64,000 nt of DNA from Paenibacillus pabuli (GTDB taxonomy: Bacteria > Bacillota > Bacilli > Paenibacillales > Paenibacillaceae), in assembly GCF_039831995.1 (NCBI RefSeq), contig NZ_JBDOIO010000003.1:1178001-1242000 (forward strand). Direction: 5' to 3'. The translations under genes were made by a program, and so were the position numbers. Below the pieces are notes generated by a model. It searched no databases, was not told where the DNA came from, and worked only from the letters and a program-made list of their open reading frames with translations. This document shows positions 1-64,000 of the stretch, one piece after another (the stretch's first letter is position 1; the number at the start of each line of letters is the position of its first letter).

Positions 1-293
1 AATGGTGGAGATGTGTTAACAAATTGCGTGACATTCTCCATAAGCTCAACTAACAGGGTGGAATCTGTCAAACCTTCAATGTAACAAACGGCTAGAGAGG
101 TCCCGTTTGCAGCAGATCCAGGGAAATCACGAGCCACAAAATCAGGACTATATTCAAATGCTTTTTTAATAGAACTAAGTTTATTTTGTAGTGATGGATC
201 CAACTTTTCAGAATACTGTTTTTGTTTCTGCTGGACTTCTCCCCCCTTCTGAGTTTGAGGTTGAAATATATTTTTAATCCACCGAAACAGCAT
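1..293 (-). CDS. GerA-family spore germination protein, N-terminal part (cut by window edge)
   Basis: Only the first 97 codons are inside the window; the gene runs off the left edge. The start is the ATG at 291-293, preceded by a strong AAAGGAGGTGA ribosome-binding site. The reading gives MLFRWIKNIFQP, a Gln/Lys-rich linker, then a segment with SPDFVARDF and CYIEGLTD. This matches the opening of the cytoplasmic N-terminal domain of GerAA/SpoVAF-type germinant receptor A subunits, inner-membrane proteins of the spore that respond to nutrients. A forespore-type promoter lies just upstream (319-348), which supports the assignment. An overlapping 79-residue frame at 92-331 is a shadow. Family call is good; the exact receptor paralogue cannot be told from this fragment. 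Confidence 0.8.
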   Translation of the reverse strand, partial: MLFRWIKNIFQPQTQKGGEVQQKQKQYSEKLDPSLQNKLSSIKKAFEYSPDFVARDFPGSAANGTSLAVCYIEGLTDSTLLVELMENVTQFVNTSPP

Positions 294-318
294 GAACTCA
301 CCTCCTTTATTTTCCGTT

Positions 319-348
319 TAATATGGATCAAATCCGAAAAAAGTATGC
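319..348 (-). promoter_or_regulatory. Sigma-G/sigma-F type promoter for the gerA-like gene
   Basis: On the minus strand GCATA (344-348) is followed after exactly 18 bases by CATATTA (319-325). Both boxes fit the forespore consensus GHATR-N18-CATNHTA without mismatch. The -10 box lies 25 bases upstream of the gerA-like ATG, so the leader is short and contains the AAAGGAGGTGA site. This is consistent with forespore expression, as known for ger operons. Confidence 0.7.
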
Positions 349-427
349 AATAGTAGAAACTTTGTCCTACTTATGTGCTTCATAGAATAAGCTCTTAGAG
401 TACAAGAAAGGAGGCATAAGAAGCACG

Positions 428-1054
428 ATGTTACTAGGTTATATTTTTCTGGGGATTTCGTTATCCGCCCCGATCGGTCCCATCAATGCCGCACAGTTGG
501 ACAAGGGTATTCGAGGTGGATTCATGCCTGCCTGGTTTGTTGGGTTGGGTGCGATTGCCGCTGATATCATTTACATGCTGCTCGTCTATTTCGGTGTAAT
601 TCATTTGCTGGATCTCCCATTTGTAAAGGCTTTCTTGTGGTTATTCGGCTTTTTTGTGCTGGTGTATACCGGTGTGGAAAGCATCAAAAATGCAGGGAAC
701 CTAACTCAAACAGAGTTGAGAGGGAATGAATCAGTGCTATCCAAATCGTTCATGAGCGGATTTCTCATGTCACTGTTCAATCCCCTATCCATCATGTTCT
801 GGCTTGGCATTTATGGATCCATTCTGGCTAAGGCTGTGAACGATTCAACCTTGGAGCAGACGCTAATCAACAGTGGAGCCGTTATTCTGGGCATCCTGAT
901 CTGGGATATATTCATGGCCGCCGCTGCGAGTTTATTCCGAAAGTACCTTACCTCAGGAGTTCTAAAAGCGATATCCATCATCTCTGGACTCTCACTTATT
1001 GGTTTCGGGTGTTATTTTGGAGCCAAAGCCGTCCAGTTTCTTTTTTTCATTTAA
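428..1054 (+). CDS. LysE/RhtB-family amino-acid exporter
   Basis: The 208-residue product is almost entirely hydrophobic with about six membrane segments, the size and layout of LysE/ArgO/RhtB exporters. The N-terminus carries the family signature (SAPIGPINAAQLDKGIRGG) in and after helix 1. Such proteins export amino acids or their analogues across the cytoplasmic membrane; the substrate cannot be read from sequence. AAGGAGG lies 13 bases before the ATG, a rather long spacing, but no better in-frame start exists. The stop overlaps the stop region of the convergent permease gene by 8 bases, and no hairpin separates them. Confidence 0.85.
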   Translation: MLLGYIFLGISLSAPIGPINAAQLDKGIRGGFMPAWFVGLGAIAADIIYMLLVYFGVIHLLDLPFVKAFLWLFGFFVLVYTGVESIKNAGNLTQTELRGNESVLSKSFMSGFLMSLFNPLSIMFWLGIYGSILAKAVNDSTLEQTLINSGAVILGILIWDIFMAAAASLFRKYLTSGVLKAISIISGLSLIGFGCYFGAKAVQFLFFI

Positions 1055-2483
1055 GTTTGCTTTTGCGAAGCCGAATCCCGGTAATGTGGAAGCTGGGACT
1101 TTCCAGGGTGTTGTGTGGTTCTTCTTTTTCCTGATCTGTGGTAGAGGGCTCTTCCTTATTCTTCTTCTTACGAACCCTATGCACAATGATGTCGCTAATT
1201 CCAATAAGCAAGACAAGCAGCAGGCTGATGAAGAAGCCTGGTCTGCTAAGTGCATGGAACAGTGTACCTGTTACAGCCAGACCGATCAGCACCAATCCAA
1301 TCCATCGTTTGACGACGCTGAACTTCCCTGCTTTCAGAAGTCGGCCAGAAGATAGCAAAATAAATAACCAGTTGTACATGAGCATTAATCCGGCTGCAGT
1401 CGTTACATATTCATACACCTTTCCAGGGAGCAGCAGCGACATGACAATGGTGGCAATAAGTCCACAGGCAATGAGTGAAAGCGCCATGAATGGATACTTC
1501 TTCTTCCATTTTCGTGCGAACAACTGCGGGGCATCTCCTTCCTGCGCCAAAGTCAGCATCATGGATGTGACCGCATAGAGTGATGCCGTCATGGTCGAGA
1601 AACCTGCTACAATTAACACTCCATTGAACAAATGCGGAACAAATGCCAAATGATCACTGCTCAGCGCCAGTACAAAGGGACTCTCTTTGGGATTAAAGGC
1701 ACTGAGCGGCACCATGGTCAAAGCCAGTCCGATCGAAACAACGTATACTGTTGAAAGCGAGATAAGCATCACTTTGCCTGCCTTCGGTGCCTCTTCCGGT
1801 TTTTGAAGACGGTAGGACATGATGCCGAGTACCTCAATCCCCCCATAAGCATAAAATGCAAATAGAAATGCAGACCACAGACCGATTCCACCTTTCGGAA
1901 AAATTTCAGCCATGTTTAGCGGTACGTTGTGCTCGTACTTTGTGCCCCCGATCCATCCTGCGAGAAGCGCGATGGCAAGAACCAAAAACATAAGAATTGC
2001 TGCAATTTTAATAATGGCAAGTACATTTTCAACCCGGTCAAACCCTTTGTTTCCGAAGAACACGATGCAAAGACCGACAATCCCAAATCCGGCAGCAAAT
2101 ATCCAGAGAGGAACATTCGGAAACCAAAAACGCGAGAAAATGGACAAGGCCGTCAACTGACTTCCCATAATAAGCAATTCCGAAAACCAATACACCCATC
2201 CACTGGCAAAGCCCGCCCAGCTTCCAAATGCCTTCTTGGCATAGGAACGAAAAGATCCCTGTTCTGGGTGATCTGACGTCATTCTCGCCAAGGCATCAAA
2301 AACAACATATGTACCGAGTGCAGCCAAAATGTAAGCAAGCAATACCGCAGGACCACCGATGGAGATCGCGAGGCTGGAGCCCAGAAAGTATCCAGTACCA
2401 ATCGTGCCTGCTACACCTAACAAGCTTAATTGCCACCACTTTAGTTTCTTTTCCTCCGTTGAGGCTTCAGATGCTTTACTCAT
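1047..2483 (-). CDS. APC-superfamily amino-acid permease
   Basis: A 478-residue, roughly 12-helix transporter of the amino acid-polyamine-organocation superfamily. The first helix has the typical glycine-rich GTIGTGYFLGSS motif of the substrate site, and helix 6 the FAFYAYGGIEVLG motif. It probably imports an amino acid by proton symport. The hydrophilic C-terminus is highly charged (RVRKKKNKEEPSTTDQEKEE). The longest frame begins at 2492, but AGAGGA abuts that ATG; it lies 9 bases before the ATG at 2483 (MSKASEAS), so I prefer 2483. The gene converges on the LysE-type exporter with overlapping stop regions. Substrate is unknown. Confidence 0.85.
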   Translation of the reverse strand: MSKASEASTEEKKLKWWQLSLLGVAGTIGTGYFLGSSLAISIGGPAVLLAYILAALGTYVVFDALARMTSDHPEQGSFRSYAKKAFGSWAGFASGWVYWFSELLIMGSQLTALSIFSRFWFPNVPLWIFAAGFGIVGLCIVFFGNKGFDRVENVLAIIKIAAILMFLVLAIALLAGWIGGTKYEHNVPLNMAEIFPKGGIGLWSAFLFAFYAYGGIEVLGIMSYRLQKPEEAPKAGKVMLISLSTVYVVSIGLALTMVPLSAFNPKESPFVLALSSDHLAFVPHLFNGVLIVAGFSTMTASLYAVTSMMLTLAQEGDAPQLFARKWKKKYPFMALSLIACGLIATIVMSLLLPGKVYEYVTTAAGLMLMYNWLFILLSSGRLLKAGKFSVVKRWIGLVLIGLAVTGTLFHALSRPGFFISLLLVLLIGISDIIVHRVRKKKNKEEPSTTDQEKEEPHNTLESPSFHITGIRLRKSKLK

Positions 2484-2567
2484 ATTTTTCATTCCTCTTC
2501 TGTATAATTTGGACCGCTCAAGGTAGCCTTTCCCAATATGCCACTTTTCATGTTGGAGACGGAAAAC

Positions 2568-2607
2568 AAAAAAAAGCGGAGAATCGGGAAAGCCCCTTCA
2601 TCCGCTT
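2568..2607 (-). terminator. Intrinsic terminator of the AraC/aldo-keto reductase unit
   Basis: Arms AAGCGGA (2574-2580) and TCCGCTT (2601-2607) enclose a further GGG/CCC pairing. On the minus strand the hairpin is followed by eight T residues. It lies just downstream of the aldo-keto reductase stop. Confidence 0.8.
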
Positions 2608-2623
2608 ATCATATTTACTCTGT

Positions 2624-3613
2624 TTATTGAATTGGAATTAAACCCACAACCGGATGCGGCACATAGGATTCTTCCAGTGATGCGATTTCGTCTGCTGTCA
2701 GCTTCACATTCAAGGCTGCAGTGGCTTCCTCCAGGTGTGAAATTTTCGTTGCACCGATAATGGGTGCTGTTACGGGCTGCTTCTGCATTAGCCATGCCAG
2801 GGCAATATGGACCCTCGGAACGCCGTGATTGCTTGCAATCTCCGCAACCTGCTCAACAATAAAACGATCCGTATCGGCAGTCGAGTCATATTTCGATTTC
2901 TGGATCTGGTCTGTCTCCGAACGATGCGTCGTCTCCGACCAGTCACGCGTCAATCTTCCGGATGCCAGCGGGCTGTAGGGAATCACTCCAATCCCTTCTT
3001 CCTTACACAAGGGGAGCATCTCTCGTTCTTCTTCACGGTACAGCAAGTTCAGATGATTTTGCATGGAAACGAATTTGGTCCAGCCATTGCGCTCAGCAAC
3101 AAATAAGGCCTTTTGGAACTGCCACGCGTACATCGCGGAAGCACCAAGATATCTTACTTTTCCGGCTTTGACTACATCATGTAATGCCTCCATCGTTTCT
3201 TCGATCGGGGTATGGTAATCCCAGCGATGGATTTGGTACAGATCCACATAATCCGTTCCAAGTCGCATCAGACTCTTATCGATTTCACTCATGATGGCTT
3301 TACGGGACAACCCGGCACCGTTCGGGCCTTCATGCATTCGGCCGTGGACTTTGGTGGCAATAACAACCTCGTCTCGTTTGGCATAGTCCTTCAAGGCCCG
3401 CCCAACGATCTCTTCACTTGCACCCAGAGAATAGACATTTGCTGTATCAAAAAAGTTAATGCCTATCTCCAGAGCCTTCTTGATGACTGGCCTGCTGTTC
3501 TCCTCGTTCAATACCCATTGATGAATCCACCGGTTGGCATCGCCAAATCCCATGCACCCCAGGCAAATTCTAGACACGTCCAACCCTGTCTGACCCAGTT
3601 TCACGTATTCCAT
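2624..3613 (-). CDS. Aldo/keto reductase (YajO-like)
   Basis: A 329-residue NADPH-dependent aldo/keto reductase with the TIM-barrel signatures LGQTGLDVSRICLGCMGFG at the N-terminus, FFDTANVYSLGASE (catalytic Asp and Tyr), IATKVHG (catalytic Lys) and YQIHRWD (catalytic His), so the tetrad is complete. The C-terminal half has the cofactor segment PIIGATKISHLEEA and ends LEESYVPHPVVG. It would reduce aldehydes or ketones in the cytosol. It follows an AraC-type regulator by 16 bases and shares its terminator, so the two form an operon. Its C-terminal block recurs in a broken copy near 35931. Physiological substrate unknown. Confidence 0.9.
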   Translation of the reverse strand: MEYVKLGQTGLDVSRICLGCMGFGDANRWIHQWVLNEENSRPVIKKALEIGINFFDTANVYSLGASEEIVGRALKDYAKRDEVVIATKVHGRMHEGPNGAGLSRKAIMSEIDKSLMRLGTDYVDLYQIHRWDYHTPIEETMEALHDVVKAGKVRYLGASAMYAWQFQKALFVAERNGWTKFVSMQNHLNLLYREEEREMLPLCKEEGIGVIPYSPLASGRLTRDWSETTHRSETDQIQKSKYDSTADTDRFIVEQVAEIASNHGVPRVHIALAWLMQKQPVTAPIIGATKISHLEEATAALNVKLTADEIASLEESYVPHPVVGLIPIQ

Positions 3614-3629
3614 TTCCTCGTCCTCCCCG

Positions 3630-4526
3630 TTATTCTTTTCTCATGTTCAGTCGTCTATATTCGGTAGGTGATACTCCAAAGCGCATTTTAAACACCTTGG
3701 AAAAGTGAGTCGTATTTTCAAACCCGCAGCCGTAACAAATATCGGTAACCGGTTTTGTCGTCTCCAGCAAGAGCTGACTGGCTAGATCCAGTCTGCGGTT
3801 ACGAATCCATTTTAACGGAGAAGAGTTGTATAACGCTCGAAATTCCCGCTTGAACGTCGACAGGCTTCTGCCAGACAAATAGGCCAGATCTTCAATGGAA
3901 ACGGGATTGGTCACATTCTCTTTTACGACTTGTTCGATGTGACTCCGTTCAGTAGGATGGGGATGTAATAACTGTTGCAGCAAGTTTGTGTTGATTTCAG
4001 CAAGATGAAACAGCAGCTCCATGAACTTGACGCCTACCAGTCCGTCACTGATCGGATCGGGTTGGTTAAAATAAGATTGAAGTGAGTCGATATATGCTCT
4101 CATTGGTACGTTAACTGGAATGACGGATACCGGAACGACATCATTAGTTGATTGAATGGTCTTCCAGTCTGCATAATCTGCGAACTTATTAAGTATGTCC
4201 CCATTCAGATAAAACATCATATAATCCAGCAAATATTCAGAACCGGGCTCACCGGACTTCACGTACTCCACCTTGATTGCTTTGGGCAGAAATATCATTT
4301 CATTGCTCCGCACCGTATACCTTTCATTCCTGTATTTAACCGTGTACACACCTGATTTGACGAACAGCAGCAGATGATCTTTCAGAAAAAAGCTTCCTTT
4401 CGTTCCCTGTGTGTGCAGACAAAACTGGATGACCGTTAATCCATTCCATTTCAAGCTTCCCTCTTTGTCTGGTGCAAGTTCCATTCCTTTGGGAGCGCTA
4501 ATTTGTTTTTCGTTTCGTATACCCAT
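3630..4526 (-). CDS. AraC-family transcriptional regulator
   Basis: About 298 residues. The N-terminal part is a cupin-like sensor (LLLFVKSGVYTVKYR, then a promoter-proximal beta-rich region). The last 100 residues form the double helix-turn-helix of AraC proteins: SIEDLAYLSGRSLSTFKREF and TDICYGCGFENTTHFSKVF. The longest frame starts at 4559 without a ribosome-binding site; the ATG at 4526 has AAGGAAGG 7 bases upstream and is preferred. It lies immediately upstream of the aldo-keto reductase and probably controls it, perhaps after binding a carbonyl compound. A short perfect dyad (ATAACGGTTAT, 4566-4576) is a possible operator. Confidence 0.85.
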   Translation of the reverse strand: MGIRNEKQISAPKGMELAPDKEGSLKWNGLTVIQFCLHTQGTKGSFFLKDHLLLFVKSGVYTVKYRNERYTVRSNEMIFLPKAIKVEYVKSGEPGSEYLLDYMMFYLNGDILNKFADYADWKTIQSTNDVVPVSVIPVNVPMRAYIDSLQSYFNQPDPISDGLVGVKFMELLFHLAEINTNLLQQLLHPHPTERSHIEQVVKENVTNPVSIEDLAYLSGRSLSTFKREFRALYNSSPLKWIRNRRLDLASQLLLETTKPVTDICYGCGFENTTHFSKVFKMRFGVSPTEYRRLNMRKE

Positions 4527-4675
4527 TCCTTCGCCTTCCTTCTGCCATCTCCTGCTCATTTAACAATAACGGTTATCGGCAAGAAATACTTTGTTCTAAA
4601 GCTCAAATGATGTGATCATTTCGTTCATCTTCGTGGAGCTTTGGTACGGCATCTGTCAACACATTATCAAGCAAA

Positions 4676-4706
4676 CTAAAAACGGGTTCCAGTGACCTGG
4701 TTCCCG
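4676..4706 (-). terminator. Probable terminator of the acetyltransferase gene
   Basis: CGGGttCCAG (4683-4692) and CTGGttCCCG (4697-4706) pair around a TGAC loop with a small internal loop. On the minus strand five T residues follow. Confidence 0.6.
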
Positions 4707-4742
4707 CTCTCTCTTCTATAAGGCTAGAATTCCTTGCCCCGC

Positions 4743-5336
4743 TCACCCTCTAGGATATTTATCCTTATCCGCTTCCGTAACCGCTCGAATGACTCTGCAT
4801 GGATTACCCGCCGCGATGACCCCTGCCGGTATGTCCTTGGTCACTACGCTTCCCGCACCAATCACCGCATGGTCTCCGATCGTTACGCCAGGCAGAACAG
4901 ATACACCTCCGCCAATCCATACATTGTTCCCTACGGTAATAGGTAGGGCAATCTCCAACCCTTGATTGCGCTGTTCTGCATCCAAGGGATGGCCAGCTGT
5001 GTAAAAACCGCAATTGGGTGCAATGAATACATTGCTGCCAAAGGTAATTTTCGCTGCGTCCAACATCACAGCATTATGATTACAATAAAAGTTTTCTCCA
5101 ATCTCGATGTTGTATCCTTGGTCACAATAAAATGGTTGTTCAATCCAAAACTTCTCTCCTGTTTTCGCCAAAAGTTTTCTCATAATGGCTTCTCTTTCGG
5201 ATATCATGCGCGGACGAAGATGGTTATAGTCGTAGCACAGCTCTTTCGCTTCAAGGCGTTCGTTTATCAATTGCGGATCGTTGTTATTATCATATAAAAG
5301 TCCTTTATGTGCCTTTTCTTTCTCAGTCATCGCCAT
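4743..5336 (-). CDS. Maltose/galactoside-type O-acetyltransferase (LbH family)
   Basis: A 197-residue member of the LacA/Maa/NodL acetyltransferases. The N-terminal helical cap (KAHKGLLYDNNNDPQLINERLEAKEL) is followed by hexapeptide repeats of a left-handed beta-helix (IEIGENFYCNHN, ITVGNNVWIGGG, VTIGDHAVIGAGSVV). The catalytic histidine is in FYTAGHPLD near residue 115. It would transfer acetyl from acetyl-CoA to a sugar hydroxyl; trimeric in known relatives. AAGGAG lies 10 bases before the first ATG. It is a single gene with its own terminator; the sugar acceptor is not known. Confidence 0.9.
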   Translation of the reverse strand: MAMTEKEKAHKGLLYDNNNDPQLINERLEAKELCYDYNHLRPRMISEREAIMRKLLAKTGEKFWIEQPFYCDQGYNIEIGENFYCNHNAVMLDAAKITFGSNVFIAPNCGFYTAGHPLDAEQRNQGLEIALPITVGNNVWIGGGVSVLPGVTIGDHAVIGAGSVVTKDIPAGVIAAGNPCRVIRAVTEADKDKYPRG

Positions 5337-5436
5337 TCGTGTGAGGCTCCTTTTCTGTGTCTATTTGGGGTTGCATCGTTTCTATGTATGGAAGCAGCAA
5401 TGTACAATCTATTATAAGTTTCTTCGTTAGTAAAAT

Positions 5437-5476
5437 ACAAAAAAAACACGAGTGACCTATTGGGTCACCCATGTTT
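5437..5476 (-). terminator. Intrinsic terminator of the lipase gene
   Basis: A 14-bp stem (5444-5457 with 5463-5476, loop TATTG) is followed on the minus strand by a run of eight T. Two of the pairs are G-U only in the minus-strand RNA, which fits the lipase transcript. Confidence 0.8.
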
Positions 5477-5497
5477 CATTCAGCCGTTGCAGACGTT

Positions 5498-6112
5498 CTA
5501 TTCATTCAATGCGGTTTTAATTAAGGCATTAACCCGTGAATTGAAGAGCAGACCGACATGGGAAACGAGCGAAACCTGTATGTTATTCGCTCCGCTCAAA
5601 CGGGAAAGTGCAGGAGATACAATCGTGTCACTGGTAGAGTAGATTGAAGTAACCGTTACTCCCTGTGGCGCTGAAGTTGTAGTCAAACGATTGGCCCCCC
5701 CCAAGGTTACCAGTTTGTCCACTTTGGAAGAACCACCACGATTCAAAATGTAATATAAACTATTAGCCCCGCCCATACTATGAGCCACAATGTTAACTTT
5801 ATTATGACCTGTTTCCTCGAGCACACGATCTACGAATTGACTGATTGCTGCAGAATTTAGCAGCTGATTCCCCTGTTTACTAGGCAGATCAATCGCGAAC
5901 AGCTCATCACTGGACCATCCTTGACCACGCAGATAACTCTCAATAAAAGTGAAATTGCTATCAGAACCTGTTAATCCATGAACAAAAACGACAGGTGTCC
6001 GTTCTGTGGCCGCCGCTGCCTTCGAACTTTGACCGATACCAGGTATAGAGATGGCGATCATTATGCTCATGACCATGGCAAAAAACAATTTACTCTTTTT
6101 CACATCGTTCAC
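5498..6112 (-). CDS. Secreted triacylglycerol lipase (LipA-like, family I.4)
   Basis: A 204-residue small alpha/beta-hydrolase like Bacillus subtilis LipA. Residues 1-36 are a Sec signal peptide (KKSKLFF, hydrophobic core, then SSKAAAA). The mature part begins with TPVVFVHGLTGS (oxyanion-hole region). The nucleophile is Ser112 in AHSMG, the Asp is in STSDTIV (about 162) and the His in SHVGLL (about 185), so the triad is complete. It would hydrolyse acylglycerol esters outside the cell. AGGAGA lies 8-9 bases before the ATG. It is divergent from the SLH gene across a very AT-rich 177-base gap, and has its own terminator. Confidence 0.9.
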   Translation of the reverse strand: MNDVKKSKLFFAMVMSIMIAISIPGIGQSSKAAAATERTPVVFVHGLTGSDSNFTFIESYLRGQGWSSDELFAIDLPSKQGNQLLNSAAISQFVDRVLEETGHNKVNIVAHSMGGANSLYYILNRGGSSKVDKLVTLGGANRLTTTSAPQGVTVTSIYSTSDTIVSPALSRLSGANNIQVSLVSHVGLLFNSRVNALIKTALNE

Positions 6113-6289
6113 TCTCCTATAATATAATTTATAATTTATATAATATAAGTAAATATATGTAATTAAAATAGATATATAGTCTCAATTTTAATAGATTAAA
6201 TAGTTAGTAAAGATTTCCTTTAGCCATCCATCACCTTCTCTGTTATGCTGAATGACGGCAAATTTCAATTAACAGGAGGAACTTCCTAG

Positions 6290-7351
6290 ATGAGACAAAC
6301 GTTTAACCGCATCACCCTTTTCTTCTTCGCCATGATCCTTATGGTATTCCCTTTTTCGTGGAGTAAAGCCCATGCTGCCGATTCGTACAAATCGCTAGAT
6401 TTGTATTTCCCGACAGATATTGATGGTCACTGGGCGTACGATACGCTCGATAATTTCGTTAACGCCGACCTTCTTAACGGCTATAGTCTGGGCAATGGCG
6501 AGGTTGCTCTTAAGCCCAACCATCCGATCACCCGCGCGGAATTCGTAGCTATTCTTGTTCAGGCTACAGGACTACATAGTACAGCTCAAGGAAAAACCTT
6601 CAGTGATGTAAAAGCAGGCAAATGGTACGCTGAGTCCATTCGGATCGCCAGTTCACTTGGCGTCGTTGGAGGTGTAAGCAGCTCTGAATTCGGACCTGAC
6701 CTTCCAATCAAACGCGGCGATATTGCGGTAATGGTCGTACGTGCGTTCTCCGATACTGTTGAGTTTAAGGGCACAGCCCAAACGTTCAAGGATGTTCCAA
6801 ACTACTACGCTGCTTCTGCCATTACAAAAGCGAGCCAAGCTGGTATTGTTTCAGGAATGACAACGACTACGTTTCAACCTTTCGCAAAAGCTACACGTGC
6901 CCAAGCTGTAGTCATGCTGGAACGTGCTTTACAATTGGAGCAAACGGACCTGCCTGAGACATCCGAACTGACGGCACTAGCTACCAGTGCTACGGAATCG
7001 GAGATCCAAGCCATGACAGAGCACAATATTGATCAGTTGTCCGTAACCTATGCAACGTACTACACAGGATATCAGCTTTCATCCAATTTCACGTATTTGG
7101 AGGATCTAAATTCTGCAGTGGATGGGGAATCTTCAATGGATGTTGAGATGCTCTCCCAACCGGACTTTTCCGTGATCGAAAGCTCTAACCGTTTGGCTGT
7201 ATTAGAAGCAGAAGGCGGCAAGATGAAAGTAACGATCCATTCGGGTAAAGAACAACAGGAAGAAACGGTTTCCATGGATGGATTGTATAAACTCAAAAAA
7301 ATGAATGATAACCGTTGGAAAATCTATGCCATCCTGCCTTATGAGGAATAG
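6290..7351 (+). CDS. S-layer homology (SLH) domain protein
   Basis: A 353-residue exported protein. Residues 1-29 form a signal peptide (RITLFFFAMILMVFPFSWSKAHA). Three SLH modules follow: DIDGHWAYDTLDNFV...PITRAEF (about 38-92), FSDVKAGKWYAESIRIASSLGVV (about 100-152) and FKDVPNYYAASAITKASQAGIVSG (about 163-215). SLH triplets bind pyruvylated secondary cell-wall polymer, so the protein is expected at the cell surface. The last 130 residues (from TSELTALATSATESEIQ) form an unrecognised domain of the size seen in SnoaL/NTF2-like folds. AGGAGG precedes the ATG by 10 bases. A bidirectional terminator follows. Confidence 0.85.
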   Translation: MRQTFNRITLFFFAMILMVFPFSWSKAHAADSYKSLDLYFPTDIDGHWAYDTLDNFVNADLLNGYSLGNGEVALKPNHPITRAEFVAILVQATGLHSTAQGKTFSDVKAGKWYAESIRIASSLGVVGGVSSSEFGPDLPIKRGDIAVMVVRAFSDTVEFKGTAQTFKDVPNYYAASAITKASQAGIVSGMTTTTFQPFAKATRAQAVVMLERALQLEQTDLPETSELTALATSATESEIQAMTEHNIDQLSVTYATYYTGYQLSSNFTYLEDLNSAVDGESSMDVEMLSQPDFSVIESSNRLAVLEAEGGKMKVTIHSGKEQQEETVSMDGLYKLKKMNDNRWKIYAILPYEE

Positions 7352-7382
7352 GCGATAACCTATCATTTTTCCATAAACAACT

Positions 7383-7414
7383 AAAACCACTGAATGTATT
7401 TTCAGTGGTTTTTT
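7383..7414. terminator. Bidirectional terminator between SLH gene and aldo-keto reductase
   Basis: Perfect 10-bp stem AACCACTGAA (7385-7394) with TTCAGTGGTT (7401-7410), loop TGTATT, followed by T-runs on both strands. It lies between convergent genes. Confidence 0.85.
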
Positions 7415-7455
7415 GTACGACATTTTACTAACGTATGCTAATGATTTTACTTGAT

Positions 7456-8430
7456 TTATCCATTCAGTAGAGTCATCTGTTCCTTGAGATACCGGGTACC
7501 ATAAATCCCATTTTTGGGGCTTACCTTTTCAATGCGTACCAGATCTTCAGGAGTCAACTGGATATCTAATGCTCCTACATTTTCCTCCAGATATTTGATC
7601 TGTTTGGTTCCAGGGATTGGCAATGCCCCATTGGCCAGCGTCCAGGCAATGGCGAGCTGAGAAGGTGTGCAATTCTTTTCGCTGGCTATTTTTTTGATTT
7701 GATCTACGATCTCAACATTTTTTTGAAAGTTATCACCTTGAAAACGAGGCATATATCTGCGAAGATCATCCGCAGCCAGATCCTCAAACGTACGTAATTC
7801 ACCTGAGATAAAACCACGGCTTAGCGGACTATAGGCCACATGAGTAATGCCCAATTCTCTAACGGTTGGAAGGATTTCATCTTCAATATCCCGGCTCCAG
7901 AGAGAATATTCACTTTGTAAAGCGGATATGGCATGTACCGCATGCGCTCGGCGAATAGTCGCTGCAGATGCTTCCGAAAGTCCAAGGCAGCGCACTTTTC
8001 CGGCCTGTACCAATTCGGACATTGCGCCAATCGTTTCCTCAATAGGAACAGTGGGATCTACGCGATGCTGATAATAGAGATCAATATATTCTACGCCTAA
8101 TCGGTGCAAACTTTCATCCACTGCTTTTTTTACATAATCCGGATGACCACTGATTTGCTCATAATTTGGCGTATATGAAAATTTGGTAGCTATTATCGCC
8201 TGTGCACGCCGGCCTTTAAGCGCCTTGCCCAGAAGTTCTTCGTTATGGCCATTTCCATAAACATCTGCCGTATCCAACATCGTTACACCAAGTTCCAGAG
8301 CACGATGTATCGTTTTGATTGAAAGCTCATCGTTAGTCTCACCATACATGCCAGGAGACATCCCCATTAATCCCAGTCCGACCGAAGATACCTCCAAATC
8401 ACTGTTTCCCAATGTTCTATTATGTTTCAT
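7456..8430 (-). CDS. Aldo/keto reductase (MerR-controlled)
   Basis: A 324-residue aldo/keto reductase of the YdhF/AKR13 type. It shows [18 protein letters not shown] (catalytic Asp/Tyr), IIATKFSY (Lys), [17 protein letters not shown] (His) and the C-terminal cofactor block [18 protein letters not shown]. It should reduce aldehydes or ketones with NADPH. It follows a MerR regulator by 29 bases in the same direction, so the pair is probably one operon controlled by the promoter at 8924-8954. The regulator has a cysteine at the sensing position of the AdhR/NmlR class, which hints that this enzyme detoxifies reactive carbonyls. Confidence 0.9.
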
Positions 8431-8459
8431 CCCAATCTTCCTCTCCCATTCCTGTTCTA

Positions 8460-8876
8460 TTAAATGTGTTCCAAACTGGACATTTCCTGTAATAGTTTAT
8501 TTTCTGAATCCACTTCGTCTTTTTCCATGTCATCATATATGGATAATTTTTGGTTAACCGCTTCTAAGGCTTGATTAAGATCGTTTTGCCGTTGATACAA
8601 CTCGTCTTTATATTGCATGAGCATCGCTTTTCTGAGCGGTATCGTTGAAGCACCTTCCATGGCAAGGTTGACCATCTGCTTCAATACGGATACTTTCATG
8701 CCTGTCGCTCGAAAGCAGGACATTACTCTCATCCAGTCCACATGCTCTTGTTCAAACAATCGGTTTCCGTTCTGATCCCTTTTGATAAATGGGAGCAAAC
8801 CTTCTTTTTCGTAATAACGAATTTTATGGGCCGGGCAACCTAGCCGTTCCGCCGCTTCTTTGATGGTAAAGCTCAT
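8460..8876 (-). CDS. MerR-family regulator (AdhR/NmlR-like)
   Basis: A 138-residue MerR protein. Residues 1-70 form the winged helix-turn-helix ([21 protein letters not shown], then YEKEGLLPF), and the rest a dimerisation coiled coil ([24 protein letters not shown]). Cys54 in MSCFRATGM aligns, by my reading, with the conserved Cys of AdhR/NmlR regulators, which respond to aldehydes by thiol alkylation. It precedes the aldo-keto reductase gene. Its own promoter has the 19-bp spacer and central dyad typical of MerR-activated promoters, so autoregulation is likely. The ATG has AGGAGG 9 bases upstream. Confidence 0.88.
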
Positions 8877-8923
8877 ATCGTTTATTCCTCCTTTTGATTC
8901 ACGTGTCCGGCAGGTTCTTTCAC

Positions 8924-8954
8924 ATCATAAGTATTAATGTGCACTTTAAGTCAA
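8924..8954 (-). promoter_or_regulatory. MerR-type promoter with 19-bp spacer and central dyad
   Basis: Minus-strand TTGACT (8949-8954) and TATGAT (8924-8929) are separated by 19 bases, the overlong spacer characteristic of promoters remodelled by MerR proteins. The spacer holds a near-perfect 16-bp dyad at 8934-8949 (TTAATGTGCACTTTAA, one mismatched pair). It drives the merR-like gene and, by readthrough, the aldo-keto reductase. Confidence 0.75.
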
Positions 8955-9005
8955 CCATCTATTTTTTTGAATTTTCCCTAGTCCTTATTTCTATTAAAAG
9001 GTCCA

Positions 9006-10034
9006 TCAATTCGTAACTAGCCTGCTGCGCCAACCTTTTTGCTTGAAGCGCCAATTCGTAGGTGTGTCCCCTTCCCATAGCCGGAATGCCCGGTAAAATG
9101 AATTCTGATCTTCATACCCAATGAGAAAGGCCACTTCTTTGATATCAAGTGACGGGTCAGCCAAGTATACTCGCGCTTGCTCATGTCTGGCTTGTGTCAG
9201 CAGCTGTTTGAAGCTGGTGTTCTCATCCGTGAGTCTTCGCTGTAATGTACGATCACTTACGCCAAGTTCCTGCGCCACGATCTGGATATCAGGCCGTCCT
9301 CCAGTGAGGCTGCGTTTGAGAATCCATACGACTGCTTCTGTCATGGATTGAGCGCGCTTCTGTTCATCAAGCGAGCGATCAAGCACGGGAGTCAGGATCT
9401 CAAGCAGCTCTTCGTTATACGAGATAAAAGGCAGGTCCAGATCCTTTTGACGCAAAATCAATCGATTGCTTGGTGCGCCAATCCGGATATCGCAGCCGAA
9501 GTAAGCCTCCAGAGCCTTCACATCCCCCATGGGTTGTGAAAATTCGACCTCTAGTGCGTTCAAATACTTCCCCGTTCCACGGCGTCCAAGCTCCAGCAGA
9601 AATGCCAGCGTAATCCCAACCAAGACGGGAGGCCCAGATTGGCCTCCATTCATCCACCCTAGTTCTATAATGCATCGATTATTCTCCTCGGTAATGCGCA
9701 AGCTTTCGGGAGGACACATCTGTTTGTAACGGGCCATTCGATATAGCGCATCACGGTAGTCACGGGCATGATAAGTAGCTAATACGCTAGGTGGATAGTG
9801 GGCTGTTTCAAAAGCGGTTGCGAGTTTGATGATTCCTTCAGCCGTGTCACCTATGAGGTCGGAATAAGCCTGCCAGATTGCAAAATATTCGTCCGAATTG
9901 ACGATCGCATGACTGATCTTGGTGAGCGGCAGCTGGGCTCTACGGGCTACGTCGTGGGTGTCAATCCCCAATTGCTCCAAGCCTGCCCAGAATCCGGCTG
10001 GAATCTTAATACGTTCATTGGAATGCGGCTTCAT
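9006..10034 (-). CDS. AraC-family regulator with Arabinose_bd-type N-terminus
   Basis: A 342-residue regulator of the OruR/ArgR-like AraC subgroup. The N-terminal 200 residues (WAGLEQLGIDTHDVARRAQLPL, FALLELGRR-like segment) correspond to the arabinose-binding-domain-of-AraC family (PF12625), and the C-terminus to AraC helix-turn-helices: IVAQELGVSDRTLQRRL and IKEVAFLIGYEDQNSFYRAF. AAGGAG lies 8 bases before the ATG. It stands alone; neither neighbour is an obvious target. In related bacteria such regulators control amino-acid or aromatic catabolism, but nothing here fixes the effector. Confidence 0.85.
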   Translation of the reverse strand: MKPHSNERIKIPAGFWAGLEQLGIDTHDVARRAQLPLTKISHAIVNSDEYFAIWQAYSDLIGDTAEGIIKLATAFETAHYPPSVLATYHARDYRDALYRMARYKQMCPPESLRITEENNRCIIELGWMNGGQSGPPVLVGITLAFLLELGRRGTGKYLNALEVEFSQPMGDVKALEAYFGCDIRIGAPSNRLILRQKDLDLPFISYNEELLEILTPVLDRSLDEQKRAQSMTEAVVWILKRSLTGGRPDIQIVAQELGVSDRTLQRRLTDENTSFKQLLTQARHEQARVYLADPSLDIKEVAFLIGYEDQNSFYRAFRLWEGDTPTNWRFKQKGWRSRLVTN

Positions 10035-10105
10035 CTCTCGGTCTCCTTTGACTGATCATAAATATAAACAAGGATACTCTTTCGTTCATGAGATGTCTAA
10101 TCTCG

Positions 10106-10140
10106 AAAAATAAAGAAGCCGCCATTATGGCGACTTCTTT
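10106..10140 (-). terminator. Terminator of the 5'-nucleotidase gene
   Basis: Arms 10112-10123 and 10129-10140 pair around ATTAT. The single imperfect pair is C-A on the plus strand but G-U in the minus-strand RNA, and the T-run lies on the minus side. It belongs to a terminator family seen repeatedly in this window. Confidence 0.85.
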
Positions 10141-10173
10141 GTTTTGCAATGTTGATGCGGGTTTACTTCCCGT

Positions 10174-12144
10174 TTATTTCTTGATTACCCCTTGTTTGAG
10201 CAGTTCGTTCACATTCAGCGATTGGTCATAAGGAACATCGATCTTGCCTTCATTCACCAACTGGATGAACTCATCCCGATAAGGGCTTGCGAGATCGATT
10301 CCAACGATCTCCCAGTTATTGTCCACTTCCGGGGAAATTTCCTGATGTTCTTGAATGTATTCAACCAGGTAATCCCGAATGCTGCGCGGTGATTCCCAAT
10401 CGCGGTTGGCTTCTACCAATTTGTAGGCTTTCAGTGCGCTGCTGTATCGATAGTTGTTTACAGCAAGCTTCAGCTCTTGCGAATCGGCCAGAGGCTTACC
10501 TTGATACATAACGTCAACGATTCGCTGCCCCGCAGGTTTGGACAGGTCGATTTTGTAGTCTACGCCAGCAAACATATCATACAAATAGCCCGGAACCTCT
10601 GGATCGAAGCTGATCGAGACGTCTCCCTCTTTCCATTGATTGTAGTGTGAAGCAGACCACTCCATATATGCCTTCAGTTCCTTACCTGTAACCTTAACGG
10701 TATAGAGCACATTATCGAATTTGTAAATGTCGAAAATATTCGCATACGTAATATTGCCTTTTTTCAGATTGGAGGTATCTTTGAAAAGTGCCGCAGCCGA
10801 AACGTCCGCTCCGCTCACTTCCAGCTGAACCTTGTTAATGAGGTCAACTACGGCCGTATCCTGAAGCTTGCCTTCCGGTATCCCCTTAATTTCATCCACA
10901 GGCTGGAAGTCCTCGGTTGCCTGACCGAAGATACCGCCAGACGAGCCTTCCGCTCCGGCAGATCCGCCACCCGTAATGAATTGGATCGTAGCTTCGTGCT
11001 CTTCCTTCACCAGGTCACGAATGGCTGGATCAGGTGTGTAAGAAGCCATGTCAACCACTTGAACCTGACGGTCTGTTACTTTATTTTTTCCTTGATCTTT
11101 CTTCACTTCAATATCGAAGCGCACAATGTCGCGACCAAGGTTACGAGGACCACCGATCACGGTCTGTCCGATTTTTTCGTTAACCACGATATGCATGTGA
11201 CCAACCAGCATGGCATCAAGTTCAGGCACCATGCTTACAATTCTTTCGGCAGAGTCTGAGGCTCCATCTTCGTCGAATTCAGCAAACATGCCGGCATGCG
11301 CGCTCGCAATAAGTACATCCACTTTTTCCTCATTTTTGAGGTGCTGCGCAACCTTCTTCACCGTTTCACCCATATGCTCAAAAGTAAGGCCGTCTACCTT
11401 ATCGCCGTCCCAACGAGGCACATTCGGTGTCGTCACGCCGATAATCCCTACTTTTATGCCATCCACATCGATTATCGTGTATGGATCGCCAAGCGTCCCG
11501 CCATCTTCTGTCTGGATGTTGGCTCCAAGCACGGGGAAGTTCAATTCTTTCATAATTCGATCAACATGATCCAGTCCAAAATTGAATTCATGATTACCGA
11601 AGACCATGGCATCGTACTTCATGGCATTCATGGCTTTGGAAACAGGATGAATGACATCCGTATTTTTACGATAAATATCATCCGTTAAAATATTGCCTTG
11701 ATATGTGTCCCCATTGTCAATCAACAGCACATTAGGGGAAGTCTTCTTCACTTCATTGACATATGTAGATATCCGAGCGAGTCCGTTGTTCGTTGTTTCC
11801 GCACTGTCTTCATAAGTATAGCCCCACAGATTTCCGTGCACGTCAGAGGTGCCCAGAATGGTAATTGTAGTGGATTCGGCTTCCTCATCTTTTTGAGGGA
11901 CCTCACTCACCGTGAACGGCTTCTCAGGAAGCTTTAACTTTTGGCCAATTTGAAGGACATTCACATTTTTCAATCGATTGAGCTTTTGCATCTCTGCTAC
12001 GGTTGTGCCATTTGTTTTGGCGATGGTCCACAACGTATCTCCTTTTTTGACAGTGTACGTCTCGGCGGCCGCAATTCCACCAAAAAGAGTAGAGAACACC
12101 AAAACCAAAATGACAATCCAGCTCAACTTACTACGATGCTTCAT
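10174..12144 (-). CDS. Secreted 5'-nucleotidase / cyclic-nucleotide phosphodiesterase with LysM domain
   Basis: A 656-residue exported metallophosphatase. Order: signal peptide (1-27, cut after IAAA), a LysM peptidoglycan-binding module (about 29-73, YTVKKGDTLWTIAK...IGQKLKLP), the calcineurin-like metallophosphoesterase domain with metal ligands in GTSDVHGN (about 98-105), DNGDTYQG (about 143-150), GNHEFNFG and GHMH, and the C-terminal 5'-nucleotidase substrate domain (VDLINKVQLEVSGADVSAAALF). It should dephosphorylate extracellular nucleotides or 2',3'-cyclic nucleotides at the cell wall, in the YfkN/CpdB/UshA group. It is monocistronic with a terminator. No Pho box is visible in the 250 bases upstream. 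Confidence 0.9.
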   Translation of the reverse strand: MKHRSKLSWIVILVLVFSTLFGGIAAAETYTVKKGDTLWTIAKTNGTTVAEMQKLNRLKNVNVLQIGQKLKLPEKPFTVSEVPQKDEEAESTTITILGTSDVHGNLWGYTYEDSAETTNNGLARISTYVNEVKKTSPNVLLIDNGDTYQGNILTDDIYRKNTDVIHPVSKAMNAMKYDAMVFGNHEFNFGLDHVDRIMKELNFPVLGANIQTEDGGTLGDPYTIIDVDGIKVGIIGVTTPNVPRWDGDKVDGLTFEHMGETVKKVAQHLKNEEKVDVLIASAHAGMFAEFDEDGASDSAERIVSMVPELDAMLVGHMHIVVNEKIGQTVIGGPRNLGRDIVRFDIEVKKDQGKNKVTDRQVQVVDMASYTPDPAIRDLVKEEHEATIQFITGGGSAGAEGSSGGIFGQATEDFQPVDEIKGIPEGKLQDTAVVDLINKVQLEVSGADVSAAALFKDTSNLKKGNITYANIFDIYKFDNVLYTVKVTGKELKAYMEWSASHYNQWKEGDVSISFDPEVPGYLYDMFAGVDYKIDLSKPAGQRIVDVMYQGKPLADSQELKLAVNNYRYSSALKAYKLVEANRDWESPRSIRDYLVEYIQEHQEISPEVDNNWEIVGIDLASPYRDEFIQLVNEGKIDVPYDQSLNVNELLKQGVIKK

Positions 12145-12353
12145 AAATCCCTTTCACCTCTTGTCTTATGATGTGTGTTTCCAAGTCTATCCTCTAGATC
12201 ATAACAAGATAAATGAAAAAATTGGAGATTAAATTTAAGTTCTGAACAAAATTATTACATTTTGCAACAACTTCATATCAACTTAGCCGAAACTTCCCTT
12301 ATATTCTTGATATAGTTCCAATATTTGGTGCAGTCACCATTTCATTCACTCAC

Positions 12354-12385
12354 AAAAATAGCCTGATCCACTAAAGGACCAGGCT
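12354..12385 (-). terminator. Terminator of the small gene at 12395
   Basis: Stem 12360-12369 with 12376-12385 (AGCCTGATCC / GGACCAGGCT). The one mismatch on the plus strand becomes G-U in the minus-strand RNA, followed by a T-rich stretch. Confidence 0.75.
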
Positions 12386-12394
12386 CAGAATGTA

Positions 12395-12703
12395 CTATCC
12401 CTCCACGATATCTGCTTGCAAAGCAGTTGCGACTTCAATCATCTTGGGAACCACAGCTTCACTGGAAATGGCCACGTACAAATCCCCCGAATAAAGCCGG
12501 AAAGGAATGTCGACGTTATCCTGCTTCCACATAAAGAAATCCCCGTCAATAGACATGGTACTTTCGGTTCCTTTGACGGTAAAAACCTGAGAATACGTGA
12601 AGTCAGGCTGGGTTGCAAAGTATGCCTTGCATTCTTCGAGAGTGATGGATGGTTCCCCGTTATCTTCTTGCATCGATCGTGTAATACGGAAACGCTGATT
12701 CAT
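12395..12703 (-). CDS. Small hypothetical protein
   Basis: A 102-residue soluble acidic protein with no recognised domain. It is predicted to be mixed alpha/beta (EECKAYFATQPDFTYSQVFTVKG; then DGDFFMWKQDNVDIPFRLYSGDLYVAIS). GGAGG lies 7 bases before the ATG and a terminator follows, so the gene is real. It is 75 bases downstream of the heme-monooxygenase gene with no terminator between them, so it may be part of the same Fur-regulated transcript. No function is proposed. Confidence 0.7.
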   Translation of the reverse strand: MNQRFRITRSMQEDNGEPSITLEECKAYFATQPDFTYSQVFTVKGTESTMSIDGDFFMWKQDNVDIPFRLYSGDLYVAISSEAVVPKMIEVATALQADIVEG

Positions 12704-12778
12704 GGATATGCCTCCAAATTGATTAATTCAATGTAACCTTTTTCATTCATTATAGCAACATGATCCGAATATTAATCC

Positions 12779-13111
12779 CTATTGCTGAACCGTACCTTTG
12801 CCTGTTTTCACAGTCTGTACTTCATACATATTTACGGTTGTGCTGATCAGATATGCAGGTTTCTCCTGCCCTCTTTTGTTGCGGTGGCCTTGGATATGCG
12901 CATCGCTTTTCTCCCAGTTTTTCCACGCTTCTTCCGATTCCCAGCGAATCATTACCATCACTTCTTCATGTTCCTTGCTCTTCTTGTTGACCATGACACT
13001 GAAATCAATCAGACCAGGCATGTCGACCACTGGAGTTGGACCATTGAAACGTTCCAGTACCTTATCACTGTGCCCTTTCTCTATCACCATGCTGCGCGTT
13101 TGAATTAACAT
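12779..13111 (-). CDS. IsdG/HmoA-like heme-degrading monooxygenase (ABM fold)
   Basis: A 110-residue antibiotic-biosynthesis-monooxygenase-fold protein of the IsdG/HmoA type. Trp66 (WKNWEKSD) and His76 (IQGHRNK) correspond to the catalytic Trp and proximal heme-ligand His of IsdG. The Asn expected near residue 7 is not present (QTRS instead), as in some Bacillus homologues. These dimeric cytosolic enzymes open heme and release iron. The promoter carries a 15/19 match to the Fur box consensus overlapping the -35 element, so expression should rise under iron limitation, which strongly supports the role. No heme transporter is nearby. Confidence 0.8.
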   Translation of the reverse strand: MLIQTRSMVIEKGHSDKVLERFNGPTPVVDMPGLIDFSVMVNKKSKEHEEVMVMIRWESEEAWKNWEKSDAHIQGHRNKRGQEKPAYLISTTVNMYEVQTVKTGKGTVQQ

Positions 13112-13183
13112 AACTATTCCTCCTGATTGCAGTTAAACTGTATACCCACCAGCCTAACAGCATTTTGGTTTACTCTTTCCACT

Positions 13184-13216
13184 ATTGTAGTCCAATTGAA
13201 AATGATTATCAATAAT
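13184..13216 (-). promoter_or_regulatory. Sigma-A promoter overlapped by a Fur box
   Basis: Minus-strand TTGATA (13207-13212) and TACAAT (13184-13189) are 17 bases apart. The plus-strand 19-mer 13198-13216 (GAAAATGATTATCAATAAT) matches the Fur consensus GATAATGATTATCATTATC at 15 of 19 positions and covers the -35 box, an arrangement that allows repression by Fe-Fur. Confidence 0.75.
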
Positions 13217-13336
13217 CCCAAGTATGCATCATCTTGTAATTGGAACTCTATGAAAATTTTGCTATACTACACTATGCTAGATTACTGTTCATACGTCTTT
13301 TTTTCTACTATTTTATGAATGTGGAGGAATATAAAA

Positions 13337-14611
13337 ATGGTACGTAAACACATAGGTAAAACAATTGCTGCCACCCTGATCGGCTTGTCCTTGCTTGGAA
13401 CGACGGTAAACATCGGTGATGTGCATGCAGCACCTGCCATATCGGTCAAGTTGGATGATGTAGCACTCCAATTTGATGCTGCCCCGCGAATTGATAAAGG
13501 AGTTACTTATGTCCCCTTCCGTACCGTAGGTGAAGCATTGGGAATCCAGATCACATGGAACAGCAAATCGCAAACCGTCAAAGCTGTAGGCAGTGTTAAA
13601 GGTCAAGCCACAGAGGTCCTTCTTCAAGTGGGAAGCACCACGGCTACCGTCAACGGCAAAAAAGTGAAACTGGCCGCCGCCCCGGTTCAGCGAGAAGGAC
13701 GTGTACTCATTCCGCTGAGTTCGTTCAGCAGTCAATTCGGCGTGGGTGTGGGTTGGGATCAGGCTACACGTACGGTTTCTCTGGTCTCCCCGCAACGTGA
13801 AATGCATTTGAGAGCATTTTATGCCGTGCGGGCATTTCATGAAATCGATCTGGTTTCATCCATGAACTCCGTTGCTTTTGGCTGGAGTCGAATCGACCGG
13901 GATGGCCAGTTCACGCTTCAAGGAAAGGAGTATTATCTCCCTGAGGCAGCAGGCGAAGTAACCCCTCAGACCATCGTGGCAGATGCTGCGGATCAGAATA
14001 TTAAACCATACCTTATGGTGTACGCACTGGATGGTCAAGGTGAGCTAACCAAAGTTCTGAGTGACAGCAGTCTGCGCGAAAAATCGATTCAGGGTATAAC
14101 CGATGCCGTTTCAGAGAATGGATTCGGTGGCGTTGTTCTTGATTTTGAAGGATTGGGGTTTAAACTGGATGCCAAGCAGCAGCAAAAGCTGCTTAACGAC
14201 TATGTCAAACAATTAAAGGCATCCTTGCCCCGTGATATATCCATATCACTAGCTGTACCGCCTCTAAACAGTGCATATAAAGGCTATGATTACAAAACGC
14301 TCGCTTCCATGGCAGATGATCTCATTATTATGGCTTATCAATATAACCCTGTGGGTACCAAAGCACAGATCCCTGAGCCCAACAGTCTCGTTGACCAAGC
14401 CATCCAGCTAGCACTTAACGCAGGTGTTCCAAAAGATAAGCTGCTGCTCGGTATTAACTTAAACAGCGAAACCGTCTCCTCCATTGACGATAAGCTGGGA
14501 TTAGCCAAGAGATACAACCTCAAAGGAGCTGCATTCTGGCGCCTCGGGTTATTCCGGGAATTTAGCAATCAGATGGAAGACGCGGTGAATGCGTCAGTGA
14601 TCAAGGAATAA
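13337..14611 (+). CDS. Copper-amine-oxidase-N domain / GH18-like protein
   Basis: About 424 residues with a signal peptide (KTIAATLIGLSLLGTTVNIGDVHA). Residues about 35-150 form a copper amine oxidase N-terminal-type domain (PRIDKGVTYVPFRTVGEALG, WNSKSQTVKA, VLIPLSSFSSQFG), a common cell-surface module in Paenibacillus. The C-terminal 270 residues are a glycoside hydrolase 18-like TIM barrel with FGGVVLDFEGLGF; the catalytic Glu of DxxDxDxE is present but the preceding acidic residues are reduced to one Asp. It may cleave or bind peptidoglycan or chitin-like glycans. The ATG at 13337 has GGAGGA 8 bases upstream; the longer frame at 13319 overlaps that site. Confidence 0.8.
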   Translation: MVRKHIGKTIAATLIGLSLLGTTVNIGDVHAAPAISVKLDDVALQFDAAPRIDKGVTYVPFRTVGEALGIQITWNSKSQTVKAVGSVKGQATEVLLQVGSTTATVNGKKVKLAAAPVQREGRVLIPLSSFSSQFGVGVGWDQATRTVSLVSPQREMHLRAFYAVRAFHEIDLVSSMNSVAFGWSRIDRDGQFTLQGKEYYLPEAAGEVTPQTIVADAADQNIKPYLMVYALDGQGELTKVLSDSSLREKSIQGITDAVSENGFGGVVLDFEGLGFKLDAKQQQKLLNDYVKQLKASLPRDISISLAVPPLNSAYKGYDYKTLASMADDLIIMAYQYNPVGTKAQIPEPNSLVDQAIQLALNAGVPKDKLLLGINLNSETVSSIDDKLGLAKRYNLKGAAFWRLGLFREFSNQMEDAVNASVIKE

Positions 14612-14749
14612 TCAAAGGTTGAATTCACTTTTCATTTTCATGTAAAACTTCATCAAAAATCCCATCAAGCCATTCACATGAAATGAGTCCATGCGAACTT
14701 GTCTTCTATGAATATACTAATCTATCTTATCGGATAGGAGGTATGTAGA

Positions 14750-15175
14750 ATGACTCAGTTTCTGGATGCAAGAGTCTCGATCAATGCAACGTCGACCAAC
14801 TCCATCTCTGTACCCATACCCGTGATCAATACTCCTACGTTATTTGCCCAGATTGGTCTGATTACTGCGGGGACAGGGGTCAATCCGAGAGTCCAACTCA
14901 AAGGAACCATTACCGTGCAGTTACCTCTGGCATTTTTCATAGTGACCATTACCATTGTGAGAGGTACGCTGGCAACAGACCCTATTATCTATTCGGCTAG
15001 TAGTACCTATGGACTGAGCGGTGTCCTCGCACCTGAAATCATTACTTTTTCTGCGAATGACTTCAACCCGCCCATCACACCACAATTAACGTATTCAGCG
15101 TTTATCAGTACAAACTTGCTCGGAACCGTTCGCGTCGGTCCTGAGAATTTTGACGGCTTTCTCGTATCGGACTAA
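14750..15175 (+). CDS. Hypothetical beta-rich protein, possibly spore/cell surface
   Basis: A 141-residue protein preceded by TAGGAGG 8 bases before the ATG and followed by a strong terminator. It has no signal peptide. It is very rich in Thr, Ile, Val, Ser and Pro with few charges (NATSTNSISVPIPVINTPTL; TITVQLPLAFFIVTITIV), which suggests a beta-sandwich like the jelly-roll C-terminal domains of BclA-type exosporium proteins. Such signal-less, low-charge proteins are common on Paenibacillus spore surfaces, but I recognise no specific family. It could equally be a small structural protein of another kind. Confidence 0.55.
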   Translation: MTQFLDARVSINATSTNSISVPIPVINTPTLFAQIGLITAGTGVNPRVQLKGTITVQLPLAFFIVTITIVRGTLATDPIIYSASSTYGLSGVLAPEIITFSANDFNPPITPQLTYSAFISTNLLGTVRVGPENFDGFLVSD

Positions 15176-15196
15176 TAACGTTTGAGCTCTATTCCT

Positions 15197-15227
15197 AACC
15201 CTACCGGTCAAGTGCGGTAGGGTTTTT
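15197..15227 (+). terminator. Terminator of the hypothetical gene at 14750
   Basis: Perfect 10-bp stem AACCCTACCG (15197-15206) with CGGTAGGGTT (15215-15224), followed by T5. Confidence 0.85.
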
Positions 15228-15230
15228 GGA

Positions 15231-15263
15231 TTAAAAAAAAGCCCCTTCACAGTTGAAGGGGCT
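15231..15263 (-). terminator. Terminator of the PLP aminotransferase gene
   Basis: Perfect 10-bp stem AGCCCCTTCA (15240-15249) with TGAAGGGGCT (15254-15263), loop CAGT, with eight T on the minus strand. Confidence 0.88.
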
Positions 15264-15346
15264 ACTTACCACGACAGCTGTAAAGGGAGCTACCCGGAAC
15301 TAATGGAGTTCATATGAGAATTCTTAAATCTGCACTGCAGACGTTG

Positions 15347-16534
15347 TTATGAATATTGCTTCAGAACCTGCCCCAGAATTTCGATTCCCTTCACAATCTG
15401 TTCATCGGATGGTGTGGAGAAATTTAATCGGATCGCATTGCAAGGTTCACTCTCATCAACGAGAAAGGCCGTACCCGGAACTACTGCTACGCCACTGGCA
15501 GCAGACGACTTGGCATAATCCAGCATCGGAATATGAGCCGGCAGATCACACCAGAGGAAAAGACCTCCATCCGGTTGAGTGAACGTAATTGAATCCCCCA
15601 TATGCTCCTTCAGCTTGTTCATCATCAAGGCAGATTTTCTGTGATAGATCTCACGAATGCTGCTGATATGTTCGGCGTATTGGTATTCAGCCATGAACTT
15701 GTATGCCAAAATCTGTGGAAGCATCGCCGTATGTACGTCTTCTCCCTGTTTGGCAACCACCATCTTCTGTACCACTTCGTTTGGAGCCAGCACAAAACCA
15801 ACGCGCAAGCCGGCAGACAAAATTTTGGAGAAGGAGCCCACATAGATAACCAGTCCTTCTTCGTCCATGGATTTGATCGTAGGCACATCTTCTCCGCTGA
15901 ATCGAAGCTCACCGTATGGATTATCTTCCAGAATCATGACACCATACTGTTTGGCAAGAGCATAGATGGCTTTGCGTTTCTCCAGACTTGTCGTTACTCC
16001 CGTCGGATTTTGGAAACTCGGAATCAGGTAGATCAATTTCACATTCTGCTCGGTTTGCAGTGCATGTTCCAGCTTGCCGATATCAATGCCGTCGCTCTCC
16101 ATGGGAATGCCAACCAGCCTTGCACCTGAAGCCCGAAAGGAGTTCAAAGACCCAATGAAGCTTGGGCTTTCGCAGATGATCGTGTCTCCCTCATTACAGA
16201 ATACTTTGCAGGCAAGCTCAATGCCTTGCTGTGCACCCGAGACAATAAATAGCTCGTCCGATGATGTGCCTGTGTTATAATTCGTCTTCAGGTGACTTGT
16301 CAATGTATCGCGCAGCGGGGCATAACCTTCGGTTATCCCGTATTGCAGAGCCGTTACGGGATCCTGCTCCAGAATGGACTGCGTGAATGTGCGAATGGCT
16401 TCAATGGGAAACGTCTCCGGAGCGGGATTCCCCGCAGAGAATGGAATTACGTTCTGACCCGAGGACGCCTTCAGGATCTCTCGAATAATGGACGGCTGCA
16501 GTGCTGCAATCCGGTTGGAAAAAGAATAGTTCAT
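15347..16534 (-). CDS. PLP-dependent aminotransferase, class I/II (2-aminoadipate type)
   Basis: About 395 residues of the fold-type-I aminotransferases related to LysN and the C-terminal domain of MocR proteins. It shows NPAPETFPIEAI near the start, QYGITEGYAPLRDTL, the Asn/Pro motif IPSFQNPTGVT, EDNPYGELRF (Asp contacting the PLP ring nitrogen) and the Schiff-base Lys in YVGSFSKILSAGLRVG. It transfers amino groups between amino acids and 2-oxo acids; the donor is not determinable. The longest frame begins at 16573, but GGGAGG lies 12 bases before the ATG at 16534 (MNYSFSNRI), where the conserved part begins. Monocistronic. Confidence 0.85.
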   Translation of the reverse strand: MNYSFSNRIAALQPSIIREILKASSGQNVIPFSAGNPAPETFPIEAIRTFTQSILEQDPVTALQYGITEGYAPLRDTLTSHLKTNYNTGTSSDELFIVSGAQQGIELACKVFCNEGDTIICESPSFIGSLNSFRASGARLVGIPMESDGIDIGKLEHALQTEQNVKLIYLIPSFQNPTGVTTSLEKRKAIYALAKQYGVMILEDNPYGELRFSGEDVPTIKSMDEEGLVIYVGSFSKILSAGLRVGFVLAPNEVVQKMVVAKQGEDVHTAMLPQILAYKFMAEYQYAEHISSIREIYHRKSALMMNKLKEHMGDSITFTQPDGGLFLWCDLPAHIPMLDYAKSSAASGVAVVPGTAFLVDESEPCNAIRLNFSTPSDEQIVKGIEILGQVLKQYS

Positions 16535-16652
16535 CTTAATATAGTGCCTCCCTACTTCAAATCTGACGCTCATTACTACTTCTACATTCCTATCTATTAT
16601 ACGAGTACTTGTCCGTTTTCAAAATGGTCTGTTTCAAATTCGTCAAAACCAT

Positions 16653-16680
16653 AAAAAAAGAGGTCGGCATACGCCGCCCC
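16653..16680 (-). terminator. Terminator of the type III PKS operon
   Basis: Minus-strand hairpin with CGGC-GTAT-GCCG core extended by GG/CC pairs across a bulge, followed by seven T. Confidence 0.65.
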
Positions 16681-16714
16681 ATTCAAATACACTATTAGTA
16701 CAAAATTGCTCGCA

Positions 16715-17860
16715 TTATCCGCGAGCTGCATTCATCTCCGATAACCTTGTAGCCTTAACCAGATATGTTGCCAGACCAGGAAATAACCGGGCCAACGCGG
16801 GATAGTATTTGTTGGTTTTGGCAAAAGCCAGCTTCTGGATTCTCCGTGCCCGCCTCAGCAGCTCTGTAAATTCATTGCTCGCATCCTTCGTATATCCTTC
16901 CTGCCACTCCGCAAAACCGATATCCTCCCGCAGATAACGGTGGGTCCACTCTGCACACAGAATGGAAGAACGCAGCGCAATGGACATGCCATCACCGCAC
17001 AGGGGAGGAATCATCAGCATCGCATCTCCAATATGCGGGAACTGGGACCAAGGCTCAGGCACATTGGACAAGTTGAGCGGGGCGATGGAAACCTGCGTTC
17101 CCTGAACAGGCTCGCCTTCTGCCAGCCTTGCCGCGAGCCTGCCATTGGTTTCGGAGGCCGCCTGCAGTATATCGGTTACAGACTTGCCGCTTCCCTGCAC
17201 CGTATCCAGCGTTAACAACGCTGCCACATTCGCGATACCATTTTCGATTGGTGAAATGCCCACGTATCCTCCCTCGCAGAAATAGAGCTCTACCCTAGCC
17301 GACATACGAAGGCCACTATAGTGCGATTTCACCCCAACATATACGGTTTCATCCCTCAATTCAGGCGGTGACGTCATTCCACGCGGCTTTTTGGTTCCAT
17401 ACGCGCCGATGACAGACTTCGTTCTATAGCTTAATCGTTCATTTCCTTGTTTGACCTGCACCTCGTAATGATCATCTTCAAGCAGCTTAATACCAGTGAT
17501 CATCGCTTTAGTCATAATTTCGGCTCCCGCAGCTTCAGCTTGCTTGTGGAGAATTCGATCCAATTCATGTCGACTTATACCATAAGCCGGTCCTGGCAGG
17601 GGAGCTACAATCTGTCCGCCCTGAGGCATGATGATCTGGGCATGGTCCATGGTGCTGGGTGTCACTTCCTGAAGCTGAATCTTCAGATACTCCAACATTT
17701 CTTTGGTTTCTGGTGACATGAATTCACCGCAGGTTTTGTGCCTGGGGAATGACTGACGATCCAGCAAAAGCGTACGATGACCTTGTCTCGCCAACTGCAG
17801 GGCGCACGTACTGCCAGCGATTCCGGCGCCTACGACAACGACATCTAGTGGTTCAGACAC
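16715..17860 (-). CDS. FAD-dependent oxidoreductase (geranylgeranyl-reductase-like), PKS operon
   Basis: A 381-residue flavoprotein. The N-terminal dinucleotide fold is VVVGAGIAGSTCALQLARQG, followed by LLLDRQSFPRHKTCGEF, which is characteristic of geranylgeranyl reductase/halogenase-like FAD enzymes; the second FAD motif is the GDAMLMIPPLCGDGMSIAL region. It lacks the halogenase WxWxIP motif. It is the last gene of a three-gene operon with a type III polyketide synthase and a methyltransferase, so it probably oxidises or reduces the polyketide (hydroxylation, or quinone formation). The start at 17860 is 60 bases after the methyltransferase stop; AGGCAGGTGA lies 7 bases upstream. Confidence 0.85.
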   Translation of the reverse strand: MSEPLDVVVVGAGIAGSTCALQLARQGHRTLLLDRQSFPRHKTCGEFMSPETKEMLEYLKIQLQEVTPSTMDHAQIIMPQGGQIVAPLPGPAYGISRHELDRILHKQAEAAGAEIMTKAMITGIKLLEDDHYEVQVKQGNERLSYRTKSVIGAYGTKKPRGMTSPPELRDETVYVGVKSHYSGLRMSARVELYFCEGGYVGISPIENGIANVAALLTLDTVQGSGKSVTDILQAASETNGRLAARLAEGEPVQGTQVSIAPLNLSNVPEPWSQFPHIGDAMLMIPPLCGDGMSIALRSSILCAEWTHRYLREDIGFAEWQEGYTKDASNEFTELLRRARRIQKLAFAKTNKYYPALARLFPGLATYLVKATRLSEMNAARG

Positions 17861-17920
17861 GTAAATATCACCTGCCTTTCATTTGAATTTAGAGAAGCAG
17901 TGACTATAACGCCCGCATCA

Positions 17921-18643
17921 TTACCCTGCCTGGTGATTCGGTATGACGACGGAGTAACGAAACAATGGTTTCCATTCATATGTCATGGTGTCATGGTTCA
18001 ATTGCTGTTTTAACTCCTGCCAATCCTTTGCCGTGAAGCCTTTGGCAACAGACAGTGGACCGTCATGGCGAATATAGCGATTCCGCGAGATCATCCGGGT
18101 TGTAAGCCATACCGCGGTATAGGATACCGGGTGTCGGTGAATATCGTTAATAACAACGCCATACCTGGAGACACGCAGCATATGTGAAACTATATCGACC
18201 AGCAGTTGTCCTTCAAAATGATGGACAAACTGCGATCCTGTCACAATATCTGCCGAGGCATCCGGTAATTTCATTACATCGGCACGCTGTACATTGACCC
18301 TTGGTTCATTTTGAAAGAGCTGTCTCGCCTCCTCGCAAGCCTCCTCTGTCAGATCGACCAGCGTTATCGTAAGGTCAACACCCTTTTGGTTCGACCAATG
18401 AAGCAGCTTCTGATTAACGTCTCCTGAGCCTGCCCCTACATCCATAATGCTCAGCTTAGAAGGGCTACCGATGAATTTCCATAACTTCTCGACACCGGCA
18501 AGGGTAGGGCCAGGAGCGGCAAATATTTTATTGAGTCGCCGCAGGTGCTGCAGTGCTTCACGCAATTCTTCCCCGCCCATGGAGAAATCATCCATCAGTT
18601 CATCTTCCTTCGCACGGCTCGACAAGTTTCTAAAGAAGGACAT
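17921..18643 (-). CDS. Class I SAM methyltransferase, PKS operon
   Basis: About 240 residues. The S-adenosylmethionine site is clear: IMDVGAGSGDVNQKLL (motif I), ITLVDLTEEA (acidic residue of motif II) and GSQFVHHFEGQLLVDIV (motif IV/V). The start at 18643 (MSFFRNLSSR) has AAGGAG 9 bases upstream and overlaps the PKS gene end by 14 bases, so translation is probably coupled; the longer frame to 18682 is not needed. It is expected to methylate the product of the adjacent type III polyketide synthase (O- or C-methylation). It is unlike BpsB of B. subtilis, which is an isoprenylcysteine-methyltransferase-type membrane enzyme. Confidence 0.85.
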   Translation of the reverse strand: MSFFRNLSSRAKEDELMDDFSMGGEELREALQHLRRLNKIFAAPGPTLAGVEKLWKFIGSPSKLSIMDVGAGSGDVNQKLLHWSNQKGVDLTITLVDLTEEACEEARQLFQNEPRVNVQRADVMKLPDASADIVTGSQFVHHFEGQLLVDIVSHMLRVSRYGVVINDIHRHPVSYTAVWLTTRMISRNRYIRHDGPLSVAKGFTAKDWQELKQQLNHDTMTYEWKPLFRYSVVIPNHQAG

Positions 18644-19796
18644 GGTCCTTCTCCTTGAGCGCTGGCGTATATGACGGAACATAAGTAAATCTCATGAGCT
18701 CGGCGGTCAGTCCAGGTCCAAACGCCATCGCCACACCCTCCGTTGAAGACTGATTGCGGGCTTTCAACTCCTCACGCATGGCTTGAAGCACAAATAAAAT
18801 CGTATTGGACGATAAGTTCCCCACGGTTCTGAGAATTTCTCTGCTGTACTTCGTCTGTTCTGCTCTTAAGTTCATAACTTCCTGAACCGAATCAACGATT
18901 CCCCGTCCGCCGGGATGAATGGCCCACAGTTCAGGTAGACTGTCACTTCCAAGCAATTGGTAGAGCTCATTCTCCAAGTGGGCACCGAGCAGTTTGGGGA
19001 TGCGAGGCGACAAGTACAGATCGTAGCCTTGATTGCCTACCTCCCAGGTCATATCTTCCGTAGAATCGGGAAGCAAAACGGAATAACCGGTTCCAAGGTC
19101 GAGATAATGCCGCTGCTCCGATTCAGGAGCAGCAACAATACAGGCAGACGCTCCGTCCCCGAAGAATGAAGCTGCAAACAGCGCCCCCCTCTCCTTAACC
19201 GGTTGAAAATGCAGGGTGCACAGTTCCACACATACCACCAGCACCTGTGCATCAGCCATCCCCTGAACGACATCACGAGCCATTTGAATGGCTTTTAATC
19301 CCGCCGCACAGCCCTGAAATATCAGTGGTAGCCGGTTTACGCGGGGAGATAATCCCAAATCGCGAATCAGCATAACATCCAGACCAGGCAGATACTGTCC
19401 TGTGCAGCTGACGGTGATGATATGTGTAATCTGCTCAGGAGACATGCCTGCATCCTTCAATGCCTTCTGGGCAGCCTCCATCCCTAGCGGGACCGCCTCC
19501 CTTTTGTATGTATCCATTCGTTCCTGCGTGGACGGAATCAGTGAATGGTCCCCCGACCCCGAAGGCAGGTAACGACAATCCTCAAGCGGTCCAAGATAAC
19601 TGGGTTCCACCGTATAACGTGTTTCGACACCGCAGGACCTGAACACTCTTTTGGCAAAACGGGCCAAATCCTGTTGGTCTTCAAGCGATGAGGCAATGAG
19701 TTCAGCAATATCGGACTGGGCAACTTCATGTACAGGCAGTGCAGTTCCCATGCCCAGGATGGCGATATCTGTACGGTCACGCAAGGATTGATTCAT
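18630..19796 (-). CDS. Type III polyketide synthase (chalcone/stilbene synthase family)
   Basis: A 388-residue homodimeric ketosynthase of the chalcone-synthase superfamily. The catalytic triad is intact: Cys163 in IFQGCAAGLK, His294 in AIHPGGRGIVD and Asn327 in GNLSSN. The C-terminal GPGLTAELM matches the GFGPG-type loop. Such enzymes extend acyl-CoA starters with malonyl-CoA to make alkylpyrones, alkylresorcinols or small phenols; B. subtilis BpsA is a relative. AGGAGG lies before the ATG. It heads an operon with a methyltransferase and an FAD oxidoreductase. Starter and ring type cannot be read here. Confidence 0.93.
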   Translation of the reverse strand: MNQSLRDRTDIAILGMGTALPVHEVAQSDIAELIASSLEDQQDLARFAKRVFRSCGVETRYTVEPSYLGPLEDCRYLPSGSGDHSLIPSTQERMDTYKREAVPLGMEAAQKALKDAGMSPEQITHIITVSCTGQYLPGLDVMLIRDLGLSPRVNRLPLIFQGCAAGLKAIQMARDVVQGMADAQVLVVCVELCTLHFQPVKERGALFAASFFGDGASACIVAAPESEQRHYLDLGTGYSVLLPDSTEDMTWEVGNQGYDLYLSPRIPKLLGAHLENELYQLLGSDSLPELWAIHPGGRGIVDSVQEVMNLRAEQTKYSREILRTVGNLSSNTILFVLQAMREELKARNQSSTEGVAMAFGPGLTAELMRFTYVPSYTPALKEKDHVLL

Positions 19797-19947
19797 ATTA
19801 AACCTCCTATGATGGATGAGTTATACCCTTTAATTAACAACCCTTACCCTTAACAGCGTCGTTGTAATCTGGCGTGGCAGTTATATTTATTTATATGGAT
19901 TAAGCTGACCCACATTCTCCGTTCGGATGCTCTTCTTCGAAAAGTGT

Positions 19948-19976
19948 AAAAAAAAGAAGCCGCCCGAAGGCGACTT
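19948..19976 (-). terminator. Terminator of murB
   Basis: AAGCCGCC (19957-19964), CGAA loop, GGCGACTT (19969-19976). In the minus-strand RNA the loop is UUCG, the mismatch becomes G-U, and a T8 run follows. Confidence 0.88.
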
Positions 19977-19997
19977 ATAGATAGTGGACGTTCGTCC

Positions 19998-20921
19998 TTA
20001 TTTATTTAATTCATCGCCAATGATGACGACTTCCGTTTCCAAATCCACATTGAACTGGCTCCGCACCTTCTCCTGAATGAGCGCAATCATATCGATGTAA
20101 TCCTGCGCCGTGGCATTATCCACATTCACAATGAAGCCGGAATGTTTGCGAGATACTTCGGCACCGCCGATTCGGGTCCCCTGAAGTCCGCAATCCTGAA
20201 TCAATTTGCCTGCGAAATGGCCTTCAGGACGTTTAAAGACACTTCCGCAGGAGGCATACTCCAGCGGTTGCTTGGACTCTCTCGCATAAGTAAGTTCATC
20301 CATCTTCGCCTTGATCTGTGCCGGATCTCCCGGCTGCAGTTTGAACTTCACCTCAATGATGATATCCTGTTTGCCCATAAACACACTTTTGCGGTAACCC
20401 AGCAGCAGCTCTTCGCTCTGCATCGTGACGATTTCGCCTGCCTCAGTCACGACAATGGCAGACTCAACCACATCGGACATCTGTCCTCCGTACGCCCCGG
20501 CATTCATGTAGAGTGCACCCCCTACCGAGCCCGGAATGCCGCAGGCAAATTCGAGTCCAGTAAGACTCGCGTCTAACGCCTGACGGGATACATCAATAAT
20601 GGCTGCACCGCTCTGTGCGGTCATCGTATGGCCATTCACGGTGACCTGGTTCAGATTCTGCAGTGAAACGGTAATCCCCCGAATGCCGCCATCTCTGACA
20701 ATCATGTTGGAACCGTAACCCAGGATAGTCAACGGAATGTCATTCTGAACCGCCAGTTTCACAATTGTAGCTATTTCATCTATGGTCTCGGGAAATATCA
20801 GGATATCAGCTTCCCCGCCGAGTCGCGTGTACGTATAATTTCGGATAGGTTCGGAATATCGAATGCGGTCTTTGTGAAAGTTGTCAAACAGGCTTTTGCT
20901 TAATAACTGATATGAATTCAT
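19998..20921 (-). CDS. murB: UDP-N-acetylenolpyruvoylglucosamine reductase
   Basis: A 307-residue MurB, the NADPH/FAD enzyme that reduces enolpyruvyl-UDP-GlcNAc to UDP-N-acetylmuramate in peptidoglycan precursor synthesis. The FAD-binding region has TRLGGEADILIFPE, ILGYGSNMIVRDGGIRG and CGIPGSVGGALYMNAGAYGG. The catalytic Ser is in YASCGSVFKRP, and the C-terminal Glu in ETEVVIIGDE. Length and domain order match the Bacillus type. AAGGTGG lies 9 bases before the ATG. It is isolated here, not in a division/cell-wall cluster; such stand-alone murB copies occur in Firmicutes, so a second copy elsewhere is possible. Confidence 0.95.
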   Translation of the reverse strand: MNSYQLLSKSLFDNFHKDRIRYSEPIRNYTYTRLGGEADILIFPETIDEIATIVKLAVQNDIPLTILGYGSNMIVRDGGIRGITVSLQNLNQVTVNGHTMTAQSGAAIIDVSRQALDASLTGLEFACGIPGSVGGALYMNAGAYGGQMSDVVESAIVVTEAGEIVTMQSEELLLGYRKSVFMGKQDIIIEVKFKLQPGDPAQIKAKMDELTYARESKQPLEYASCGSVFKRPEGHFAGKLIQDCGLQGTRIGGAEVSRKHSGFIVNVDNATAQDYIDMIALIQEKVRSQFNVDLETEVVIIGDELNK

Positions 20922-20991
20922 GATTTTCTACCACCTTGTCTTGATTGCATCGTATAGGTTATTTTACTCTGAATAGCTCCATTTTGTCGCA

Positions 20992-21007
20992 ATTAATTCG
21001 AATTAAT
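20992..21007. repeat. Perfect 16-bp palindrome upstream of murB
   Basis: ATTAATTCGAATTAAT reads identically on both strands. It sits about 70 bases upstream of the murB start. It may be an operator, or chance in AT-rich DNA; no regulator is assigned. Confidence 0.4.
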
Positions 21008-21040
21008 AATCATTTTTTTAAAATCATGGTGAAGGACTGG

Positions 21041-21063
21041 AAAAAGCCGCCATATGGCGACTT
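21041..21063 (-). terminator. Second (strong) terminator downstream of the sugar ABC operon
   Basis: AAGCCGCC (21044-21051), ATAT loop, GGCGACTT (21056-21063), with T5 on the minus strand and the usual minus-strand G-U pair. It backs up the weaker hairpin at 21162. Confidence 0.75.
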
Positions 21064-21161
21064 GGGAAATCGTTGCCTTGCCCTTGTTCATTATAACTCA
21101 TTTCAACTAAGCGAGCATTATGCTTGCCGTTCCCCCTTGTATTTCATTCTTTAAAAAGCAC

Positions 21162-21181
21162 AAAAAAAGGGCACTAGGCCC
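21162..21181 (-). terminator. Weak terminator immediately after the ABC permease
   Basis: A short GC-only stem, GGGC (21069-21072 offset by 100: 21169-21172) with GCCC (21178-21181), is followed on the minus strand by seven T. The stem is only 4 bp. Confidence 0.45.
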
Positions 21182-21208
21182 AGAGGTTAATTGATTTGTT
21201 TAAGGTAC

Positions 21209-22090
21209 CTATCCCTTCACAGCTCCCAACGCCACGCTGCCAATAATCTGCCTGGAGAAGATCGCAAATACGATGATGATCGGCAGGATTGATATCGCAA
21301 CTCCCAGATAAAGTAACCCATAATCCATGCCATAATAACCCTGAACCAGAGCAACGAGTACCGGAAGCGGATATTTATCCAACGAGAAAAATAGCACGAG
21401 CGGGGTGAGGAAGTTGTTCCAGGAACCAATGAACGTAAATATGCCGAGTGCCGAAATGGCAGGTCCCAGAATGGGTAACACAATCTGATTGAATGTCCGA
21501 AACTCCCCTGCACTGTCCACACGTGCCGATTCAATGATCTCGTCCGGGATGCTGCTCTCCATAAATTGTTTGATGAAAAATACGTTAAAGGCGTTAGCCG
21601 CCGCTGGTAAAATAATAGCCGCATAGCTGTCCAATAGCCCCAATGTGCTGAACAGCCGGTACATCCCGATCAGAGCCAGCTGCCCGGGCACCATCATCGT
21701 GGCCAGCAAAAACATGAACAGCCAGGTCCGTCCCTTAAACTTGAATTTGGCAAATCCATATGCGGTTAGTGAACCGATATACAGTGACAGTACGGTTGAG
21801 GTGCCGGCAATAAAGAGACTGTTCGCGAATCCGCGCCAAATGTTGATTTTGGAGGCCATGTTCAAGTAATTATCCGCTACGAATGGTCCGGGAAGGAATG
21901 TAAATGTGGATGCAATGGTCGCATTATTATGCGTGGAGTAGATTATCATCAGATAAAACGGAACGATGCAGATCACAGCCAGGCCTGTTAGGAGCATGTA
22001 AATGATAACTTTGCCTAACGTAAGTCGCTTCGTACTGGCATAGTGCTGGATCGCTGCATTCGGTTGTTCGATCGATTTTGCGGTTTGCAT
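21209..22090 (-). CDS. Carbohydrate ABC transporter permease (MalG/AraQ-like)
   Basis: A 293-residue inner-membrane permease with six predicted helices. The EAA loop that contacts the ATPase is SIPDEIIESARVDSAGEFRTFNQIVLPIL, with the conserved Glu, Ala and Gly. This is the second permease (MalG type) of a CUT1 sugar importer. It starts 15 bases after the first permease gene with GGGAGG upstream. No ATP-binding protein is encoded nearby, as is common in Firmicutes, where a shared MsmX-type ATPase serves many CUT1 systems. Confidence 0.92.
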   Translation of the reverse strand: MQTAKSIEQPNAAIQHYASTKRLTLGKVIIYMLLTGLAVICIVPFYLMIIYSTHNNATIASTFTFLPGPFVADNYLNMASKINIWRGFANSLFIAGTSTVLSLYIGSLTAYGFAKFKFKGRTWLFMFLLATMMVPGQLALIGMYRLFSTLGLLDSYAAIILPAAANAFNVFFIKQFMESSIPDEIIESARVDSAGEFRTFNQIVLPILGPAISALGIFTFIGSWNNFLTPLVLFFSLDKYPLPVLVALVQGYYGMDYGLLYLGVAISILPIIIVFAIFSRQIIGSVALGAVKG

Positions 22091-22105
22091 GGTACTTCCC
22101 CCTCC

Positions 22106-22996
22106 CTATGAACGGCTCTTCCGACTGGTCATGATGAAGGATACAACGGATAAGAGAATGATGATTACAAACAGGCAGAAAGCGATGGCTGCGCCGTAAC
22201 CGAAGCGTGTACTTTGGAATGCCACATTGTAGAGATACATAATGCTTGTCATGGCTGCACGGTCCGGGCCACCACTTCCATTCGTGAGCGTGAAAGGCTG
22301 GTCAAAAATCTGAATGCCTCCAATGATGGATGTAATCATCTGGAACAGAATGATCGGACGCAGCATCGGAACGATAATATGAATGAAAATGTGCTTTTTC
22401 TTCGCCCCATCCATCTGAGCCGCTTCCTGTAGTGCCGGGTCTATTCCCTGAAGGCCTGCAAGGTAGATGACCATCGAATATCCGAAATATTGAAAGAACA
22501 GAATGGCTGACACAATAAGTCGCATAAACCACGGGTCATTTTTCCAGTTGATCGGGTCATCGATAATCCCAACCTGAACCAGGAAGTGATTCAGTCCGCC
22601 GGACTGCCAGTCAAAGATCAGGCTGACAAGCAAGCCAAGTGATGCAGCCGTAACGATATTAGGGAAAAAATATACGGCTCTGAAGAAGTCTCTTCCCTTA
22701 AGCAGCTTATCGTTCAGGATAAAAGCAAGAACAAGAGAGACGGTAAGCTGCGGAACGACAGATACCCCCCAGATAAATAAGGTGTTGAACAGCGTCTTAT
22801 AGAACAGCGGATCTTGCAGAACGGCAACATAGTTTCCTATTCCAACGAATTCAGGGGTGGTAATGCCATCAAAGTTGGTAAAACTGATGTACAGTGAATA
22901 CAGAATGGGATAGAGTCCAAAAATGGTGAAGATAATAAAAAATGGAGCGATAAAATAGTAGCCATAATGGTCTTTGCGGATAGATTTGGCAAACAT
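22106..22996 (-). CDS. Carbohydrate ABC transporter permease (MalF/UgpA-like)
   Basis: A 296-residue permease with about six helices starting YYFIAPFFIIFTIFGLYPIL. The EAA motif is GIDPALQEAAQMDGAKKKHIFIHIIVPML, typical of MalF-type CUT1 subunits. It pairs with the MalG-type permease just downstream and the solute-binding lipoprotein 49 bases upstream to form one sugar importer. GGAGGA lies 7 bases before the ATG. Substrate unknown; the neighbouring GH2 glycosidase and dehydrogenase suggest an oligosaccharide. Confidence 0.92.
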   Translation of the reverse strand: MFAKSIRKDHYGYYFIAPFFIIFTIFGLYPILYSLYISFTNFDGITTPEFVGIGNYVAVLQDPLFYKTLFNTLFIWGVSVVPQLTVSLVLAFILNDKLLKGRDFFRAVYFFPNIVTAASLGLLVSLIFDWQSGGLNHFLVQVGIIDDPINWKNDPWFMRLIVSAILFFQYFGYSMVIYLAGLQGIDPALQEAAQMDGAKKKHIFIHIIVPMLRPIILFQMITSIIGGIQIFDQPFTLTNGSGGPDRAAMTSIMYLYNVAFQSTRFGYGAAIAFCLFVIIILLSVVSFIMTSRKSRS

Positions 22997-23045
22997 GATG
23001 TGTTCCTCCAGTCATCGGATGATTAAAAGGGTTCGTTCTCCTCGG

Positions 23046-24320
23046 CTATTCCACTTCCAGTTCGGGAAATCTCAATTTAACATCGCGTTTGATTCGCTTC
23101 ACCGCTTCTTCCTTGGTCTGAATGTCATTATTGAGATACAACTGAAGGACATTTTTATAAATGTCGCTATTAATAATGGAGTCATACTTGGTTCGCTCGT
23201 AGACTGGAACCTGTTTGGCTGCCTCGGAGAAAAACTCGAAATGCTTTTGCCCTCCTAAATAAGCTGAAGTCACGGATGGTGCCAGTTGGTCATTCACGAC
23301 CATGTTGCTTGTAAAATAATCCTGTTCCTTGGCCAGCTCGGACAGAAAGTCGTGGTCAAAGTTATAAAACTCAATAAACTTCCAAGCCGCATCCTTTTTA
23401 TCACTCTGACTGTACATCGCAATATACGTGCCCCCTGCGCTAAATGAAGACGGACCAGGGGCAAGCCCCCACAAGCCTTCGGTATCCGGCGCATTGGCCT
23501 TGAAGGTATATTGCAGAGCCCAGGTTGCTCCAGGGTAGAACATCACTTCCCCCTTTTGCATCGATGCGGCATGTCCCGCACTTCCTTCTTCATATTCCGC
23601 TAGTACCTTACGCTGACGAGCTTCCCGCACAAGGTCCAGAACCTCCATATAGGTTGGATCAATGACAAGCTTGCCATCCTTCACCCATGGGATTCCATCA
23701 TAGGAATTGGATATGGCATTCCAGTTTGCCAGTGCATGCACTTTATTTCCACTCTCCTGCTGCACCCTCTCTCCAATCTCAAATATTTCCTCCCATGTAC
23801 CGATCTGCTCGCCCACTTTCACGGGGTCATCCGTTCCTAAATATTCTTTGGCCAAATCCCTGCGATAATAGATACCACCCGGTGTACCCTGATACCCAAT
23901 GGCGCGAATATGGCCTTCACTGTCCTTTTCATTCGCCTGCACAAATGGGTATTGCTCTGGTATTAGCTCATTCGCGTTATATGGAGGTGAAGACAGATTC
24001 TCCAGATAAGGTACATCAATCAGCTCTCTGATGTTTGCATTTTCGATCATAAATACATCAGGCGCTTTCGAGGTGGTCTGCAGTGCGGATTTTAATTTGG
24101 TAATGTAAAAGTTGCCGGGGATATTGACGAAATTCACCTTGATGTTTGGATACTTTTCTTCGAATTTCTCAATGGCATAACCTGCTTCATCTGTAAAACT
24201 CCACACCGTGATTTCTTCCTGCTTAGATGCGTGCTCTCCCTTGGCCTGACAACCGGACACAATCATCACTGCACTTACAAGTGCAATAATCGAGAGATAC
24301 TTCAATTTAAATTTCTTCAT
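23046..24320 (-). CDS. Sugar ABC transporter substrate-binding lipoprotein
   Basis: A 424-residue extracellular solute-binding protein of family 1. The lipobox VSGC puts the lipidated cysteine at residue 24 after a typical lipoprotein signal. The mature part shows the family 1 pattern: ITVWSFTDEAGYAIEKFEEKYP, VNIPGNFYITKL, a central GIYYRRDL segment and YIAMYSQSDKKDAAWKFIEF. It captures the sugar outside the membrane for the two permeases downstream. A perfect cre site lies in the leader (24341-24355), so the operon should be under CcpA catabolite repression. AAAGGAGGGG precedes the ATG. Confidence 0.93.
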   Translation of the reverse strand: MKKFKLKYLSIIALVSAVMIVSGCQAKGEHASKQEEITVWSFTDEAGYAIEKFEEKYPNIKVNFVNIPGNFYITKLKSALQTTSKAPDVFMIENANIRELIDVPYLENLSSPPYNANELIPEQYPFVQANEKDSEGHIRAIGYQGTPGGIYYRRDLAKEYLGTDDPVKVGEQIGTWEEIFEIGERVQQESGNKVHALANWNAISNSYDGIPWVKDGKLVIDPTYMEVLDLVREARQRKVLAEYEEGSAGHAASMQKGEVMFYPGATWALQYTFKANAPDTEGLWGLAPGPSSFSAGGTYIAMYSQSDKKDAAWKFIEFYNFDHDFLSELAKEQDYFTSNMVVNDQLAPSVTSAYLGGQKHFEFFSEAAKQVPVYERTKYDSIINSDIYKNVLQLYLNNDIQTKEEAVKRIKRDVKLRFPELEVE

Positions 24321-24340
24321 GGGCCCCCTCCTTTATTAAA

Positions 24341-24355
24341 AGGAAACGCTTACAT
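24341..24355 (-). promoter_or_regulatory. cre site (CcpA) upstream of the sugar ABC operon
   Basis: The minus strand reads ATGTAAGCGTTTCCT, which fits the cre consensus WTGNAANCGNWNNCW at every position. It lies 21-35 bases upstream of the binding-protein ATG and just after a TATACT -10-like box, a road-block position. Confidence 0.75.
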
Positions 24356-24407
24356 TTTATTCGAGTATAGTGATTTTGGAGAGGGCTTTCTCCTCAAATA
24401 TTGTGAA

Positions 24408-25286
24408 TCATCCTTCATATTTTGTGATATGGGTCTGGTGCTTCTTCCTGAATTCAGACGGTGTGCAGTCATTATATTTTTTGAACAGTCGGTTATAGGA
24501 GTTCACATTGTTAAATCCATGCCCGATGGCGATATCCAAAATGGAGGTCTGACTAAACAATAATGCCCATTCCGATTTGATAATACGAAAGTGGTTCAGG
24601 TACTCCATCAGGGTGACTCCCTTATTTTCCTTAAACAGCTTGCACACATGAAATTTGCTGAATTTAATGTGCTCAGCGACGTGATCCAGCTTGACGGGTT
24701 CAGCGTAATGCTCCTCCAGATATTCACAGACGGATTCAAGAAATTCGAATCTTTTGGAAGCGTTACAGGTCTCTTTAGAGGCACATGCCTCCGTCGTTGG
24801 TTCCTTGGTGCGCAGCAGGTGGACTATGAGATCATACAGCCTTGCTACCATTAACCATCGGTATCCCGGCTGCTGCTTTTTCTCCTCCTCAGAAATGGCT
24901 TCTATATACCGGTCCAGATTCTTCTCATTACAGATGGGCAACGGAATCATTGTTGTTTTATGAAAAAGTTCGCGGAGGTCATGGGATTCATGATCTGCTG
25001 CCACATTCCCCGTTAACCATTCCAGCCGAAACAGGATTATCGTTAGATGATCTGTGCCTGGCAAAAAACAGTGTACATCCCCTGGTTTGATCAGTAGAAC
25101 GTCTCCTTGCGCGAGCTCATAGACCTGGCTGTTCACTCCAATTCTTGCGCGTTCACCATTCACAACGACCAATTCAACCTCTTCATGCCAGTGTGCAGCA
25201 AAATTAAACTGTTCACCCGTGTGAATTACCCGGATCGGAAACCCTTCTGTCATATGACCTGTTTCAAGAAACGTTGGAACTCCCAT
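24408..25286 (-). CDS. AraC-family regulator with cupin sensor domain
   Basis: About 292 residues. The N-terminal 110 residues are a cupin (HWHEEVELVVVNG, LAQGDVLLIKPGDVHCF) expected to bind a sugar. The C-terminal 100 residues carry the AraC helix-turn-helices: LDHVAEHIKFSKFHVCKLF and ILDIAIGHGFNNVNSYNRLF. The longest frame starts with TTG at 25319; the ATG at 25286 has AAAGGGTGA close upstream and is preferred. It sits directly upstream of the binding-protein gene in the same direction and is the best candidate for its activator. Confidence 0.87.
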   Translation of the reverse strand: MGVPTFLETGHMTEGFPIRVIHTGEQFNFAAHWHEEVELVVVNGERARIGVNSQVYELAQGDVLLIKPGDVHCFLPGTDHLTIILFRLEWLTGNVAADHESHDLRELFHKTTMIPLPICNEKNLDRYIEAISEEEKKQQPGYRWLMVARLYDLIVHLLRTKEPTTEACASKETCNASKRFEFLESVCEYLEEHYAEPVKLDHVAEHIKFSKFHVCKLFKENKGVTLMEYLNHFRIIKSEWALLFSQTSILDIAIGHGFNNVNSYNRLFKKYNDCTPSEFRKKHQTHITKYEG

Positions 25287-25390
25287 CAGATCACCCTTTC
25301 CATATTTTCCAATTTCCAACCCCTAATAATCATATTATGCATGGGGAGCAGGATTCCTTTCGAATCGATCATGAAAATAAATAATTATAA

Positions 25391-25415
25391 GAAAAAACCG
25401 CCAAATCGGCGGCTT
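25391..25415 (-). terminator. Terminator of the LacI-family gene
   Basis: CCGCC (25398-25402) and GGCGG (25408-25412), extended by a G-U and two A-U pairs in the minus-strand RNA, then T6. Confidence 0.8.
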
Positions 25416-25423
25416 AAGAGAGA

Positions 25424-26419
25424 CTATGCACTTGTGATGAAACGGACGGATTGACGTTCCACACATTGAATATCCAAGGTAAATACTGGCTTAACCTGCT
25501 CCCCGTTCAATATTTGGATGAGCAAATGTCCGGCAAGCAATCCGGCATCTGTCTTGGGCTGTCGAAACGTTGTTAGCGGGGGAGAAACATATTGTGATAT
25601 ATGGATATCGTCGAATCCAACGACAGATACTTGCTCCGGCACTGAAATGTGATACTCCCGAAATGCTTCCAGACCACCGATTGCCATGTCATCATTTGCA
25701 AAAAACACAGCCGAGGGAAGACCACTCTCCATCAGCATCTTGGCAGCATGATAACCACTCTCTTTACAGAATTCTCCACTTAGTCTCCACTCGCTTTTTT
25801 CTTCGATGCCGGCTTCGTCCAACGCTCTCAAAAAACCTTCATAACGAAGAAGATTACAATCCGAACTGAATGGTCCATTAATGTAAGCGATAGTACGATG
25901 TCCTTGATCGATCAGATATTTTGTTGCCAAATAGCCCCCTTGCTCATCATCCATTCGTACATTTACGATATGTTCATTCTTCAGCTCCCGATCCATAACC
26001 ACGATTGGAAATTCCTTGGATGCAGCTTCCCTGAGCAATTTATCCGGAATATCCTGCGCGATCACAATGGCTCCGTCTATTCTTTTTTCCCGAATATATC
26101 TGTTGGCCGTAGATTTCTCTCCGCCCATCGAACTGCATACAATCAGATCGTAACCATGACTCTTAATGGCTGATTCGATGCCTGGTACGAGATCGGAGAA
26201 ATACGGACTGGACATATCGTGAACCATCACGCCGATGGTTTGTGTATTTTTACGTTTTAATTCCGAAGCAGGTCCATGCTTCACGTAATTGAGCTGGCTA
26301 GCTGCAGCAAGCACCTTCTGCCTGGTCAGTTCACTAACATTGTCTTTCCCATTAATTACACAGGATACGGTAGAACTGGCCACACCAGCCCTCTTGGCTA
26401 CATCTTTGATGGTTATCAT
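25424..26419 (-). CDS. LacI-family transcriptional regulator
   Basis: About 331 residues. The N-terminal DNA-binding domain is ITIKDVAKRAGVASSTVSCV followed by the hinge; Cys replaces the usual Arg/His after TVS. The rest is a periplasmic-binding-protein-like sensor (TIGVMVHDMSSPYFSDLV, VVGFDDIHISQYVSPPLTT). The longest frame starts with TTG at 26434. GAGGAG lies 7 bases before the ATG at 26419, giving the usual LacI start MITIKD. It stands between the sugar importer unit and the Gfo/Idh dehydrogenase and likely represses one of them. Confidence 0.9.
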   Translation of the reverse strand: MITIKDVAKRAGVASSTVSCVINGKDNVSELTRQKVLAAASQLNYVKHGPASELKRKNTQTIGVMVHDMSSPYFSDLVPGIESAIKSHGYDLIVCSSMGGEKSTANRYIREKRIDGAIVIAQDIPDKLLREAASKEFPIVVMDRELKNEHIVNVRMDDEQGGYLATKYLIDQGHRTIAYINGPFSSDCNLLRYEGFLRALDEAGIEEKSEWRLSGEFCKESGYHAAKMLMESGLPSAVFFANDDMAIGGLEAFREYHISVPEQVSVVGFDDIHISQYVSPPLTTFRQPKTDAGLLAGHLLIQILNGEQVKPVFTLDIQCVERQSVRFITSA

Positions 26420-26594
26420 CATAATACTCCTCAACAGACCATTCTCTTTGATTATTCAACAACGCCATAATAAAAATCATTCACTGCATTTTATCACGCC
26501 ATCTGGCGCATGTCTCCCTCGCCACCTTCCTTTTATAGGGAAAAGTTACTAATTTGTAATTTCTATATGATCAGTACCTATGAAAGTCATCTCA

Positions 26595-27614
26595 TCACAT
26601 TAAGCCTTTAATCCCCTCTTCCAGAATTCCCATCACCGTTATCGTTTCTTCGTCTTTTATAACTTTATCTTTGCCGTGAATGATAGCCTCATATAGATCA
26701 TCGTACACACGGGCATAGTCTCCCTTTTCAGAGACCACCTTCTCTTCATGGTACTCACCTTCTTCATCCAGATAGGTCAGCGTTCCATAATGTTGAGGCA
26801 AATCCACACCAAAATCGGCATGTCCCTTGGGAAGGTAGAATAATTTCAGATGTTCCTCCTGACGATCCTCCGTCTGTTTGACAAACACTCCGCTTTTACC
26901 ATATACAACAAAACTCGGCCGTGGTTTTAAACGGAAAAAGCTCGATTTAACGGATACCTTGAGATTTGAATAATAAAAGTCCAGATCAAAGTAATCATTC
27001 ATTCTGCCAGTACCGAGTAATTGGCGCACATCAGAACGAATCGTGTCCGGTTTTCCGAAATAGGATATGACTTGATCGATCGTGTGCACTCCGTGTCCGT
27101 ATAAGTAACTGCTGTATGGAGAGAAGTGAGTCGTGCCATTCGGAGTCTCGGGGCGATAGTAATCATAGTGCATCTCCACTTCCAGAAGTTCCCCAAGCTT
27201 CCCGGATTCAATGACTTTTTGAGTTGTAAGAAAATCCGAATCATATCTTCTGTTCTGATAACATTGGATAACCAGGTTTTTCTCTTTGGCATATTGAAAG
27301 ATGGATGCCGCTTCCTCTTTTGTTAACATGAACGGCTTCTCGACAAGCACATGTTTGCCATGGTCGAGAGCCATTTTGGCGTAACTATAATGTGATTCCG
27401 TATGCGTACAGATCACAATCAACTGAATCTCTTCATCCTTCATCAGGGTCGAGATATCATTCGTATAGTGAATCCCTGGCACCTTGTCCCAATCCGTCTT
27501 GTCCGGATTCCGGGCGTAGATCGTTTTTACGTTTAAGTGTTTCCGATTCAATGAAAAAGGAAGATGATAACGGTTTGTGCTTTTGCCATTCCCAACATAA
27601 CCGATCGTTAACAT
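26595..27614 (-). CDS. Gfo/Idh/MocA-family oxidoreductase
   Basis: A 339-residue NAD(P)-dependent sugar dehydrogenase-type protein. The N-terminal Rossmann fold starts TIGYVGNGKSTNRYHLPF, in which the usual GxGxxG is altered to GNGKS. The family motif LVEKPFMLT with the catalytic Lys is intact. The C-terminal alpha/beta domain has HFSPYSSYLYGHGVHTIDQVISYFG. The closest types are the YrbE/YvaA-like oxidoreductases. AGGAGG precedes the ATG, and a TATAAT box lies upstream. It is divergent from the RpiR regulator, and two direct repeats lie in the shared intergenic region. Confidence 0.88.
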   Translation of the reverse strand: MLTIGYVGNGKSTNRYHLPFSLNRKHLNVKTIYARNPDKTDWDKVPGIHYTNDISTLMKDEEIQLIVICTHTESHYSYAKMALDHGKHVLVEKPFMLTKEEAASIFQYAKEKNLVIQCYQNRRYDSDFLTTQKVIESGKLGELLEVEMHYDYYRPETPNGTTHFSPYSSYLYGHGVHTIDQVISYFGKPDTIRSDVRQLLGTGRMNDYFDLDFYYSNLKVSVKSSFFRLKPRPSFVVYGKSGVFVKQTEDRQEEHLKLFYLPKGHADFGVDLPQHYGTLTYLDEEGEYHEEKVVSEKGDYARVYDDLYEAIIHGKDKVIKDEETITVMGILEEGIKGLM

Positions 27615-27680
27615 GGTTGTCCCTCCTGCTTTTTTCTTTCATTATAGAAGAGGAACGCTGCGCGTAAAGGTTATCCATGC

Positions 27681-27722
27681 ATTATGGTACATTTGACCAA
27701 AGTTCAGTTATTATGGCACATT
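27681..27722. promoter_or_regulatory. Direct repeats in the Gfo/Idh - RpiR intergenic region
   Basis: ATTATGGTACATT (27681-27693) and ATTATGGCACATT (27710-27722) agree at 12 of 13 positions and start 29 bases apart. They lie between the divergent promoters, a suitable place for binding by the RpiR protein. Confidence 0.5.
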
Positions 27723-27792
27723 AATATTGGGCAAAATGTTCAATTAATCATCGTTTTAACTCAAAAGAATGATAGAATCCGGGGTGAACCGA

Positions 27793-28662
27793 TTGAAACT
27801 GCTGATGCAATTGTCAGAAATGCAGCATTTTACACCTAACGAACAGAGCATTGCATCTTATATTTTGAGTCAGCGGGAACGCATGCTTCACTGCAATATT
27901 CAGGAGCTTGCTCAAGTTACATATACATCGCATTCTGCCATAAACCGTCTAACACGCAAACTCGGGATCACAGGTTACAAGGAATTTATCATCACACTTG
28001 CCCGTGAATTCCAGCAAAGTACCCAGAATGGTTCCAACCATGTTGATGCCAATTATCCATTTGGTGTCGGTGAATCTACTCTTCAGGTGGCTGCAGAGAT
28101 TGCCGATTTGATGAAAGAAACGATCTCAAAAAACGCCGCCATTCTGGACGACGGCCTGCTTACCCAAACGGCACTGCTGCTGAACCAAGCAGATCGAATC
28201 TTCATCTATGCCTTGGGCGATTCGCAGATCCGGGCCAAAAGCTTTCAAAATAAATTGATTAAAATCAACAAGTATGCTGTCATTGCGACGGAACTCTCCG
28301 AGTGGGCGTACCATACCGTTAATGTAACTTCAAGAGACTGCGCCATGTTTCTGACGTATCACGGGAAGTCGTTGAGCTACACGAAGGCGGCACAGCATTT
28401 CAAACGTGAAGGTATTCCGTTTGTTACAATAACTGCAACCACCCAGAGTGAGTTGGCAAAATGGAGTACCTTATGTATACAGGTTGCCAACGATGAGGAG
28501 AAGTTCGCCAAGATTGGCACCATTTCTTCGCAAATTGCCCTGGAATATGTGTTAAACGTGTTATTCTCCTGCATTTACAATCTGGACTATGCCAAGAATA
28601 AACAAACCGCCACAGAGTCTCTCCAGAAATTTGCCCTGAATGACATGATGAATGATATATAA
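27793..28662 (+). CDS. RpiR/MurR-family regulator with SIS domain
   Basis: About 289 residues. The N-terminal helix-turn-helix (FTPNEQSIASYILSQRE; VTYTSHSAINRLTRKLG) is followed by a SIS phosphosugar-binding domain (TALLLNQADRIFIYALGDS, CAMFLTYHGKS). Such proteins sense phosphosugars. The longest frame starts at an ATG (27769) with no ribosome-binding site. A TTG at 27793 is preceded by GGGGTGA at good spacing and gives MKLLMQLSEMQ, so I prefer it. It is divergent from the Gfo/Idh gene and followed after 35 bases by a MaoC-type gene. Confidence 0.85.
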   Translation: MKLLMQLSEMQHFTPNEQSIASYILSQRERMLHCNIQELAQVTYTSHSAINRLTRKLGITGYKEFIITLAREFQQSTQNGSNHVDANYPFGVGESTLQVAAEIADLMKETISKNAAILDDGLLTQTALLLNQADRIFIYALGDSQIRAKSFQNKLIKINKYAVIATELSEWAYHTVNVTSRDCAMFLTYHGKSLSYTKAAQHFKREGIPFVTITATTQSELAKWSTLCIQVANDEEKFAKIGTISSQIALEYVLNVLFSCIYNLDYAKNKQTATESLQKFALNDMMNDI

Positions 28663-28697
28663 GTAACTAAACATACGTAGAGAACGAGGTGCCCACA

Positions 28698-29123
28698 TTG
28701 AAATTCAGTGAATTTGTCGTAGGTCAACGCTACGAAACCAAATCTATTAAACTGTCCAAGACCGATATTGTGGAATTTGCAAAAATATATGATCCGCAGT
28801 ACATGCATTTGGATGAGGAAAAGGCCAAAAAAGGACGATTCGGCAGCCTGATTGCTTCCGGCATGCAGACGATGAACATCTCCTTCAAACTTTGGATTGA
28901 AGTGGGCGTTTACGGAGAGGATGTTGTTGCAGGTACGGGGATGAATCATATCCTGTTCATCAAGCCTGTATTTCCGGATGATGAGCTGCGAGTAGTCGCG
29001 GAAGTGATTGAACTGCTCCCAAGACGACGAGGCAATGGCGTTGTTACCGTGCAGCTCACGACCTATAATCAAAATCATCAAAAAGTATTTCAGGCCGAAT
29101 TAAGCGCATTGATTGATAATTGA
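28698..29123 (+). CDS. MaoC-like hot-dog hydratase
   Basis: About 141 residues of a single hot-dog domain. The (R)-hydratase motif is visible as FAKIYDPQYMHLDEEKAK with the catalytic Asp and His, then FGSLIASGMQTM. These enzymes hydrate 2-enoyl thioesters; the role in this sugar region is not obvious. A GTG at 28689 opens the longest frame, but GAGGTG is correctly spaced for the TTG at 28698 (MKFSEFVVGQRY), the usual family start. It follows the RpiR gene closely and shares a terminator, so both may be cotranscribed. Confidence 0.85.
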   Translation: MKFSEFVVGQRYETKSIKLSKTDIVEFAKIYDPQYMHLDEEKAKKGRFGSLIASGMQTMNISFKLWIEVGVYGEDVVAGTGMNHILFIKPVFPDDELRVVAEVIELLPRRRGNGVVTVQLTTYNQNHQKVFQAELSALIDN

Positions 29124-29186
29124 GTCAAGACAAGTTCAACCTGTTTCGCAAGGAGTATCGAAAAATGGCTACTTCATGAAATGATA

Positions 29187-29232
29187 AAAAGGAGCAGTAA
29201 TACACCATCCCTGTATTACTGCTCCTTTTCTT
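29187..29232. terminator. Strong bidirectional terminator
   Basis: Perfect 18-bp stem (29187-29204 with 29212-29229) with a 7-base loop and T-rich flanks on both strands. It serves the MaoC gene and can also serve the converging GH2 gene. Confidence 0.88.
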
Positions 29233-29319
29233 TGTTTGCACTCGCAACCGGTTGACACCTTACGTAACCTCATGATCCATATTACATCTTCGTTAATTTC
29301 GGAATTCCAATACCGCAAT

Positions 29320-31086
29320 TTAGCTTAGATTGATTTTACGAATGACATCCAAAGGCACTTTCGGATCACGCTCTTCATTTAACAAGCCATTAACCTCCTG
29401 CTGCACATCCGTGAGCTGAGTATAACAATAACCCGAGATGTAGGGGACCGCTTTGATTGCACCCGTAATTGAACGAAAACGTGCAATGAAGGCTTCAACC
29501 GAATCCACCTGATTACCGTATCCCCATCCCTTGTCTGATTGGAAAGCTATGCCGCCAAACTCACTAATGATAATGGGCTGGCCCTTGTAATGGTGTCCTT
29601 CGGCATACGCATACTTCCATTGATTGAAGGAGATCTGATTGTTTACGATCCGTTCCTTATCCTGATATTGCTGCTCAAACACCTCGCCCGCCTCCACATA
29701 ATCATGAAGTGTAAGAATATCCGAAATGGTATGTTCCCAGCCATCATTTGTCACAACCGGACGATAAGGATCAATTGTTTTGGTCAGATGATAGATGGTC
29801 TGCGTGAACTGCTGCTGTCTAACATCATGGGCAATGGCTGGAATTCCCCATGATTCATTGAACGGAACCCAGGTAATTACGCTTGGATGGTTGTATTGTT
29901 GCGGCACAATCTCCAGCCATTCCTTCGTGAATCGGGTAACCGCCTCGTCATTAAACTCGAACGTCGACGCCATCTCAGACCAGACCAGCATTCCTTTTAC
30001 ATCACACCAATACAAAAAGCGGGGATCTTCCAGTTTCATATGTTTACGGAGACCGTTGTATCCCATCTCAGTTATTCGATCAATATCCAAAATCAAGGCT
30101 TCCTCTGAAGGCGCGGTCAGGTGGCTTTCCGGCCAATAGCCTTGATCCAAAATCAGTCGTTGATAGAGCGGACCATTATTCAATTGAATTTGCCCGTTCT
30201 CAATCGATATTTTTCGCATGCCGAAATAGGATTGTACACGGTCGATTTCCTGCTCATGTTCATACATAACGAACTCAATGTCATATAGGTTTGGTGATCC
30301 CGGAGCCCAGAGCAGCTGCTTCCATGGACCTCCAGCCTCGTGCCGCACATCAATCTCAAGTGTGGCCCATGGTCTGTCAGGTGACAGGCTGACCGTTTGT
30401 ACATGCTGGCCTTTCAGCTCGATCTGTGTCTCTATACGCAAATGGTTTTTGCCTTCGATTCCGCTCAGTTGAAAATCCAAACGGATCATATGCCGGTCAA
30501 TATCAGGCGTCATCTTGACTGAATCGATTCTTGTGTCATGAACAAATTCAATCCAGACACCTTTCCATATTCCGGTACTCTGTACATAGAAACATTCAAA
30601 GTTCTGATCCACCCAGCGCTGTTTTCCCCTAGGCTGTGCACAGCTCTGACTATCTTCCACTTCGAGTATGATACTGTTCTCCGCACCGTAATGGATGTAT
30701 GGCGTGATGTCGAAGGAAAATGCAGCATAAGCTCCCTCATGTTCACCCGCAACCGTTCCGTTTACCCAGCATTTTGCGTGATAATCCACCCCTTGAAAGT
30801 GTAGAATCGTTCTTTTGCCTTGTGCCTCAGCAGGGATTGTCACCTGTTTGCGATACCAGACCCGCGGATGAAATGTTTCGTCGCCAATGCCGCTTGCTTT
30901 GGTTTCGTATGTGAAAGGAACCTGGATGGTGAGCCCTTTCGGGAATTGAGCCTGGTCATACCAACGCTCTTTTACACCCTCTTCTTTGTCGTCAAAGCTA
31001 AAATCCCACTCTCCGTTTAAGTCCAGCCATTGTTTGCGAACAAATTGCGGTCTCGGATAATCTTTGATATACGATTTCGTTGTCAT
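29320..31086 (-). CDS. Glycoside hydrolase family 2 protein
   Basis: A 588-residue cytosolic GH2 enzyme (no signal peptide). Order: N-terminal sugar-binding jelly-roll (LNGEWDFSFDD, FQGVDYHAKCWVNG), immunoglobulin-like domain, and TIM barrel. The acid/base Glu is in VPFNESWG and the nucleophile Glu in IIISEFGGIAF. It is shorter than LacZ-type beta-galactosidases and resembles the compact beta-galactosidase/beta-glucuronidase branch. The GTG at 31107 opens the longest frame; GGAGAG is well spaced for the ATG at 31086. A perfect sigma-A promoter with overlapping cre lies upstream. It probably cleaves the oligosaccharide brought in by the neighbouring importer. Confidence 0.9.
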   Translation of the reverse strand: MTTKSYIKDYPRPQFVRKQWLDLNGEWDFSFDDKEEGVKERWYDQAQFPKGLTIQVPFTYETKASGIGDETFHPRVWYRKQVTIPAEAQGKRTILHFQGVDYHAKCWVNGTVAGEHEGAYAAFSFDITPYIHYGAENSIILEVEDSQSCAQPRGKQRWVDQNFECFYVQSTGIWKGVWIEFVHDTRIDSVKMTPDIDRHMIRLDFQLSGIEGKNHLRIETQIELKGQHVQTVSLSPDRPWATLEIDVRHEAGGPWKQLLWAPGSPNLYDIEFVMYEHEQEIDRVQSYFGMRKISIENGQIQLNNGPLYQRLILDQGYWPESHLTAPSEEALILDIDRITEMGYNGLRKHMKLEDPRFLYWCDVKGMLVWSEMASTFEFNDEAVTRFTKEWLEIVPQQYNHPSVITWVPFNESWGIPAIAHDVRQQQFTQTIYHLTKTIDPYRPVVTNDGWEHTISDILTLHDYVEAGEVFEQQYQDKERIVNNQISFNQWKYAYAEGHHYKGQPIIISEFGGIAFQSDKGWGYGNQVDSVEAFIARFRSITGAIKAVPYISGYCYTQLTDVQQEVNGLLNEERDPKVPLDVIRKINLS

Positions 31087-31181
31087 TTGTTTCTCTCCGA
31101 TCTTCACATAGTGGGTATAATTATTACAATAAAAATAAATGATTCAAGCATTAGTTACAATTATGTTGTATTTATACCGGA

Positions 31182-31219
31182 ATTATAGCGAGACCACTCC
31201 CTTATGTCAACGCTTTCAA
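31182..31219 (-). promoter_or_regulatory. Perfect sigma-A promoter with overlapping cre (GH2 gene)
   Basis: Minus-strand TTGACA (31205-31210), 17-base spacer, TATAAT (31182-31187): both hexamers match consensus. The 15-mer TTGAAAGCGTTGACA (31205-31219, minus) fits cre consensus WTGNAANCGNWNNCW fully and contains the -35 box, so CcpA binding would block RNA polymerase. Confidence 0.85.
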
Positions 31220-31241
31220 ATTGATTTCTATCTATTTTTGC

Positions 31242-31284
31242 ATTAAAAAAGCATTAGATACCGTTTATATGTATCTAATGCTTT
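31242..31284 (-). terminator. Terminator downstream of the DEAD-box helicase
   Basis: Perfect 14-bp stem (31248-31261 with 31271-31284), with six T on the minus strand. Confidence 0.8.
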
Positions 31285-31296
31285 CGTTTACTATTT

Positions 31297-31347
31297 CACG
31301 CCAATCGCCAAAAATCATTGCTGCAATGATCTTCGGCGATTGGCGTG
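31297..31347. repeat. Composite 51-bp two-tier palindrome
   Basis: Outer arms CACGCCAATCGCC (31297-31309) and GGCGATTGGCGTG (31335-31347) are perfectly complementary. Inside, ATCATTG (31314-31320) and CAATGAT (31324-31330) pair again around CTG. Two 4-base asymmetric bulges (AAAA / CTTC) separate the tiers. No T-run follows, so it is not an ordinary terminator. Confidence 0.75.
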
Positions 31348-31401
31348 TCTACCATGATGAAGTTAGACTCCTAGGAGCTGATATTACGATTCAATCATTT
31401 G

Positions 31402-32748
31402 TTAAACGTTACTCAACTTGCTGTTGTTTGTTCTAGTCTTTGTTGTTCTTGCGTTCGTTTTATTACTATGGTTTGTTTTCCCCGCCTTGGTAAACCACTC
31501 GGACTTGGGTTTGCGCGCCGGGTTCGTCTTCGTCTTTGCCGGTTTATTGGTCATGGAATTGTTGGCTGCTGCCTTCGATCCCTTATTGTTTTTTACAAAC
31601 ACAGGAGCACTCGTCATCGGATAAGGATGATCTTTTACTTCCGGAATGCTCTTCTTGATCACCTTCTCAATATCCTTGAGGAACGGCATTTCTTCCTTAT
31701 CGCAAAAAGAGATTGCCATACCACTATGCCCTGCTCTACCCGTACGACCAATTCGATGTACATAGGTTTCCGGAATATTAGGCAGGTTAAAGTTGATTAC
31801 ATGAGAGAGCTCTTCAACGTCAATTCCTCTTGCCGCAATATCTGTCGCTACCAGCACTCGTGTGACTCCGCTTTTGAAATTGTTCAGCGCTTTTTGTCGA
31901 TCATTTTGAGACTTATCGCCATGAATAGCTTGAGCAGTAACATTTACCTTCGACAACTCACGTGTAACACGGTCAGCACCGCGCTTCGTGCGGGTAAACA
32001 CCAATGCCGAAACAATAGATTTATCCTGCAAAATATGATTTAACATATGTTGTTTCTTACCGTTCTCCAACAAATACACAGACTGTTCAATTCGGTCTAC
32101 CGTGGAAGACACTGGCGTAATTTCAACTTTCACAGGATCAGTCAGTAACGTTTTGACCATTTTTGTAATTTCCGGAGGCATCGTAGCTGAGAAGAAAAGG
32201 GTTTGTTTCTTACTCGGCATCTTGGAGATGATTCTCTTCACATCATGAATAAAGCCCATATCCAGCATCCGGTCAGCTTCATCCAGGACCAAAATTTCAA
32301 TGTATTTCAAATCAATCCGTTTTTGGTTAACCAGATCCATCAATCTGCCTGGCGTTGCGATAATAATATCTGTACCTTGGCTCAGCGCTCGCTCTTGCAC
32401 CTTCTGTGAAACACCACCAACGATAGCAGCGCAGCGAATATCCGTGTATCGGCTGTACGTCTTAATGTTATCCGCAATCTGGATAGCCAGCTCTCTAGTT
32501 GGACTCAGAATCAAGGAACGAATACGGCGTCCTGGTCTGGGACCACTAGGCTTTTCGCTTAATAATTGAATGATGGGCACCGAAAATGCCGCCGTCTTCC
32601 CTGTACCTGTTTGCGCACAGCCAAGCAAGTCTCTGCCTGCCAATACGGCTGGAATCGCTTGTTCCTGAATAGGTGTAGGGGTCGTATAGTTCGCTTTGTT
32701 CAAACCTTCTAAGATTGGGGGAATAATATTCAAGTCTTTAAAGTTCAT
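31402..32748 (-). CDS. DEAD-box ATP-dependent RNA helicase (RhlE/CshA-like)
   Basis: A 448-residue RNA helicase. All core motifs are present: Q motif (PTPIQEQAIP), Walker A AQTGTGKTAAF, PTRELAIQ, DEAD in VLDEADRMLD, SAT in FFSATMPPE, and HRIGRTGRAG. Two RecA domains span residues 1-370. The C-terminal 75 residues are a basic, Asn/Lys/Thr-rich tail (KPAKTKTNPARKPKSEW), a non-specific RNA-binding extension typical of RhlE-type proteins. It unwinds short RNA duplexes in ribosome assembly, mRNA decay or cold adaptation. Monocistronic; two hairpins lie downstream. Confidence 0.93.
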   Translation of the reverse strand: MNFKDLNIIPPILEGLNKANYTTPTPIQEQAIPAVLAGRDLLGCAQTGTGKTAAFSVPIIQLLSEKPSGPRPGRRIRSLILSPTRELAIQIADNIKTYSRYTDIRCAAIVGGVSQKVQERALSQGTDIIIATPGRLMDLVNQKRIDLKYIEILVLDEADRMLDMGFIHDVKRIISKMPSKKQTLFFSATMPPEITKMVKTLLTDPVKVEITPVSSTVDRIEQSVYLLENGKKQHMLNHILQDKSIVSALVFTRTKRGADRVTRELSKVNVTAQAIHGDKSQNDRQKALNNFKSGVTRVLVATDIAARGIDVEELSHVINFNLPNIPETYVHRIGRTGRAGHSGMAISFCDKEEMPFLKDIEKVIKKSIPEVKDHPYPMTSAPVFVKNNKGSKAAANNSMTNKPAKTKTNPARKPKSEWFTKAGKTNHSNKTNARTTKTRTNNSKLSNV

Positions 32749-32858
32749 TGAGTCTCCTTCATTACGTCCATATATTATTAGATGTATCTTGTTTTATCAC
32801 GTAACGAATAAGGATACCATTAAAAAGGCGATCTGTATATTATCTTTTAATCCCAATG

Positions 32859-33173
32859 TCAGCTCACCAGTTTTAACCCAACCGCGGATCCCAGCACCAT
32901 GGCAATAAACAAAATCCGCAATGCGTTTCGGGATTCTCCATAGAAAATCATGCCAAGAATCGCTCCTCCGGAAGCACCTATTCCTGTCCAAACAGCATAA
33001 GCCGTCCCCATGGGCAGCGTTTTCATGGCCAGAGACAGCAGCCAGAAGCTCAACCCAAAACCTGCAACTAATAGCAGAATAGATATCCAATTACGGTCCT
33101 TGTTCCATTTATTAATCATCAATACACCCAGCATCTCGAATAGGCCTGCCATAATAAGAAATACCCAATTCAT
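32859..33173 (-). CDS. ykkD: SMR-family guanidinium exporter subunit YkkD
   Basis: A 104-residue four-helix small multidrug resistance protein. The essential membrane Glu is in [10 protein letters not shown] (residue about 13), and [14 protein letters not shown] is the SMR helix-3 signature. It closely resembles B. subtilis YkkD from memory. The ATG lies inside the stop of ykkC (ATGA), so the two are translationally coupled and probably form an antiparallel heterodimer. The guanidine-I riboswitch upstream of ykkC makes guanidinium export the likely function. The longer frame to 33500 is an artefact of reading into ykkC. Confidence 0.9.
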
Positions 33174-33511
33174 GAATGATGCGCCTCCTTCGTTTTCTGC
33201 TTGCTTACCATTTTCAGTCCGATTACACCGAGCAGTAACACACCAATGAGTATCATTTTCCCAGCCTGGACAGCAGCACCGAATAACAGGATCTCTGCCA
33301 GCACCGTGCCAGCCGTTCCCAATCCGACAAATACCGCATATACCGTTCCGACATCGAGTGTACGGGAAGCCGCAATCATCAAGGAAAAGCTGACGGCAAT
33401 GGCGATCACCGTTGCTCCCCATTCCAACAGACCACTCGCATGCTTTAAGCCAATCACCCAACCCACCTCGAAAAGGGCTGCAATAATAACAGACAACCAT
33501 GTTTTGTTCAT
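33170..33511 (-). CDS. ykkC: SMR-family guanidinium exporter subunit YkkC
   Basis: A 113-residue four-helix SMR protein. The membrane Glu is in [16 protein letters not shown], and helix 3 has [20 protein letters not shown], a good match to B. subtilis YkkC. The true start is the ATG at 33511 with AAGGAG 10 bases upstream; the longer frame to 33649 runs into the riboswitch. The mRNA leader is a guanidine-I riboswitch, so expression is switched on by guanidinium, the presumed substrate. It overlaps ykkD by 4 bases. Residues after 105 ([10 protein letters not shown]) are cytosolic. Confidence 0.92.
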
Positions 33512-33579
33512 TTTTGACCTACTCCTTTTTGGTTCACATTTCATACAACAACGATTAGTATGTGTTTTAGAGAGCAAAT

Positions 33580-33712
33580 AAAAAAAACCCAGGAAACAAA
33601 CTGCATTCAAGCAGTTTATCTCCCAGGCTTTTATCCCTCCGTGGCACAACCATCAGGTTATGAGCTTTCTCTCGGACCAGACCGATCTAATATCGCGGAA
33701 CCCTAGAAAGCA
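33580..33712 (-). promoter_or_regulatory. Guanidine-I (ykkC-type) riboswitch with terminator
   Basis: On the minus strand the conserved ykkC elements appear in order: CUAGGGUUCCG (33696-33706), GGUCCGAGAGAAAG (33665-33678), and ACGGAGGGAUAAAAGCC (33625-33642) running into UGGGAGA. The expression platform is a 17-bp hairpin (33588-33604 with 33611-33627), fully paired with four G-U pairs, followed by T8. Its 5' arm shares the GCCUGGGAGA bases with the aptamer, so guanidine binding and termination exclude each other: a transcriptional on-switch for ykkCD. Confidence 0.92.
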
Positions 33713-33768
33713 TGTCGTATGATTTTATGTTTCCTATTATACACACTTCTCCTCTGGCGGCAAGCCCT

Positions 33769-34401
33769 TTATGATTTAATGATCATCCCCATTAATCCGA
33801 CGAAGGTAGCCGCTTGATAGGGTGAGATGACGCAGCCATTCAAATCTTCCATGTTCAAAGCCAAAGAGTCAAATTGGCAATTGCTAAGATCCAATCCTTT
33901 CAATTTTGTCCCTGTCATGAAAGCCTGATCGATATTGCAGTTGTCGAGTACCATTTTTTGCAATGCCAGATAGGCAAAGTCAGCACTGATTAATGAACAT
34001 TCAGTTAAAGAGACGTGTTTAAGGTGGGCAAACCTGAAATTGGAGTAGTCTCCCACACTTTGAGTTATTTGTACGTTTTGCATTCGGCTGTTAGAAAAAT
34101 CGGTGCCAACAAATTTGCAGTTTATCCATGATGCCCGGTGCATGATTGCACTTGAGAAATTGACGTTGGAAAAATCACAATGCTCAAAAACAACATCCAT
34201 AAATTCAAATTGTTCCAGCGAGGAATCCGAGATAATCACATTTCTAAAAATGACATTCTCAAAGGATGCTTTGGTTGCTTCCTGGTTATCAAGTGAGCTA
34301 TTTTCAATGAGTAGATTCCGGTATTCTGCTTTGGACTCCAATACCTGAGTGGTTTCTATGGTCATCAATTGTTCCTGAATTTTCGGGCTATCTATTTTCA
34401 T
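33769..34401 (-). CDS. Pentapeptide-repeat protein
   Basis: About 210 residues. From residue 35 nearly the whole protein is built of degenerate A(D/N)LxX/F-type pentapeptides (FENVIFRNVIISDSSLEQF; FEHCDFSNVNFSSAIMHRAS; CKFVGTDFSNSRM; ADFAYLALQKMVLDNCNID), giving about 30 repeats, enough for a right-handed quadrilateral beta-helix. Relatives include Qnr/MfpA-like gyrase protectors and many proteins of unknown role. The start at 34401 follows GGGGAAG by 5 bases; the longest frame (to 34506) has an unlikely N-terminus. It stands alone. No function is proposed. Confidence 0.8.
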   Translation of the reverse strand: MKIDSPKIQEQLMTIETTQVLESKAEYRNLLIENSSLDNQEATKASFENVIFRNVIISDSSLEQFEFMDVVFEHCDFSNVNFSSAIMHRASWINCKFVGTDFSNSRMQNVQITQSVGDYSNFRFAHLKHVSLTECSLISADFAYLALQKMVLDNCNIDQAFMTGTKLKGLDLSNCQFDSLALNMEDLNGCVISPYQAATFVGLMGMIIKS

Positions 34402-34689
34402 GTTTCTTCCCCGCTTCTTTATAAGCTGCGATTCGCAATCGACTGGTATCCATAAAACCATTGTCCATATGCATAAGTTAAGGCCGAACCTTTTACTCCA
34501 CGGCATCGATTATGGTTTCCTGCTCCTCCCATGTTACACCTTTGAAGAAATATCAGCAAAACTGTTTATCCACTTTTAATTCCCGGTTTTGCGGAGCAAG
34601 CTGATCGAACTGTTAAGCCATCGTGACATGGAACCTGTTCCGTTCCTGCAGATGGGCATATTCGCCAATGGTATTACAGTGCCAAGAAT

Positions 34690-35844
34690 TTACCAAAAAA
34701 AAGATGCTTTCTGCCCCGGAATGAACTTTTTCACATATATAGCAAACAGCAGTAAGGCTACAAAAACAGATAAGGCACTGACACTAAATAGAACACTGTA
34801 GCTCATGTATTCCGAAACCAATCCCAGCAAAATCGCACCCAGACCGATCCCCAGATCCGTGGCCGTCGAGAAAAAGGCATTGGCAGCACCTTGTCGCTCC
34901 TTCGGCGCCATACGTAGTGTTATGGCCTGAAGAGCAGGTTGCGCAGATCCAAAGCCGATACCGTATAGAACCGCAGAACACAACACTCCAAACAAACTGG
35001 TCGAGAAGCTCAAGACAAGTAGTGCCGCCATGGTAATGATCAGAGCCGGCACAATCACAACTACCTCTCCGACTCGATCAGAAAGTTTTCCTGCGATTGG
35101 ACGAGAAAGAGCGAGGGTTGCTGCGTAGATGAGAAAAAAAGTACCGGAATTGACCTGGATCTCAGCTGCAAATAGCGGAACAAACGTTGTAATTCCTCCA
35201 TAAGCCACAAAAAGAAAAAATATGGGTGCCATTACAGGCAGGACGGATTTTTCGAATATCTGAATCTTCTTCTGATCCGCTGTCGGTGTGAACGGCATTT
35301 TAGCAGCAAGCGTCAATAACAGTGCAACGGCAGATAGCACAACTGCAAACAGGAACATGCTCTGATCGGATTGGCCTTGCATGATACTTAATCCGATCAT
35401 GGGGCCAATCGCCATCGCGAAAGTCATGGAGGTACTGAACCAACCCATCCCTTCTCCACGACGATTGGCCGGAATCATATCGGTGACGGCGGTCATCATG
35501 GAAGTCGTCGACATTGCCCAGCTTATACCATGCATAATTCGGAGCCCCATCAGTACCAAGACTCCACCAACCCAATTATACATATACATCGATGCAATAA
35601 AAACAAGCAGCCCTCCAATCATAAACGGACGTCTGCCGAATCGATCCAACATTCCACCGACAAAGGGCCTGAATAGGACTGAAGATAACATCAATGCCCC
35701 CATCGCTAGGCCCACTTGCTGTTCATTGCCGCCCATCTCTTTAATAAATAGCGGCAGCGTAGGATACAGCATATAAAAAGCAGTAAATAAAAAAAGCAAT
35801 CCCAATGTCATCAAAATAAAGGACCTGGTCCATAAACGTTCCAA
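34690..35844 (-). CDS. MFS transporter (drug-efflux type)
   Basis: A 384-residue, 12-helix major facilitator. Motif A is GGMLDRFGRRPFMIGG between helices 2 and 3, and its repeat KLSDRVGEVVVI lies between helices 8 and 9. RIMHGISWAMSTTSM is the helix-4 motif B region. It resembles YfkF/YwoG-type efflux proteins. The start codon is TTG at 35844 (MERLWTRSF) with AGGAGGG 8 bases upstream. The 183 bases downstream hold no clear terminator. Substrate unknown. Confidence 0.85.
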   Translation of the reverse strand: MERLWTRSFILMTLGLLFLFTAFYMLYPTLPLFIKEMGGNEQQVGLAMGALMLSSVLFRPFVGGMLDRFGRRPFMIGGLLVFIASMYMYNWVGGVLVLMGLRIMHGISWAMSTTSMMTAVTDMIPANRRGEGMGWFSTSMTFAMAIGPMIGLSIMQGQSDQSMFLFAVVLSAVALLLTLAAKMPFTPTADQKKIQIFEKSVLPVMAPIFFLFVAYGGITTFVPLFAAEIQVNSGTFFLIYAATLALSRPIAGKLSDRVGEVVVIVPALIITMAALLVLSFSTSLFGVLCSAVLYGIGFGSAQPALQAITLRMAPKERQGAANAFFSTATDLGIGLGAILLGLVSEYMSYSVLFSVSALSVFVALLLFAIYVKKFIPGQKASFFW

Positions 35845-35885
35845 CCGTACATCCCTCCTGATCAGTCAACATCACTTCAACTATT

Positions 35886-35910
35886 AAAAAAGTCGCCAGC
35901 AGGGCGACTT
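35886..35910 (-). terminator. Terminator after the aldo-keto reductase remnant
   Basis: Perfect 8-bp stem AAGTCGCC (35890-35897) with GGCGACTT (35903-35910), loop AGCAG, with six T on the minus strand. Its presence here marks the former end of a minus-strand gene. Confidence 0.8.
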
Positions 35911-35930
35911 CATGCATTTTATTTTAAACT

Positions 35931-36131
35931 CTAACTCAGATTGCCCGTCACCGGATGAGGGATATAGGCATCCTCCAGGTAACTGATTTCTTGTGAAGTT
36001 AACTTAAACCAATAATTGAGGTATGCATCCTTGAAAATTGAATTTTCTTCCATTTTGATCTGAAACTCCAGTCTGTCGGCTAAGATCTGCTTCAAACTTT
36101 TCATTACTTCCTCGATCATCTTATCCACCAA
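35931..36131 (-). pseudogene. C-terminal remnant of an aldo/keto reductase
   Basis: A 66-residue frame whose last 27 residues (FKLTSQEISYLEDAYIPHPVTG) match the C-terminal end of the aldo/keto reductase at 2624 (VKLTADEIASLEESYVPHPVVG). Weaker similarity reaches back about 15 more residues (SIFKDAYLNYW against SHLEEATAALN). The upstream part does not continue the family and no barrel is encoded. A terminator follows in the proper place. It opens with TTG and has a fair AGGAG, so it might still be translated, but I read it as a decayed tail of a reductase. It lies directly after the intact aldo/keto reductase at 36192. Confidence 0.6.
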
Positions 36132-36191
36132 CTTTCTACAAACTCCTGTTAACTCGCAGCAGAAATTGACTCTCCACCATTCTCATAAGTG

Positions 36192-37181
<990 letters not shown>

Positions 37182-37413
37182 TCATCATCCTTCCTCATTT
37201 GATTTTTTTCATTGACGACAATACGGGTACTCGTGCTCCACACACACTCTCACTTGCTTGATTCTGTGAGGTTAATCTCATTATGCTGAAGCATGCTCAC
37301 CAGGCGGTATATCATTTATCTTAATTGATTGCCTATTCCTATCACAGGTTCTTTTGCTTTCGAGAATTAAGCCGTATAATAAAACGAGGTTAACGCCGTA
37401 AGGAGGAGTTTAC

Positions 37414-38331
37414 ATGACCGAGGAGCTACTTCAACAAAAACGGGAACTGAACGAGTTGGTTGAGCGTCACTCCGAACGTAACGGTGCGATGGAAACGGCG
37501 ATCCCTTCACTGTTTTTCTATCACCATACAAGTATTACCGAACCGGCATACAGAGTGTATAAGCCTGCTTTTTGCGTAATCGTGCAAGGTGTAAAGGAAG
37601 TATTGCTCGCACAGGAGCGCTTTGAATATGGACCATCCAATTATCTGATCGCTTCCATGAATCTTCCGGTCATTGGACAGATTATTAAGGCGTCCACGGA
37701 AGCACCTTATCTAAGTCTTAAGCTTGAGTTCACGACGAATCAGATTATGGAAGTACTGAACGAATGCAATATCCAAGTCACTTCCAAAGAAAACGCCAGA
37801 CGAGCCATGTTCGTGGGACAGATGGAATCTTCCATACAGGATGCTGTTCTTCGCCTGATCCGCTTACTGGATACTCCGGAGGAAATTCCTTTCCTGGCCC
37901 CATTGTACACTAAGGAAATTTTATTCCGTCTTCTCCAGGGACCTTATGGAGGCGAATTGGCTCAGATCGCGGTAGAAGGTAGCAGCACGTACCGGATCAG
38001 GGAAGCTATCGAGTATATCGTTCATCACTGGGAGCAGCCTTTTCGCGTCGAAGAACTCGCAGAGACGGCCAGCATGAGCGTATCCTCATTCCATCGGCAC
38101 TTCAAGGAGATCACGGCCATGAGCCCGCTGCAATTTCAAAAACAACTGCGATTACAGGAAGCCCGGCGCCTTCTGATGGCGGAGTCTGCTGATGCGGCCG
38201 ATGTCGCTTTTCGGGTTGGCTACGAAAGTGCCTCCCAGTTTAGCCGTGAATATTCACGCATGTTCGGCGCGCCTCCACGAAGTGATATTAAACGATTGAA
38301 GGAAAAATACGATCTGATCTTGAGCGAATAG
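37414..38331 (+). CDS. AraC-family regulator (AraC_N type)
   Basis: A 305-residue regulator. The N-terminal 190 residues are the AraC-N type I domain (PSLFFYHHTSITEPAYRVYK, PAFCVIVQGVKEVLLAQERF), and the C-terminal helix-turn-helices are VEELAETASMSVSSFHRHF and AADVAFRVGYESASQFSREYSRMFG. Proteins of this subgroup commonly lie divergent to oxidoreductase genes, as here with the aldo/keto reductase. AAGGAGG lies 8 bases before the ATG. The effector is not known. Confidence 0.9.
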   Translation: MTEELLQQKRELNELVERHSERNGAMETAIPSLFFYHHTSITEPAYRVYKPAFCVIVQGVKEVLLAQERFEYGPSNYLIASMNLPVIGQIIKASTEAPYLSLKLEFTTNQIMEVLNECNIQVTSKENARRAMFVGQMESSIQDAVLRLIRLLDTPEEIPFLAPLYTKEILFRLLQGPYGGELAQIAVEGSSTYRIREAIEYIVHHWEQPFRVEELAETASMSVSSFHRHFKEITAMSPLQFQKQLRLQEARRLLMAESADAADVAFRVGYESASQFSREYSRMFGAPPRSDIKRLKEKYDLILSE

Positions 38332-38360
38332 CTTCTGAGGTGTTTCAATAATAATGAACA

Positions 38361-38391
38361 AAAAAAGGACGACATGTAGTCGTCCTTTTCT
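38361..38391. terminator. Bidirectional terminator between AraC and threonine-aldolase genes
   Basis: Perfect 11-bp stem AAAAGGACGAC (38363-38373) with GTCGTCCTTTT (38379-38389), loop ATGTA, T-runs on both strands. Confidence 0.88.
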
Positions 38392-38426
38392 CAGTAGATT
38401 GAAACTATTCATTCTTCTTATTCGGT

Positions 38427-39506
38427 TTAAACCAGTGCTTCAGCCAGTACCCGGCTTTCACTTGATTCATGCATCAATTGAGCGATATCACGAACCAGCG
38501 CATCCACATTAGCCTGCTGAGTCGCCCAGCTGGTGCAGAAACGGACTGCACTATGTGTGTCGTCAACCTTTTCCCAGAATGTGAAGGTGTATTGACTGCG
38601 TAATTTCTCAAGCAAAACATCAGGCAAGATCGGAAACTGCTGATTGGTTGGTGATTCATACAGGAACCGGATGTGCTGCGCTTCAAGTGAATCATGAATT
38701 CGCATGGCCATATCGATGGCATGACGTGAAATTTCCAGATACAATCCGTCTTCAAACAACGTTTCGAATTGAATGCCCAGCAATCTGCCTTTTGCGAGCA
38801 GACCACCCTTTTGTTTAATCATGTAACGGAAATCAGACTTCAGTGCATCATTCAGAATGACTACTGCTTCCCCCATCAGTGCACCAATCTTGGTCCCTCC
38901 AATATAGAACACATCACATAGATGGGCGAGATCAGCAAGAGTCATGTCACAATCCGGTGACGCAAGTGCGTATCCGAGTCGTGCACCGTCCACAAATAAG
39001 GGGAGTCCGGATTCCCGGCTTGCATCGAACAATGATTGCAATTCAGCCTTACTATACATTGTACCGTTCTCTGTAGGCTGGGATATGTAAACCATTCCTG
39101 GCTGTACGCAGTGTTCTGGAGAAGACTCACTCATATGTGCCTTATAGACTGCCTTTACTTGGTCCGCTGTGATCTTCCCGTCTTCACTGGGAACCGTAAG
39201 CACTTTATGGCCGGTTGCTTCAATTGCACCGGTTTCGTGAACGGCAATGTGGCCCGAGGTAGCCGCAATGACTCCTTGATAGGGACGCAATGTGGACGCA
39301 ATTACGGTTGTGTTCGTTTGAGTGCCTCCGACCAGAAAATGTACATCAGCCTCCTCGCTGTTACACGCCTGACGAATAAGAGCTCTCGCCCGATCACAGT
39401 GCGGATCTGTACCATATCCGCTCGTTTGTTCCATATTGGTCTCGATCAGTCTTTGTAAAATGCGTTCATGGGCACCTTCGTTATAATCACATTCGAATCG
39501 TATCAT
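38427..39506 (-). CDS. Low-specificity threonine aldolase-like PLP lyase
   Basis: A 359-residue fold-type-I PLP enzyme of the beta-eliminating lyase/threonine aldolase family. It has VHFLVGGTQTNTTVIAS (phosphate-binding), SGHIAVHETGAIEATGHKV (His stacking on PLP), PLFVDGARLGYAL (Asp) and the PLP Lys in YIGGTKIGALMG. It would split L-threonine or other beta-hydroxy amino acids into glycine plus an aldehyde. It overlaps the upstream MarR gene by 4 bases (ATGA), so the two are cotranscribed and translationally coupled. Confidence 0.9.
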   Translation of the reverse strand: MIRFECDYNEGAHERILQRLIETNMEQTSGYGTDPHCDRARALIRQACNSEEADVHFLVGGTQTNTTVIASTLRPYQGVIAATSGHIAVHETGAIEATGHKVLTVPSEDGKITADQVKAVYKAHMSESSPEHCVQPGMVYISQPTENGTMYSKAELQSLFDASRESGLPLFVDGARLGYALASPDCDMTLADLAHLCDVFYIGGTKIGALMGEAVVILNDALKSDFRYMIKQKGGLLAKGRLLGIQFETLFEDGLYLEISRHAIDMAMRIHDSLEAQHIRFLYESPTNQQFPILPDVLLEKLRSQYTFTFWEKVDDTHSAVRFCTSWATQQANVDALVRDIAQLMHESSESRVLAEALV

Positions 39507-39925
39507 CGTGTTGTCTCTCCTGCTTTCTTCGTTAACTTCGCTTGTATGTTCATCATGGAAGCATAGACCTCTCTGATCTCTTCCTCATTCAGATCCTGCA
39601 TTAACTTCAATATTTGCTGGTCAGACCGATCGTTTAATTCGGCGTAGAGCTCCTTGCCTTTATCCGTCAGACGAATGAGACTGACCCGGCTGTCAGCTTC
39701 CGAATTAACCTTGATAAGCAGGCCTTCCTTAGACAGCTTGTTTACAATCCGGCTCATATAACTGCGATCGATGGTCAGTGTATCCACCAGATTGTTCGCA
39801 ATACTCTCTCCGCGAATCCCAATTTCAATGATGACCCTTACCTCGGCAAACGAATAGCCTGTACCAAGGATATACTTATCAAGTACACCAAGAATATTGG
39901 TATAAAAACGGTTGAAACGCCGCAT
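39503..39925 (-). CDS. MarR-family regulator
   Basis: At least 140 residues: FNRFYTNILGVLDKYIL, then the winged helix (SIANNLVDTLTIDRSYMSRIVNKLSKEGLLIKV; DSRVSLIRLTDKG). The ATG at 39925 leaves only two residues before the conserved RFNRFYT and has no ribosome-binding site. AAAGGGAGGG instead sits 6 bases before an in-frame ATC at 39962-39964, which would add HIDSQHIDSDILAD-like residues as seen in relatives, so a rare non-AUG start is possible. The promoter carries two copies of a pseudo-palindromic operator, implying autorepression. Target operon: the threonine aldolase it overlaps. Confidence 0.85.
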   Translation of the reverse strand: MRRFNRFYTNILGVLDKYILGTGYSFAEVRVIIEIGIRGESIANNLVDTLTIDRSYMSRIVNKLSKEGLLIKVNSEADSRVSLIRLTDKGKELYAELNDRSDQQILKLMQDLNEEEIREVYASMMNIQAKLTKKAGETTR

Positions 39926-39980
39926 GTCAGCCAGAATATCAGAATCTATATGCTGAGAGTCGATGTGAAACCCTCCCTTT

Positions 39981-40030
39981 TAGTGGACATTGTCAACATT
40001 ATAATAAGTTGATTAGTGGACGTTGTCAAC
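39981..40030 (-). promoter_or_regulatory. MarR operon promoter with duplicated operator
   Basis: Minus-strand TTGACA (40024-40029), 17-base spacer, TATTAT (40001-40006). Two 17-base repeats, TAGTGGACATTGTCAAC (39981-39997) and TAGTGGACGTTGTCAAC (40014-40030), differ at one base and are 33 bases apart, about three helical turns. Each contains a TTGACA-N-TGTCCA pseudo-palindrome. One covers the -35 box and the other the transcript start. Confidence 0.72.
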
Positions 40031-40046
40031 AAAATGATGCTGCATG

Positions 40047-40095
40047 ACAAAAAAGCCACAATCCGTACCTTTTCTCGGCACGGACTGTGACTTTT
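40047..40095 (-). terminator. Terminator of the coat/dehydrogenase operon
   Basis: A 19-bp stem (40051-40069 with 40077-40095), fully paired in the minus-strand RNA with several G-U pairs, followed by a T-run. Confidence 0.85.
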
Positions 40096-40113
40096 GTTTC
40101 ATACCTTAGCTCT

Positions 40114-40413
40114 TCAGTTCAAAGACAGACCTAGGGCCGTATCTACATTCTGCATATTGAGTTGCAGCTGCTGCTTGGTATCCCATGGATGATACCACCC
40201 ACGCTCGAGCATATACGTTACAATGCGCTCATGTGCAAGAATAGCTTCATCTAATTGACGAACCAATATCGACTTGATTTCGGGAGTACCTGCATCCGTG
40301 ACGGCCATTGCATAATTCCTCACTGCACTTTTAGAAGTAATCAAATAATCCATCGCTATGACTTGGTCTGTCAAGGGTTGCACACCCATCAAATGCTCAA
40401 TGATTGGATTCAT
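40114..40413 (-). CDS. CotF-like spore coat protein
   Basis: A 99-residue helical protein of the coat-F family: TDQVIAMDYLITSKSAVRNYAM, then EIKSILVRQLDEAILAHERIVTYMLERGWYHPWD. CotF-type proteins are spore coat components, and the fold is ferritin-like. It overlaps the small upstream gene by 4 bases (ATGA) and is the last gene of a five-gene operon that alternates small helical proteins, CotF proteins and an alcohol dehydrogenase. The arrangement recalls the yraD-yraE-adhB-yraF-yraG group of B. subtilis. Confidence 0.85.
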   Translation of the reverse strand: MNPIIEHLMGVQPLTDQVIAMDYLITSKSAVRNYAMAVTDAGTPEIKSILVRQLDEAILAHERIVTYMLERGWYHPWDTKQQLQLNMQNVDTALGLSLN

Positions 40414-40619
40414 TTTGTCATCTCCTGCAGTTCAGCCTTTTTCATAATCTCATTCAACTCCTGGACCGCATCTGTCGATTGCTGTACTTCCTGCCTTAAT
40501 ATCTCCTTCAGCTCCGGATCTGAAACGAGCAGCACCATGATATTCGATTTGGTTAAATTGACGGTTCTGAACGCAGCCATCTCCTGAACTTCAAGTGTTT
40601 CATGCAGGGCATATTTCAT
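40410..40619 (-). CDS. Small helical companion of CotF (YraD/YraG-like)
   Basis: A 69-residue, wholly helical acidic protein (LHETLEVQEMAAFRTVNLTKSN, DPELKEILRQEVQQSTDAVQELNEIMKKAE). It is homologous in pattern to the product of the gene at 42202 and resembles the small partner proteins found beside CotF-family genes. AAAGGA lies about 11 bases before the ATG. It is translationally coupled to the CotF-like gene downstream. Confidence 0.78.
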   Translation of the reverse strand: MKYALHETLEVQEMAAFRTVNLTKSNIMVLLVSDPELKEILRQEVQQSTDAVQELNEIMKKAELQEMTK

Positions 40620-40647
40620 GTTGAATCACGCTTCCTTTCCGAACTGC

Positions 40648-41784
40648 TTATGGTTTGAGAACCACCTTAATACATTGATCCTGCCTTGTATCGAATATTT
40701 CATACCCCTTTTTGGCATCACTGAGCGGAATCACATGGGTAACCACATCACGTGGATTCACTTTACCTGTATCAATCAGTTCATACATATAAGGCATATA
40801 GTGAATGACCGGAGCCTGTCCCGTACGAAGATTAACATTTCTCTGAAAAATATCTCCAAAAGGAAATCCGTTGTATTTTCCTCCGTATACGCCCGTTACC
40901 TGAATGGTCCCTCCTTTGCGAACAGCTTGGGATGCAATCAGGAATCCACCCAAAGCTCCACCGTGCAGCTTAAGTCCAGAAGCCAGGGATTCAAGAGGTG
41001 TCATTTTCCCGCTCATGCCAGAGCAATCGATCACAATATCTGCTCCGCCTTTGGTTATTTCCTTGATATGGTCTCCCGCGTTCGGAATGGTTCCAGAGTT
41101 AACGATCTCGACTTGATTCGTTTGTTTGGCGTGCTGCAAACGGTAGTCCAGGTAATCTACTGCGATCACCCGTTTTGCACCCTTGAACCAGGCAAATTTC
41201 TGAGCCAATAAACCAACGGGACCACAGCCAACGATGACAACAGTATCCCCATCCTTCACTCCCGCATTATCAACGCTCCAGAAAGCAGTCGTCATCGCAT
41301 CGGAGATCAGGCACAATGACTCATCTTCATGTTCACAGCTTTCGGGAATTTTGAAATGAGTAAAGTTGGCAAAAGGAACTCTCAAGTACTCGGCTTGCCC
41401 TCCAGCATATCCACCGGTTGTTCCCGAGTAACCGAAAAAACCGCCCATTTCTCCATGTTCGTTCGATTGGTCACATTGGCTCTCCAGATGGTTTTGACAA
41501 TAAAAGCATTGGCCACATGCAATATTAAAAGGGATAATGACACGATCTCCCTTTTTCAGATTCGTCACATCCGGACCCACTTCTTCAACAACGCCCATCG
41601 GTTCATGCCCTATGACATAGTCTTCCTGCAGGTTGGGAATCATTCCGTGGAGCAGATGCAGGTCCGATCCGCAAATCGCCGTAGTAGTGAGCCTGATAAT
41701 CGCATCATCCCGCTTCTCAATCTTGGGATCAGGTACATCCTTAACTACGACATTTTTGATGCCTTGGTAGGTCACTGCCTTCAT
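40648..41784 (-). CDS. Zinc-dependent alcohol dehydrogenase (AdhB-like)
   Basis: A 378-residue medium-chain dehydrogenase. Catalytic zinc ligands are in [14 protein letters not shown] and [13 protein letters not shown]; the structural zinc site is [15 protein letters not shown]. The NAD-binding fold has [18 protein letters not shown]. It belongs to the glutathione-independent formaldehyde-dehydrogenase-like group, like AdhB of B. subtilis. It overlaps the upstream CotF-like gene by 4 bases and lies between two small-protein/CotF pairs, so it is part of a sporulation operon. It may act on an aldehyde during spore formation; the substrate is unknown. Confidence 0.9.
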
Positions 41785-42200
41785 GCCTTGTCTCCTCCAA
41801 TGTGCTCATCCGGTGTACGATCAAATAAACCTTTTCGCCGGGTATCCTCCGGGAATAACTGCTGCTTGGCAATTTCAACGGTTTGATTCGCAGACAATTG
41901 ATCCAGCTGGTATTGCTCTTGAAGCTCATAGGGATGAAACCATTTCTTACGAATCATAAGCTCCGATATTTCCTGATGAAGTTCAATACCCTGATGTAGC
42001 TGCTGCTTTAATAGCGCTCTGGCATCTGCCGATACCGTCTCAGTCAGAGCAATCGCTATATTGCGAACACCTTCTTTGGCACGGATCAAAAAATCCATCG
42101 CAAACGTCATATCCGCCATTTCAGGCATATGAAGTGAATTGGCCGGATCCAATGCATCCATCTTTGCGGGATTTATCGCTTCCTGTTTCAAGTGGATCAC
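41781..42200 (-). CDS. CotF-like spore coat protein (second copy)
   Basis: A 139-residue coat-F family protein: [26 protein letters not shown], then [29 protein letters not shown], parallel to the 99-residue copy at 40114 (DYLITSKSAVRNYAMAV and LERGWYHPWD). It has extra N- and C-terminal tails. It starts one base after the preceding gene ends and overlaps the alcohol dehydrogenase by 4 bases. Expected location: spore coat. Confidence 0.85.
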
Positions 42201-42201
42201 C

Positions 42202-42453
42202 TCAGTTTAGTATTGGCGTAGGTCTGTGAGTGGGAACCGTCGTTTCAAAAGGGGCCTTTGTATAGATAGCCTGCAAATCTTGCAGCGCCTGCATGGACTG
42301 TATTACGTCCTTTTGCATCAAGTCTTTCAGATCCTGGTCGAAGACAAGACCTTGCATCAATTTGGACTTCGCCAGGCACAGTGTTTTAAAATTGATAACT
42401 TCATGTAAATCCAGTGATTCATGTCCGGCCAAGTGTTCCGGTGAGTTGGTCAT
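42202..42453 (-). CDS. Small helical companion of CotF (second copy)
   Basis: About 83 residues. [21 protein letters not shown] and [26 protein letters not shown] parallel the 69-residue protein encoded at 40410, so the operon holds two small/CotF pairs around the dehydrogenase. GGAGGTGA sits correctly for the ATG at 42453; the longer frame to 42474 starts before the probable promoter's transcript start. First gene of the operon. Confidence 0.78.
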
Positions 42454-42474
42454 AAGGTCACCTCCATTTATCAT

Positions 42475-42504
42475 AAGTATGTTGTCCCCATACCTCGTAT
42501 ATAT
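42475..42504 (-). promoter_or_regulatory. Possible sigma-G type promoter of the coat/dehydrogenase operon
   Basis: Minus-strand ATATA (42500-42504), 18 bases, CATACTT (42475-42481): each box has one mismatch to the forespore consensus GHATR-N18-CATNHTA. The position would give a very short leader ending at the ribosome-binding site of the 42453 start. Confidence 0.4.
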
Positions 42505-42591
42505 TCTATTTCAGGATAAGAACAACACTTATGCCGTTCATGTACAGGATGCAGATATACGTTCATTTATAAAGTGAAAAACAATGAACGG

Positions 42592-42617
42592 CAAAAAACC
42601 GCGCAAAATGCGCGGTT
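42592..42617 (-). terminator. Terminator of the ABC exporter operon
   Basis: Perfect 8-bp stem AACCGCGC (42597-42604) with GCGCGGTT (42610-42617), with six T on the minus strand. Confidence 0.85.
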
Positions 42618-42636
42618 CGGTCACAATAACCTATTT

Positions 42637-44355
42637 TTATGAATGACTATATTGTACCTGATGAAGTCGGCTGTAAATTCCACCAGCAGCGACCAGCTCA
42701 TCATGATTCCCTTGCTCGGCAATGCCGTCTGCATTCACGACCATGATCCGGTCCGCATTCTTGATGGTTGTCAGACGGTGTGCAATGACCAATGTGGTTC
42801 TGCCCACTGACAGTTCTGCGAGAGATTTCTGGATTAAAGCTTCCGTTTCCGTATCCAGAGCAGATGTTGCTTCGTCCAGGATCAGAATCGGTGGATTTTT
42901 CAGGAACATGCGGGCAATGGACAAACGCTGCTTCTGCCCCCCCGAGAGCTTAACTCCACGTTCACCGATGATCGTATCGATGCCGTCCGGCAGCGTGAGA
43001 AGCAGTTCCTCCAGCGATGCCCGGCGGGAAGCATCCCAGATTTGCTCATCAGTTGCCGTGAGATCCCCATAGGCGATATTCTCCTTGATGGTTCCTGAGA
43101 ACAGGAATACATCCTGCTGAACGATACCAATATGCTTGCGAAGGGATTGCAGCTGGACATCCCGAACATCAACACCATCCACCGTGATTCGCCCCTCTTC
43201 CACTTCGTAGAACCTTGGAAGCAGACTGCAGATGGTTGTTTTCCCTGCACCGGAAGGTCCAACGAATGCAACGGTTTCTCCAGGTTTAATAGACAGACTG
43301 ATGTTATTCAAAATGCGACGGCTGGATTCATAACCGAATGATACATTCTCAAAACGGATATCGCCCCGAACATGTTTCAGTTCAACTGCGTTCTTGGCAT
43401 CAGCGATTTCAGGCTCCGTATCAATGATTTCCAGATAACGCTTGAAGCCGGCGATTCCCTTCGGGTAACTTTCAATGACCGCGTTGATTTTCTCAATCGG
43501 ACGGAAGAAGATATTGGACAGCAGCAGGAATGCCATGAAGTCTCCCATATCAATTTTGCCGTCAATAAAAAACCAGGCCCCGCTGATCATCACAAATACA
43601 GTGACCAGTCTCATCATCATATAGCTGACCGATATACTCTTGGCCATCGTTTTATAGGCAAGCAGCTTCGTTTGACGAAAGTTCTCATTGTCGACGGAAA
43701 ACAGTTTCTTCTCATGTTCTTCATTGGCAAACGATTGAACAACACGAATCCCGCCTACGTTATCTTCGATCCGGGAATTGAAATTACCCACATTGCCGAA
43801 GAGACGCCGATAGGTTTTGGTCATCCGGCCACCAAATACGATGATGACCCAGGCCATGATCGGAATAATAATAAATGTAATCAATGCCAGCTCCAGATTA
43901 ATATTCGCCATGAGCCAGAATGAACCGATCAATGTCATCACAGCGATGAACACATCCTCCGGTCCATGATGGGCAACCTCTCCGATGTCGTTCAGGTCAT
44001 TGGTTAAGTGACCAATCAGATGGCCCGTTTTGCGATTATCAAAGAAACGGAACGACAACTTCTGCAAGTGAGCGAACATCTTCTCACGCATGTTGGTCTC
44101 AATGTTAATACCGAGCATGTGACCCCAATATGTAACCACATAATTCAAAGCTGTATTGAGCGCATAAATGGACAACAATACAACACACGCCAGGATAATG
44201 AGCGGCCAGTCCTGGCCTGGCAATAATTCATTGATGAATTTGCTCACGGCCAGAGGAAAAGCCAGTTCCAACAGCCCTGCGATCACTGCACATCCAAAAT
44301 CAATGACAAACAGTTTCTTGTAAGGCCGATAATACGAAAAGAAACGACGAATCAT
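42637..44355 (-). CDS. ABC multidrug exporter, fused permease and ATPase
   Basis: A 572-residue half-transporter of the MsbA/BmrA/YfiB type. Residues 1-310 form a six-helix exporter domain. The ATPase has Walker A GPSGAGKTT, signature LSGGQKQRLS, Walker B ILILDEATSALD and the switch His in VIAHRL, so it should be active as a homodimer or with a partner. Likely role: export of drugs or lipids. It starts 2 bases after the stop of the Arg-rich small gene and shares the GTATAC-controlled promoter with it. Confidence 0.92.
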   Translation of the reverse strand: MIRRFFSYYRPYKKLFVIDFGCAVIAGLLELAFPLAVSKFINELLPGQDWPLIILACVVLLSIYALNTALNYVVTYWGHMLGINIETNMREKMFAHLQKLSFRFFDNRKTGHLIGHLTNDLNDIGEVAHHGPEDVFIAVMTLIGSFWLMANINLELALITFIIIPIMAWVIIVFGGRMTKTYRRLFGNVGNFNSRIEDNVGGIRVVQSFANEEHEKKLFSVDNENFRQTKLLAYKTMAKSISVSYMMMRLVTVFVMISGAWFFIDGKIDMGDFMAFLLLSNIFFRPIEKINAVIESYPKGIAGFKRYLEIIDTEPEIADAKNAVELKHVRGDIRFENVSFGYESSRRILNNISLSIKPGETVAFVGPSGAGKTTICSLLPRFYEVEEGRITVDGVDVRDVQLQSLRKHIGIVQQDVFLFSGTIKENIAYGDLTATDEQIWDASRRASLEELLLTLPDGIDTIIGERGVKLSGGQKQRLSIARMFLKNPPILILDEATSALDTETEALIQKSLAELSVGRTTLVIAHRLTTIKNADRIMVVNADGIAEQGNHDELVAAGGIYSRLHQVQYSHS

Positions 44356-44357
44356 TC

Positions 44358-44714
44358 TTATTCACTCTCCAAATCCTTATTAGGGCTTTCATTTTCATCC
44401 TGCAGCTCGAAGAGATGAATATATTCATCGATAACCTGGTCAATGGCTTTCAGTTCACCACTAATCATCGGACGAATATGCTCATATTCCGCTTGACCCA
44501 GCTGTCTGGCCAAAGTTGTTCTTCGATTTTGCATTTGCTCCAGAAATACCAGAATCCGGCCACGGCGGAATGTTTGTGCTCCATTCCCCCGCTTACCGTG
44601 ATGTTCCCCATGTCCTCTGCCCCTTCTGGACCGTTCACCACGCTGCTCTTCTTCTCCGCGTTCACGTCCTGAACGCAAACTTTGACGTTCTGCTGACTCA
44701 TTAGCATCTCTCAT
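44358..44714 (-). CDS. Arg-rich small protein upstream of the ABC exporter (unknown function)
   Basis: About 118 residues. Residues 10-50 are a charged, low-complexity stretch (Arg, Glu, Gly, His; RGERSRRGRGHGEHHGKRG). The C-terminal 65 residues are helical (ILVFLEQMQNRRTTLARQL, GELKAIDQVIDEYIHLFEL). I do not recognise the family. GGAGGT is well spaced for the ATG at 44714; the longer frame to 44789 would start inside the operator. It is the first gene of an operon with the ABC exporter 2 bases downstream, so it could be its regulator or an accessory protein. Basic region plus helices would allow DNA binding, but this is only inference. Confidence 0.6.
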   Translation of the reverse strand: MRDANESAERQSLRSGRERGEEEQRGERSRRGRGHGEHHGKRGNGAQTFRRGRILVFLEQMQNRRTTLARQLGQAEYEHIRPMISGELKAIDQVIDEYIHLFELQDENESPNKDLESE

Positions 44715-44734
44715 TTCAAGAACACCTCCACAAC

Positions 44735-44796
44735 GTATACGTTTGTATACACGATAATATGTATACGATTGTATACGCAATAAACACATCTGTCAA
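44735..44796 (-). promoter_or_regulatory. Sigma-A promoter with two GTATAC-N4-GTATAC operators
   Basis: Minus-strand TTGACA (44791-44796), 17 bases, TACAAT (44768-44773). Two 16-base elements, GTATACgtttGTATAC (44735-44750) and GTATACgattGTATAC (44761-44776), start 26 bases apart. One covers the -10 box and the other lies downstream of the start, a repressor layout. Confidence 0.78.
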
Positions 44797-44843
44797 CCGT
44801 TATTTTCCAGTTATGTGAATGACCCTCTTACTTCTGAAAATCG

Positions 44844-44890
44844 AAAAAGCTGAGGATGACATACAAATGTTCTTGTATGTCATCCTCAGC
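44844..44890 (-). terminator. Strong terminator of the two-component operon
   Basis: Perfect 18-bp stem (44849-44866 with 44873-44890), 6-base loop, with a T-run on the minus strand. Confidence 0.88.
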
Positions 44891-44930
44891 GGATCGTGGT
44901 TTATTCATTTGATAGACTATTATCGTCTAC

Positions 44931-46304
44931 CTATGACTTTTCAGCAGGATTGATCGGCAAGGTGATGACAAAGGTTGTTCCTTGACCCGGATTGCTCTCC
45001 ACCTGAATATCACCTTGATGAAGCGAAACAATCTGTTTAACAATAGCGAGCCCCATGCCACTTCCTTCGGTTTTGCTGCTATGGGAACGATCTGCCTTGA
45101 AAAAGCGCTCGAATATACGCTTCTGATCTTCAGGGTCGATTCCGATTCCATTATCGGATATTCGAATGATTACATCCGAGAGATTCCGCTTGATGCTCAC
45201 GCCAATGATGCCACCATCTTCGGTAAACTTGATACCATTGCCTATAATATTCATCCAGACCTGGTCCAGTTGATCATGATCCGCTGTTACTTTGATCGGT
45301 TCAAGATCCAACTCAAAAGCGATGTTTCGGGCAGTCCACTGCGGCTGCAGTGCCACGATTACACGCCTGATCTGTTCATCCAGACTGCGTGTGACAGATC
45401 GCAATGGCTGAGAATCGGACTCAAGCAAACTCAGCTTCAGCAAGCTGTCACTCATTTTGGACATCCGCTTTGCTTCAGCAATAATGATATCCAGATAGCG
45501 GCTTCGTTCATGCTCTCCGAGATTGACCTGCTTGAGCGCTTGAGCATAACCGGATATGGAAGTCAGCGGCGACTGAACCTCATGCGATACATTCGTTACA
45601 AATTCTCTGCGCATTTGTTCAAGCTGCTGCAGATCATGTGTCATCTCCTCAAAACTTCGAGCCAAGGTTCCAAGCTCTCCCGTCTGCTTGATATTCAGCC
45701 TGACATTAAAATCACCTGAGGCCAGACGCTTGGTTGCTTTGGTAAGTTTGTTAATCGGTTTCACCACGTATATGGAAGCAATCAGAATCAACAAACTCCC
45801 TATGACCAAAGAATATATCAGGAAAGTGGATAACCATCTTACGTTGAAAGAAGTGTACGGTGATAAGAGCGGCTGTATAAATAACGCTTTCGCCCCCGCT
45901 TCCGTCATTAATGGCAATCCGACAAAACCTGTAGATTCGTTGGACGAATCAGCACGAACGATCTCCCCATTCAGTACGTTCTTTACTTGATCCGATGACA
46001 CCCGAGCAGAAGCCTGGTCACCCAGTGTTCCATAGGAATGGACCTCAGTATTATCCTCGTCGTAAATGCGGATATGATAGGAGTTGAGCTGCTTCATCCC
46101 TCCCACAAATTTGTCTGCTTCATGCAATGGAATAGTTTCATAGATACGCACGATATCCTGTCCAAAACTCAATAATTCTTCCTGGACATTCTCATTCATA
46201 TTCCCCCTGAATACCAAAAAGGTAATCACGAAGGCGATGATCGTACCCGCGATGACGGAAATTAAAAAGGTTAGTACCACACGGATATACAGAGATCTGA
46301 TCAT
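44931..46304 (-). CDS. Sensor histidine kinase
   Basis: A 457-residue membrane kinase. Helix 1 is residues about 8-32, an extracytoplasmic sensor of about 130 residues follows, and helix 2 is near 163-185. Then come HAMP (VVKPINKLTKATKRLASGD), the phosphoacceptor His in FVTNVSHEVQSPLTSI, the N box in VWMNIIGNGIKF, G1 DNGIGIDPED and G2 GSGMGLAIVKQI. The start overlaps the stop of the response regulator gene by 4 bases. The ABC exporter operon lies downstream and could be a target, though a terminator separates them. Confidence 0.93.
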   Translation of the reverse strand: MIRSLYIRVVLTFLISVIAGTIIAFVITFLVFRGNMNENVQEELLSFGQDIVRIYETIPLHEADKFVGGMKQLNSYHIRIYDEDNTEVHSYGTLGDQASARVSSDQVKNVLNGEIVRADSSNESTGFVGLPLMTEAGAKALFIQPLLSPYTSFNVRWLSTFLIYSLVIGSLLILIASIYVVKPINKLTKATKRLASGDFNVRLNIKQTGELGTLARSFEEMTHDLQQLEQMRREFVTNVSHEVQSPLTSISGYAQALKQVNLGEHERSRYLDIIIAEAKRMSKMSDSLLKLSLLESDSQPLRSVTRSLDEQIRRVIVALQPQWTARNIAFELDLEPIKVTADHDQLDQVWMNIIGNGIKFTEDGGIIGVSIKRNLSDVIIRISDNGIGIDPEDQKRIFERFFKADRSHSSKTEGSGMGLAIVKQIVSLHQGDIQVESNPGQGTTFVITLPINPAEKS

Positions 46305-46975
46305 TCACTAACCTCAAGCCGATAACCAAGGCCGCGCACCGTTTCAATTCGAAAATCAGTTGAAGCGACAAACCTTTCTCTCAAACGTTTAATATGTACG
46401 TCTATCGTTCGATCATCTCCAGCGTAATCAATTCCCCAAATTTGATCAATTAACTGCTCGCGCGTATATACTTGTCCTGGTGTACCAGCTAGCTTGTACA
46501 GCAATTCGAATTCTTTGAGCGGCAGCGCAAGAGATTCCGTGCCCATAGTGACTTTATAGGTTTGTTTATTCAGGATAAGATTCCCGAGCTGAATCGTTTG
46601 TGTAGAGCCAATCCGGTAACGCTTCAGCAGCGCTCTGACCCGAACCGTCAATTCCATGGGGTCGAACGGTTTCGTCAGATAATCATCTGTTCCCAGGTCA
46701 AAACCCTTAACTTTCTCCCACGTTTCACCTCTTGCAGTCAACATAAGCAAGGGAAGGTCGGGACTTGCCCTGCGCAGCTCCTTGCATAATGTCCATCCAT
46801 CCATAATCGGCATCATAATATCAAGCACAACCAGATCGACAGGTGTCGAGGCATAAACTGTTAGGGCCTGCTTGCCATCTGCAGCTTCTACCGTAGTGAA
46901 TCCGTCATTCTTCAGAAATAAACAGACAAGTTCGCGAATATTCGCATCATCGTCAGCAACAAGTATTGTCGGCAT
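46301..46975 (-). CDS. OmpR-family response regulator
   Basis: About 224 residues. The receiver domain has the acidic pair (VADDD), the phosphoacceptor Asp in LVVLDIMMPIMDGW, Thr in LTARG and Lys in DYLTKPFDP. The C-terminal winged helix is of the OmpR/PhoB type (KEFELLYKLAGTPGQVYTREQLI; RTIDVHIKRLRERF). AAGGAG lies 6 bases before the ATG at 46975, preferred over 46996. It partners the overlapping kinase gene. Confidence 0.93.
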   Translation of the reverse strand: MPTILVADDDANIRELVCLFLKNDGFTTVEAADGKQALTVYASTPVDLVVLDIMMPIMDGWTLCKELRRASPDLPLLMLTARGETWEKVKGFDLGTDDYLTKPFDPMELTVRVRALLKRYRIGSTQTIQLGNLILNKQTYKVTMGTESLALPLKEFELLYKLAGTPGQVYTREQLIDQIWGIDYAGDDRTIDVHIKRLRERFVASTDFRIETVRGLGYRLEVSE

Positions 46976-47094
46976 TTGCTTCTCCTTTTCCTTCAAAGCA
47001 TTCTAGGTCGTCCTGACTATTATACTATTAATTCACTCGATTGACCCACTGTCAATGTATGTCCGATGCCGTTTAAAACTCTTATTGCTTTTAA

Positions 47095-47808
47095 CTAGGA
47101 AGGATCGGCGGTATTGAGGTAGCGTAGTGTGTGCTGCATATCTACTTTGTTCTGCTGAAACTGTTTGAGCCGGTAACCGTTAGCGCCGGACGGATGAGGG
47201 AATCCCCACAAAATTCTCTTATCCTGCATCCGCTTCTCATCAAGCAATTGACGAAGTACAGCCTCAACCGACTTTCCGAGTGGAATAATTAATGGTTCGT
47301 TCAGAAGATTCCATTCAGGCAGGAAAGACCCAAGTACAGCTTCATATAGAAAAGTATTAGTGGTAATGGCTGGTTGATGTCCCGTATAATTTTGTTGCTT
47401 CACAAAGATGGGATATCGAATCAGAGAAGTGGTATGCAGAAGTGTGCACTCAGGATCAAAAAGCTCTTGCACATGAGGCACGCTTAAAAATTCATGCAAT
47501 CTTATCTCCTGAAGCATATGAATTAAGTTCGTTCGCATCGTTCCAGCCATTCTGGCGGCAAACTTCGCTTCCTGGCAGGCGAATTCATATGAATTCTGAT
47601 GCTTCAAGGCTCGAATGGCTGTGCGGAAAGCAATCTCCATCTGCTGCCAACCCGGTGTAATGCCAACAAGCATGACTTTGGCGGAGGCATTGAGATATTC
47701 ATTATGCGGTGAATAGAACATTTCAACGTTCCCTGCAGACCCTAATTTCAGATCATTTATCAACAGTTCCTCTTTCGAGTACCTCTGTTTCAGGGGAAAT
47801 GACTTCAT
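47095..47808 (-). CDS. Uracil-DNA-glycosylase-fold protein
   Basis: A 237-residue protein with two hallmarks of the UDG superfamily: VMLVGITPGWQQME (motif like GxTPG near the uracil pocket) and WGFPHPSGANGYR (HPSG-type DNA-intercalating motif). IIPLGKSVEAVLRQL fits the strand before it. The catalytic Asp is not obvious, so activity on uracil is uncertain; many such proteins are of unknown specificity. The ATG at 47808 lacks a good ribosome-binding site. AAGGAGG (47858-47864) is instead 7 bases before in-frame CTG codons at 47845-47850, so translation may begin there and add 14 residues. Confidence 0.65.
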   Translation of the reverse strand: MKSFPLKQRYSKEELLINDLKLGSAGNVEMFYSPHNEYLNASAKVMLVGITPGWQQMEIAFRTAIRALKHQNSYEFACQEAKFAARMAGTMRTNLIHMLQEIRLHEFLSVPHVQELFDPECTLLHTTSLIRYPIFVKQQNYTGHQPAITTNTFLYEAVLGSFLPEWNLLNEPLIIPLGKSVEAVLRQLLDEKRMQDKRILWGFPHPSGANGYRLKQFQQNKVDMQHTLRYLNTADPS

Positions 47809-47884
47809 GATCCCGATCAGACGTTTATGTTGAGTAGAATCTATCAGCAGAACGCTCCCTCCTTACCTTCAAACCATTTGTTGT

Positions 47885-47909
47885 TAAAAAAACCGCCCAA
47901 GGGCGGCCT
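47885..47909 (-). terminator. Terminator of the ArsR-type gene
   Basis: Tight hairpin CCGCCC/GGGCGG (47893-47906) with eight T on the minus strand. Confidence 0.8.
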
Positions 47910-47953
47910 TGAAATCGAGTTCTTCTATTACTTAGCATGCCGTATCAGCGGAG

Positions 47954-48889
47954 TTACGCTGGATTCAGCGTGTACTTCACACGCATCAAAATGTGCTGCC
48001 CATGATCACCAAATTGATTACCAAACAGGTTCATTCCCCCCTGGTGTTTGGCACTGGGATCAATTCCAATGCGCAGGCGTAATTTGGGTTTATCCCCCAG
48101 CTCGAGATTACTCAAAGATATATCGGAGATTTTCTTCATATCCAATGTGGTATGCTCCTGGTCTACCTGCCATGTCTTAAGAATTCCATACTGCGTAGAG
48201 CCGTTGTGCCACCAATCCGGATTCAGCTTGCCACGCCTGTCGCCCAGATCTCCCGGACTTGTCCACATCCCGATCTTCATGCCATTCACCCATACAGATA
48301 TATCAGACGGCCAGTCGTTATTGTAATGAGGTACTTCAGAGCACATTTCCATGGACAGTTCCAAGGATAGGATCGTTGCGTCAGAAGGAATATCCATCGG
48401 AAGCAAGTATTCCAGATACCCTTCGCTTAACCAGATAATCTGAGCATCCACATGTTCGGGGTGATAAAAGCTTGCCGGATCATCCTCTTTAAGAATTATG
48501 CCTGTAGCGCTTGCCATACCGCACGTGGGCGTCACCTCACAGTCACTGTAATGTCCAATGGGCATCTCCACCTCATACAGATTCATGTCACAGGTGGAAT
48601 CAGGTACCACCTGATCCAACATAATGTGTATATCATCATAATTGCGACTGCACAATTTCATGGCTCCGCGTGATGCAGGAAGCATCTCTGTATGTATTAA
48701 ATTGGCACCTTCAAGCACCTTGATATGATTGGCCACGGTTGAAATCGGTAAATTTAGCGCCTCGGCAATTTCAATGATATTCAGCTTGCTCACATGTAAC
48801 AGCTGGAGAATGTCAATCCGGGAACGGTTTGACAAGGCATGGGTGACATTTACCAGTTTATCCGGGTCATTGAAACTGAGTTCCAGCAC
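47954..48889 (-). CDS. ArsR-type winged-helix regulator fused to a beta-rich C-terminal domain
   Basis: A 311-residue protein starting with GTG at 48889 (AAGGAG 9 bases upstream). Residues 10-85 are an ArsR-like winged helix (ALSNRSRIDILQLLHVSKLN; LPISTVANHIKVLEGANLI). The next 225 residues are beta-rich (YLEYLLPMDIPSDATILSLEL; DISVWVNGMKIGMWTSPGD; GILKTWQVDQ) and look like a galactose-binding-type sandwich, so the effector may be a carbohydrate. A CysX region EVTPTCGMAS could bind a metal or be structural. Most ArsR proteins are near 100 residues, so this fusion is unusual. No target gene is adjacent. Confidence 0.72.
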   Translation of the reverse strand: MLELSFNDPDKLVNVTHALSNRSRIDILQLLHVSKLNIIEIAEALNLPISTVANHIKVLEGANLIHTEMLPASRGAMKLCSRNYDDIHIMLDQVVPDSTCDMNLYEVEMPIGHYSDCEVTPTCGMASATGIILKEDDPASFYHPEHVDAQIIWLSEGYLEYLLPMDIPSDATILSLELSMEMCSEVPHYNNDWPSDISVWVNGMKIGMWTSPGDLGDRRGKLNPDWWHNGSTQYGILKTWQVDQEHTTLDMKKISDISLSNLELGDKPKLRLRIGIDPSAKHQGGMNLFGNQFGDHGQHILMRVKYTLNPA

Positions 48890-48992
48890 GTAACCGCTCT
48901 CCTTTTGAAAATATAAATTAAAATCATTCTACTGAATAACAAAAGCAAACACAATCCAATCCCTGGATGGATCCCCCTTACGAATGGTTGAC

Positions 48993-49631
48993 TTACTCTG
49001 TAACCAAGACGGCTTTACGATCATATGAACCATCGTTCACATGTTTAAGCAAAAAATCAGCCAGATTGGCACGCGACAGCTTGAGTTTCCGAGACTTGTC
49101 CGGGTGGATCTGCGTTTCGTGAACATACTCTCCATTATAATCTTCCATTGTAAGTATAGGAGGTTGAACCAGTATCCAATTCAGCTTGCTGCTGGTTACA
49201 AGGTTGTCCTTGTCCAGGTGATCGCGAAGCAGATTGGTCATGACGTTCGGGATGACATGTTTGTACAAGAAACCGAGCTTTCCGGCATCTCTATGAGTGC
49301 CAATAAACGACACATGAATCAGTTTGCCTGCTTCATTGTTTTCCATCGCCTGGATAATGTTTTTCAAGGCATCGATAAGAACGAGATCTCTTTTGAACGG
49401 GCTCTTCGCGCCAAGAACAGAAAAGACCGCATCCACTTTTTCCTTTTTCACGACATGGTCGACATCCGTATACCGGGTTACTTCGCCCTGCACGATCTTT
49501 AAGTTTGGATGAGAAATGCCTAGTTTGGAAGGATTTCTGACAAATGCAATTACGGTATGTCCTTCACTCAGCGCACGCTGCAGCAGCTCCTTGCCTGTTC
49601 TTCCGGTCGCTCCAAATATGATGATGTTCAT
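48993..49631 (-). CDS. NAD(P)-binding NmrA/atypical SDR protein
   Basis: About 212 residues. The Rossmann motif IIIFGATGRTGKELLQRAL is followed by VIAFVRNPSKLG (NADP-preferring Arg) and VDAVFSVLGAK. It is an atypical short-chain reductase of the NAD(P)H-binding/YwnB type; substrate unknown. The ATG at 49631 has GGATGTGA just upstream (7 of 8 to the ideal site); the ATG at 49646 is abutted by AAGGA and is less likely. It follows the TetR regulator by 29 bases in one operon, divergent from a DHA2 exporter. Confidence 0.85.
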   Translation of the reverse strand: MNIIIFGATGRTGKELLQRALSEGHTVIAFVRNPSKLGISHPNLKIVQGEVTRYTDVDHVVKKEKVDAVFSVLGAKSPFKRDLVLIDALKNIIQAMENNEAGKLIHVSFIGTHRDAGKLGFLYKHVIPNVMTNLLRDHLDKDNLVTSSKLNWILVQPPILTMEDYNGEYVHETQIHPDKSRKLKLSRANLADFLLKHVNDGSYDRKAVLVTE

Positions 49632-49660
49632 GCGTCTCACATCCATTCCTTGTTGTTTTT

Positions 49661-50263
49661 TTACATAAGGCCTTTGTACGAATACGAGCGAATCAATGAG
49701 AATTGTTTGGCCAGAAAATGAGGTGCATAAGGCATGTCATTGCGAAGCCAAGCCACAATGGTTCCAATCAGGGCCGAAGAGGTGTACCAGATCGCAATTT
49801 CCTTATGGATGCCTGCCTGCGCAAAAGCACTTTCCATCTCCATTTTTTCGATCTTTTCAGTAACGAGTCTAGTTAACAATTTCAACAGTCGCTCTGTGAA
49901 AATAGGGGTTCGTTTGGAAGCTAGCACAACACGATAGAATTTGGGATGATCAGCAAAATGCTCCAATACTTTCACCAGAACTGGCCAGGCCTCCTCTGTT
50001 TCATTATTGTCAAACCGGTGATACTGATCAATGATCCGTTCAATATGTTCGTTCATCTCGTCCGCCAACTTCTCCATCATATCCGTAATATCACGATAAT
50101 GAAGATAGAAGGTTACCCGGTTAATGGTTGCACGTTCGGCAATCCGGTTCACCGTTAATTTTTCGATATCCATTTCCTGCATCAGATCTACGAAGGCATC
50201 CCGTATGAGTTGCCTTGTCCGGAGTATTCGCGGATCGGTAGCGGCCTTGTTATCGTTTTTCAT
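49661..50263 (-). CDS. TetR-family regulator
   Basis: About 200 residues. The N-terminal helix-turn-helix is RTRQLIRDAFVDLMQE, then KLTVNRIAERATINRVTFYLHY; the rest is a helical ligand-binding domain with a C-terminal TetR-like segment (EIAIWYTSSALIGTIVAWLRN). AAGGAG lies 8 bases before the ATG at 50263. It is divergent from a multidrug exporter and cotranscribed with an NAD(P)-binding protein. A perfect 14-bp dyad (50433-50446) in the exporter's leader is a candidate operator. Confidence 0.87.
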   Translation of the reverse strand: MKNDNKAATDPRILRTRQLIRDAFVDLMQEMDIEKLTVNRIAERATINRVTFYLHYRDITDMMEKLADEMNEHIERIIDQYHRFDNNETEEAWPVLVKVLEHFADHPKFYRVVLASKRTPIFTERLLKLLTRLVTEKIEKMEMESAFAQAGIHKEIAIWYTSSALIGTIVAWLRNDMPYAPHFLAKQFSLIRSYSYKGLM

Positions 50264-50432
50264 TCTATTCACTCCTTATTTCAGAAAATTACAATTTTAA
50301 ATAATGAGTCGTTTATTTTCTTAATAAGCTACAAATTTATTAATTCTGTAAAATAAGCAACGAATATACCCAGAGGTGTAAATTGTAATCTGCGGGAATA
50401 TGTATATAATTCAATAAATACAATGTAAACTA

Positions 50433-50446
50433 TACAACACGTTGTA
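50433..50446. promoter_or_regulatory. Candidate TetR operator
   Basis: TACAACACGTTGTA is a perfect dyad. It lies just downstream of a TTGTAA-N16-TATAAT promoter-like element (50383-50410) and upstream of the DHA2 exporter start. Confidence 0.5.
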
Positions 50447-50482
50447 AATTTAGTCACGTGTAGATTGAAAGGATGGAATGGA

Positions 50483-51982
50483 TTGAGTCAGGCTAGATTA
50501 GATGATGAGAAAAACATCAAAAAAGGTCCCATACTGTTTGTCATGATTCTGGGTGCATTTCTTGCCACGTTGAATCAAACCCTCATGAGTGTTGCCACTC
50601 CGGAGTTGATGGGTGATTTTAATATCTCCGCGACAACAGCGCAATGGTTAACAACCGGCTACATGCTGGTGAATGGAGTACTTATTCCAATTACTGCGTA
50701 TTTCATGCAGCGCTTCTCGACAAGACAGCTCTTTCAGGCTTCTATGTTCATATTCCTGATCGGTACAATCATATCGGCACTCGCAACCAACTTCGGTACA
50801 CTGCTTACAGGTCGTATGGTGCAGGCTGCTGGAGCAGGTATTATCATGCCGCTGCTGATGCATGTCATTCTCACGCTGTTCTCTCCTGAGAAACGGGGAG
50901 CTGCCATGGGTATGGTCGGTTTCGCGGTCATTTTCGCCCCGGCAATCGGACCTACCTTAGCTGGCTACGTGCTTGAGAACTATTCGTGGCAAACGATGTT
51001 TTATGCGATGATCCCATTGACGGTCATTGTTATCGGATGTGCGTTTGTGTATCTGAAAAATGTATCCGAGCGCATTGATACCAAGTTTGATACGCTTAGT
51101 GTAGCGTTATCGACAATTGGTTTTGGTGCATTATTGTATGGGTTCAGCCGCGCGGGAGGCCTGGGATGGTCCAGTGCCGAAGTGCTCATCTGTCTTACGG
51201 CAGGAATTGTGTCCCTCGCCTTATTCACTTGGCGTCAGCTTGTTTCTGCAACCCCGCTGCTCGACCTTCGTGCGTTCAAGTATAATATGTTCTCCTTGAC
51301 CACGATCATTAATATCGCAATTACCATGATCATGTATGCAGACATGATGCTGCTGCCTCTGTATCTTCAAAATGCCCGTGGTTACACCGCACTGGAATCC
51401 GGTTTATTACTGCTTCCAGGTGCTCTCGTCATGGGATTCCTGATGCCGGTTACTGGACGTTTGTTCGACCGATTTGGAGCAAAATGGCTTGCCATCATTG
51501 GTATGGTGATTACGATCGTAACGACGATCGGCTTTATCGATCTGACGGATTCAACCAGCTACACTTATCTGGTTCTGATGTCTACCGGACGCCGAATTGG
51601 TATGGCTCTGCTCATGATGCCAATTCAAACGGCAGGTCTGAACCAGCTGCCGCCAAGACTCGGTCCACATGGTACAGCCATCTCTAATACAGTCAGACAG
51701 GTCGCTGGTGCGGTCGGTACTTCATTGCTCGTAAGTGTCATGACCAGTCGTACCACGACCCATGCACAGGATATGATCGCAAGTGGTGCTGCGAACAGCT
51801 TGTCCCGGGAGCAATTGGCAATGGAATCCATGATCCAGGGAATCAACGATGCTTATGTCGTAATCATTGGCATAGCAGTCGTTGGACTCGCTCTCTCCTT
51901 CTTTATTAAACGTACGAAACAAGCAAAAGAAGAAGAAGCCAAAATGCCTGTTAGACAGAAAGTTTCCATGAACTCGAATTAA
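50483..51982 (+). CDS. DHA2-family MFS multidrug exporter (EmrB/LmrB-like)
   Basis: A 499-residue, 14-helix major facilitator. Helix 1 has FLATLNQTLMSVATPELM, the loop motif is near FSTRQLFQASMF, helix 4 has LLTGRMVQAAGAGIIMPLL, helix 5 the antiporter motif C GFAVIFAPAIGPTLAGYVL. It would export drugs or toxic organics by proton antiport. The longest frame opens at TTG 50465; AAAGGA is better spaced for the TTG at 50483 (MSQARLDDEK). Probably repressed by the divergent TetR protein. A strong terminator follows. Confidence 0.9.
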   Translation: MSQARLDDEKNIKKGPILFVMILGAFLATLNQTLMSVATPELMGDFNISATTAQWLTTGYMLVNGVLIPITAYFMQRFSTRQLFQASMFIFLIGTIISALATNFGTLLTGRMVQAAGAGIIMPLLMHVILTLFSPEKRGAAMGMVGFAVIFAPAIGPTLAGYVLENYSWQTMFYAMIPLTVIVIGCAFVYLKNVSERIDTKFDTLSVALSTIGFGALLYGFSRAGGLGWSSAEVLICLTAGIVSLALFTWRQLVSATPLLDLRAFKYNMFSLTTIINIAITMIMYADMMLLPLYLQNARGYTALESGLLLLPGALVMGFLMPVTGRLFDRFGAKWLAIIGMVITIVTTIGFIDLTDSTSYTYLVLMSTGRRIGMALLMMPIQTAGLNQLPPRLGPHGTAISNTVRQVAGAVGTSLLVSVMTSRTTTHAQDMIASGAANSLSREQLAMESMIQGINDAYVVIIGIAVVGLALSFFIKRTKQAKEEEAKMPVRQKVSMNSN

Positions 51983-51995
51983 ACAGGAAAGATAG

Positions 51996-52044
51996 AAAAG
52001 CGGCAGATCAGGACGAATTCCATGTCCAGTCTGCCGCTTTTTTC
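51996..52044 (+). terminator. Terminator of the DHA2 exporter gene
   Basis: 12-bp stem (51996-52007 with 52030-52041) enclosing a GGAC/GTCC pairing, followed by T6. Confidence 0.85.
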
Positions 52045-52065
52045 TTGATTTATCATGAGCATTTC

Positions 52066-53298
52066 CTATTCAAATATCTTCAGCGGTAAATGCGTCAAGG
52101 ATTGTCCTGGAGCTGAGGTCGACAGATTCCGTTCAAGCTCAAATGTGTCCACAGCTTCAATCCGTGCAACCCTCTCCACAAAGGCTGTTAATACAAGAGT
52201 AAGTTCCATCCTTGCCAGTGGTGCCCCAAGGCAAAAGTGCGGGCCATTGCCAAAAGTGAGATGTTTTTTATTGTTGCGACGATGAATGTCAATTTCAAAC
52301 GGGTGATCAAACATTCGCTCGTCCATATTCGCCGCGCTCATCCAGGAGATGACGACATCCCCTTTTTTCAGATCAACACCAAGCAACTGGTTGTCCTTCT
52401 TGACTGTTCGATGTCTTTTCGCATTATGGAATCGGTATCGAAGCATTTCTTCCACAGCAAGCGGAACCAGATCCGGGTTCTGTCTTAACTCGCCGTATAA
52501 ATCCCCCTCGTCGTACAAGAAAGAATAGAATGTGCTCGAGACCATATGGCTCGTCGTTTCTATGCCAGCACCAAGCAGGAGCATCGTTGTTCGAACGACT
52601 TCATCTTCAGTGAACTTTTCTCCCTCCACATCGACGTTCAACAAATCGGTAATGATGTCCTCTCCGGGATTTTCCCGCTTCTTCACTACGAGAGGATACA
52701 GGAATTGATAATATTCCTGAGCAGCAGCCTGTTTCTTTATTTCACTTTCTTGTGCGTTCTCTTGTGTGGTAGGTTGGAACAGGATATCCACCCAGCTTTT
52801 GAACCGGTGGCTGTCCGTGAGCGGGATCCCGAGCAAGTCCGCCATGACCATGGCAGGCAGTGGAGCAGCAAGCTTTTCAACGATATCAATGGTTGTATTA
52901 AACTCCAGGTCTTCCACCAGCTGCTTCGCAATGTTGCGAATTCGCGGTTCCCAGTTTTTGAGACTGCGGGGTGTAAAGGCTGCGGATAACAATGAACGGC
53001 TTTTTTGATGCCTTGGCGGGTCAATGCTTGAGATGTTTAGTTTGTCCGGAGGTGTGCCTTCCTTGTTCTTCGCCCCTACGGCTATGGTTGTTCGGGTGCC
53101 TTCAGCTGAGAAATATTCATGATTGCTTAGAACCTGTTTAACATCATCATACCTGAACACATTCCAGGTGTCGGTATCTTCATGGTAGTGCACTGGACTT
53201 TCGGACAACATCTTTTGATACCACTGAATCGGGAAGAACTCCTCGGATCTGGACTGGAATCTGGTGATATCCTCCACTCGAATCACTTCTTTGTACAT
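52066..53298 (-). CDS. Cytochrome P450 (CYP109/YjiB-like)
   Basis: A 410-residue soluble bacterial P450. The I-helix oxygen-binding motif is LLGAGIETTSHM, the K-helix ExxR is in VEEMLRYRF, and the heme Cys (about 356) is in FGNGPHFCLGAP. Size and motif spellings resemble CYP109 of Bacillus. It would hydroxylate a fatty acid, steroid or terpenoid with an external ferredoxin or flavodoxin system; no redox partner is encoded nearby. AGGAGG lies 10 bases before the ATG. A palindrome like a TetR operator overlaps its probable promoter (53428-53444), pointing to the TetR gene upstream as repressor. Confidence 0.92.
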   Translation of the reverse strand: MYKEVIRVEDITRFQSRSEEFFPIQWYQKMLSESPVHYHEDTDTWNVFRYDDVKQVLSNHEYFSAEGTRTTIAVGAKNKEGTPPDKLNISSIDPPRHQKSRSLLSAAFTPRSLKNWEPRIRNIAKQLVEDLEFNTTIDIVEKLAAPLPAMVMADLLGIPLTDSHRFKSWVDILFQPTTQENAQESEIKKQAAAQEYYQFLYPLVVKKRENPGEDIITDLLNVDVEGEKFTEDEVVRTTMLLLGAGIETTSHMVSSTFYSFLYDEGDLYGELRQNPDLVPLAVEEMLRYRFHNAKRHRTVKKDNQLLGVDLKKGDVVISWMSAANMDERMFDHPFEIDIHRRNNKKHLTFGNGPHFCLGAPLARMELTLVLTAFVERVARIEAVDTFELERNLSTSAPGQSLTHLPLKIFE

Positions 53299-53427
53299 GC
53301 TGATGCCACCTCCTGAAATAAATTCTTGTTTGGCTGTTGTCGACTACGGGTTCTCGCCGCGGTAGATCGTTTGCCTCACTCCTCCTTCATCGGTACATGA
53401 ATTGACAGTTCAGCACCTAGTTAAATT

Positions 53428-53444
53428 TTATACGAATCGTATAA
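53428..53444. promoter_or_regulatory. Perfect 17-bp TetR-type operator upstream of the P450 gene
   Basis: TTATACGA-A-TCGTATAA is a perfect dyad. It overlaps a TATAAA box on the minus strand about 130 bases before the P450 start. Confidence 0.65.
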
Positions 53445-53475
53445 TTTTTGATATAAACCATTTGAACCAAATTAA

Positions 53476-53499
53476 AAAACCCTCTTATAAGAGGGTTTT
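53476..53499. terminator. Perfect 24-bp palindromic terminator after the TetR gene
   Basis: The segment reads the same on both strands (AAAACCCTCT, TATA-like centre, AGAGGGTTTT), giving a hairpin with T-tails in either direction. It lies between the two operator copies. Confidence 0.8.
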
Positions 53500-53501
53500 A
53501 A

Positions 53502-53518
53502 TTATACGACTTGTATAT
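53502..53518. promoter_or_regulatory. Second, imperfect TetR-type operator
   Basis: TTATACGACTTGTATAT agrees with the operator at 53428 except for the centre base and two right-arm bases. It lies 74 bases away, just after the tetR-like gene. Confidence 0.45.
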
Positions 53519-53545
53519 TATATAGTTTGATTAATTGTTTGTTAG

Positions 53546-54439
53546 CTATTTTGCAATCTCGATCATTCCGTTCATTTCAATAAACCACCAGCATGTCTGA
53601 GCAATCTTTCTTGATTGCATCTGTTCACATCCAGAATCAAAAGCAGCCTGAAAAGCTGTTAACGTAATCTTCAGCATGGAAAAATTAAGCGGTTCTTCCC
53701 GGAACAAGGACCATAGTCCTTGGGTTAATTCCTTGGCCTGGATGGATACGTTAGATTTCTGAATAGACCGGTTGAACTTGTCCAGCTCGGCAAGCAGATG
53801 TTGTTTATCCGGTACGTTCTGCTTGAATTCAGGATCGATAACAGCCAGACTTGCCGCATCAATGATATGTTCCTGTTTGTTCACCAAGTCTCTCAGCAGA
53901 ACCTCGGTATAGTTCAGGACCTTCGGCACTAGTGCTTTCCAATGAGGCTGGTTCAGATGAAAGTTTCTCCACGTATTCGAAATCTGGTGAACCATCCCAA
54001 AACAAAAAATGGCCCCTTCACAGGCGTATGGTCTAACCTCTTCACCAAATAACTGTACAAGTCGTCCAGCCAGCCAGTTTAACTGGATTCTGGTTAGATT
54101 TTCGACATCAAATTCCCCGGAATAAAAGCCTGTCCAAAACAACTCAACTACTCGCTGTTTGTCCGGCGATATCATCGGCACCACGATCTGGTCTACCAGT
54201 AAGTCAAAATCAGAGCTATACTTTTGCGCCTCAAGTTCTTGGCGAATCATCATATCTTCCTGGATCCGCTGCTCCAGGATCGCGAGAACACAATCATCCT
54301 TGGAACTGAAAAATTTATAAAATGTGCCCTTCGACACACCTGAATGATCCAGAATCATCTGGATGGTTGTATTGGACACGCCATTCTTCTCAAAAAGCAC
54401 GAGTGCCGTGTCCAAAAGCAGTTGTTTTCGTTTATTCAT
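53546..54439 (-). CDS. TetR-family regulator (probable P450 repressor)
   Basis: About 297 residues, longer than the usual 200. The N-terminal helix-turn-helix is LLLDTALVLFEKNGVSNTTI, then ILDHSGVSKGTFYKFF. The remainder is helical ligand-binding domain with an extra C-terminal segment. The ATG at 54439 has GAGAGGT 9 bases upstream; a TTG opens the longer frame to 54457. It follows the coiled-coil gene by 14 bases. Palindromic sites flank its terminator and the P450 promoter, so it likely represses the P450. Confidence 0.87.
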   Translation of the reverse strand: MNKRKQLLLDTALVLFEKNGVSNTTIQMILDHSGVSKGTFYKFFSSKDDCVLAILEQRIQEDMMIRQELEAQKYSSDFDLLVDQIVVPMISPDKQRVVELFWTGFYSGEFDVENLTRIQLNWLAGRLVQLFGEEVRPYACEGAIFCFGMVHQISNTWRNFHLNQPHWKALVPKVLNYTEVLLRDLVNKQEHIIDAASLAVIDPEFKQNVPDKQHLLAELDKFNRSIQKSNVSIQAKELTQGLWSLFREEPLNFSMLKITLTAFQAAFDSGCEQMQSRKIAQTCWWFIEMNGMIEIAK

Positions 54440-54453
54440 AAGGTGAGGACCTC

Positions 54454-54741
54454 TCAATCTGCCAACTTCTCCATATCGTCCTGCAATTGAACTAGCCGTG
54501 TACGGATCGCTTCCATACGCTTCTTCACTTCGGCCAGTTGATGCTGCAGTTTTTCTTCTATGTCGGTATCCCGAAATGATTGGGCCTCAGCCGTCAACAT
54601 CCTTCGTTGGTTCAATTCAGATTCGTATTGGATCTGCTGGCTTTCAGCTTGTTTCAATTCGTCCTCCGCAGCACCGATCTGGTACTCCAAATAGGATATA
54701 TCCGAAGAATTTGCTTGGGTTATACGCTGTGAATAGGTCAT
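54454..54741 (-). CDS. Small coiled-coil protein
   Basis: About 95 residues, almost entirely one long amphipathic coiled coil with heptads (SYLEYQIGAAEDELKQAESQ; EEKLQHQLAEVKKRMEAIRT). No signal peptide or known domain. The ATG at 54741 has GGAGGTGAAC directly upstream; the longer frame to 54774 overlaps the preceding gene. It lies between an FAD oxidase gene and a TetR gene in a tight operon. Function unknown. Confidence 0.7.
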   Translation of the reverse strand: MTYSQRITQANSSDISYLEYQIGAAEDELKQAESQQIQYESELNQRRMLTAEAQSFRDTDIEEKLQHQLAEVKKRMEAIRTRLVQLQDDMEKLAD

Positions 54742-54763
54742 GTTCACCTCCACATTTCCTTTT

Positions 54764-55891
54764 TTAAGATTCATCTATCGCTTTGGCAAGATTATACGGT
54801 TGGATATCGATATCCAACTCCTGATTCAGAGCCAGCTTCGCTAACTGACAGCCAATAAAGGGGCCCATCGTTAAACCTGAGGCACCAAGTCCATTGGCCG
54901 TGATCAGTCCCTTCCATCCTGGAACAATTCCCATAACCGGAAGAAAGCCTGGCGTAAACGGCCGAAAGCCAACTCTTACCTCCTGAAACGTGCTATTAGA
55001 CAAACCTGGGGCGAGCTCCAGCCCTTTATTCAAGATTTCCTGCATACCGCCCGGTGTGATTCTTGTGTCGTAACCTTCAATTTCATTTTCATGTGTTGCG
55101 CCGATCACGATCTTGTGCTCTTCAAATGCCAAAAGATATTGATCAGAAGGTGGCATAACCACAGGCCAGCTGCCAGTTTTTTCTTGTTCTGAAACCTGCA
55201 AATGCATAATTTGTGCTTTTTGGTAATGAACCTTAAAGTGAATGCCCAGAGGCTTCAGGATCGAATTGGCCCATGCACCTGCACATACAATGACTTCATC
55301 TGCCATAATACACTCTGTATCAACCGTCACTCCTGTTACACGACCCGAATCAAATAAAAGAGCAGCATCCCCATGAATGAGGACAGCTCCATTCCGCTGC
55401 GCGGATCGAATGAAGGCATCTCGCAGGGCACGCCCATCTATGCGCGCTGCGCCGCTAATATATACCGAATGATAACGTTGGTCCAGCAATGGAAACCGCT
55501 CATGCGTTTCCTCTTCGTTAAGTCGTGTAATGTCCCCAACTTCCGGTGCATCTGCTCTTCGAAGATGAGCCCGCTCTTCCATCTTGCCGATTTTTTCGAT
55601 ATCCGAATGAATACTTAATGCCCCCACTCGGGCATAACCGGTTTCCGTTTCTCCCTCGCTTTGCAGTTCTTCAATTAATCCGGGATAGAAGCGTGCGCCG
55701 GCCTTGGCAAGCTGGTACCAATCCTGATTACGCCTTTGCGATAACCATGGGCAGATAATACCCGCCGCAGCATCCGTCGCTTGTCCAATATCGCCACGGT
55801 CCACAAGGATGACTTCCGCACCCCTTTTTGCTAACTGATAGGCTGTCGAAGCCCCCAGTATTCCTGATCCTACTACGATGACTTTCTTCAT
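54764..55891 (-). CDS. FAD-dependent amino-acid oxidase-like protein (DAO family)
   Basis: About 375 residues. The N-terminal FAD motif is VIVVGSGILGASTAYQLAKRGAEVILVDRG, followed by GQATDAAAGIICPWLSQRRN. A second FAD segment, EVIVCAGAWANSIL, is typical of the D-amino-acid oxidase/glycine oxidase/sarcosine oxidase family, and the C-terminus has TANGLGASGLTMGPFIG. It would oxidise a D-amino acid or N-methyl amine. The ATG at 55891 has AAAGGG 8 bases upstream and starts right at the Rossmann fold; the longer frame to 55924 is less likely. First gene of an operon with the coiled-coil and TetR genes. Confidence 0.87.
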   Translation of the reverse strand: MKKVIVVGSGILGASTAYQLAKRGAEVILVDRGDIGQATDAAAGIICPWLSQRRNQDWYQLAKAGARFYPGLIEELQSEGETETGYARVGALSIHSDIEKIGKMEERAHLRRADAPEVGDITRLNEEETHERFPLLDQRYHSVYISGAARIDGRALRDAFIRSAQRNGAVLIHGDAALLFDSGRVTGVTVDTECIMADEVIVCAGAWANSILKPLGIHFKVHYQKAQIMHLQVSEQEKTGSWPVVMPPSDQYLLAFEEHKIVIGATHENEIEGYDTRITPGGMQEILNKGLELAPGLSNSTFQEVRVGFRPFTPGFLPVMGIVPGWKGLITANGLGASGLTMGPFIGCQLAKLALNQELDIDIQPYNLAKAIDES

Positions 55892-56134
55892 GCGTGCATC
55901 CCTTTCCTCTATCACTGGTTCCATTATAGCGTATACTGTTTCGCATCAGATTAGCAAGATATCCCCATTTCGATCCTTCAAGCTAAAAGGTTTTCGCTCT
56001 ATGGTTCATTGTTGCAATAGCGACATTTAAAATAATGTTATTTATGTAATATAATTCAAATTAGGTTTCTTTTAACGCTGTCTCCGCGCCACTTACGCAC
56101 ACGATCCCTTAACGAAAAGAGGAATAACACAACG

Positions 56135-56950
56135 ATGCCGAAACCTAGCATGGAGAATCCGCTGGATGCCGATATGCCACTAATGATTACGGGGCAGATC
56201 CAGATGAATGCTGATGAATTCATGCATTGGAGCGACCATTCACGGGATTACACCATAGTACAATGCATCGGAGGAACCGGGCGAATCGCAGCCAAAAATC
56301 ATGAATTCTTGATCCGTGAAGGAACCGCTCTTATCATGTTTCCTGAAGTTAACTATCGCTATCATAATCTGAGTGAATCATTGTTGTTTAACTGTCTTAC
56401 GTTCAATGGCTATTTGTTACCCCGCTTCCTGCATACCTTGCAGATCGGGGAGCTGCGCGCCTTCAAGCCGGATGGAATGCTTCATATCCTGCTGCATGAA
56501 ATAACGCTGGCGCTGCAGTCCCGGCACAAGGATCAAATCTGGCACGTATCTGCATTACTCTACATGCTTCTGGTCAGATTGACGATCGAAGGAGATCGTT
56601 ATGGTGCATATGAACGCTCCGATGCACGCTTAAAGCTTGCCGGACTCGTTACTTTTATCAAGCAAAATTATTATGAGGATATCTCGCTTACCATGCTGGC
56701 TCAGCAGATGAACGTAACCGAGCAGCACTTAAACCGGATATTCAAGAAAGAATTCCAAATGACTCCGCTTGAGTACCTGACACGATATCGACTGTTGAAA
56801 GCCAAGGAAATGCTCATTCAGAATGATGCCATTACGGCCCATGACATCGCCAAAGCGGTCGGTTTCAACAGCGCCAGTTACTTTGGTTCTGTGTTCAAGA
56901 AATACGAAGGAATCTCTCCGATTGAGTTACGCAAACAATACCTGAGTTAG
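56135..56950 (+). CDS. AraC-family regulator
   Basis: A 271-residue regulator. The N-terminal 150 residues are a cupin-like sensor (YTIVQCIGGTGRIAAKNHEF; FPEVNYRYHNLSES). The C-terminal DNA-binding domain has ISLTMLAQQMNVTEQHLNRIF and AHDIAKAVGFNSASYFGSVFKKYEG. AAGAGGA precedes the ATG. Its stop overlaps that of the convergent HAD gene by 4 bases. The FAD oxidase gene diverges upstream and may be a target. Confidence 0.87.
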   Translation: MPKPSMENPLDADMPLMITGQIQMNADEFMHWSDHSRDYTIVQCIGGTGRIAAKNHEFLIREGTALIMFPEVNYRYHNLSESLLFNCLTFNGYLLPRFLHTLQIGELRAFKPDGMLHILLHEITLALQSRHKDQIWHVSALLYMLLVRLTIEGDRYGAYERSDARLKLAGLVTFIKQNYYEDISLTMLAQQMNVTEQHLNRIFKKEFQMTPLEYLTRYRLLKAKEMLIQNDAITAHDIAKAVGFNSASYFGSVFKKYEGISPIELRKQYLS

Positions 56951-57588
56951 AGAATGTCCACATCTATATCGGCCAGCGAGGATAACCGCAGATCATGCAG
57001 CTTGAACTCCAGATCGCGAGTTACCTCGTTCGGCACAATGACGCAACGAATCCCCGCAGCCTTGGCTGCCTTCAGCCCATTAGGTGAATCTTCGAAAACA
57101 ACAGCCTCCGAAGCCTCGATCCCCAGACTGTTTAGAGCCAGAAGATACAACTCCGGATCTGGCTTGACGCGCTTGACATCCTCAGCCGTATGAATGACGG
57201 AGAATTGTTCAAATATGCCCAGTTTGTGCAAATAGCCATGAACCCAATCGCGCGTGGAGCTCGAAGCAACGGCGAGCTGAATCCCCTTCTCTCGGGCTGA
57301 CCGGAGCAATTCGTGCACACCGGGTAGGATAGCGGCCTGCCCCAGGTAGGATGTATATTTCTGCTCGGATAACAGTTTGATCTGATCATGATCAATCGGT
57401 TTTTGGAGTGCTTGTTCCAAATACAGAAAAGGATGAAACTCTTCAAAGTCCGTTCCCACATTTTTGGACCAGAGCTCCAGTCCAAGTTCAAGACCGTGTT
57501 CCTGATAAATGTCCCGAAACGCATAATACCAAGGTGTCTCTGTGTCCAGGATCAGTCCATCAAAATCCAAAATAAATGCTTTTATCAT
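56947..57588 (-). CDS. HAD-superfamily phosphatase (beta-phosphoglucomutase/YhcW-like)
   Basis: A 213-residue haloacid-dehalogenase-type hydrolase. Motif I is FILDFDGLILDTE (two Asp), motif II VASSSTRDWV, motif III Lys in RVKPDPELYL, motif IV VVFEDSPNGLKAAKAAG. A four-helix cap lies between motif I and II (subfamily IA). It dephosphorylates small phosphate esters, possibly a sugar phosphate. AGGGAG lies before the ATG. It converges on the AraC gene with a 4-base overlap of stops. Confidence 0.9.
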   Translation of the reverse strand: MIKAFILDFDGLILDTETPWYYAFRDIYQEHGLELGLELWSKNVGTDFEEFHPFLYLEQALQKPIDHDQIKLLSEQKYTSYLGQAAILPGVHELLRSAREKGIQLAVASSSTRDWVHGYLHKLGIFEQFSVIHTAEDVKRVKPDPELYLLALNSLGIEASEAVVFEDSPNGLKAAKAAGIRCVIVPNEVTRDLEFKLHDLRLSSLADIDVDIL

Positions 57589-57627
57589 GAACCTGTTCTC
57601 CCTCCAATGATCGGCGGGGGAAATGGC

Positions 57628-58221
57628 TTAGAAGCGTGCAGTCAAGTCAGGCCTTGTAACCTCCAAGGTCAAAAAGCGACAGGTACAACCTGCTCCGGTT
57701 GGTGACTGTGCAACGACGCCTGCCTGGATCTCCCCCTGAATCGGCATGCCGAAGTACCGAATTAGTTTCCACTCTTCCCCATCGGGTGAATAAAAAAATG
57801 AAATGCAATCCTCTACCTTGCGTATGCGCAGGTATGGATCGGGTACGGGTACTTCAATCGAATTGCAATCGTCAGAGGAACCGTCCCGGGTAACCACCGA
57901 CACAATGGTTGCTGCTTTTCCATCATACTCAAAACAAAGCTTGCACCAGTTGCGTTCATCTGCCATGACCATCAGACATCCGGAGTCATACTGGTGTTTC
58001 ATGTCCACTGTTAATTGGGTGGTCAGTTCAAAATCACCCGGAACAGGTATCGCAAGGAATGGAGCGGATGCACGGACGTTAATGCCGGCGGGGTCCTGGA
58101 AAAAGTCTGTATCAGCCTGAGCCTCCACAATGAGTACGCCCTCTTCTGTGTAAGACCAGCTTTCAGGTTCATTCATCCAGTTCATTTGGCTTCTTGTTTC
58201 TGCTGCAAATACATTTGACAT
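57628..58221 (-). CDS. DUF1349-family concanavalin-like protein
   Basis: A 197-residue cytosolic beta-sandwich of the DUF1349 type. The characteristic order is WTEEGVLIVEAQADTDFFQDPAG-like start, PGDFELTTQLTVDMKHQYDSGCLMV, NWCKLCFEYDG, then SDDCNSIEVPVPDPYLRIRKVE and FFYSPDGEEWKLIRYF. The fold resembles glucanase/lectin domains and is found in many uncharacterised Firmicute proteins that may bind glycans. GGGAGG lies 7 bases before the ATG. It is followed by the HAD gene in the same direction (39-base gap), so they may be cotranscribed. Function unknown. Confidence 0.8.
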   Translation of the reverse strand: MSNVFAAETRSQMNWMNEPESWSYTEEGVLIVEAQADTDFFQDPAGINVRASAPFLAIPVPGDFELTTQLTVDMKHQYDSGCLMVMADERNWCKLCFEYDGKAATIVSVVTRDGSSDDCNSIEVPVPDPYLRIRKVEDCISFFYSPDGEEWKLIRYFGMPIQGEIQAGVVAQSPTGAGCTCRFLTLEVTRPDLTARF

Positions 58222-58240
58222 CTCTTAACCTCCCAAGTCG

Positions 58241-58276
58241 TTTTCTGTATTACATATTCTTCCTATATACAGAAAA
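58241..58276. repeat. 10-bp inverted repeat upstream of the DUF1349 gene
   Basis: TTTTCTGTAT (58241-58250) and ATACAGAAAA (58267-58276) are exact complements 16 bases apart, just upstream of the DUF1349 ribosome-binding site and just downstream of the MFS stop. They could be an operator or a terminator without a T-run. Confidence 0.5.
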
Positions 58277-58285
58277 CCCCTTCTC

Positions 58286-59530
58286 CTACATATTTTTGTA
58301 AGATTCGATCACTTGGGTATGTTTCTGTGAATCAGGCAGGAACAACATAATGACCATCAGGATGACGTACAGTGCAAGAATGACGCTGAACAAAAGCACA
58401 GGATGATGATGGTACAGCAACCCTGTCAGGTAACCTGACGGAATGGCGGTCAGCGTCATGACCGTCTGTACGGCTGAGAACATATCGGCTTTTTCATGCG
58501 TGCCCAGTCTGTTCATGAGCAGGGAGTCCCGATACGTCTGCAGAATAAAATTACCGGCCGCAAGCACGATCAGCGTCAGGAACAGCATGGCTATGTTTCC
58601 AACCGGGATCAACAGAAATAGTACGGCTCCGATTGTACTTAATATGATGGAAAATCCAACATACTTCTCCTCCGATCGTTGTTTCAGACGTGGAATGATG
58701 ACCAGATACAGCAGCATGACCGTTAATGCCGTCACAACCGGGATAAACGAAATCACACGATCATCAAACTTGAGCTGTTCCTTAAAGAAAATGACCTGAA
58801 AGAAATTCAGCTGCAGAATCAGATTGGAAAGCACGGTAATCAAGATGATCGGCAAGAGTCTTCGTTTATAGAACGATTTGCCAAACAGACGCAGGCTTGA
58901 AGCAAGGCTGTGCAGCACCCTCGTTTGACTGTGCATGCCCATCAGCTCTTTACCGACCTCAGTTTCATCGGTATACCGGTTACGAATAAAGAACATCGCG
59001 GTCATCAAAATTCCCCCGACAAAATAGATGCTGGCCAGCGTTGGCACAATGCCAAAATCAGCAATAACTACGCCTGCGATCGGCGTTAGTACTCCCGCTG
59101 CCGTGATAATCATGTTAAGAATGCCGAACACTCTGGAGCGTTTATGCTCCTCGACATCCTCAATGATCAGACAGTTGAAGGATACCGTCACGAATTTTGA
59201 GGTGGCATTCAGCAGGTAGGCAATCAGAAACAGCCAGAAATTTTGCGAAAATGCCCAGATGAACATCGGAATACTCCACGCAACCAGATCAAATATCAGC
59301 GTTGTCCGCTTCCGGCCCAGCTTGTTCGTAATTGAACCGGCAAACAACTGAAATATAAAGGCAAAATAAAGATTCACCGAATTGATCAAACCGATTTCGA
59401 TGTCCGAAAGTCCGGCTTCCTTCATATATAAAGGAGCATAAAACAGGACAATCGTGCCCGGGATGGCCCATACCGGTTCAAGTAAAATGGAATACCGTGG
59501 ATTTCTCGGCAAATCCTGAAGCAGCTTCAA
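58286..59530 (-). CDS. MFS transporter (last gene of the GT2 operon)
   Basis: A 414-residue, 12-helix major facilitator. The loop 2-3 motif is SITNKLGRKRTTLIFD and helix 4-5 has LLNATSKFVTVSFNCLII. The start is TTG at 59530 with AAGGAGG 10 bases upstream. It is the fourth gene of a co-directional group with a glycosyltransferase, a class III aminotransferase and a zinc dehydrogenase, so it probably exports the product or takes up its precursor. Substrate unknown. Confidence 0.85.
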   Translation of the reverse strand: MKLLQDLPRNPRYSILLEPVWAIPGTIVLFYAPLYMKEAGLSDIEIGLINSVNLYFAFIFQLFAGSITNKLGRKRTTLIFDLVAWSIPMFIWAFSQNFWLFLIAYLLNATSKFVTVSFNCLIIEDVEEHKRSRVFGILNMIITAAGVLTPIAGVVIADFGIVPTLASIYFVGGILMTAMFFIRNRYTDETEVGKELMGMHSQTRVLHSLASSLRLFGKSFYKRRLLPIILITVLSNLILQLNFFQVIFFKEQLKFDDRVISFIPVVTALTVMLLYLVIIPRLKQRSEEKYVGFSIILSTIGAVLFLLIPVGNIAMLFLTLIVLAAGNFILQTYRDSLLMNRLGTHEKADMFSAVQTVMTLTAIPSGYLTGLLYHHHPVLLFSVILALYVILMVIMLFLPDSQKHTQVIESYKNM

Positions 59531-59611
59531 TCCAAATCCCCCTCCTTCTGCGGATCTTGCCGCCGCCCATGGTGATCCATAAGCAGCGGCAATTCCGAGA
59601 CTTCTATACTC

Positions 59612-60643
59612 CTATAAAATTAGAGCTGTTTTGACCGAGTTCATCGGCAGAGGCTCCCCGGTACGCAGATGATATCCCACGGTGCCGTTAAATGCCTCCT
59701 CGTAATCAGATAGCAGTTCCTTGGCCGTCACCATGCGTTCCAGTTCCGGAATGCTTTGCGCGAATTTCAATGCCGTACTAATCATCGAATGCACGGCTAC
59801 GGCGCCAATAATGCTAATCCCATCATTAATCACGTCAGTTGATTTAAATGTCACCTTATAGCTGTCGTCGTAGCCCATGGGAATGATTCTGCCCCCTTTG
59901 GCAATCATCTCAAATCCAACATGAAGCTGATTCCCCACAGCATCGACTACGATATCAAACTTTTTGTTGTTGTTAATTTCGTATACGTTATCCAGCGTCA
60001 GTTCCTGAGGATAGAACACATGATCAGCAATGGTTGAAGCAAACTCTTTGCGGTACGGGTCTACTTCTGTGCCAACGGTGAGCCGTGCCAATCGTTTGCT
60101 TACAAGCTGACACAGGGAGCCAATGGCGCCTGAACCCAGAACGAGCACTGAATCACTTGGCTTAACCCCTGCTTTCATGAACGTCTGCAGAACACAACCA
60201 AGCGGCTCAATCATCATCGCCGTCTCCCAGCTCATGGAATCCGAAATTGGATAGATATATTTCTCATCTCCCACGTAATATTCGGCAAATGTACCGTGCG
60301 TGGTCATGCCTACCTGATAATCATCGAAGTTTTCACAATAGATGAACAATCCTTCGCGGCAGTAGGAGCAGGTTCCACAAGACTGGGTGGGATCAATCAA
60401 AACCCGGTCGCCTACCTGAAATCCGCGGACCTCCGAGCCCACCTCCACGACCGTACCCACGCCTTCATGACCGATAATCGTTCCCTTGTTTGCCGGAACT
60501 TTGCCTTTGACAATGTTCAGATCCGTGCCGCAGATGCCTGAGCCATAAATTTTGACTTTAACCTGGTTCGGTTTTTGGATGCTTGGTTGTTCAACATCAA
60601 GTAATGCTACCTGTTTATGATCCTGATATACGAGTGCTTTCAT
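59612..60643 (-). CDS. Zinc-dependent sugar/polyol dehydrogenase (GatD-like)
   Basis: A 343-residue medium-chain dehydrogenase. Catalytic zinc ligands are GSGICGTDLN and IGHEGVGTVVEVG; the structural zinc site is CGTCSYCREGLFIYC. The nucleotide fold has VLVLGSGAIGSLCQLVSKRL. It is nearest to galactitol-1-phosphate and sorbitol-type dehydrogenases, so it may oxidise a sugar alcohol or sugar hydroxyl to a ketone. AGGAGG lies 8 bases before the ATG. Between an aminotransferase and an exporter, it could supply the keto group for transamination. Confidence 0.88.
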   Translation of the reverse strand: MKALVYQDHKQVALLDVEQPSIQKPNQVKVKIYGSGICGTDLNIVKGKVPANKGTIIGHEGVGTVVEVGSEVRGFQVGDRVLIDPTQSCGTCSYCREGLFIYCENFDDYQVGMTTHGTFAEYYVGDEKYIYPISDSMSWETAMMIEPLGCVLQTFMKAGVKPSDSVLVLGSGAIGSLCQLVSKRLARLTVGTEVDPYRKEFASTIADHVFYPQELTLDNVYEINNNKKFDIVVDAVGNQLHVGFEMIAKGGRIIPMGYDDSYKVTFKSTDVINDGISIIGAVAVHSMISTALKFAQSIPELERMVTAKELLSDYEEAFNGTVGYHLRTGEPLPMNSVKTALIL

Positions 60644-60703
60644 GGATTATTCCTCCTAGTCGATTCCCCCGTAGGGATGAAGTTATAAACGTTTTCGAAA
60701 TTG

Positions 60704-61984
60704 TTATTGAGCAAGGTGCTCCTGTTTACGCAGCTCTTTCCAGTCCGAAAGCGTCTGCAATAGTGCTTCCTCCACCCACAGCAATTCTTCGCGAGTATGT
60801 GCATCTGAGAAAATAAAATATCCTTTGGTGAAAATGCCGAAGTGCGCCATTTTTTTAACGATAAACTCCCGGAACGGATCAGATTGGAAGTTATCCTCCG
60901 TAATCGAGTGAATGTAGAAGCTTGCATAGGTTCCCTTCAGCGCCAATTGGTCCGTCAGCCCAAGAAGCACAAGTTCCGCTTCAATCAGGTCCATGATCCG
61001 GATGGTGGCATCACGCCAGCTTGGCCATACCTTTGCAGCTTTCATCAAGCGCTCACATGCGATGGCTGCTGCAAGTGCAGTGGTTTCACTGGAATGGGCA
61101 TTGCTGAATCTGACTTGTCCCGACAATGACATCAAATGCTGGGGTCCCATTACGGCAGCGAGAGGCAGTCCGTTCGCCATTCCTTTGGAAATACAGAGCA
61201 GATCCGGCCAGATGTCATATTCTCCTGCTGTTGCCTGCTTGCCCATTCGAATGCCCGAAGTGACTTCATCAAAAATCACAATGATATCCAATGACCGGCA
61301 GAGGGAAACGACTTGCTCCAGCGGTTCAGGCTTCCATTCATTCGGACACAGCACAATGCAGGCGATGTCTTCGGGAGACGCTGTAATCTGAGCTTCAATT
61401 CGCTCTGGTGAAGGCTTGTCGACCCAGATTGTTGTACGTTCAATATCCACTGGGATACCGCGCTCTTTCGTTTCGCGACCATAATAACCATAAGCTGACC
61501 AGTCATGCCAACCATGATAGGCTGTTGCAATCACCTTGCTTTTGCCGCTTCCTGCCCTAGCCAGACGTACGGCTCCACTGACAGCATCAGCACCGCTCTT
61601 CGTGAATCGCAGCGAAGGATATCGCCCACCAAACCGCTGCAGGATCAGGTCAGCACATTCCAGTTCAATGTCAGCCGGAATGGAGTAGCTTGTCCCTTTT
61701 TTCAACTGATGAATGACGGTCAATTGAACTTCATGGCGCGCATGTCCCCAAGGTGCCGTACCCATGGCCATCTCGCAATCCAGCCATTCATTCCCATCAA
61801 TATCGATAAATCGGGAATTACGTGCTTCTGCACAGCATACGGGTGTGTGGCCTGGAAATAACCGTTCAGGTGCTTTGGCAAGTGTACTGCATCCGCTCGG
61901 AATGACCTTTTCGACGTGCGCGAGCCACTCCAGATTCCGGGTAAACCTTACGGCACGATCCAGCGTGCTCTCTTTTGAATTCAC
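60704..61984 (-). CDS. Class III PLP aminotransferase (glutamate-1-semialdehyde-aminomutase-like)
   Basis: A 426-residue fold-type-I enzyme of the class III subgroup. It shows DIDGNEWLDCEMAMG, FTKSGADAVSGAVRLARA (phosphate cup), AYHGWHDWS, VIFDEVTSGIRMG (Asp against the PLP nitrogen) and the PLP Lys in DLLCISKGMANGLPLA. GSA-type aminotransferases of this kind install amino groups on keto-sugars and other keto/aldehyde intermediates in some aminoglycoside pathways. Start codon GTG with GGGAGG 8 bases upstream. It lies 33 bases after the GT2 gene and 60 bases before the dehydrogenase. Confidence 0.88.
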   Translation of the reverse strand: MNSKESTLDRAVRFTRNLEWLAHVEKVIPSGCSTLAKAPERLFPGHTPVCCAEARNSRFIDIDGNEWLDCEMAMGTAPWGHARHEVQLTVIHQLKKGTSYSIPADIELECADLILQRFGGRYPSLRFTKSGADAVSGAVRLARAGSGKSKVIATAYHGWHDWSAYGYYGRETKERGIPVDIERTTIWVDKPSPERIEAQITASPEDIACIVLCPNEWKPEPLEQVVSLCRSLDIIVIFDEVTSGIRMGKQATAGEYDIWPDLLCISKGMANGLPLAAVMGPQHLMSLSGQVRFSNAHSSETTALAAAIACERLMKAAKVWPSWRDATIRIMDLIEAELVLLGLTDQLALKGTYASFYIHSITEDNFQSDPFREFIVKKMAHFGIFTKGYFIFSDAHTREELLWVEEALLQTLSDWKELRKQEHLAQ

Positions 61985-62017
61985 CTATATTTCCTCCCTG
62001 TATTCTTGGTTTTGTGG

Positions 62018-63172
62018 TTAACGAACTTTGGTTCCTGGCCAGCAGCCATCGTATATGCGATCCATCGTGATAACATTGCCATATAAATCGATAATCAGAT
62101 CCTTGGCCCGGTGCGCATGTCTCATCTCAATCCAGTATCGGTTCTCCAGCAAGCGGGCAAAATTATCTACCAAAAACAGCAAGCGGTTTTCACTATGAAT
62201 CAGTTCCTTGCCCAGTACCTGCGGCAGCCAGATCGCCCCGTTCGAATTGAAGCGATTGGAATAATCACGTACCTCTGAAATAGGTGCAATATCAGCTTCC
62301 TCAAGCTTGGTCCAGAACGTATCGGCATCGCTTCGTACTTCAGCGAGATCAATGCCGACAATCGGCAGATATTGGTGTTCGGGTTGGCTACCCAGCTGTT
62401 CTTTCAAGTGACTGAACACGAACGGCCAAACATCAGCCTCGATCTCACTACCCCACTTTTTCCAGAAGCGGGCCAGATTGTTTTTCCGGTTGAAATTTCG
62501 ATGAATGCCGCTGCTGCGCTCCCAGTGATAGGCGCGAATATTTGGATTAATGACCGTATCATATCCGGCAGCCCGTGCACGCATCTGGTAATCAAAATCC
62601 TCGTATCCGTTAAAGAATTTCTCATCCAAGGTACCGATCGTTTCGTAGACTTCCCGCTTCATGCCGAACATGGCGAACACAACCAGTTGTACCGAAAATG
62701 TTTCTTTTGGAATATCTTCAGGGGATGCATTCAGGAAAAGATGCCGGCCAATGGTGTCCGCAAATGCAATCCCACAGTGCTGTACGCCTCCGGTTTGCGG
62801 ATACAGCAGTACACCGCCAATCATGCCGATTGTAATATCGCTATCCAACGTCTCTCTCATCATGGTCTGCCAATCCGGCTGCAGAATGGTGTCGGAATCC
62901 AGGAAGAATATATAATCTCCCTCAGCTCGCCGCAGTGCACTGTTAATGGACACCGCGCAACCGAGTGGAAAATCATGCTGCAGAATTTCAATCGTTACCC
63001 CTTCTCGAACTTCCTGCTTCAGTTTCTCCAGATGTTGAAAAACGGCCGAGCCGGAACCATCGTTGATGAAGATAATCTGTGTAGACGGGCTTACCGTCCG
63101 AAGCAGTGAATCGGTGAACAGGTTCAGAATGTTATAATCCTGGTTAACTGGCACAATAATTGTATAAAGCAT
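62018..63172 (-). CDS. Family 2 glycosyltransferase
   Basis: A 384-residue GT2. The N-terminal GT-A fold starts YTIIVPVNQDYNILNLF; the nucleotide-sugar DxD motif is FFLDSDTIL; later GGVLLYPQTGGVQHCG and FFNGYEDFDYQMRARAAGY (catalytic ED region) match the rhamnosyl/galactosyltransferase-like branch. About 130 C-terminal residues form an additional domain of unknown role. No membrane helix is visible, so it should act in the cytosol. AGGAGGG lies before the ATG. It heads the four-gene operon. Confidence 0.88.
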   Translation of the reverse strand: MLYTIIVPVNQDYNILNLFTDSLLRTVSPSTQIIFINDGSGSAVFQHLEKLKQEVREGVTIEILQHDFPLGCAVSINSALRRAEGDYIFFLDSDTILQPDWQTMMRETLDSDITIGMIGGVLLYPQTGGVQHCGIAFADTIGRHLFLNASPEDIPKETFSVQLVVFAMFGMKREVYETIGTLDEKFFNGYEDFDYQMRARAAGYDTVINPNIRAYHWERSSGIHRNFNRKNNLARFWKKWGSEIEADVWPFVFSHLKEQLGSQPEHQYLPIVGIDLAEVRSDADTFWTKLEEADIAPISEVRDYSNRFNSNGAIWLPQVLGKELIHSENRLLFLVDNFARLLENRYWIEMRHAHRAKDLIIDLYGNVITMDRIYDGCWPGTKVR

Positions 63173-63366
63173 GGGATCCCTCCTACTTGGATATGATGGA
63201 ATGCGTTCAAGCTGTTCACTCTGGAAAATATGTCTGGATACCAGCCTCCTTGTTCCGAATTTGCTGTCTTAATTTGGTAATGTTTTGGATCTACTAGAAA
63301 TTTATATCATTTCTTGTAATTATGAAATCTCAAATTCTGAACTCTATTAATATTTGAATATGATCC

Positions 63367-63422
63367 AAAAAAAACACCCCTGGAGTGATCCCGCACTGTA
63401 AACGCGGTTGAATCTCCAGAGG
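63367..63422 (-). terminator. Terminator of the BNR-repeat gene
   Basis: Outer arms CCCCTGGAG (63377-63385) and CTCCAGAGG (63414-63422), with an inner CCGCG/CGGG pairing, followed on the minus strand by T8. The rest of the 63173-63443 gap shows nothing recognisable. Confidence 0.72.
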
Positions 63423-63443
63423 TACTTTTCAGAAGTGAACAGA

Positions 63444-64000
63444 TTAGTTTCTGCCGTAATAAAGCTTGCGATTGGTGACATCCACCAGGTACAGGATGTC
63501 GACACCATTGGCATTACGCTCAACACTGAGCCTTTCGATCGGCTTGCCGGAAGCAATCGACGTTTGGGTCCATCCGCCATTGCCGTCCGGAACCGCCATA
63601 TATGCGCGGTCTGTACCGCTATATTTCGTATAGTAGACACGAACATTCGACCCCGTCCACGTAATATCAATTCCTGCTCTCGTTGCCGTGGCATTATATA
63701 CCGTCTGCTGCGTCCATCCTCCTGCATCATAAGAAGCATACTTCACGGAGAAGTTCGGGCTTCCTTCCTCACGGTATCGGTAAACAATCTTCGGATTCCC
63801 AGCTGAATCTACAGCAAGCTTGGCGCTCTGGATTCCCGGACCCCCTGGATCGCCTCCATCCTTGACATAGACCTCAGTTGATGCAAACGGCTGGACGATA
63901 TCCACATTACTAAGCGAAACCGGTGCAGATATGACACTGCCATCTGCTTTATAGAAGGTACCTGTCGAAGGTCTGTATTTTACGTAAGACAAATCATGAC
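63444..64000 (-). CDS. BNR-repeat surface protein, C-terminal part (cut by window edge)
   Basis: The reading frame is open to the right edge, so the N-terminus is outside the window. About 185 residues are visible. They contain repeated blades of a beta-propeller-like pattern (LAVDSAGNPKIVYRY; SVKYASYDAGGWTQQTVY; GIDITWTGSNVRVYYTKY; GGWTQTSI; VDILYLVDVTNRKLYYGRN), as in BNR-4/sialidase-type repeat proteins of Paenibacillus. The last codon is followed by a terminator. Such proteins are usually secreted and bind or cleave carbohydrates. An internal TTG at 63990-63992 is not a true start. Confidence 0.75.
   Translation of the reverse strand, partial: HDLSYVKYRPSTGTFYKADGSVISAPVSLSNVDIVQPFASTEVYVKDGGDPGGPGIQSAKLAVDSAGNPKIVYRYREEGSPNFSVKYASYDAGGWTQQTVYNATATRAGIDITWTGSNVRVYYTKYSGTDRAYMAVPDGNGGWTQTSIASGKPIERLSVERNANGVDILYLVDVTNRKLYYGRN

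What the first reader, a model, noticed from the sequence alone, without database searches (positions are those of the whole stretch)
33580..33712. Guanidine-I (ykkC) riboswitch with readable switching mechanism controls a YkkC/YkkD exporter pair
All conserved ykkC aptamer blocks are visible in order on the minus strand, and the terminator 5' arm reuses the last aptamer bases, so the on-switch logic can be read directly. Downstream, two SMR genes with ATGA overlap encode the heterodimeric exporter. Known: guanidine-I riboswitches bind guanidinium and control guanidinium exporters. Inferred: this unit gives guanidinium resistance in this organism.
Basis: partly seen in the sequence, partly recalled or inferred. 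Interest (0 to 1): 0.7.

Follow-up and report, generated by a model that had tools for sequence, protein, structure and literature searches.

The report
Guanidine riboswitch controlling a paired exporter
A soil bacterium carries a textbook RNA switch that senses guanidine and turns on a two-part guanidine pump; the switch is ordinary, but the two halves of the pump divide two key amino acids between them in every relative examined, which is a small testable puzzle.

Summary
A full-length guanidine-I (ykkC) aptamer lies at 33717-33618, minus strand (RF00442, 82.6 bits, cut-off 63). It is followed by a 21-pair terminator whose 5' arm takes its first 14 bases from the aptamer. Two SMR genes follow with an ATGA overlap. 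The on-switch reading is the standard one. 77 of 80 named ykkC loci hold the same aptamer. The genome has one further copy, before a guanidine-degradation-type operon. The riboswitch is a new copy of a well-known unit.

The exporter is more interesting. In 155 of 155 distinct Gdx-type pairs fetched from Bacillota, the first protein has Trp16 but Phe62, the second Trp62 but not Trp16 (Gly in 152). The 10 fetched singletons with Trp16 all keep both. At a 95% threshold, the only other fixed difference between the subunits is Lys/Arg at position 86. In the homodimer Gdx-Clo, W62F eliminates and W16G weakens guanidinium transport (in print). The pair therefore seems to work with an incomplete stack in each subunit. 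The pattern traces to one change at each position, so the pairs are not independent. Its functional meaning is inferred.

The parts
33736..33763 (-). sigma-70-like promoter TTGCCG-16-TATAAT, 18 bases upstream of the aptamer
   Evidence: 10 of 12 matches; 4 promoter-like sites in the scanned stretch against 2.3 expected, so a weak call taken alone
33618..33717 (-). guanidine-I (ykkC subtype 1) riboswitch aptamer; P1 33711-33705 with 33670-33664, P2 33662-33656 with 33651-33645
   Evidence: RF00442 82.6 bits; helices from the fold
33584..33631 (-). intrinsic terminator hairpin, 21 pairs, loop 33610-33605; 14 bases of its 5' arm (33631-33618) belong to the aptamer
33580..33587 (-). run of 8 T (U tract) of the terminator
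33522..33527 (-). Shine-Dalgarno-like AAGGAG, 10 bases before the ykkC start codon
   Evidence: read from sequence
33170..33511 (-). ykkC-like SMR gene, 113 aa; Trp16, Phe62 (Gdx-Clo numbering); charge bias +5
   Evidence: PF00893 E 2.4e-18; Gdx-Clo 6wk5 E 6.4e-16
32859..33173 (-). ykkD-like SMR gene, 104 aa, ATGA overlap with ykkC; Gly16, Trp62; charge bias -3
   Evidence: PF00893 E 2.3e-26; Gdx-Clo 6wk5 E 2.5e-22

Best explanation
A guanidine-I riboswitch works as a transcriptional on-switch for a ykkCD operon. Without guanidinium, the aptamer's 3' end (AAAGCCUGGGAGAU) is captured as the 5' arm of a long terminator and transcription stops before ykkC (inferred from sequence and folding). Bound guanidinium stabilises the aptamer with its P3 element, which needs the same bases. 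The terminator then cannot form, and RNA polymerase reads into ykkC and ykkD. The two proteins form an antiparallel heterodimer that exports guanidinium against protons (inferred from family, charge bias and the B. subtilis knock-out in print).
For: RF00442 over full model length, 82.6 bits. Terminator z -9.0, 0 of 200 shuffles as stable; the whole leader z -5.0, 0 of 200. Aptamer and terminator claim the same 14 bases. RF00442 present in 77 of 80 named ykkC loci. In 78 of 78 leaders (window plus 77) the predicted fold pairs the aptamer's 3' end with downstream sequence, median energy z -6.7 against shuffled downstream sequence. Both proteins are SMR, and the best solved relative of each is Gdx-Clo, a guanidinium exporter (6WK5 named as Gdx-Clo in PMC9574504). 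Opposite charge bias in 146 of 155 Gdx-type pairs, the same sign in none. A second guanidine-I riboswitch of the genome stands before UAAP1, UAAP2, a urea-carboxylase-family enzyme and allophanate hydrolase.
Against: No binding, termination or transport measurement exists for this copy. The aptamer alone is no more stable than shuffles (z 0.39); nearest-neighbour folding does not model ligand or tertiary contacts, so this is weak evidence either way. In one search the number of bridging pairs is often reached by shuffles (1 of 40 for the window, up to 36 of 40 for L074), and the energy z of some leaders is weak (L074 -1.1, L073 -2.4). Both proteins score below the SugE equivalog cut-off (59.8 and 81.5 against 126 bits). 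The charge bias uses helix limits that I set by hand from Gdx-Clo numbering.
Confidence: 0.93

Rival explanations
1. The aptamer is a ykkC subtype 2 variant that senses another ligand (ppGpp, PRPP, nucleoside diphosphates or the 2d orphan ligand) rather than guanidine.
For: The subtypes share nearly the same consensus and fold (PMC6031431 and PMC7266159, passages).
Against: The hit is to the guanidine-I model over its full length, and no other riboswitch family is listed up to E 10; whether the library holds a separate subtype-2 model was not checked. The downstream genes are SMR exporters, a guanidine-type context. The second copy in the genome stands before guanidine-degradation-type genes.
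Confidence: 0.03
2. The pair is a general multidrug (Qac-type) exporter and the riboswitch only responds to guanidine as a proxy.
For: The nearest NCBIfam model is named a quaternary ammonium exporter. YkkD carries Gly16 as Qac proteins do.
Against: The tree separates the Qac-like set from pairs plus Gdx singletons with support 0.96. Qac-like proteins in the sample carry Ile or Val at position 10 and mostly Thr17 and Tyr39; the window pair carries Ala/Gly10, Val17 and Ile/Phe39. YkkC matches Gdx-Clo but no EmrE chain in the solved structures; YkkD matches Gdx-Clo far better than EmrE (2.5e-22 against 2e-6).
Confidence: 0.1
3. The terminator is an ordinary terminator of the upstream pentapeptide-repeat gene, and the overlap with the aptamer is fortuitous.
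For: It lies downstream of that gene on the same strand.
Against: A promoter-like site lies between them. A hairpin using the aptamer's 3' end is predicted in 77 related leaders and in the genome's own second copy, where no pentapeptide gene is listed within the fetched stretch.
Confidence: 0.01

Closest known systems
Bacillus subtilis ykkCD with its guanidine-I riboswitch
   Same: Aptamer class, transcriptional on-switch by terminator, paired SMR genes (class behaviour as described in PMC12186494 and PMC12335538, passages).
   Different: A different genus; no mechanistic difference found. The B. subtilis sequences were not fetched.
Gdx-Clo (PDB 6wk5), homodimeric guanidinium exporter
   Same: SMR family and conserved Glu13, Ser42, Tyr59.
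   Different: Gdx-Clo is one protein with both Trp16 and Trp62. Here each subunit has only one of the two.
Guanidine-I riboswitch before guanidine carboxylase operons
   Same: Same aptamer class; found in this same genome at G000:C3:975594-975700, 96 bits.
   Different: It precedes degradation-type genes rather than exporter genes.

Membership tests
Guanidine-I riboswitch (RF00442) | scores above the curated cut-off over the full model | tested here: met
   82.6 bits against 63, positions 1-107
Guanidine-I riboswitch (RF00442) | conserved adenosine (A46 of the solved structure) that separates subtype 1 from subtypes 2a and 2b (PMC6031431, passages) | tested here: inconclusive
   The conserved blocks match the guanidine-I consensus, but the paper's numbering could not be mapped onto the window with certainty; the structure paper asked for is not held
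Guanidine-I riboswitch (RF00442) | expression platform: terminator exclusive with the aptamer | tested here: met
   predicted folds
Guanidine-I riboswitch (RF00442) | binds guanidinium and changes termination | not testable with these tools
   needs in-line probing and a transcription assay
YkkC/YkkD paired guanidinium exporter (SMR, Gdx type) | two adjacent SMR genes | tested here: met
   PF00893 in both, ATGA overlap
YkkC/YkkD paired guanidinium exporter (SMR, Gdx type) | opposite Arg/Lys bias of the two subunits | tested here: met
   +5 and -3 (hand-set helix limits)
YkkC/YkkD paired guanidinium exporter (SMR, Gdx type) | central Glu13, Ser42, Tyr59 in both subunits | tested here: met
Homodimeric Gdx (Gdx-Clo type) | Trp16 and Trp62 in the same chain (W16 called universally conserved in Gdx proteins in PMC9000954, passage) | tested here: not met
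   YkkC has W16/F62, YkkD has G16/W62; so the pair is not filed as Gdx-Clo type
SugE equivalog NF008512 | 126-bit cut-off | tested here: not met
   59.8 and 81.5 bits
YkkC/YkkD paired guanidinium exporter (SMR, Gdx type) | guanidinium/proton antiport | not testable with these tools
   needs reconstitution

The most novel reading that the evidence does not exclude
In paired guanidinium exporters of the YkkC/YkkD kind, the hydrogen-bond stack that holds the central glutamate is divided between the subunits: one keeps only Trp16, the other only Trp62. Because the heterodimer sits in the membrane in one fixed orientation, the inward-facing and outward-facing sites would then be chemically unequal, unlike in the homodimer, where the two states are equivalent. 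The pair would thus be a built-in asymmetric exchanger, with one facing state binding guanidinium more tightly. Only the residue pattern is shown; the transport consequence is inferred.
Probability: 0.35. Interest if true: 0.55.

Novelty: new member of a known kind. Interest (0 to 1): 0.28.

Why it matters
The riboswitch adds one more clean copy of a known sensor. Together with the second copy in the genome it suggests that one signal turns on both export and degradation of guanidine, which raises the question of whether the two switches have different thresholds. The divided tryptophans matter more: they make it directly testable whether an SMR exporter needs two equal sites or one complete set shared across the dimer.

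Tried and rejected
Rejected: ykkC subtype 2, Qac-type exporter, chance terminator (see rivals). A reading in which the Trp division arose many times was tested and rejected: parsimony on the tree gives one change at position 62 and one at position 16, so the 155 pairs are not independent. The tree has the first genes as a group (support 0.90), the second genes as a group except one (0.81; the exception is the Phe16 protein of L135/L157), the Gdx singletons as a group (0.84), and first genes plus singletons together (0.70). If that last grouping holds, Gly16 of the second protein may be retained from a Qac-like ancestor rather than lost; only Phe62 is then a clear change. The support values that one search printed after re-rooting (0.47 for the second genes) are replaced by those.

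One search covered the wrong reading frame of ykkC and its empty result is void; one search repeats it correctly. A first count by text pattern missed the second gene in 5 loci; 3 of these were misses of the pattern and one search uses an HMM instead. The protein search listed 120 close relatives of YkkD, no context, and was not used. The aspartate/asparagine test between guanidine and urea carboxylases was looked up but not made. The plasmid search (60 of 878 records listed) led me to fetch 7 records. One is a Bacillota pair with the same division (L243). Six are singletons: L240, L242 and L244 with Trp16 and Trp62, L241 with both, read by eye from the translation because its alignment failed, and two Aminobacter proteins (L238, L239) with both Trp but Asp13 and Phe42, which may be misaligned or another type. 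Which membrane face would have the better site could not be worked out, as no coordinates were at hand.

Paper searches on the pair listed no title about the divided tryptophans, and the passages shown of PMC7695847, PMC9000954, PMC9574504 and PMC10829512 around the search terms do not mention it. PMC2716321 prints residue consensus plots for YkkC/YvdS and YkkD/YvdR as a figure that I could not see, so the residues may be in print. Only open-licence papers are held, and listings were capped.

Selection effects and dropped rows: loci L004-L083 were fetched by patterns of YkkC that include GTVYAVFV, so they prove nothing about Phe62 and are a fair sample for the partner only; 78 of 80 held a counted pair, 77 distinct; L020 and L044 did not (L044's second gene is truncated). 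L168-L237 were fetched with YkkD (30 by the tool, 40 that I picked down the capped match list; 152 of 200 genomes had matches) and are a fair sample for the first protein only; 70 of 70 held a pair. The Pfam sample is free of both but small: of 68 matches listed I examined 60 and left 8 unfetched, and the weak matches of L141-L147 did not pass my HMM limits (E 1e-6, 75 model positions). It gave 16 distinct pairs, 14 of Gdx type and 2 of Qac type. Of 25 singleton records, 23 were counted after removal of duplicates and of records within 350 bases of the end of a stretch.

Full report
What is there. The window probably lies in a Paenibacillus genome (inferred: its YkkC is 98% identical to that of P. 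illinoisensis). On the minus strand, a pentapeptide-repeat gene (33769-34506) is followed by a promoter-like site (33763-33736). Then come a guanidine-I aptamer (33717-33618, RF00442, 82.6 bits), a terminator with a run of 8 T (33631-33580), a ribosome-binding site, and two overlapping SMR genes (33511-33170 and 33173-32859). A DEAD-box RNA helicase gene (32748-31402) follows.

How the switch works. The terminator stem has 21 pairs, 14 of them using bases of the aptamer. Folding the leader without ligand gives P1 and P2 plus the terminator, with P3 lost. Binding of guanidinium would hold the 3' bases in the aptamer and free the polymerase. This is the published class behaviour (PMC12186494, passages). 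In the window and 77 related leaders the predicted fold pairs the aptamer's 3' end with downstream sequence, with median energy z -6.7 against shuffled downstream sequence. The number of bridging pairs alone is a weak test, since shuffles often reach it, and two leaders have weak energies (L074 z -1.1, L073 z -2.4). Binding and termination are not shown here.

Context. RF00442 is found in 77 of 80 named loci fetched with YkkC. In 76 of them the aptamer lies 47-445 bases before ykkC; in L020 it lies 2239 bases away. The three loci without it are L069, L077 and L078; a repeat scan also found none. In the genus, 59 of 75 genomes have at least one match (stricter filters). This genome has two. The other one stands 70 bases before genes for UAAP1, UAAP2, a urea-carboxylase-family enzyme and allophanate hydrolase. 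Carboxylase, deaminase and allophanate hydrolase are the described guanidine-degradation set (PMC12186494, passages); that UAAP1 and UAAP2 are the carboxyguanidine deaminase is recalled. It too has a predicted terminator overlapping the aptamer. An APC-family permease gene diverges next to it; a role as guanidine importer is speculation. The genome also has a second Gdx-type SMR pair at G000:C5:268471-269084, with no Rfam match in the locus scanned (L114).

The exporter. Both proteins keep Glu13, Ser42 and Tyr59 of Gdx-Clo, and Gdx-Clo is the best solved relative of each. They differ at the two tryptophans that complete its hydrogen-bond stack: YkkC has Trp16 and Phe62, YkkD has Gly16 and Trp62. 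Counted over the distinct Gdx-type pairs fetched, the pattern has no exception: first protein Trp16/Phe62 in 155 of 155; second protein Trp62 in 155 of 155 with Gly16 in 152 and Ala, Cys or Phe in one each. By sample, before overlaps are removed: 77 distinct pairs from the YkkC-fetched loci, 14 from the Pfam phylum sample, 70 from the YkkD-fetched class sample. In the Pfam sample, 10 of the singletons examined have Trp16 and all 10 have Trp62; 10 further singletons and 2 further pairs are Qac-like with Gly16 and Trp62. Over the 103 Gdx-Clo positions, only 16, 62 and 86 (Lys against Arg) are at least 95% fixed in both subunits to different residues.

Why that is odd. In Gdx-Clo, W62F eliminates guanidinium transport and W16G reduces it (PMC7695847, passages; W62F and S42A also in PMC9000954, passages, which calls W16 universally conserved in Gdx proteins). 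These same residues are the natural state of one subunit each here. Yet loss of ykkCD makes B. subtilis more sensitive to guanidine (PMC12335538, passages; that its proteins carry the same residues was recalled, not tested). One set of tryptophans shared across the dimer may therefore suffice. Since opposite charge bias should fix the orientation of each subunit (146 of 155 pairs of opposite sign, none of the same sign), the two facing states would be unequal. That last step is inference.

Limits. The pattern is one inherited event (one parsimony change at each position), so 155 pairs are not 155 independent observations. The tree places first genes with the Gdx singletons (support 0.70), so Gly16 in the second gene may be ancestral. 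All pairs are from Bacillota. No experiment was possible. The riboswitch finding is confirmed and ordinary; the exporter pattern is the part worth a follow-up, and it may already be implicit in published consensus plots.

Noticed in passing
L003:6741-13701 (G000:C3:968740-975700): Second guanidine-I riboswitch of the genome (96 bits) with its own overlapping terminator, before a guanidine-degradation-type operon; export and degradation would share one signal.
   Followed up: partly
L003:13940-15295: APC-family permease gene diverging from the degradation operon; possible guanidine importer, untested.
   Followed up: no
G000:C5:268471-269084 (L114, L162): Second Gdx-type SMR pair in the genome with the same Trp division and no Rfam match in the locus scanned (L114).
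   Followed up: partly
window 32749-32858: No terminator-like site was listed between ykkD and the DEAD-box helicase gene, so read-through into the helicase is possible; a helicase match lies downstream in 13 of 80 fetched loci.
   Followed up: partly
L069, L077: Two Exiguobacterium ykkCD loci without a guanidine-I aptamer at the gathering cut-off.
   Followed up: partly
L044: Second ykkCD copy of a Paenibacillus macerans strain with a truncated ykkD behind a scoring riboswitch and an open ykkC.
   Followed up: no
L020: Riboswitch and ykkC are 2239 bases apart, with a ykkD-like protein elsewhere in the locus, as if the unit had been rearranged.
   Followed up: no
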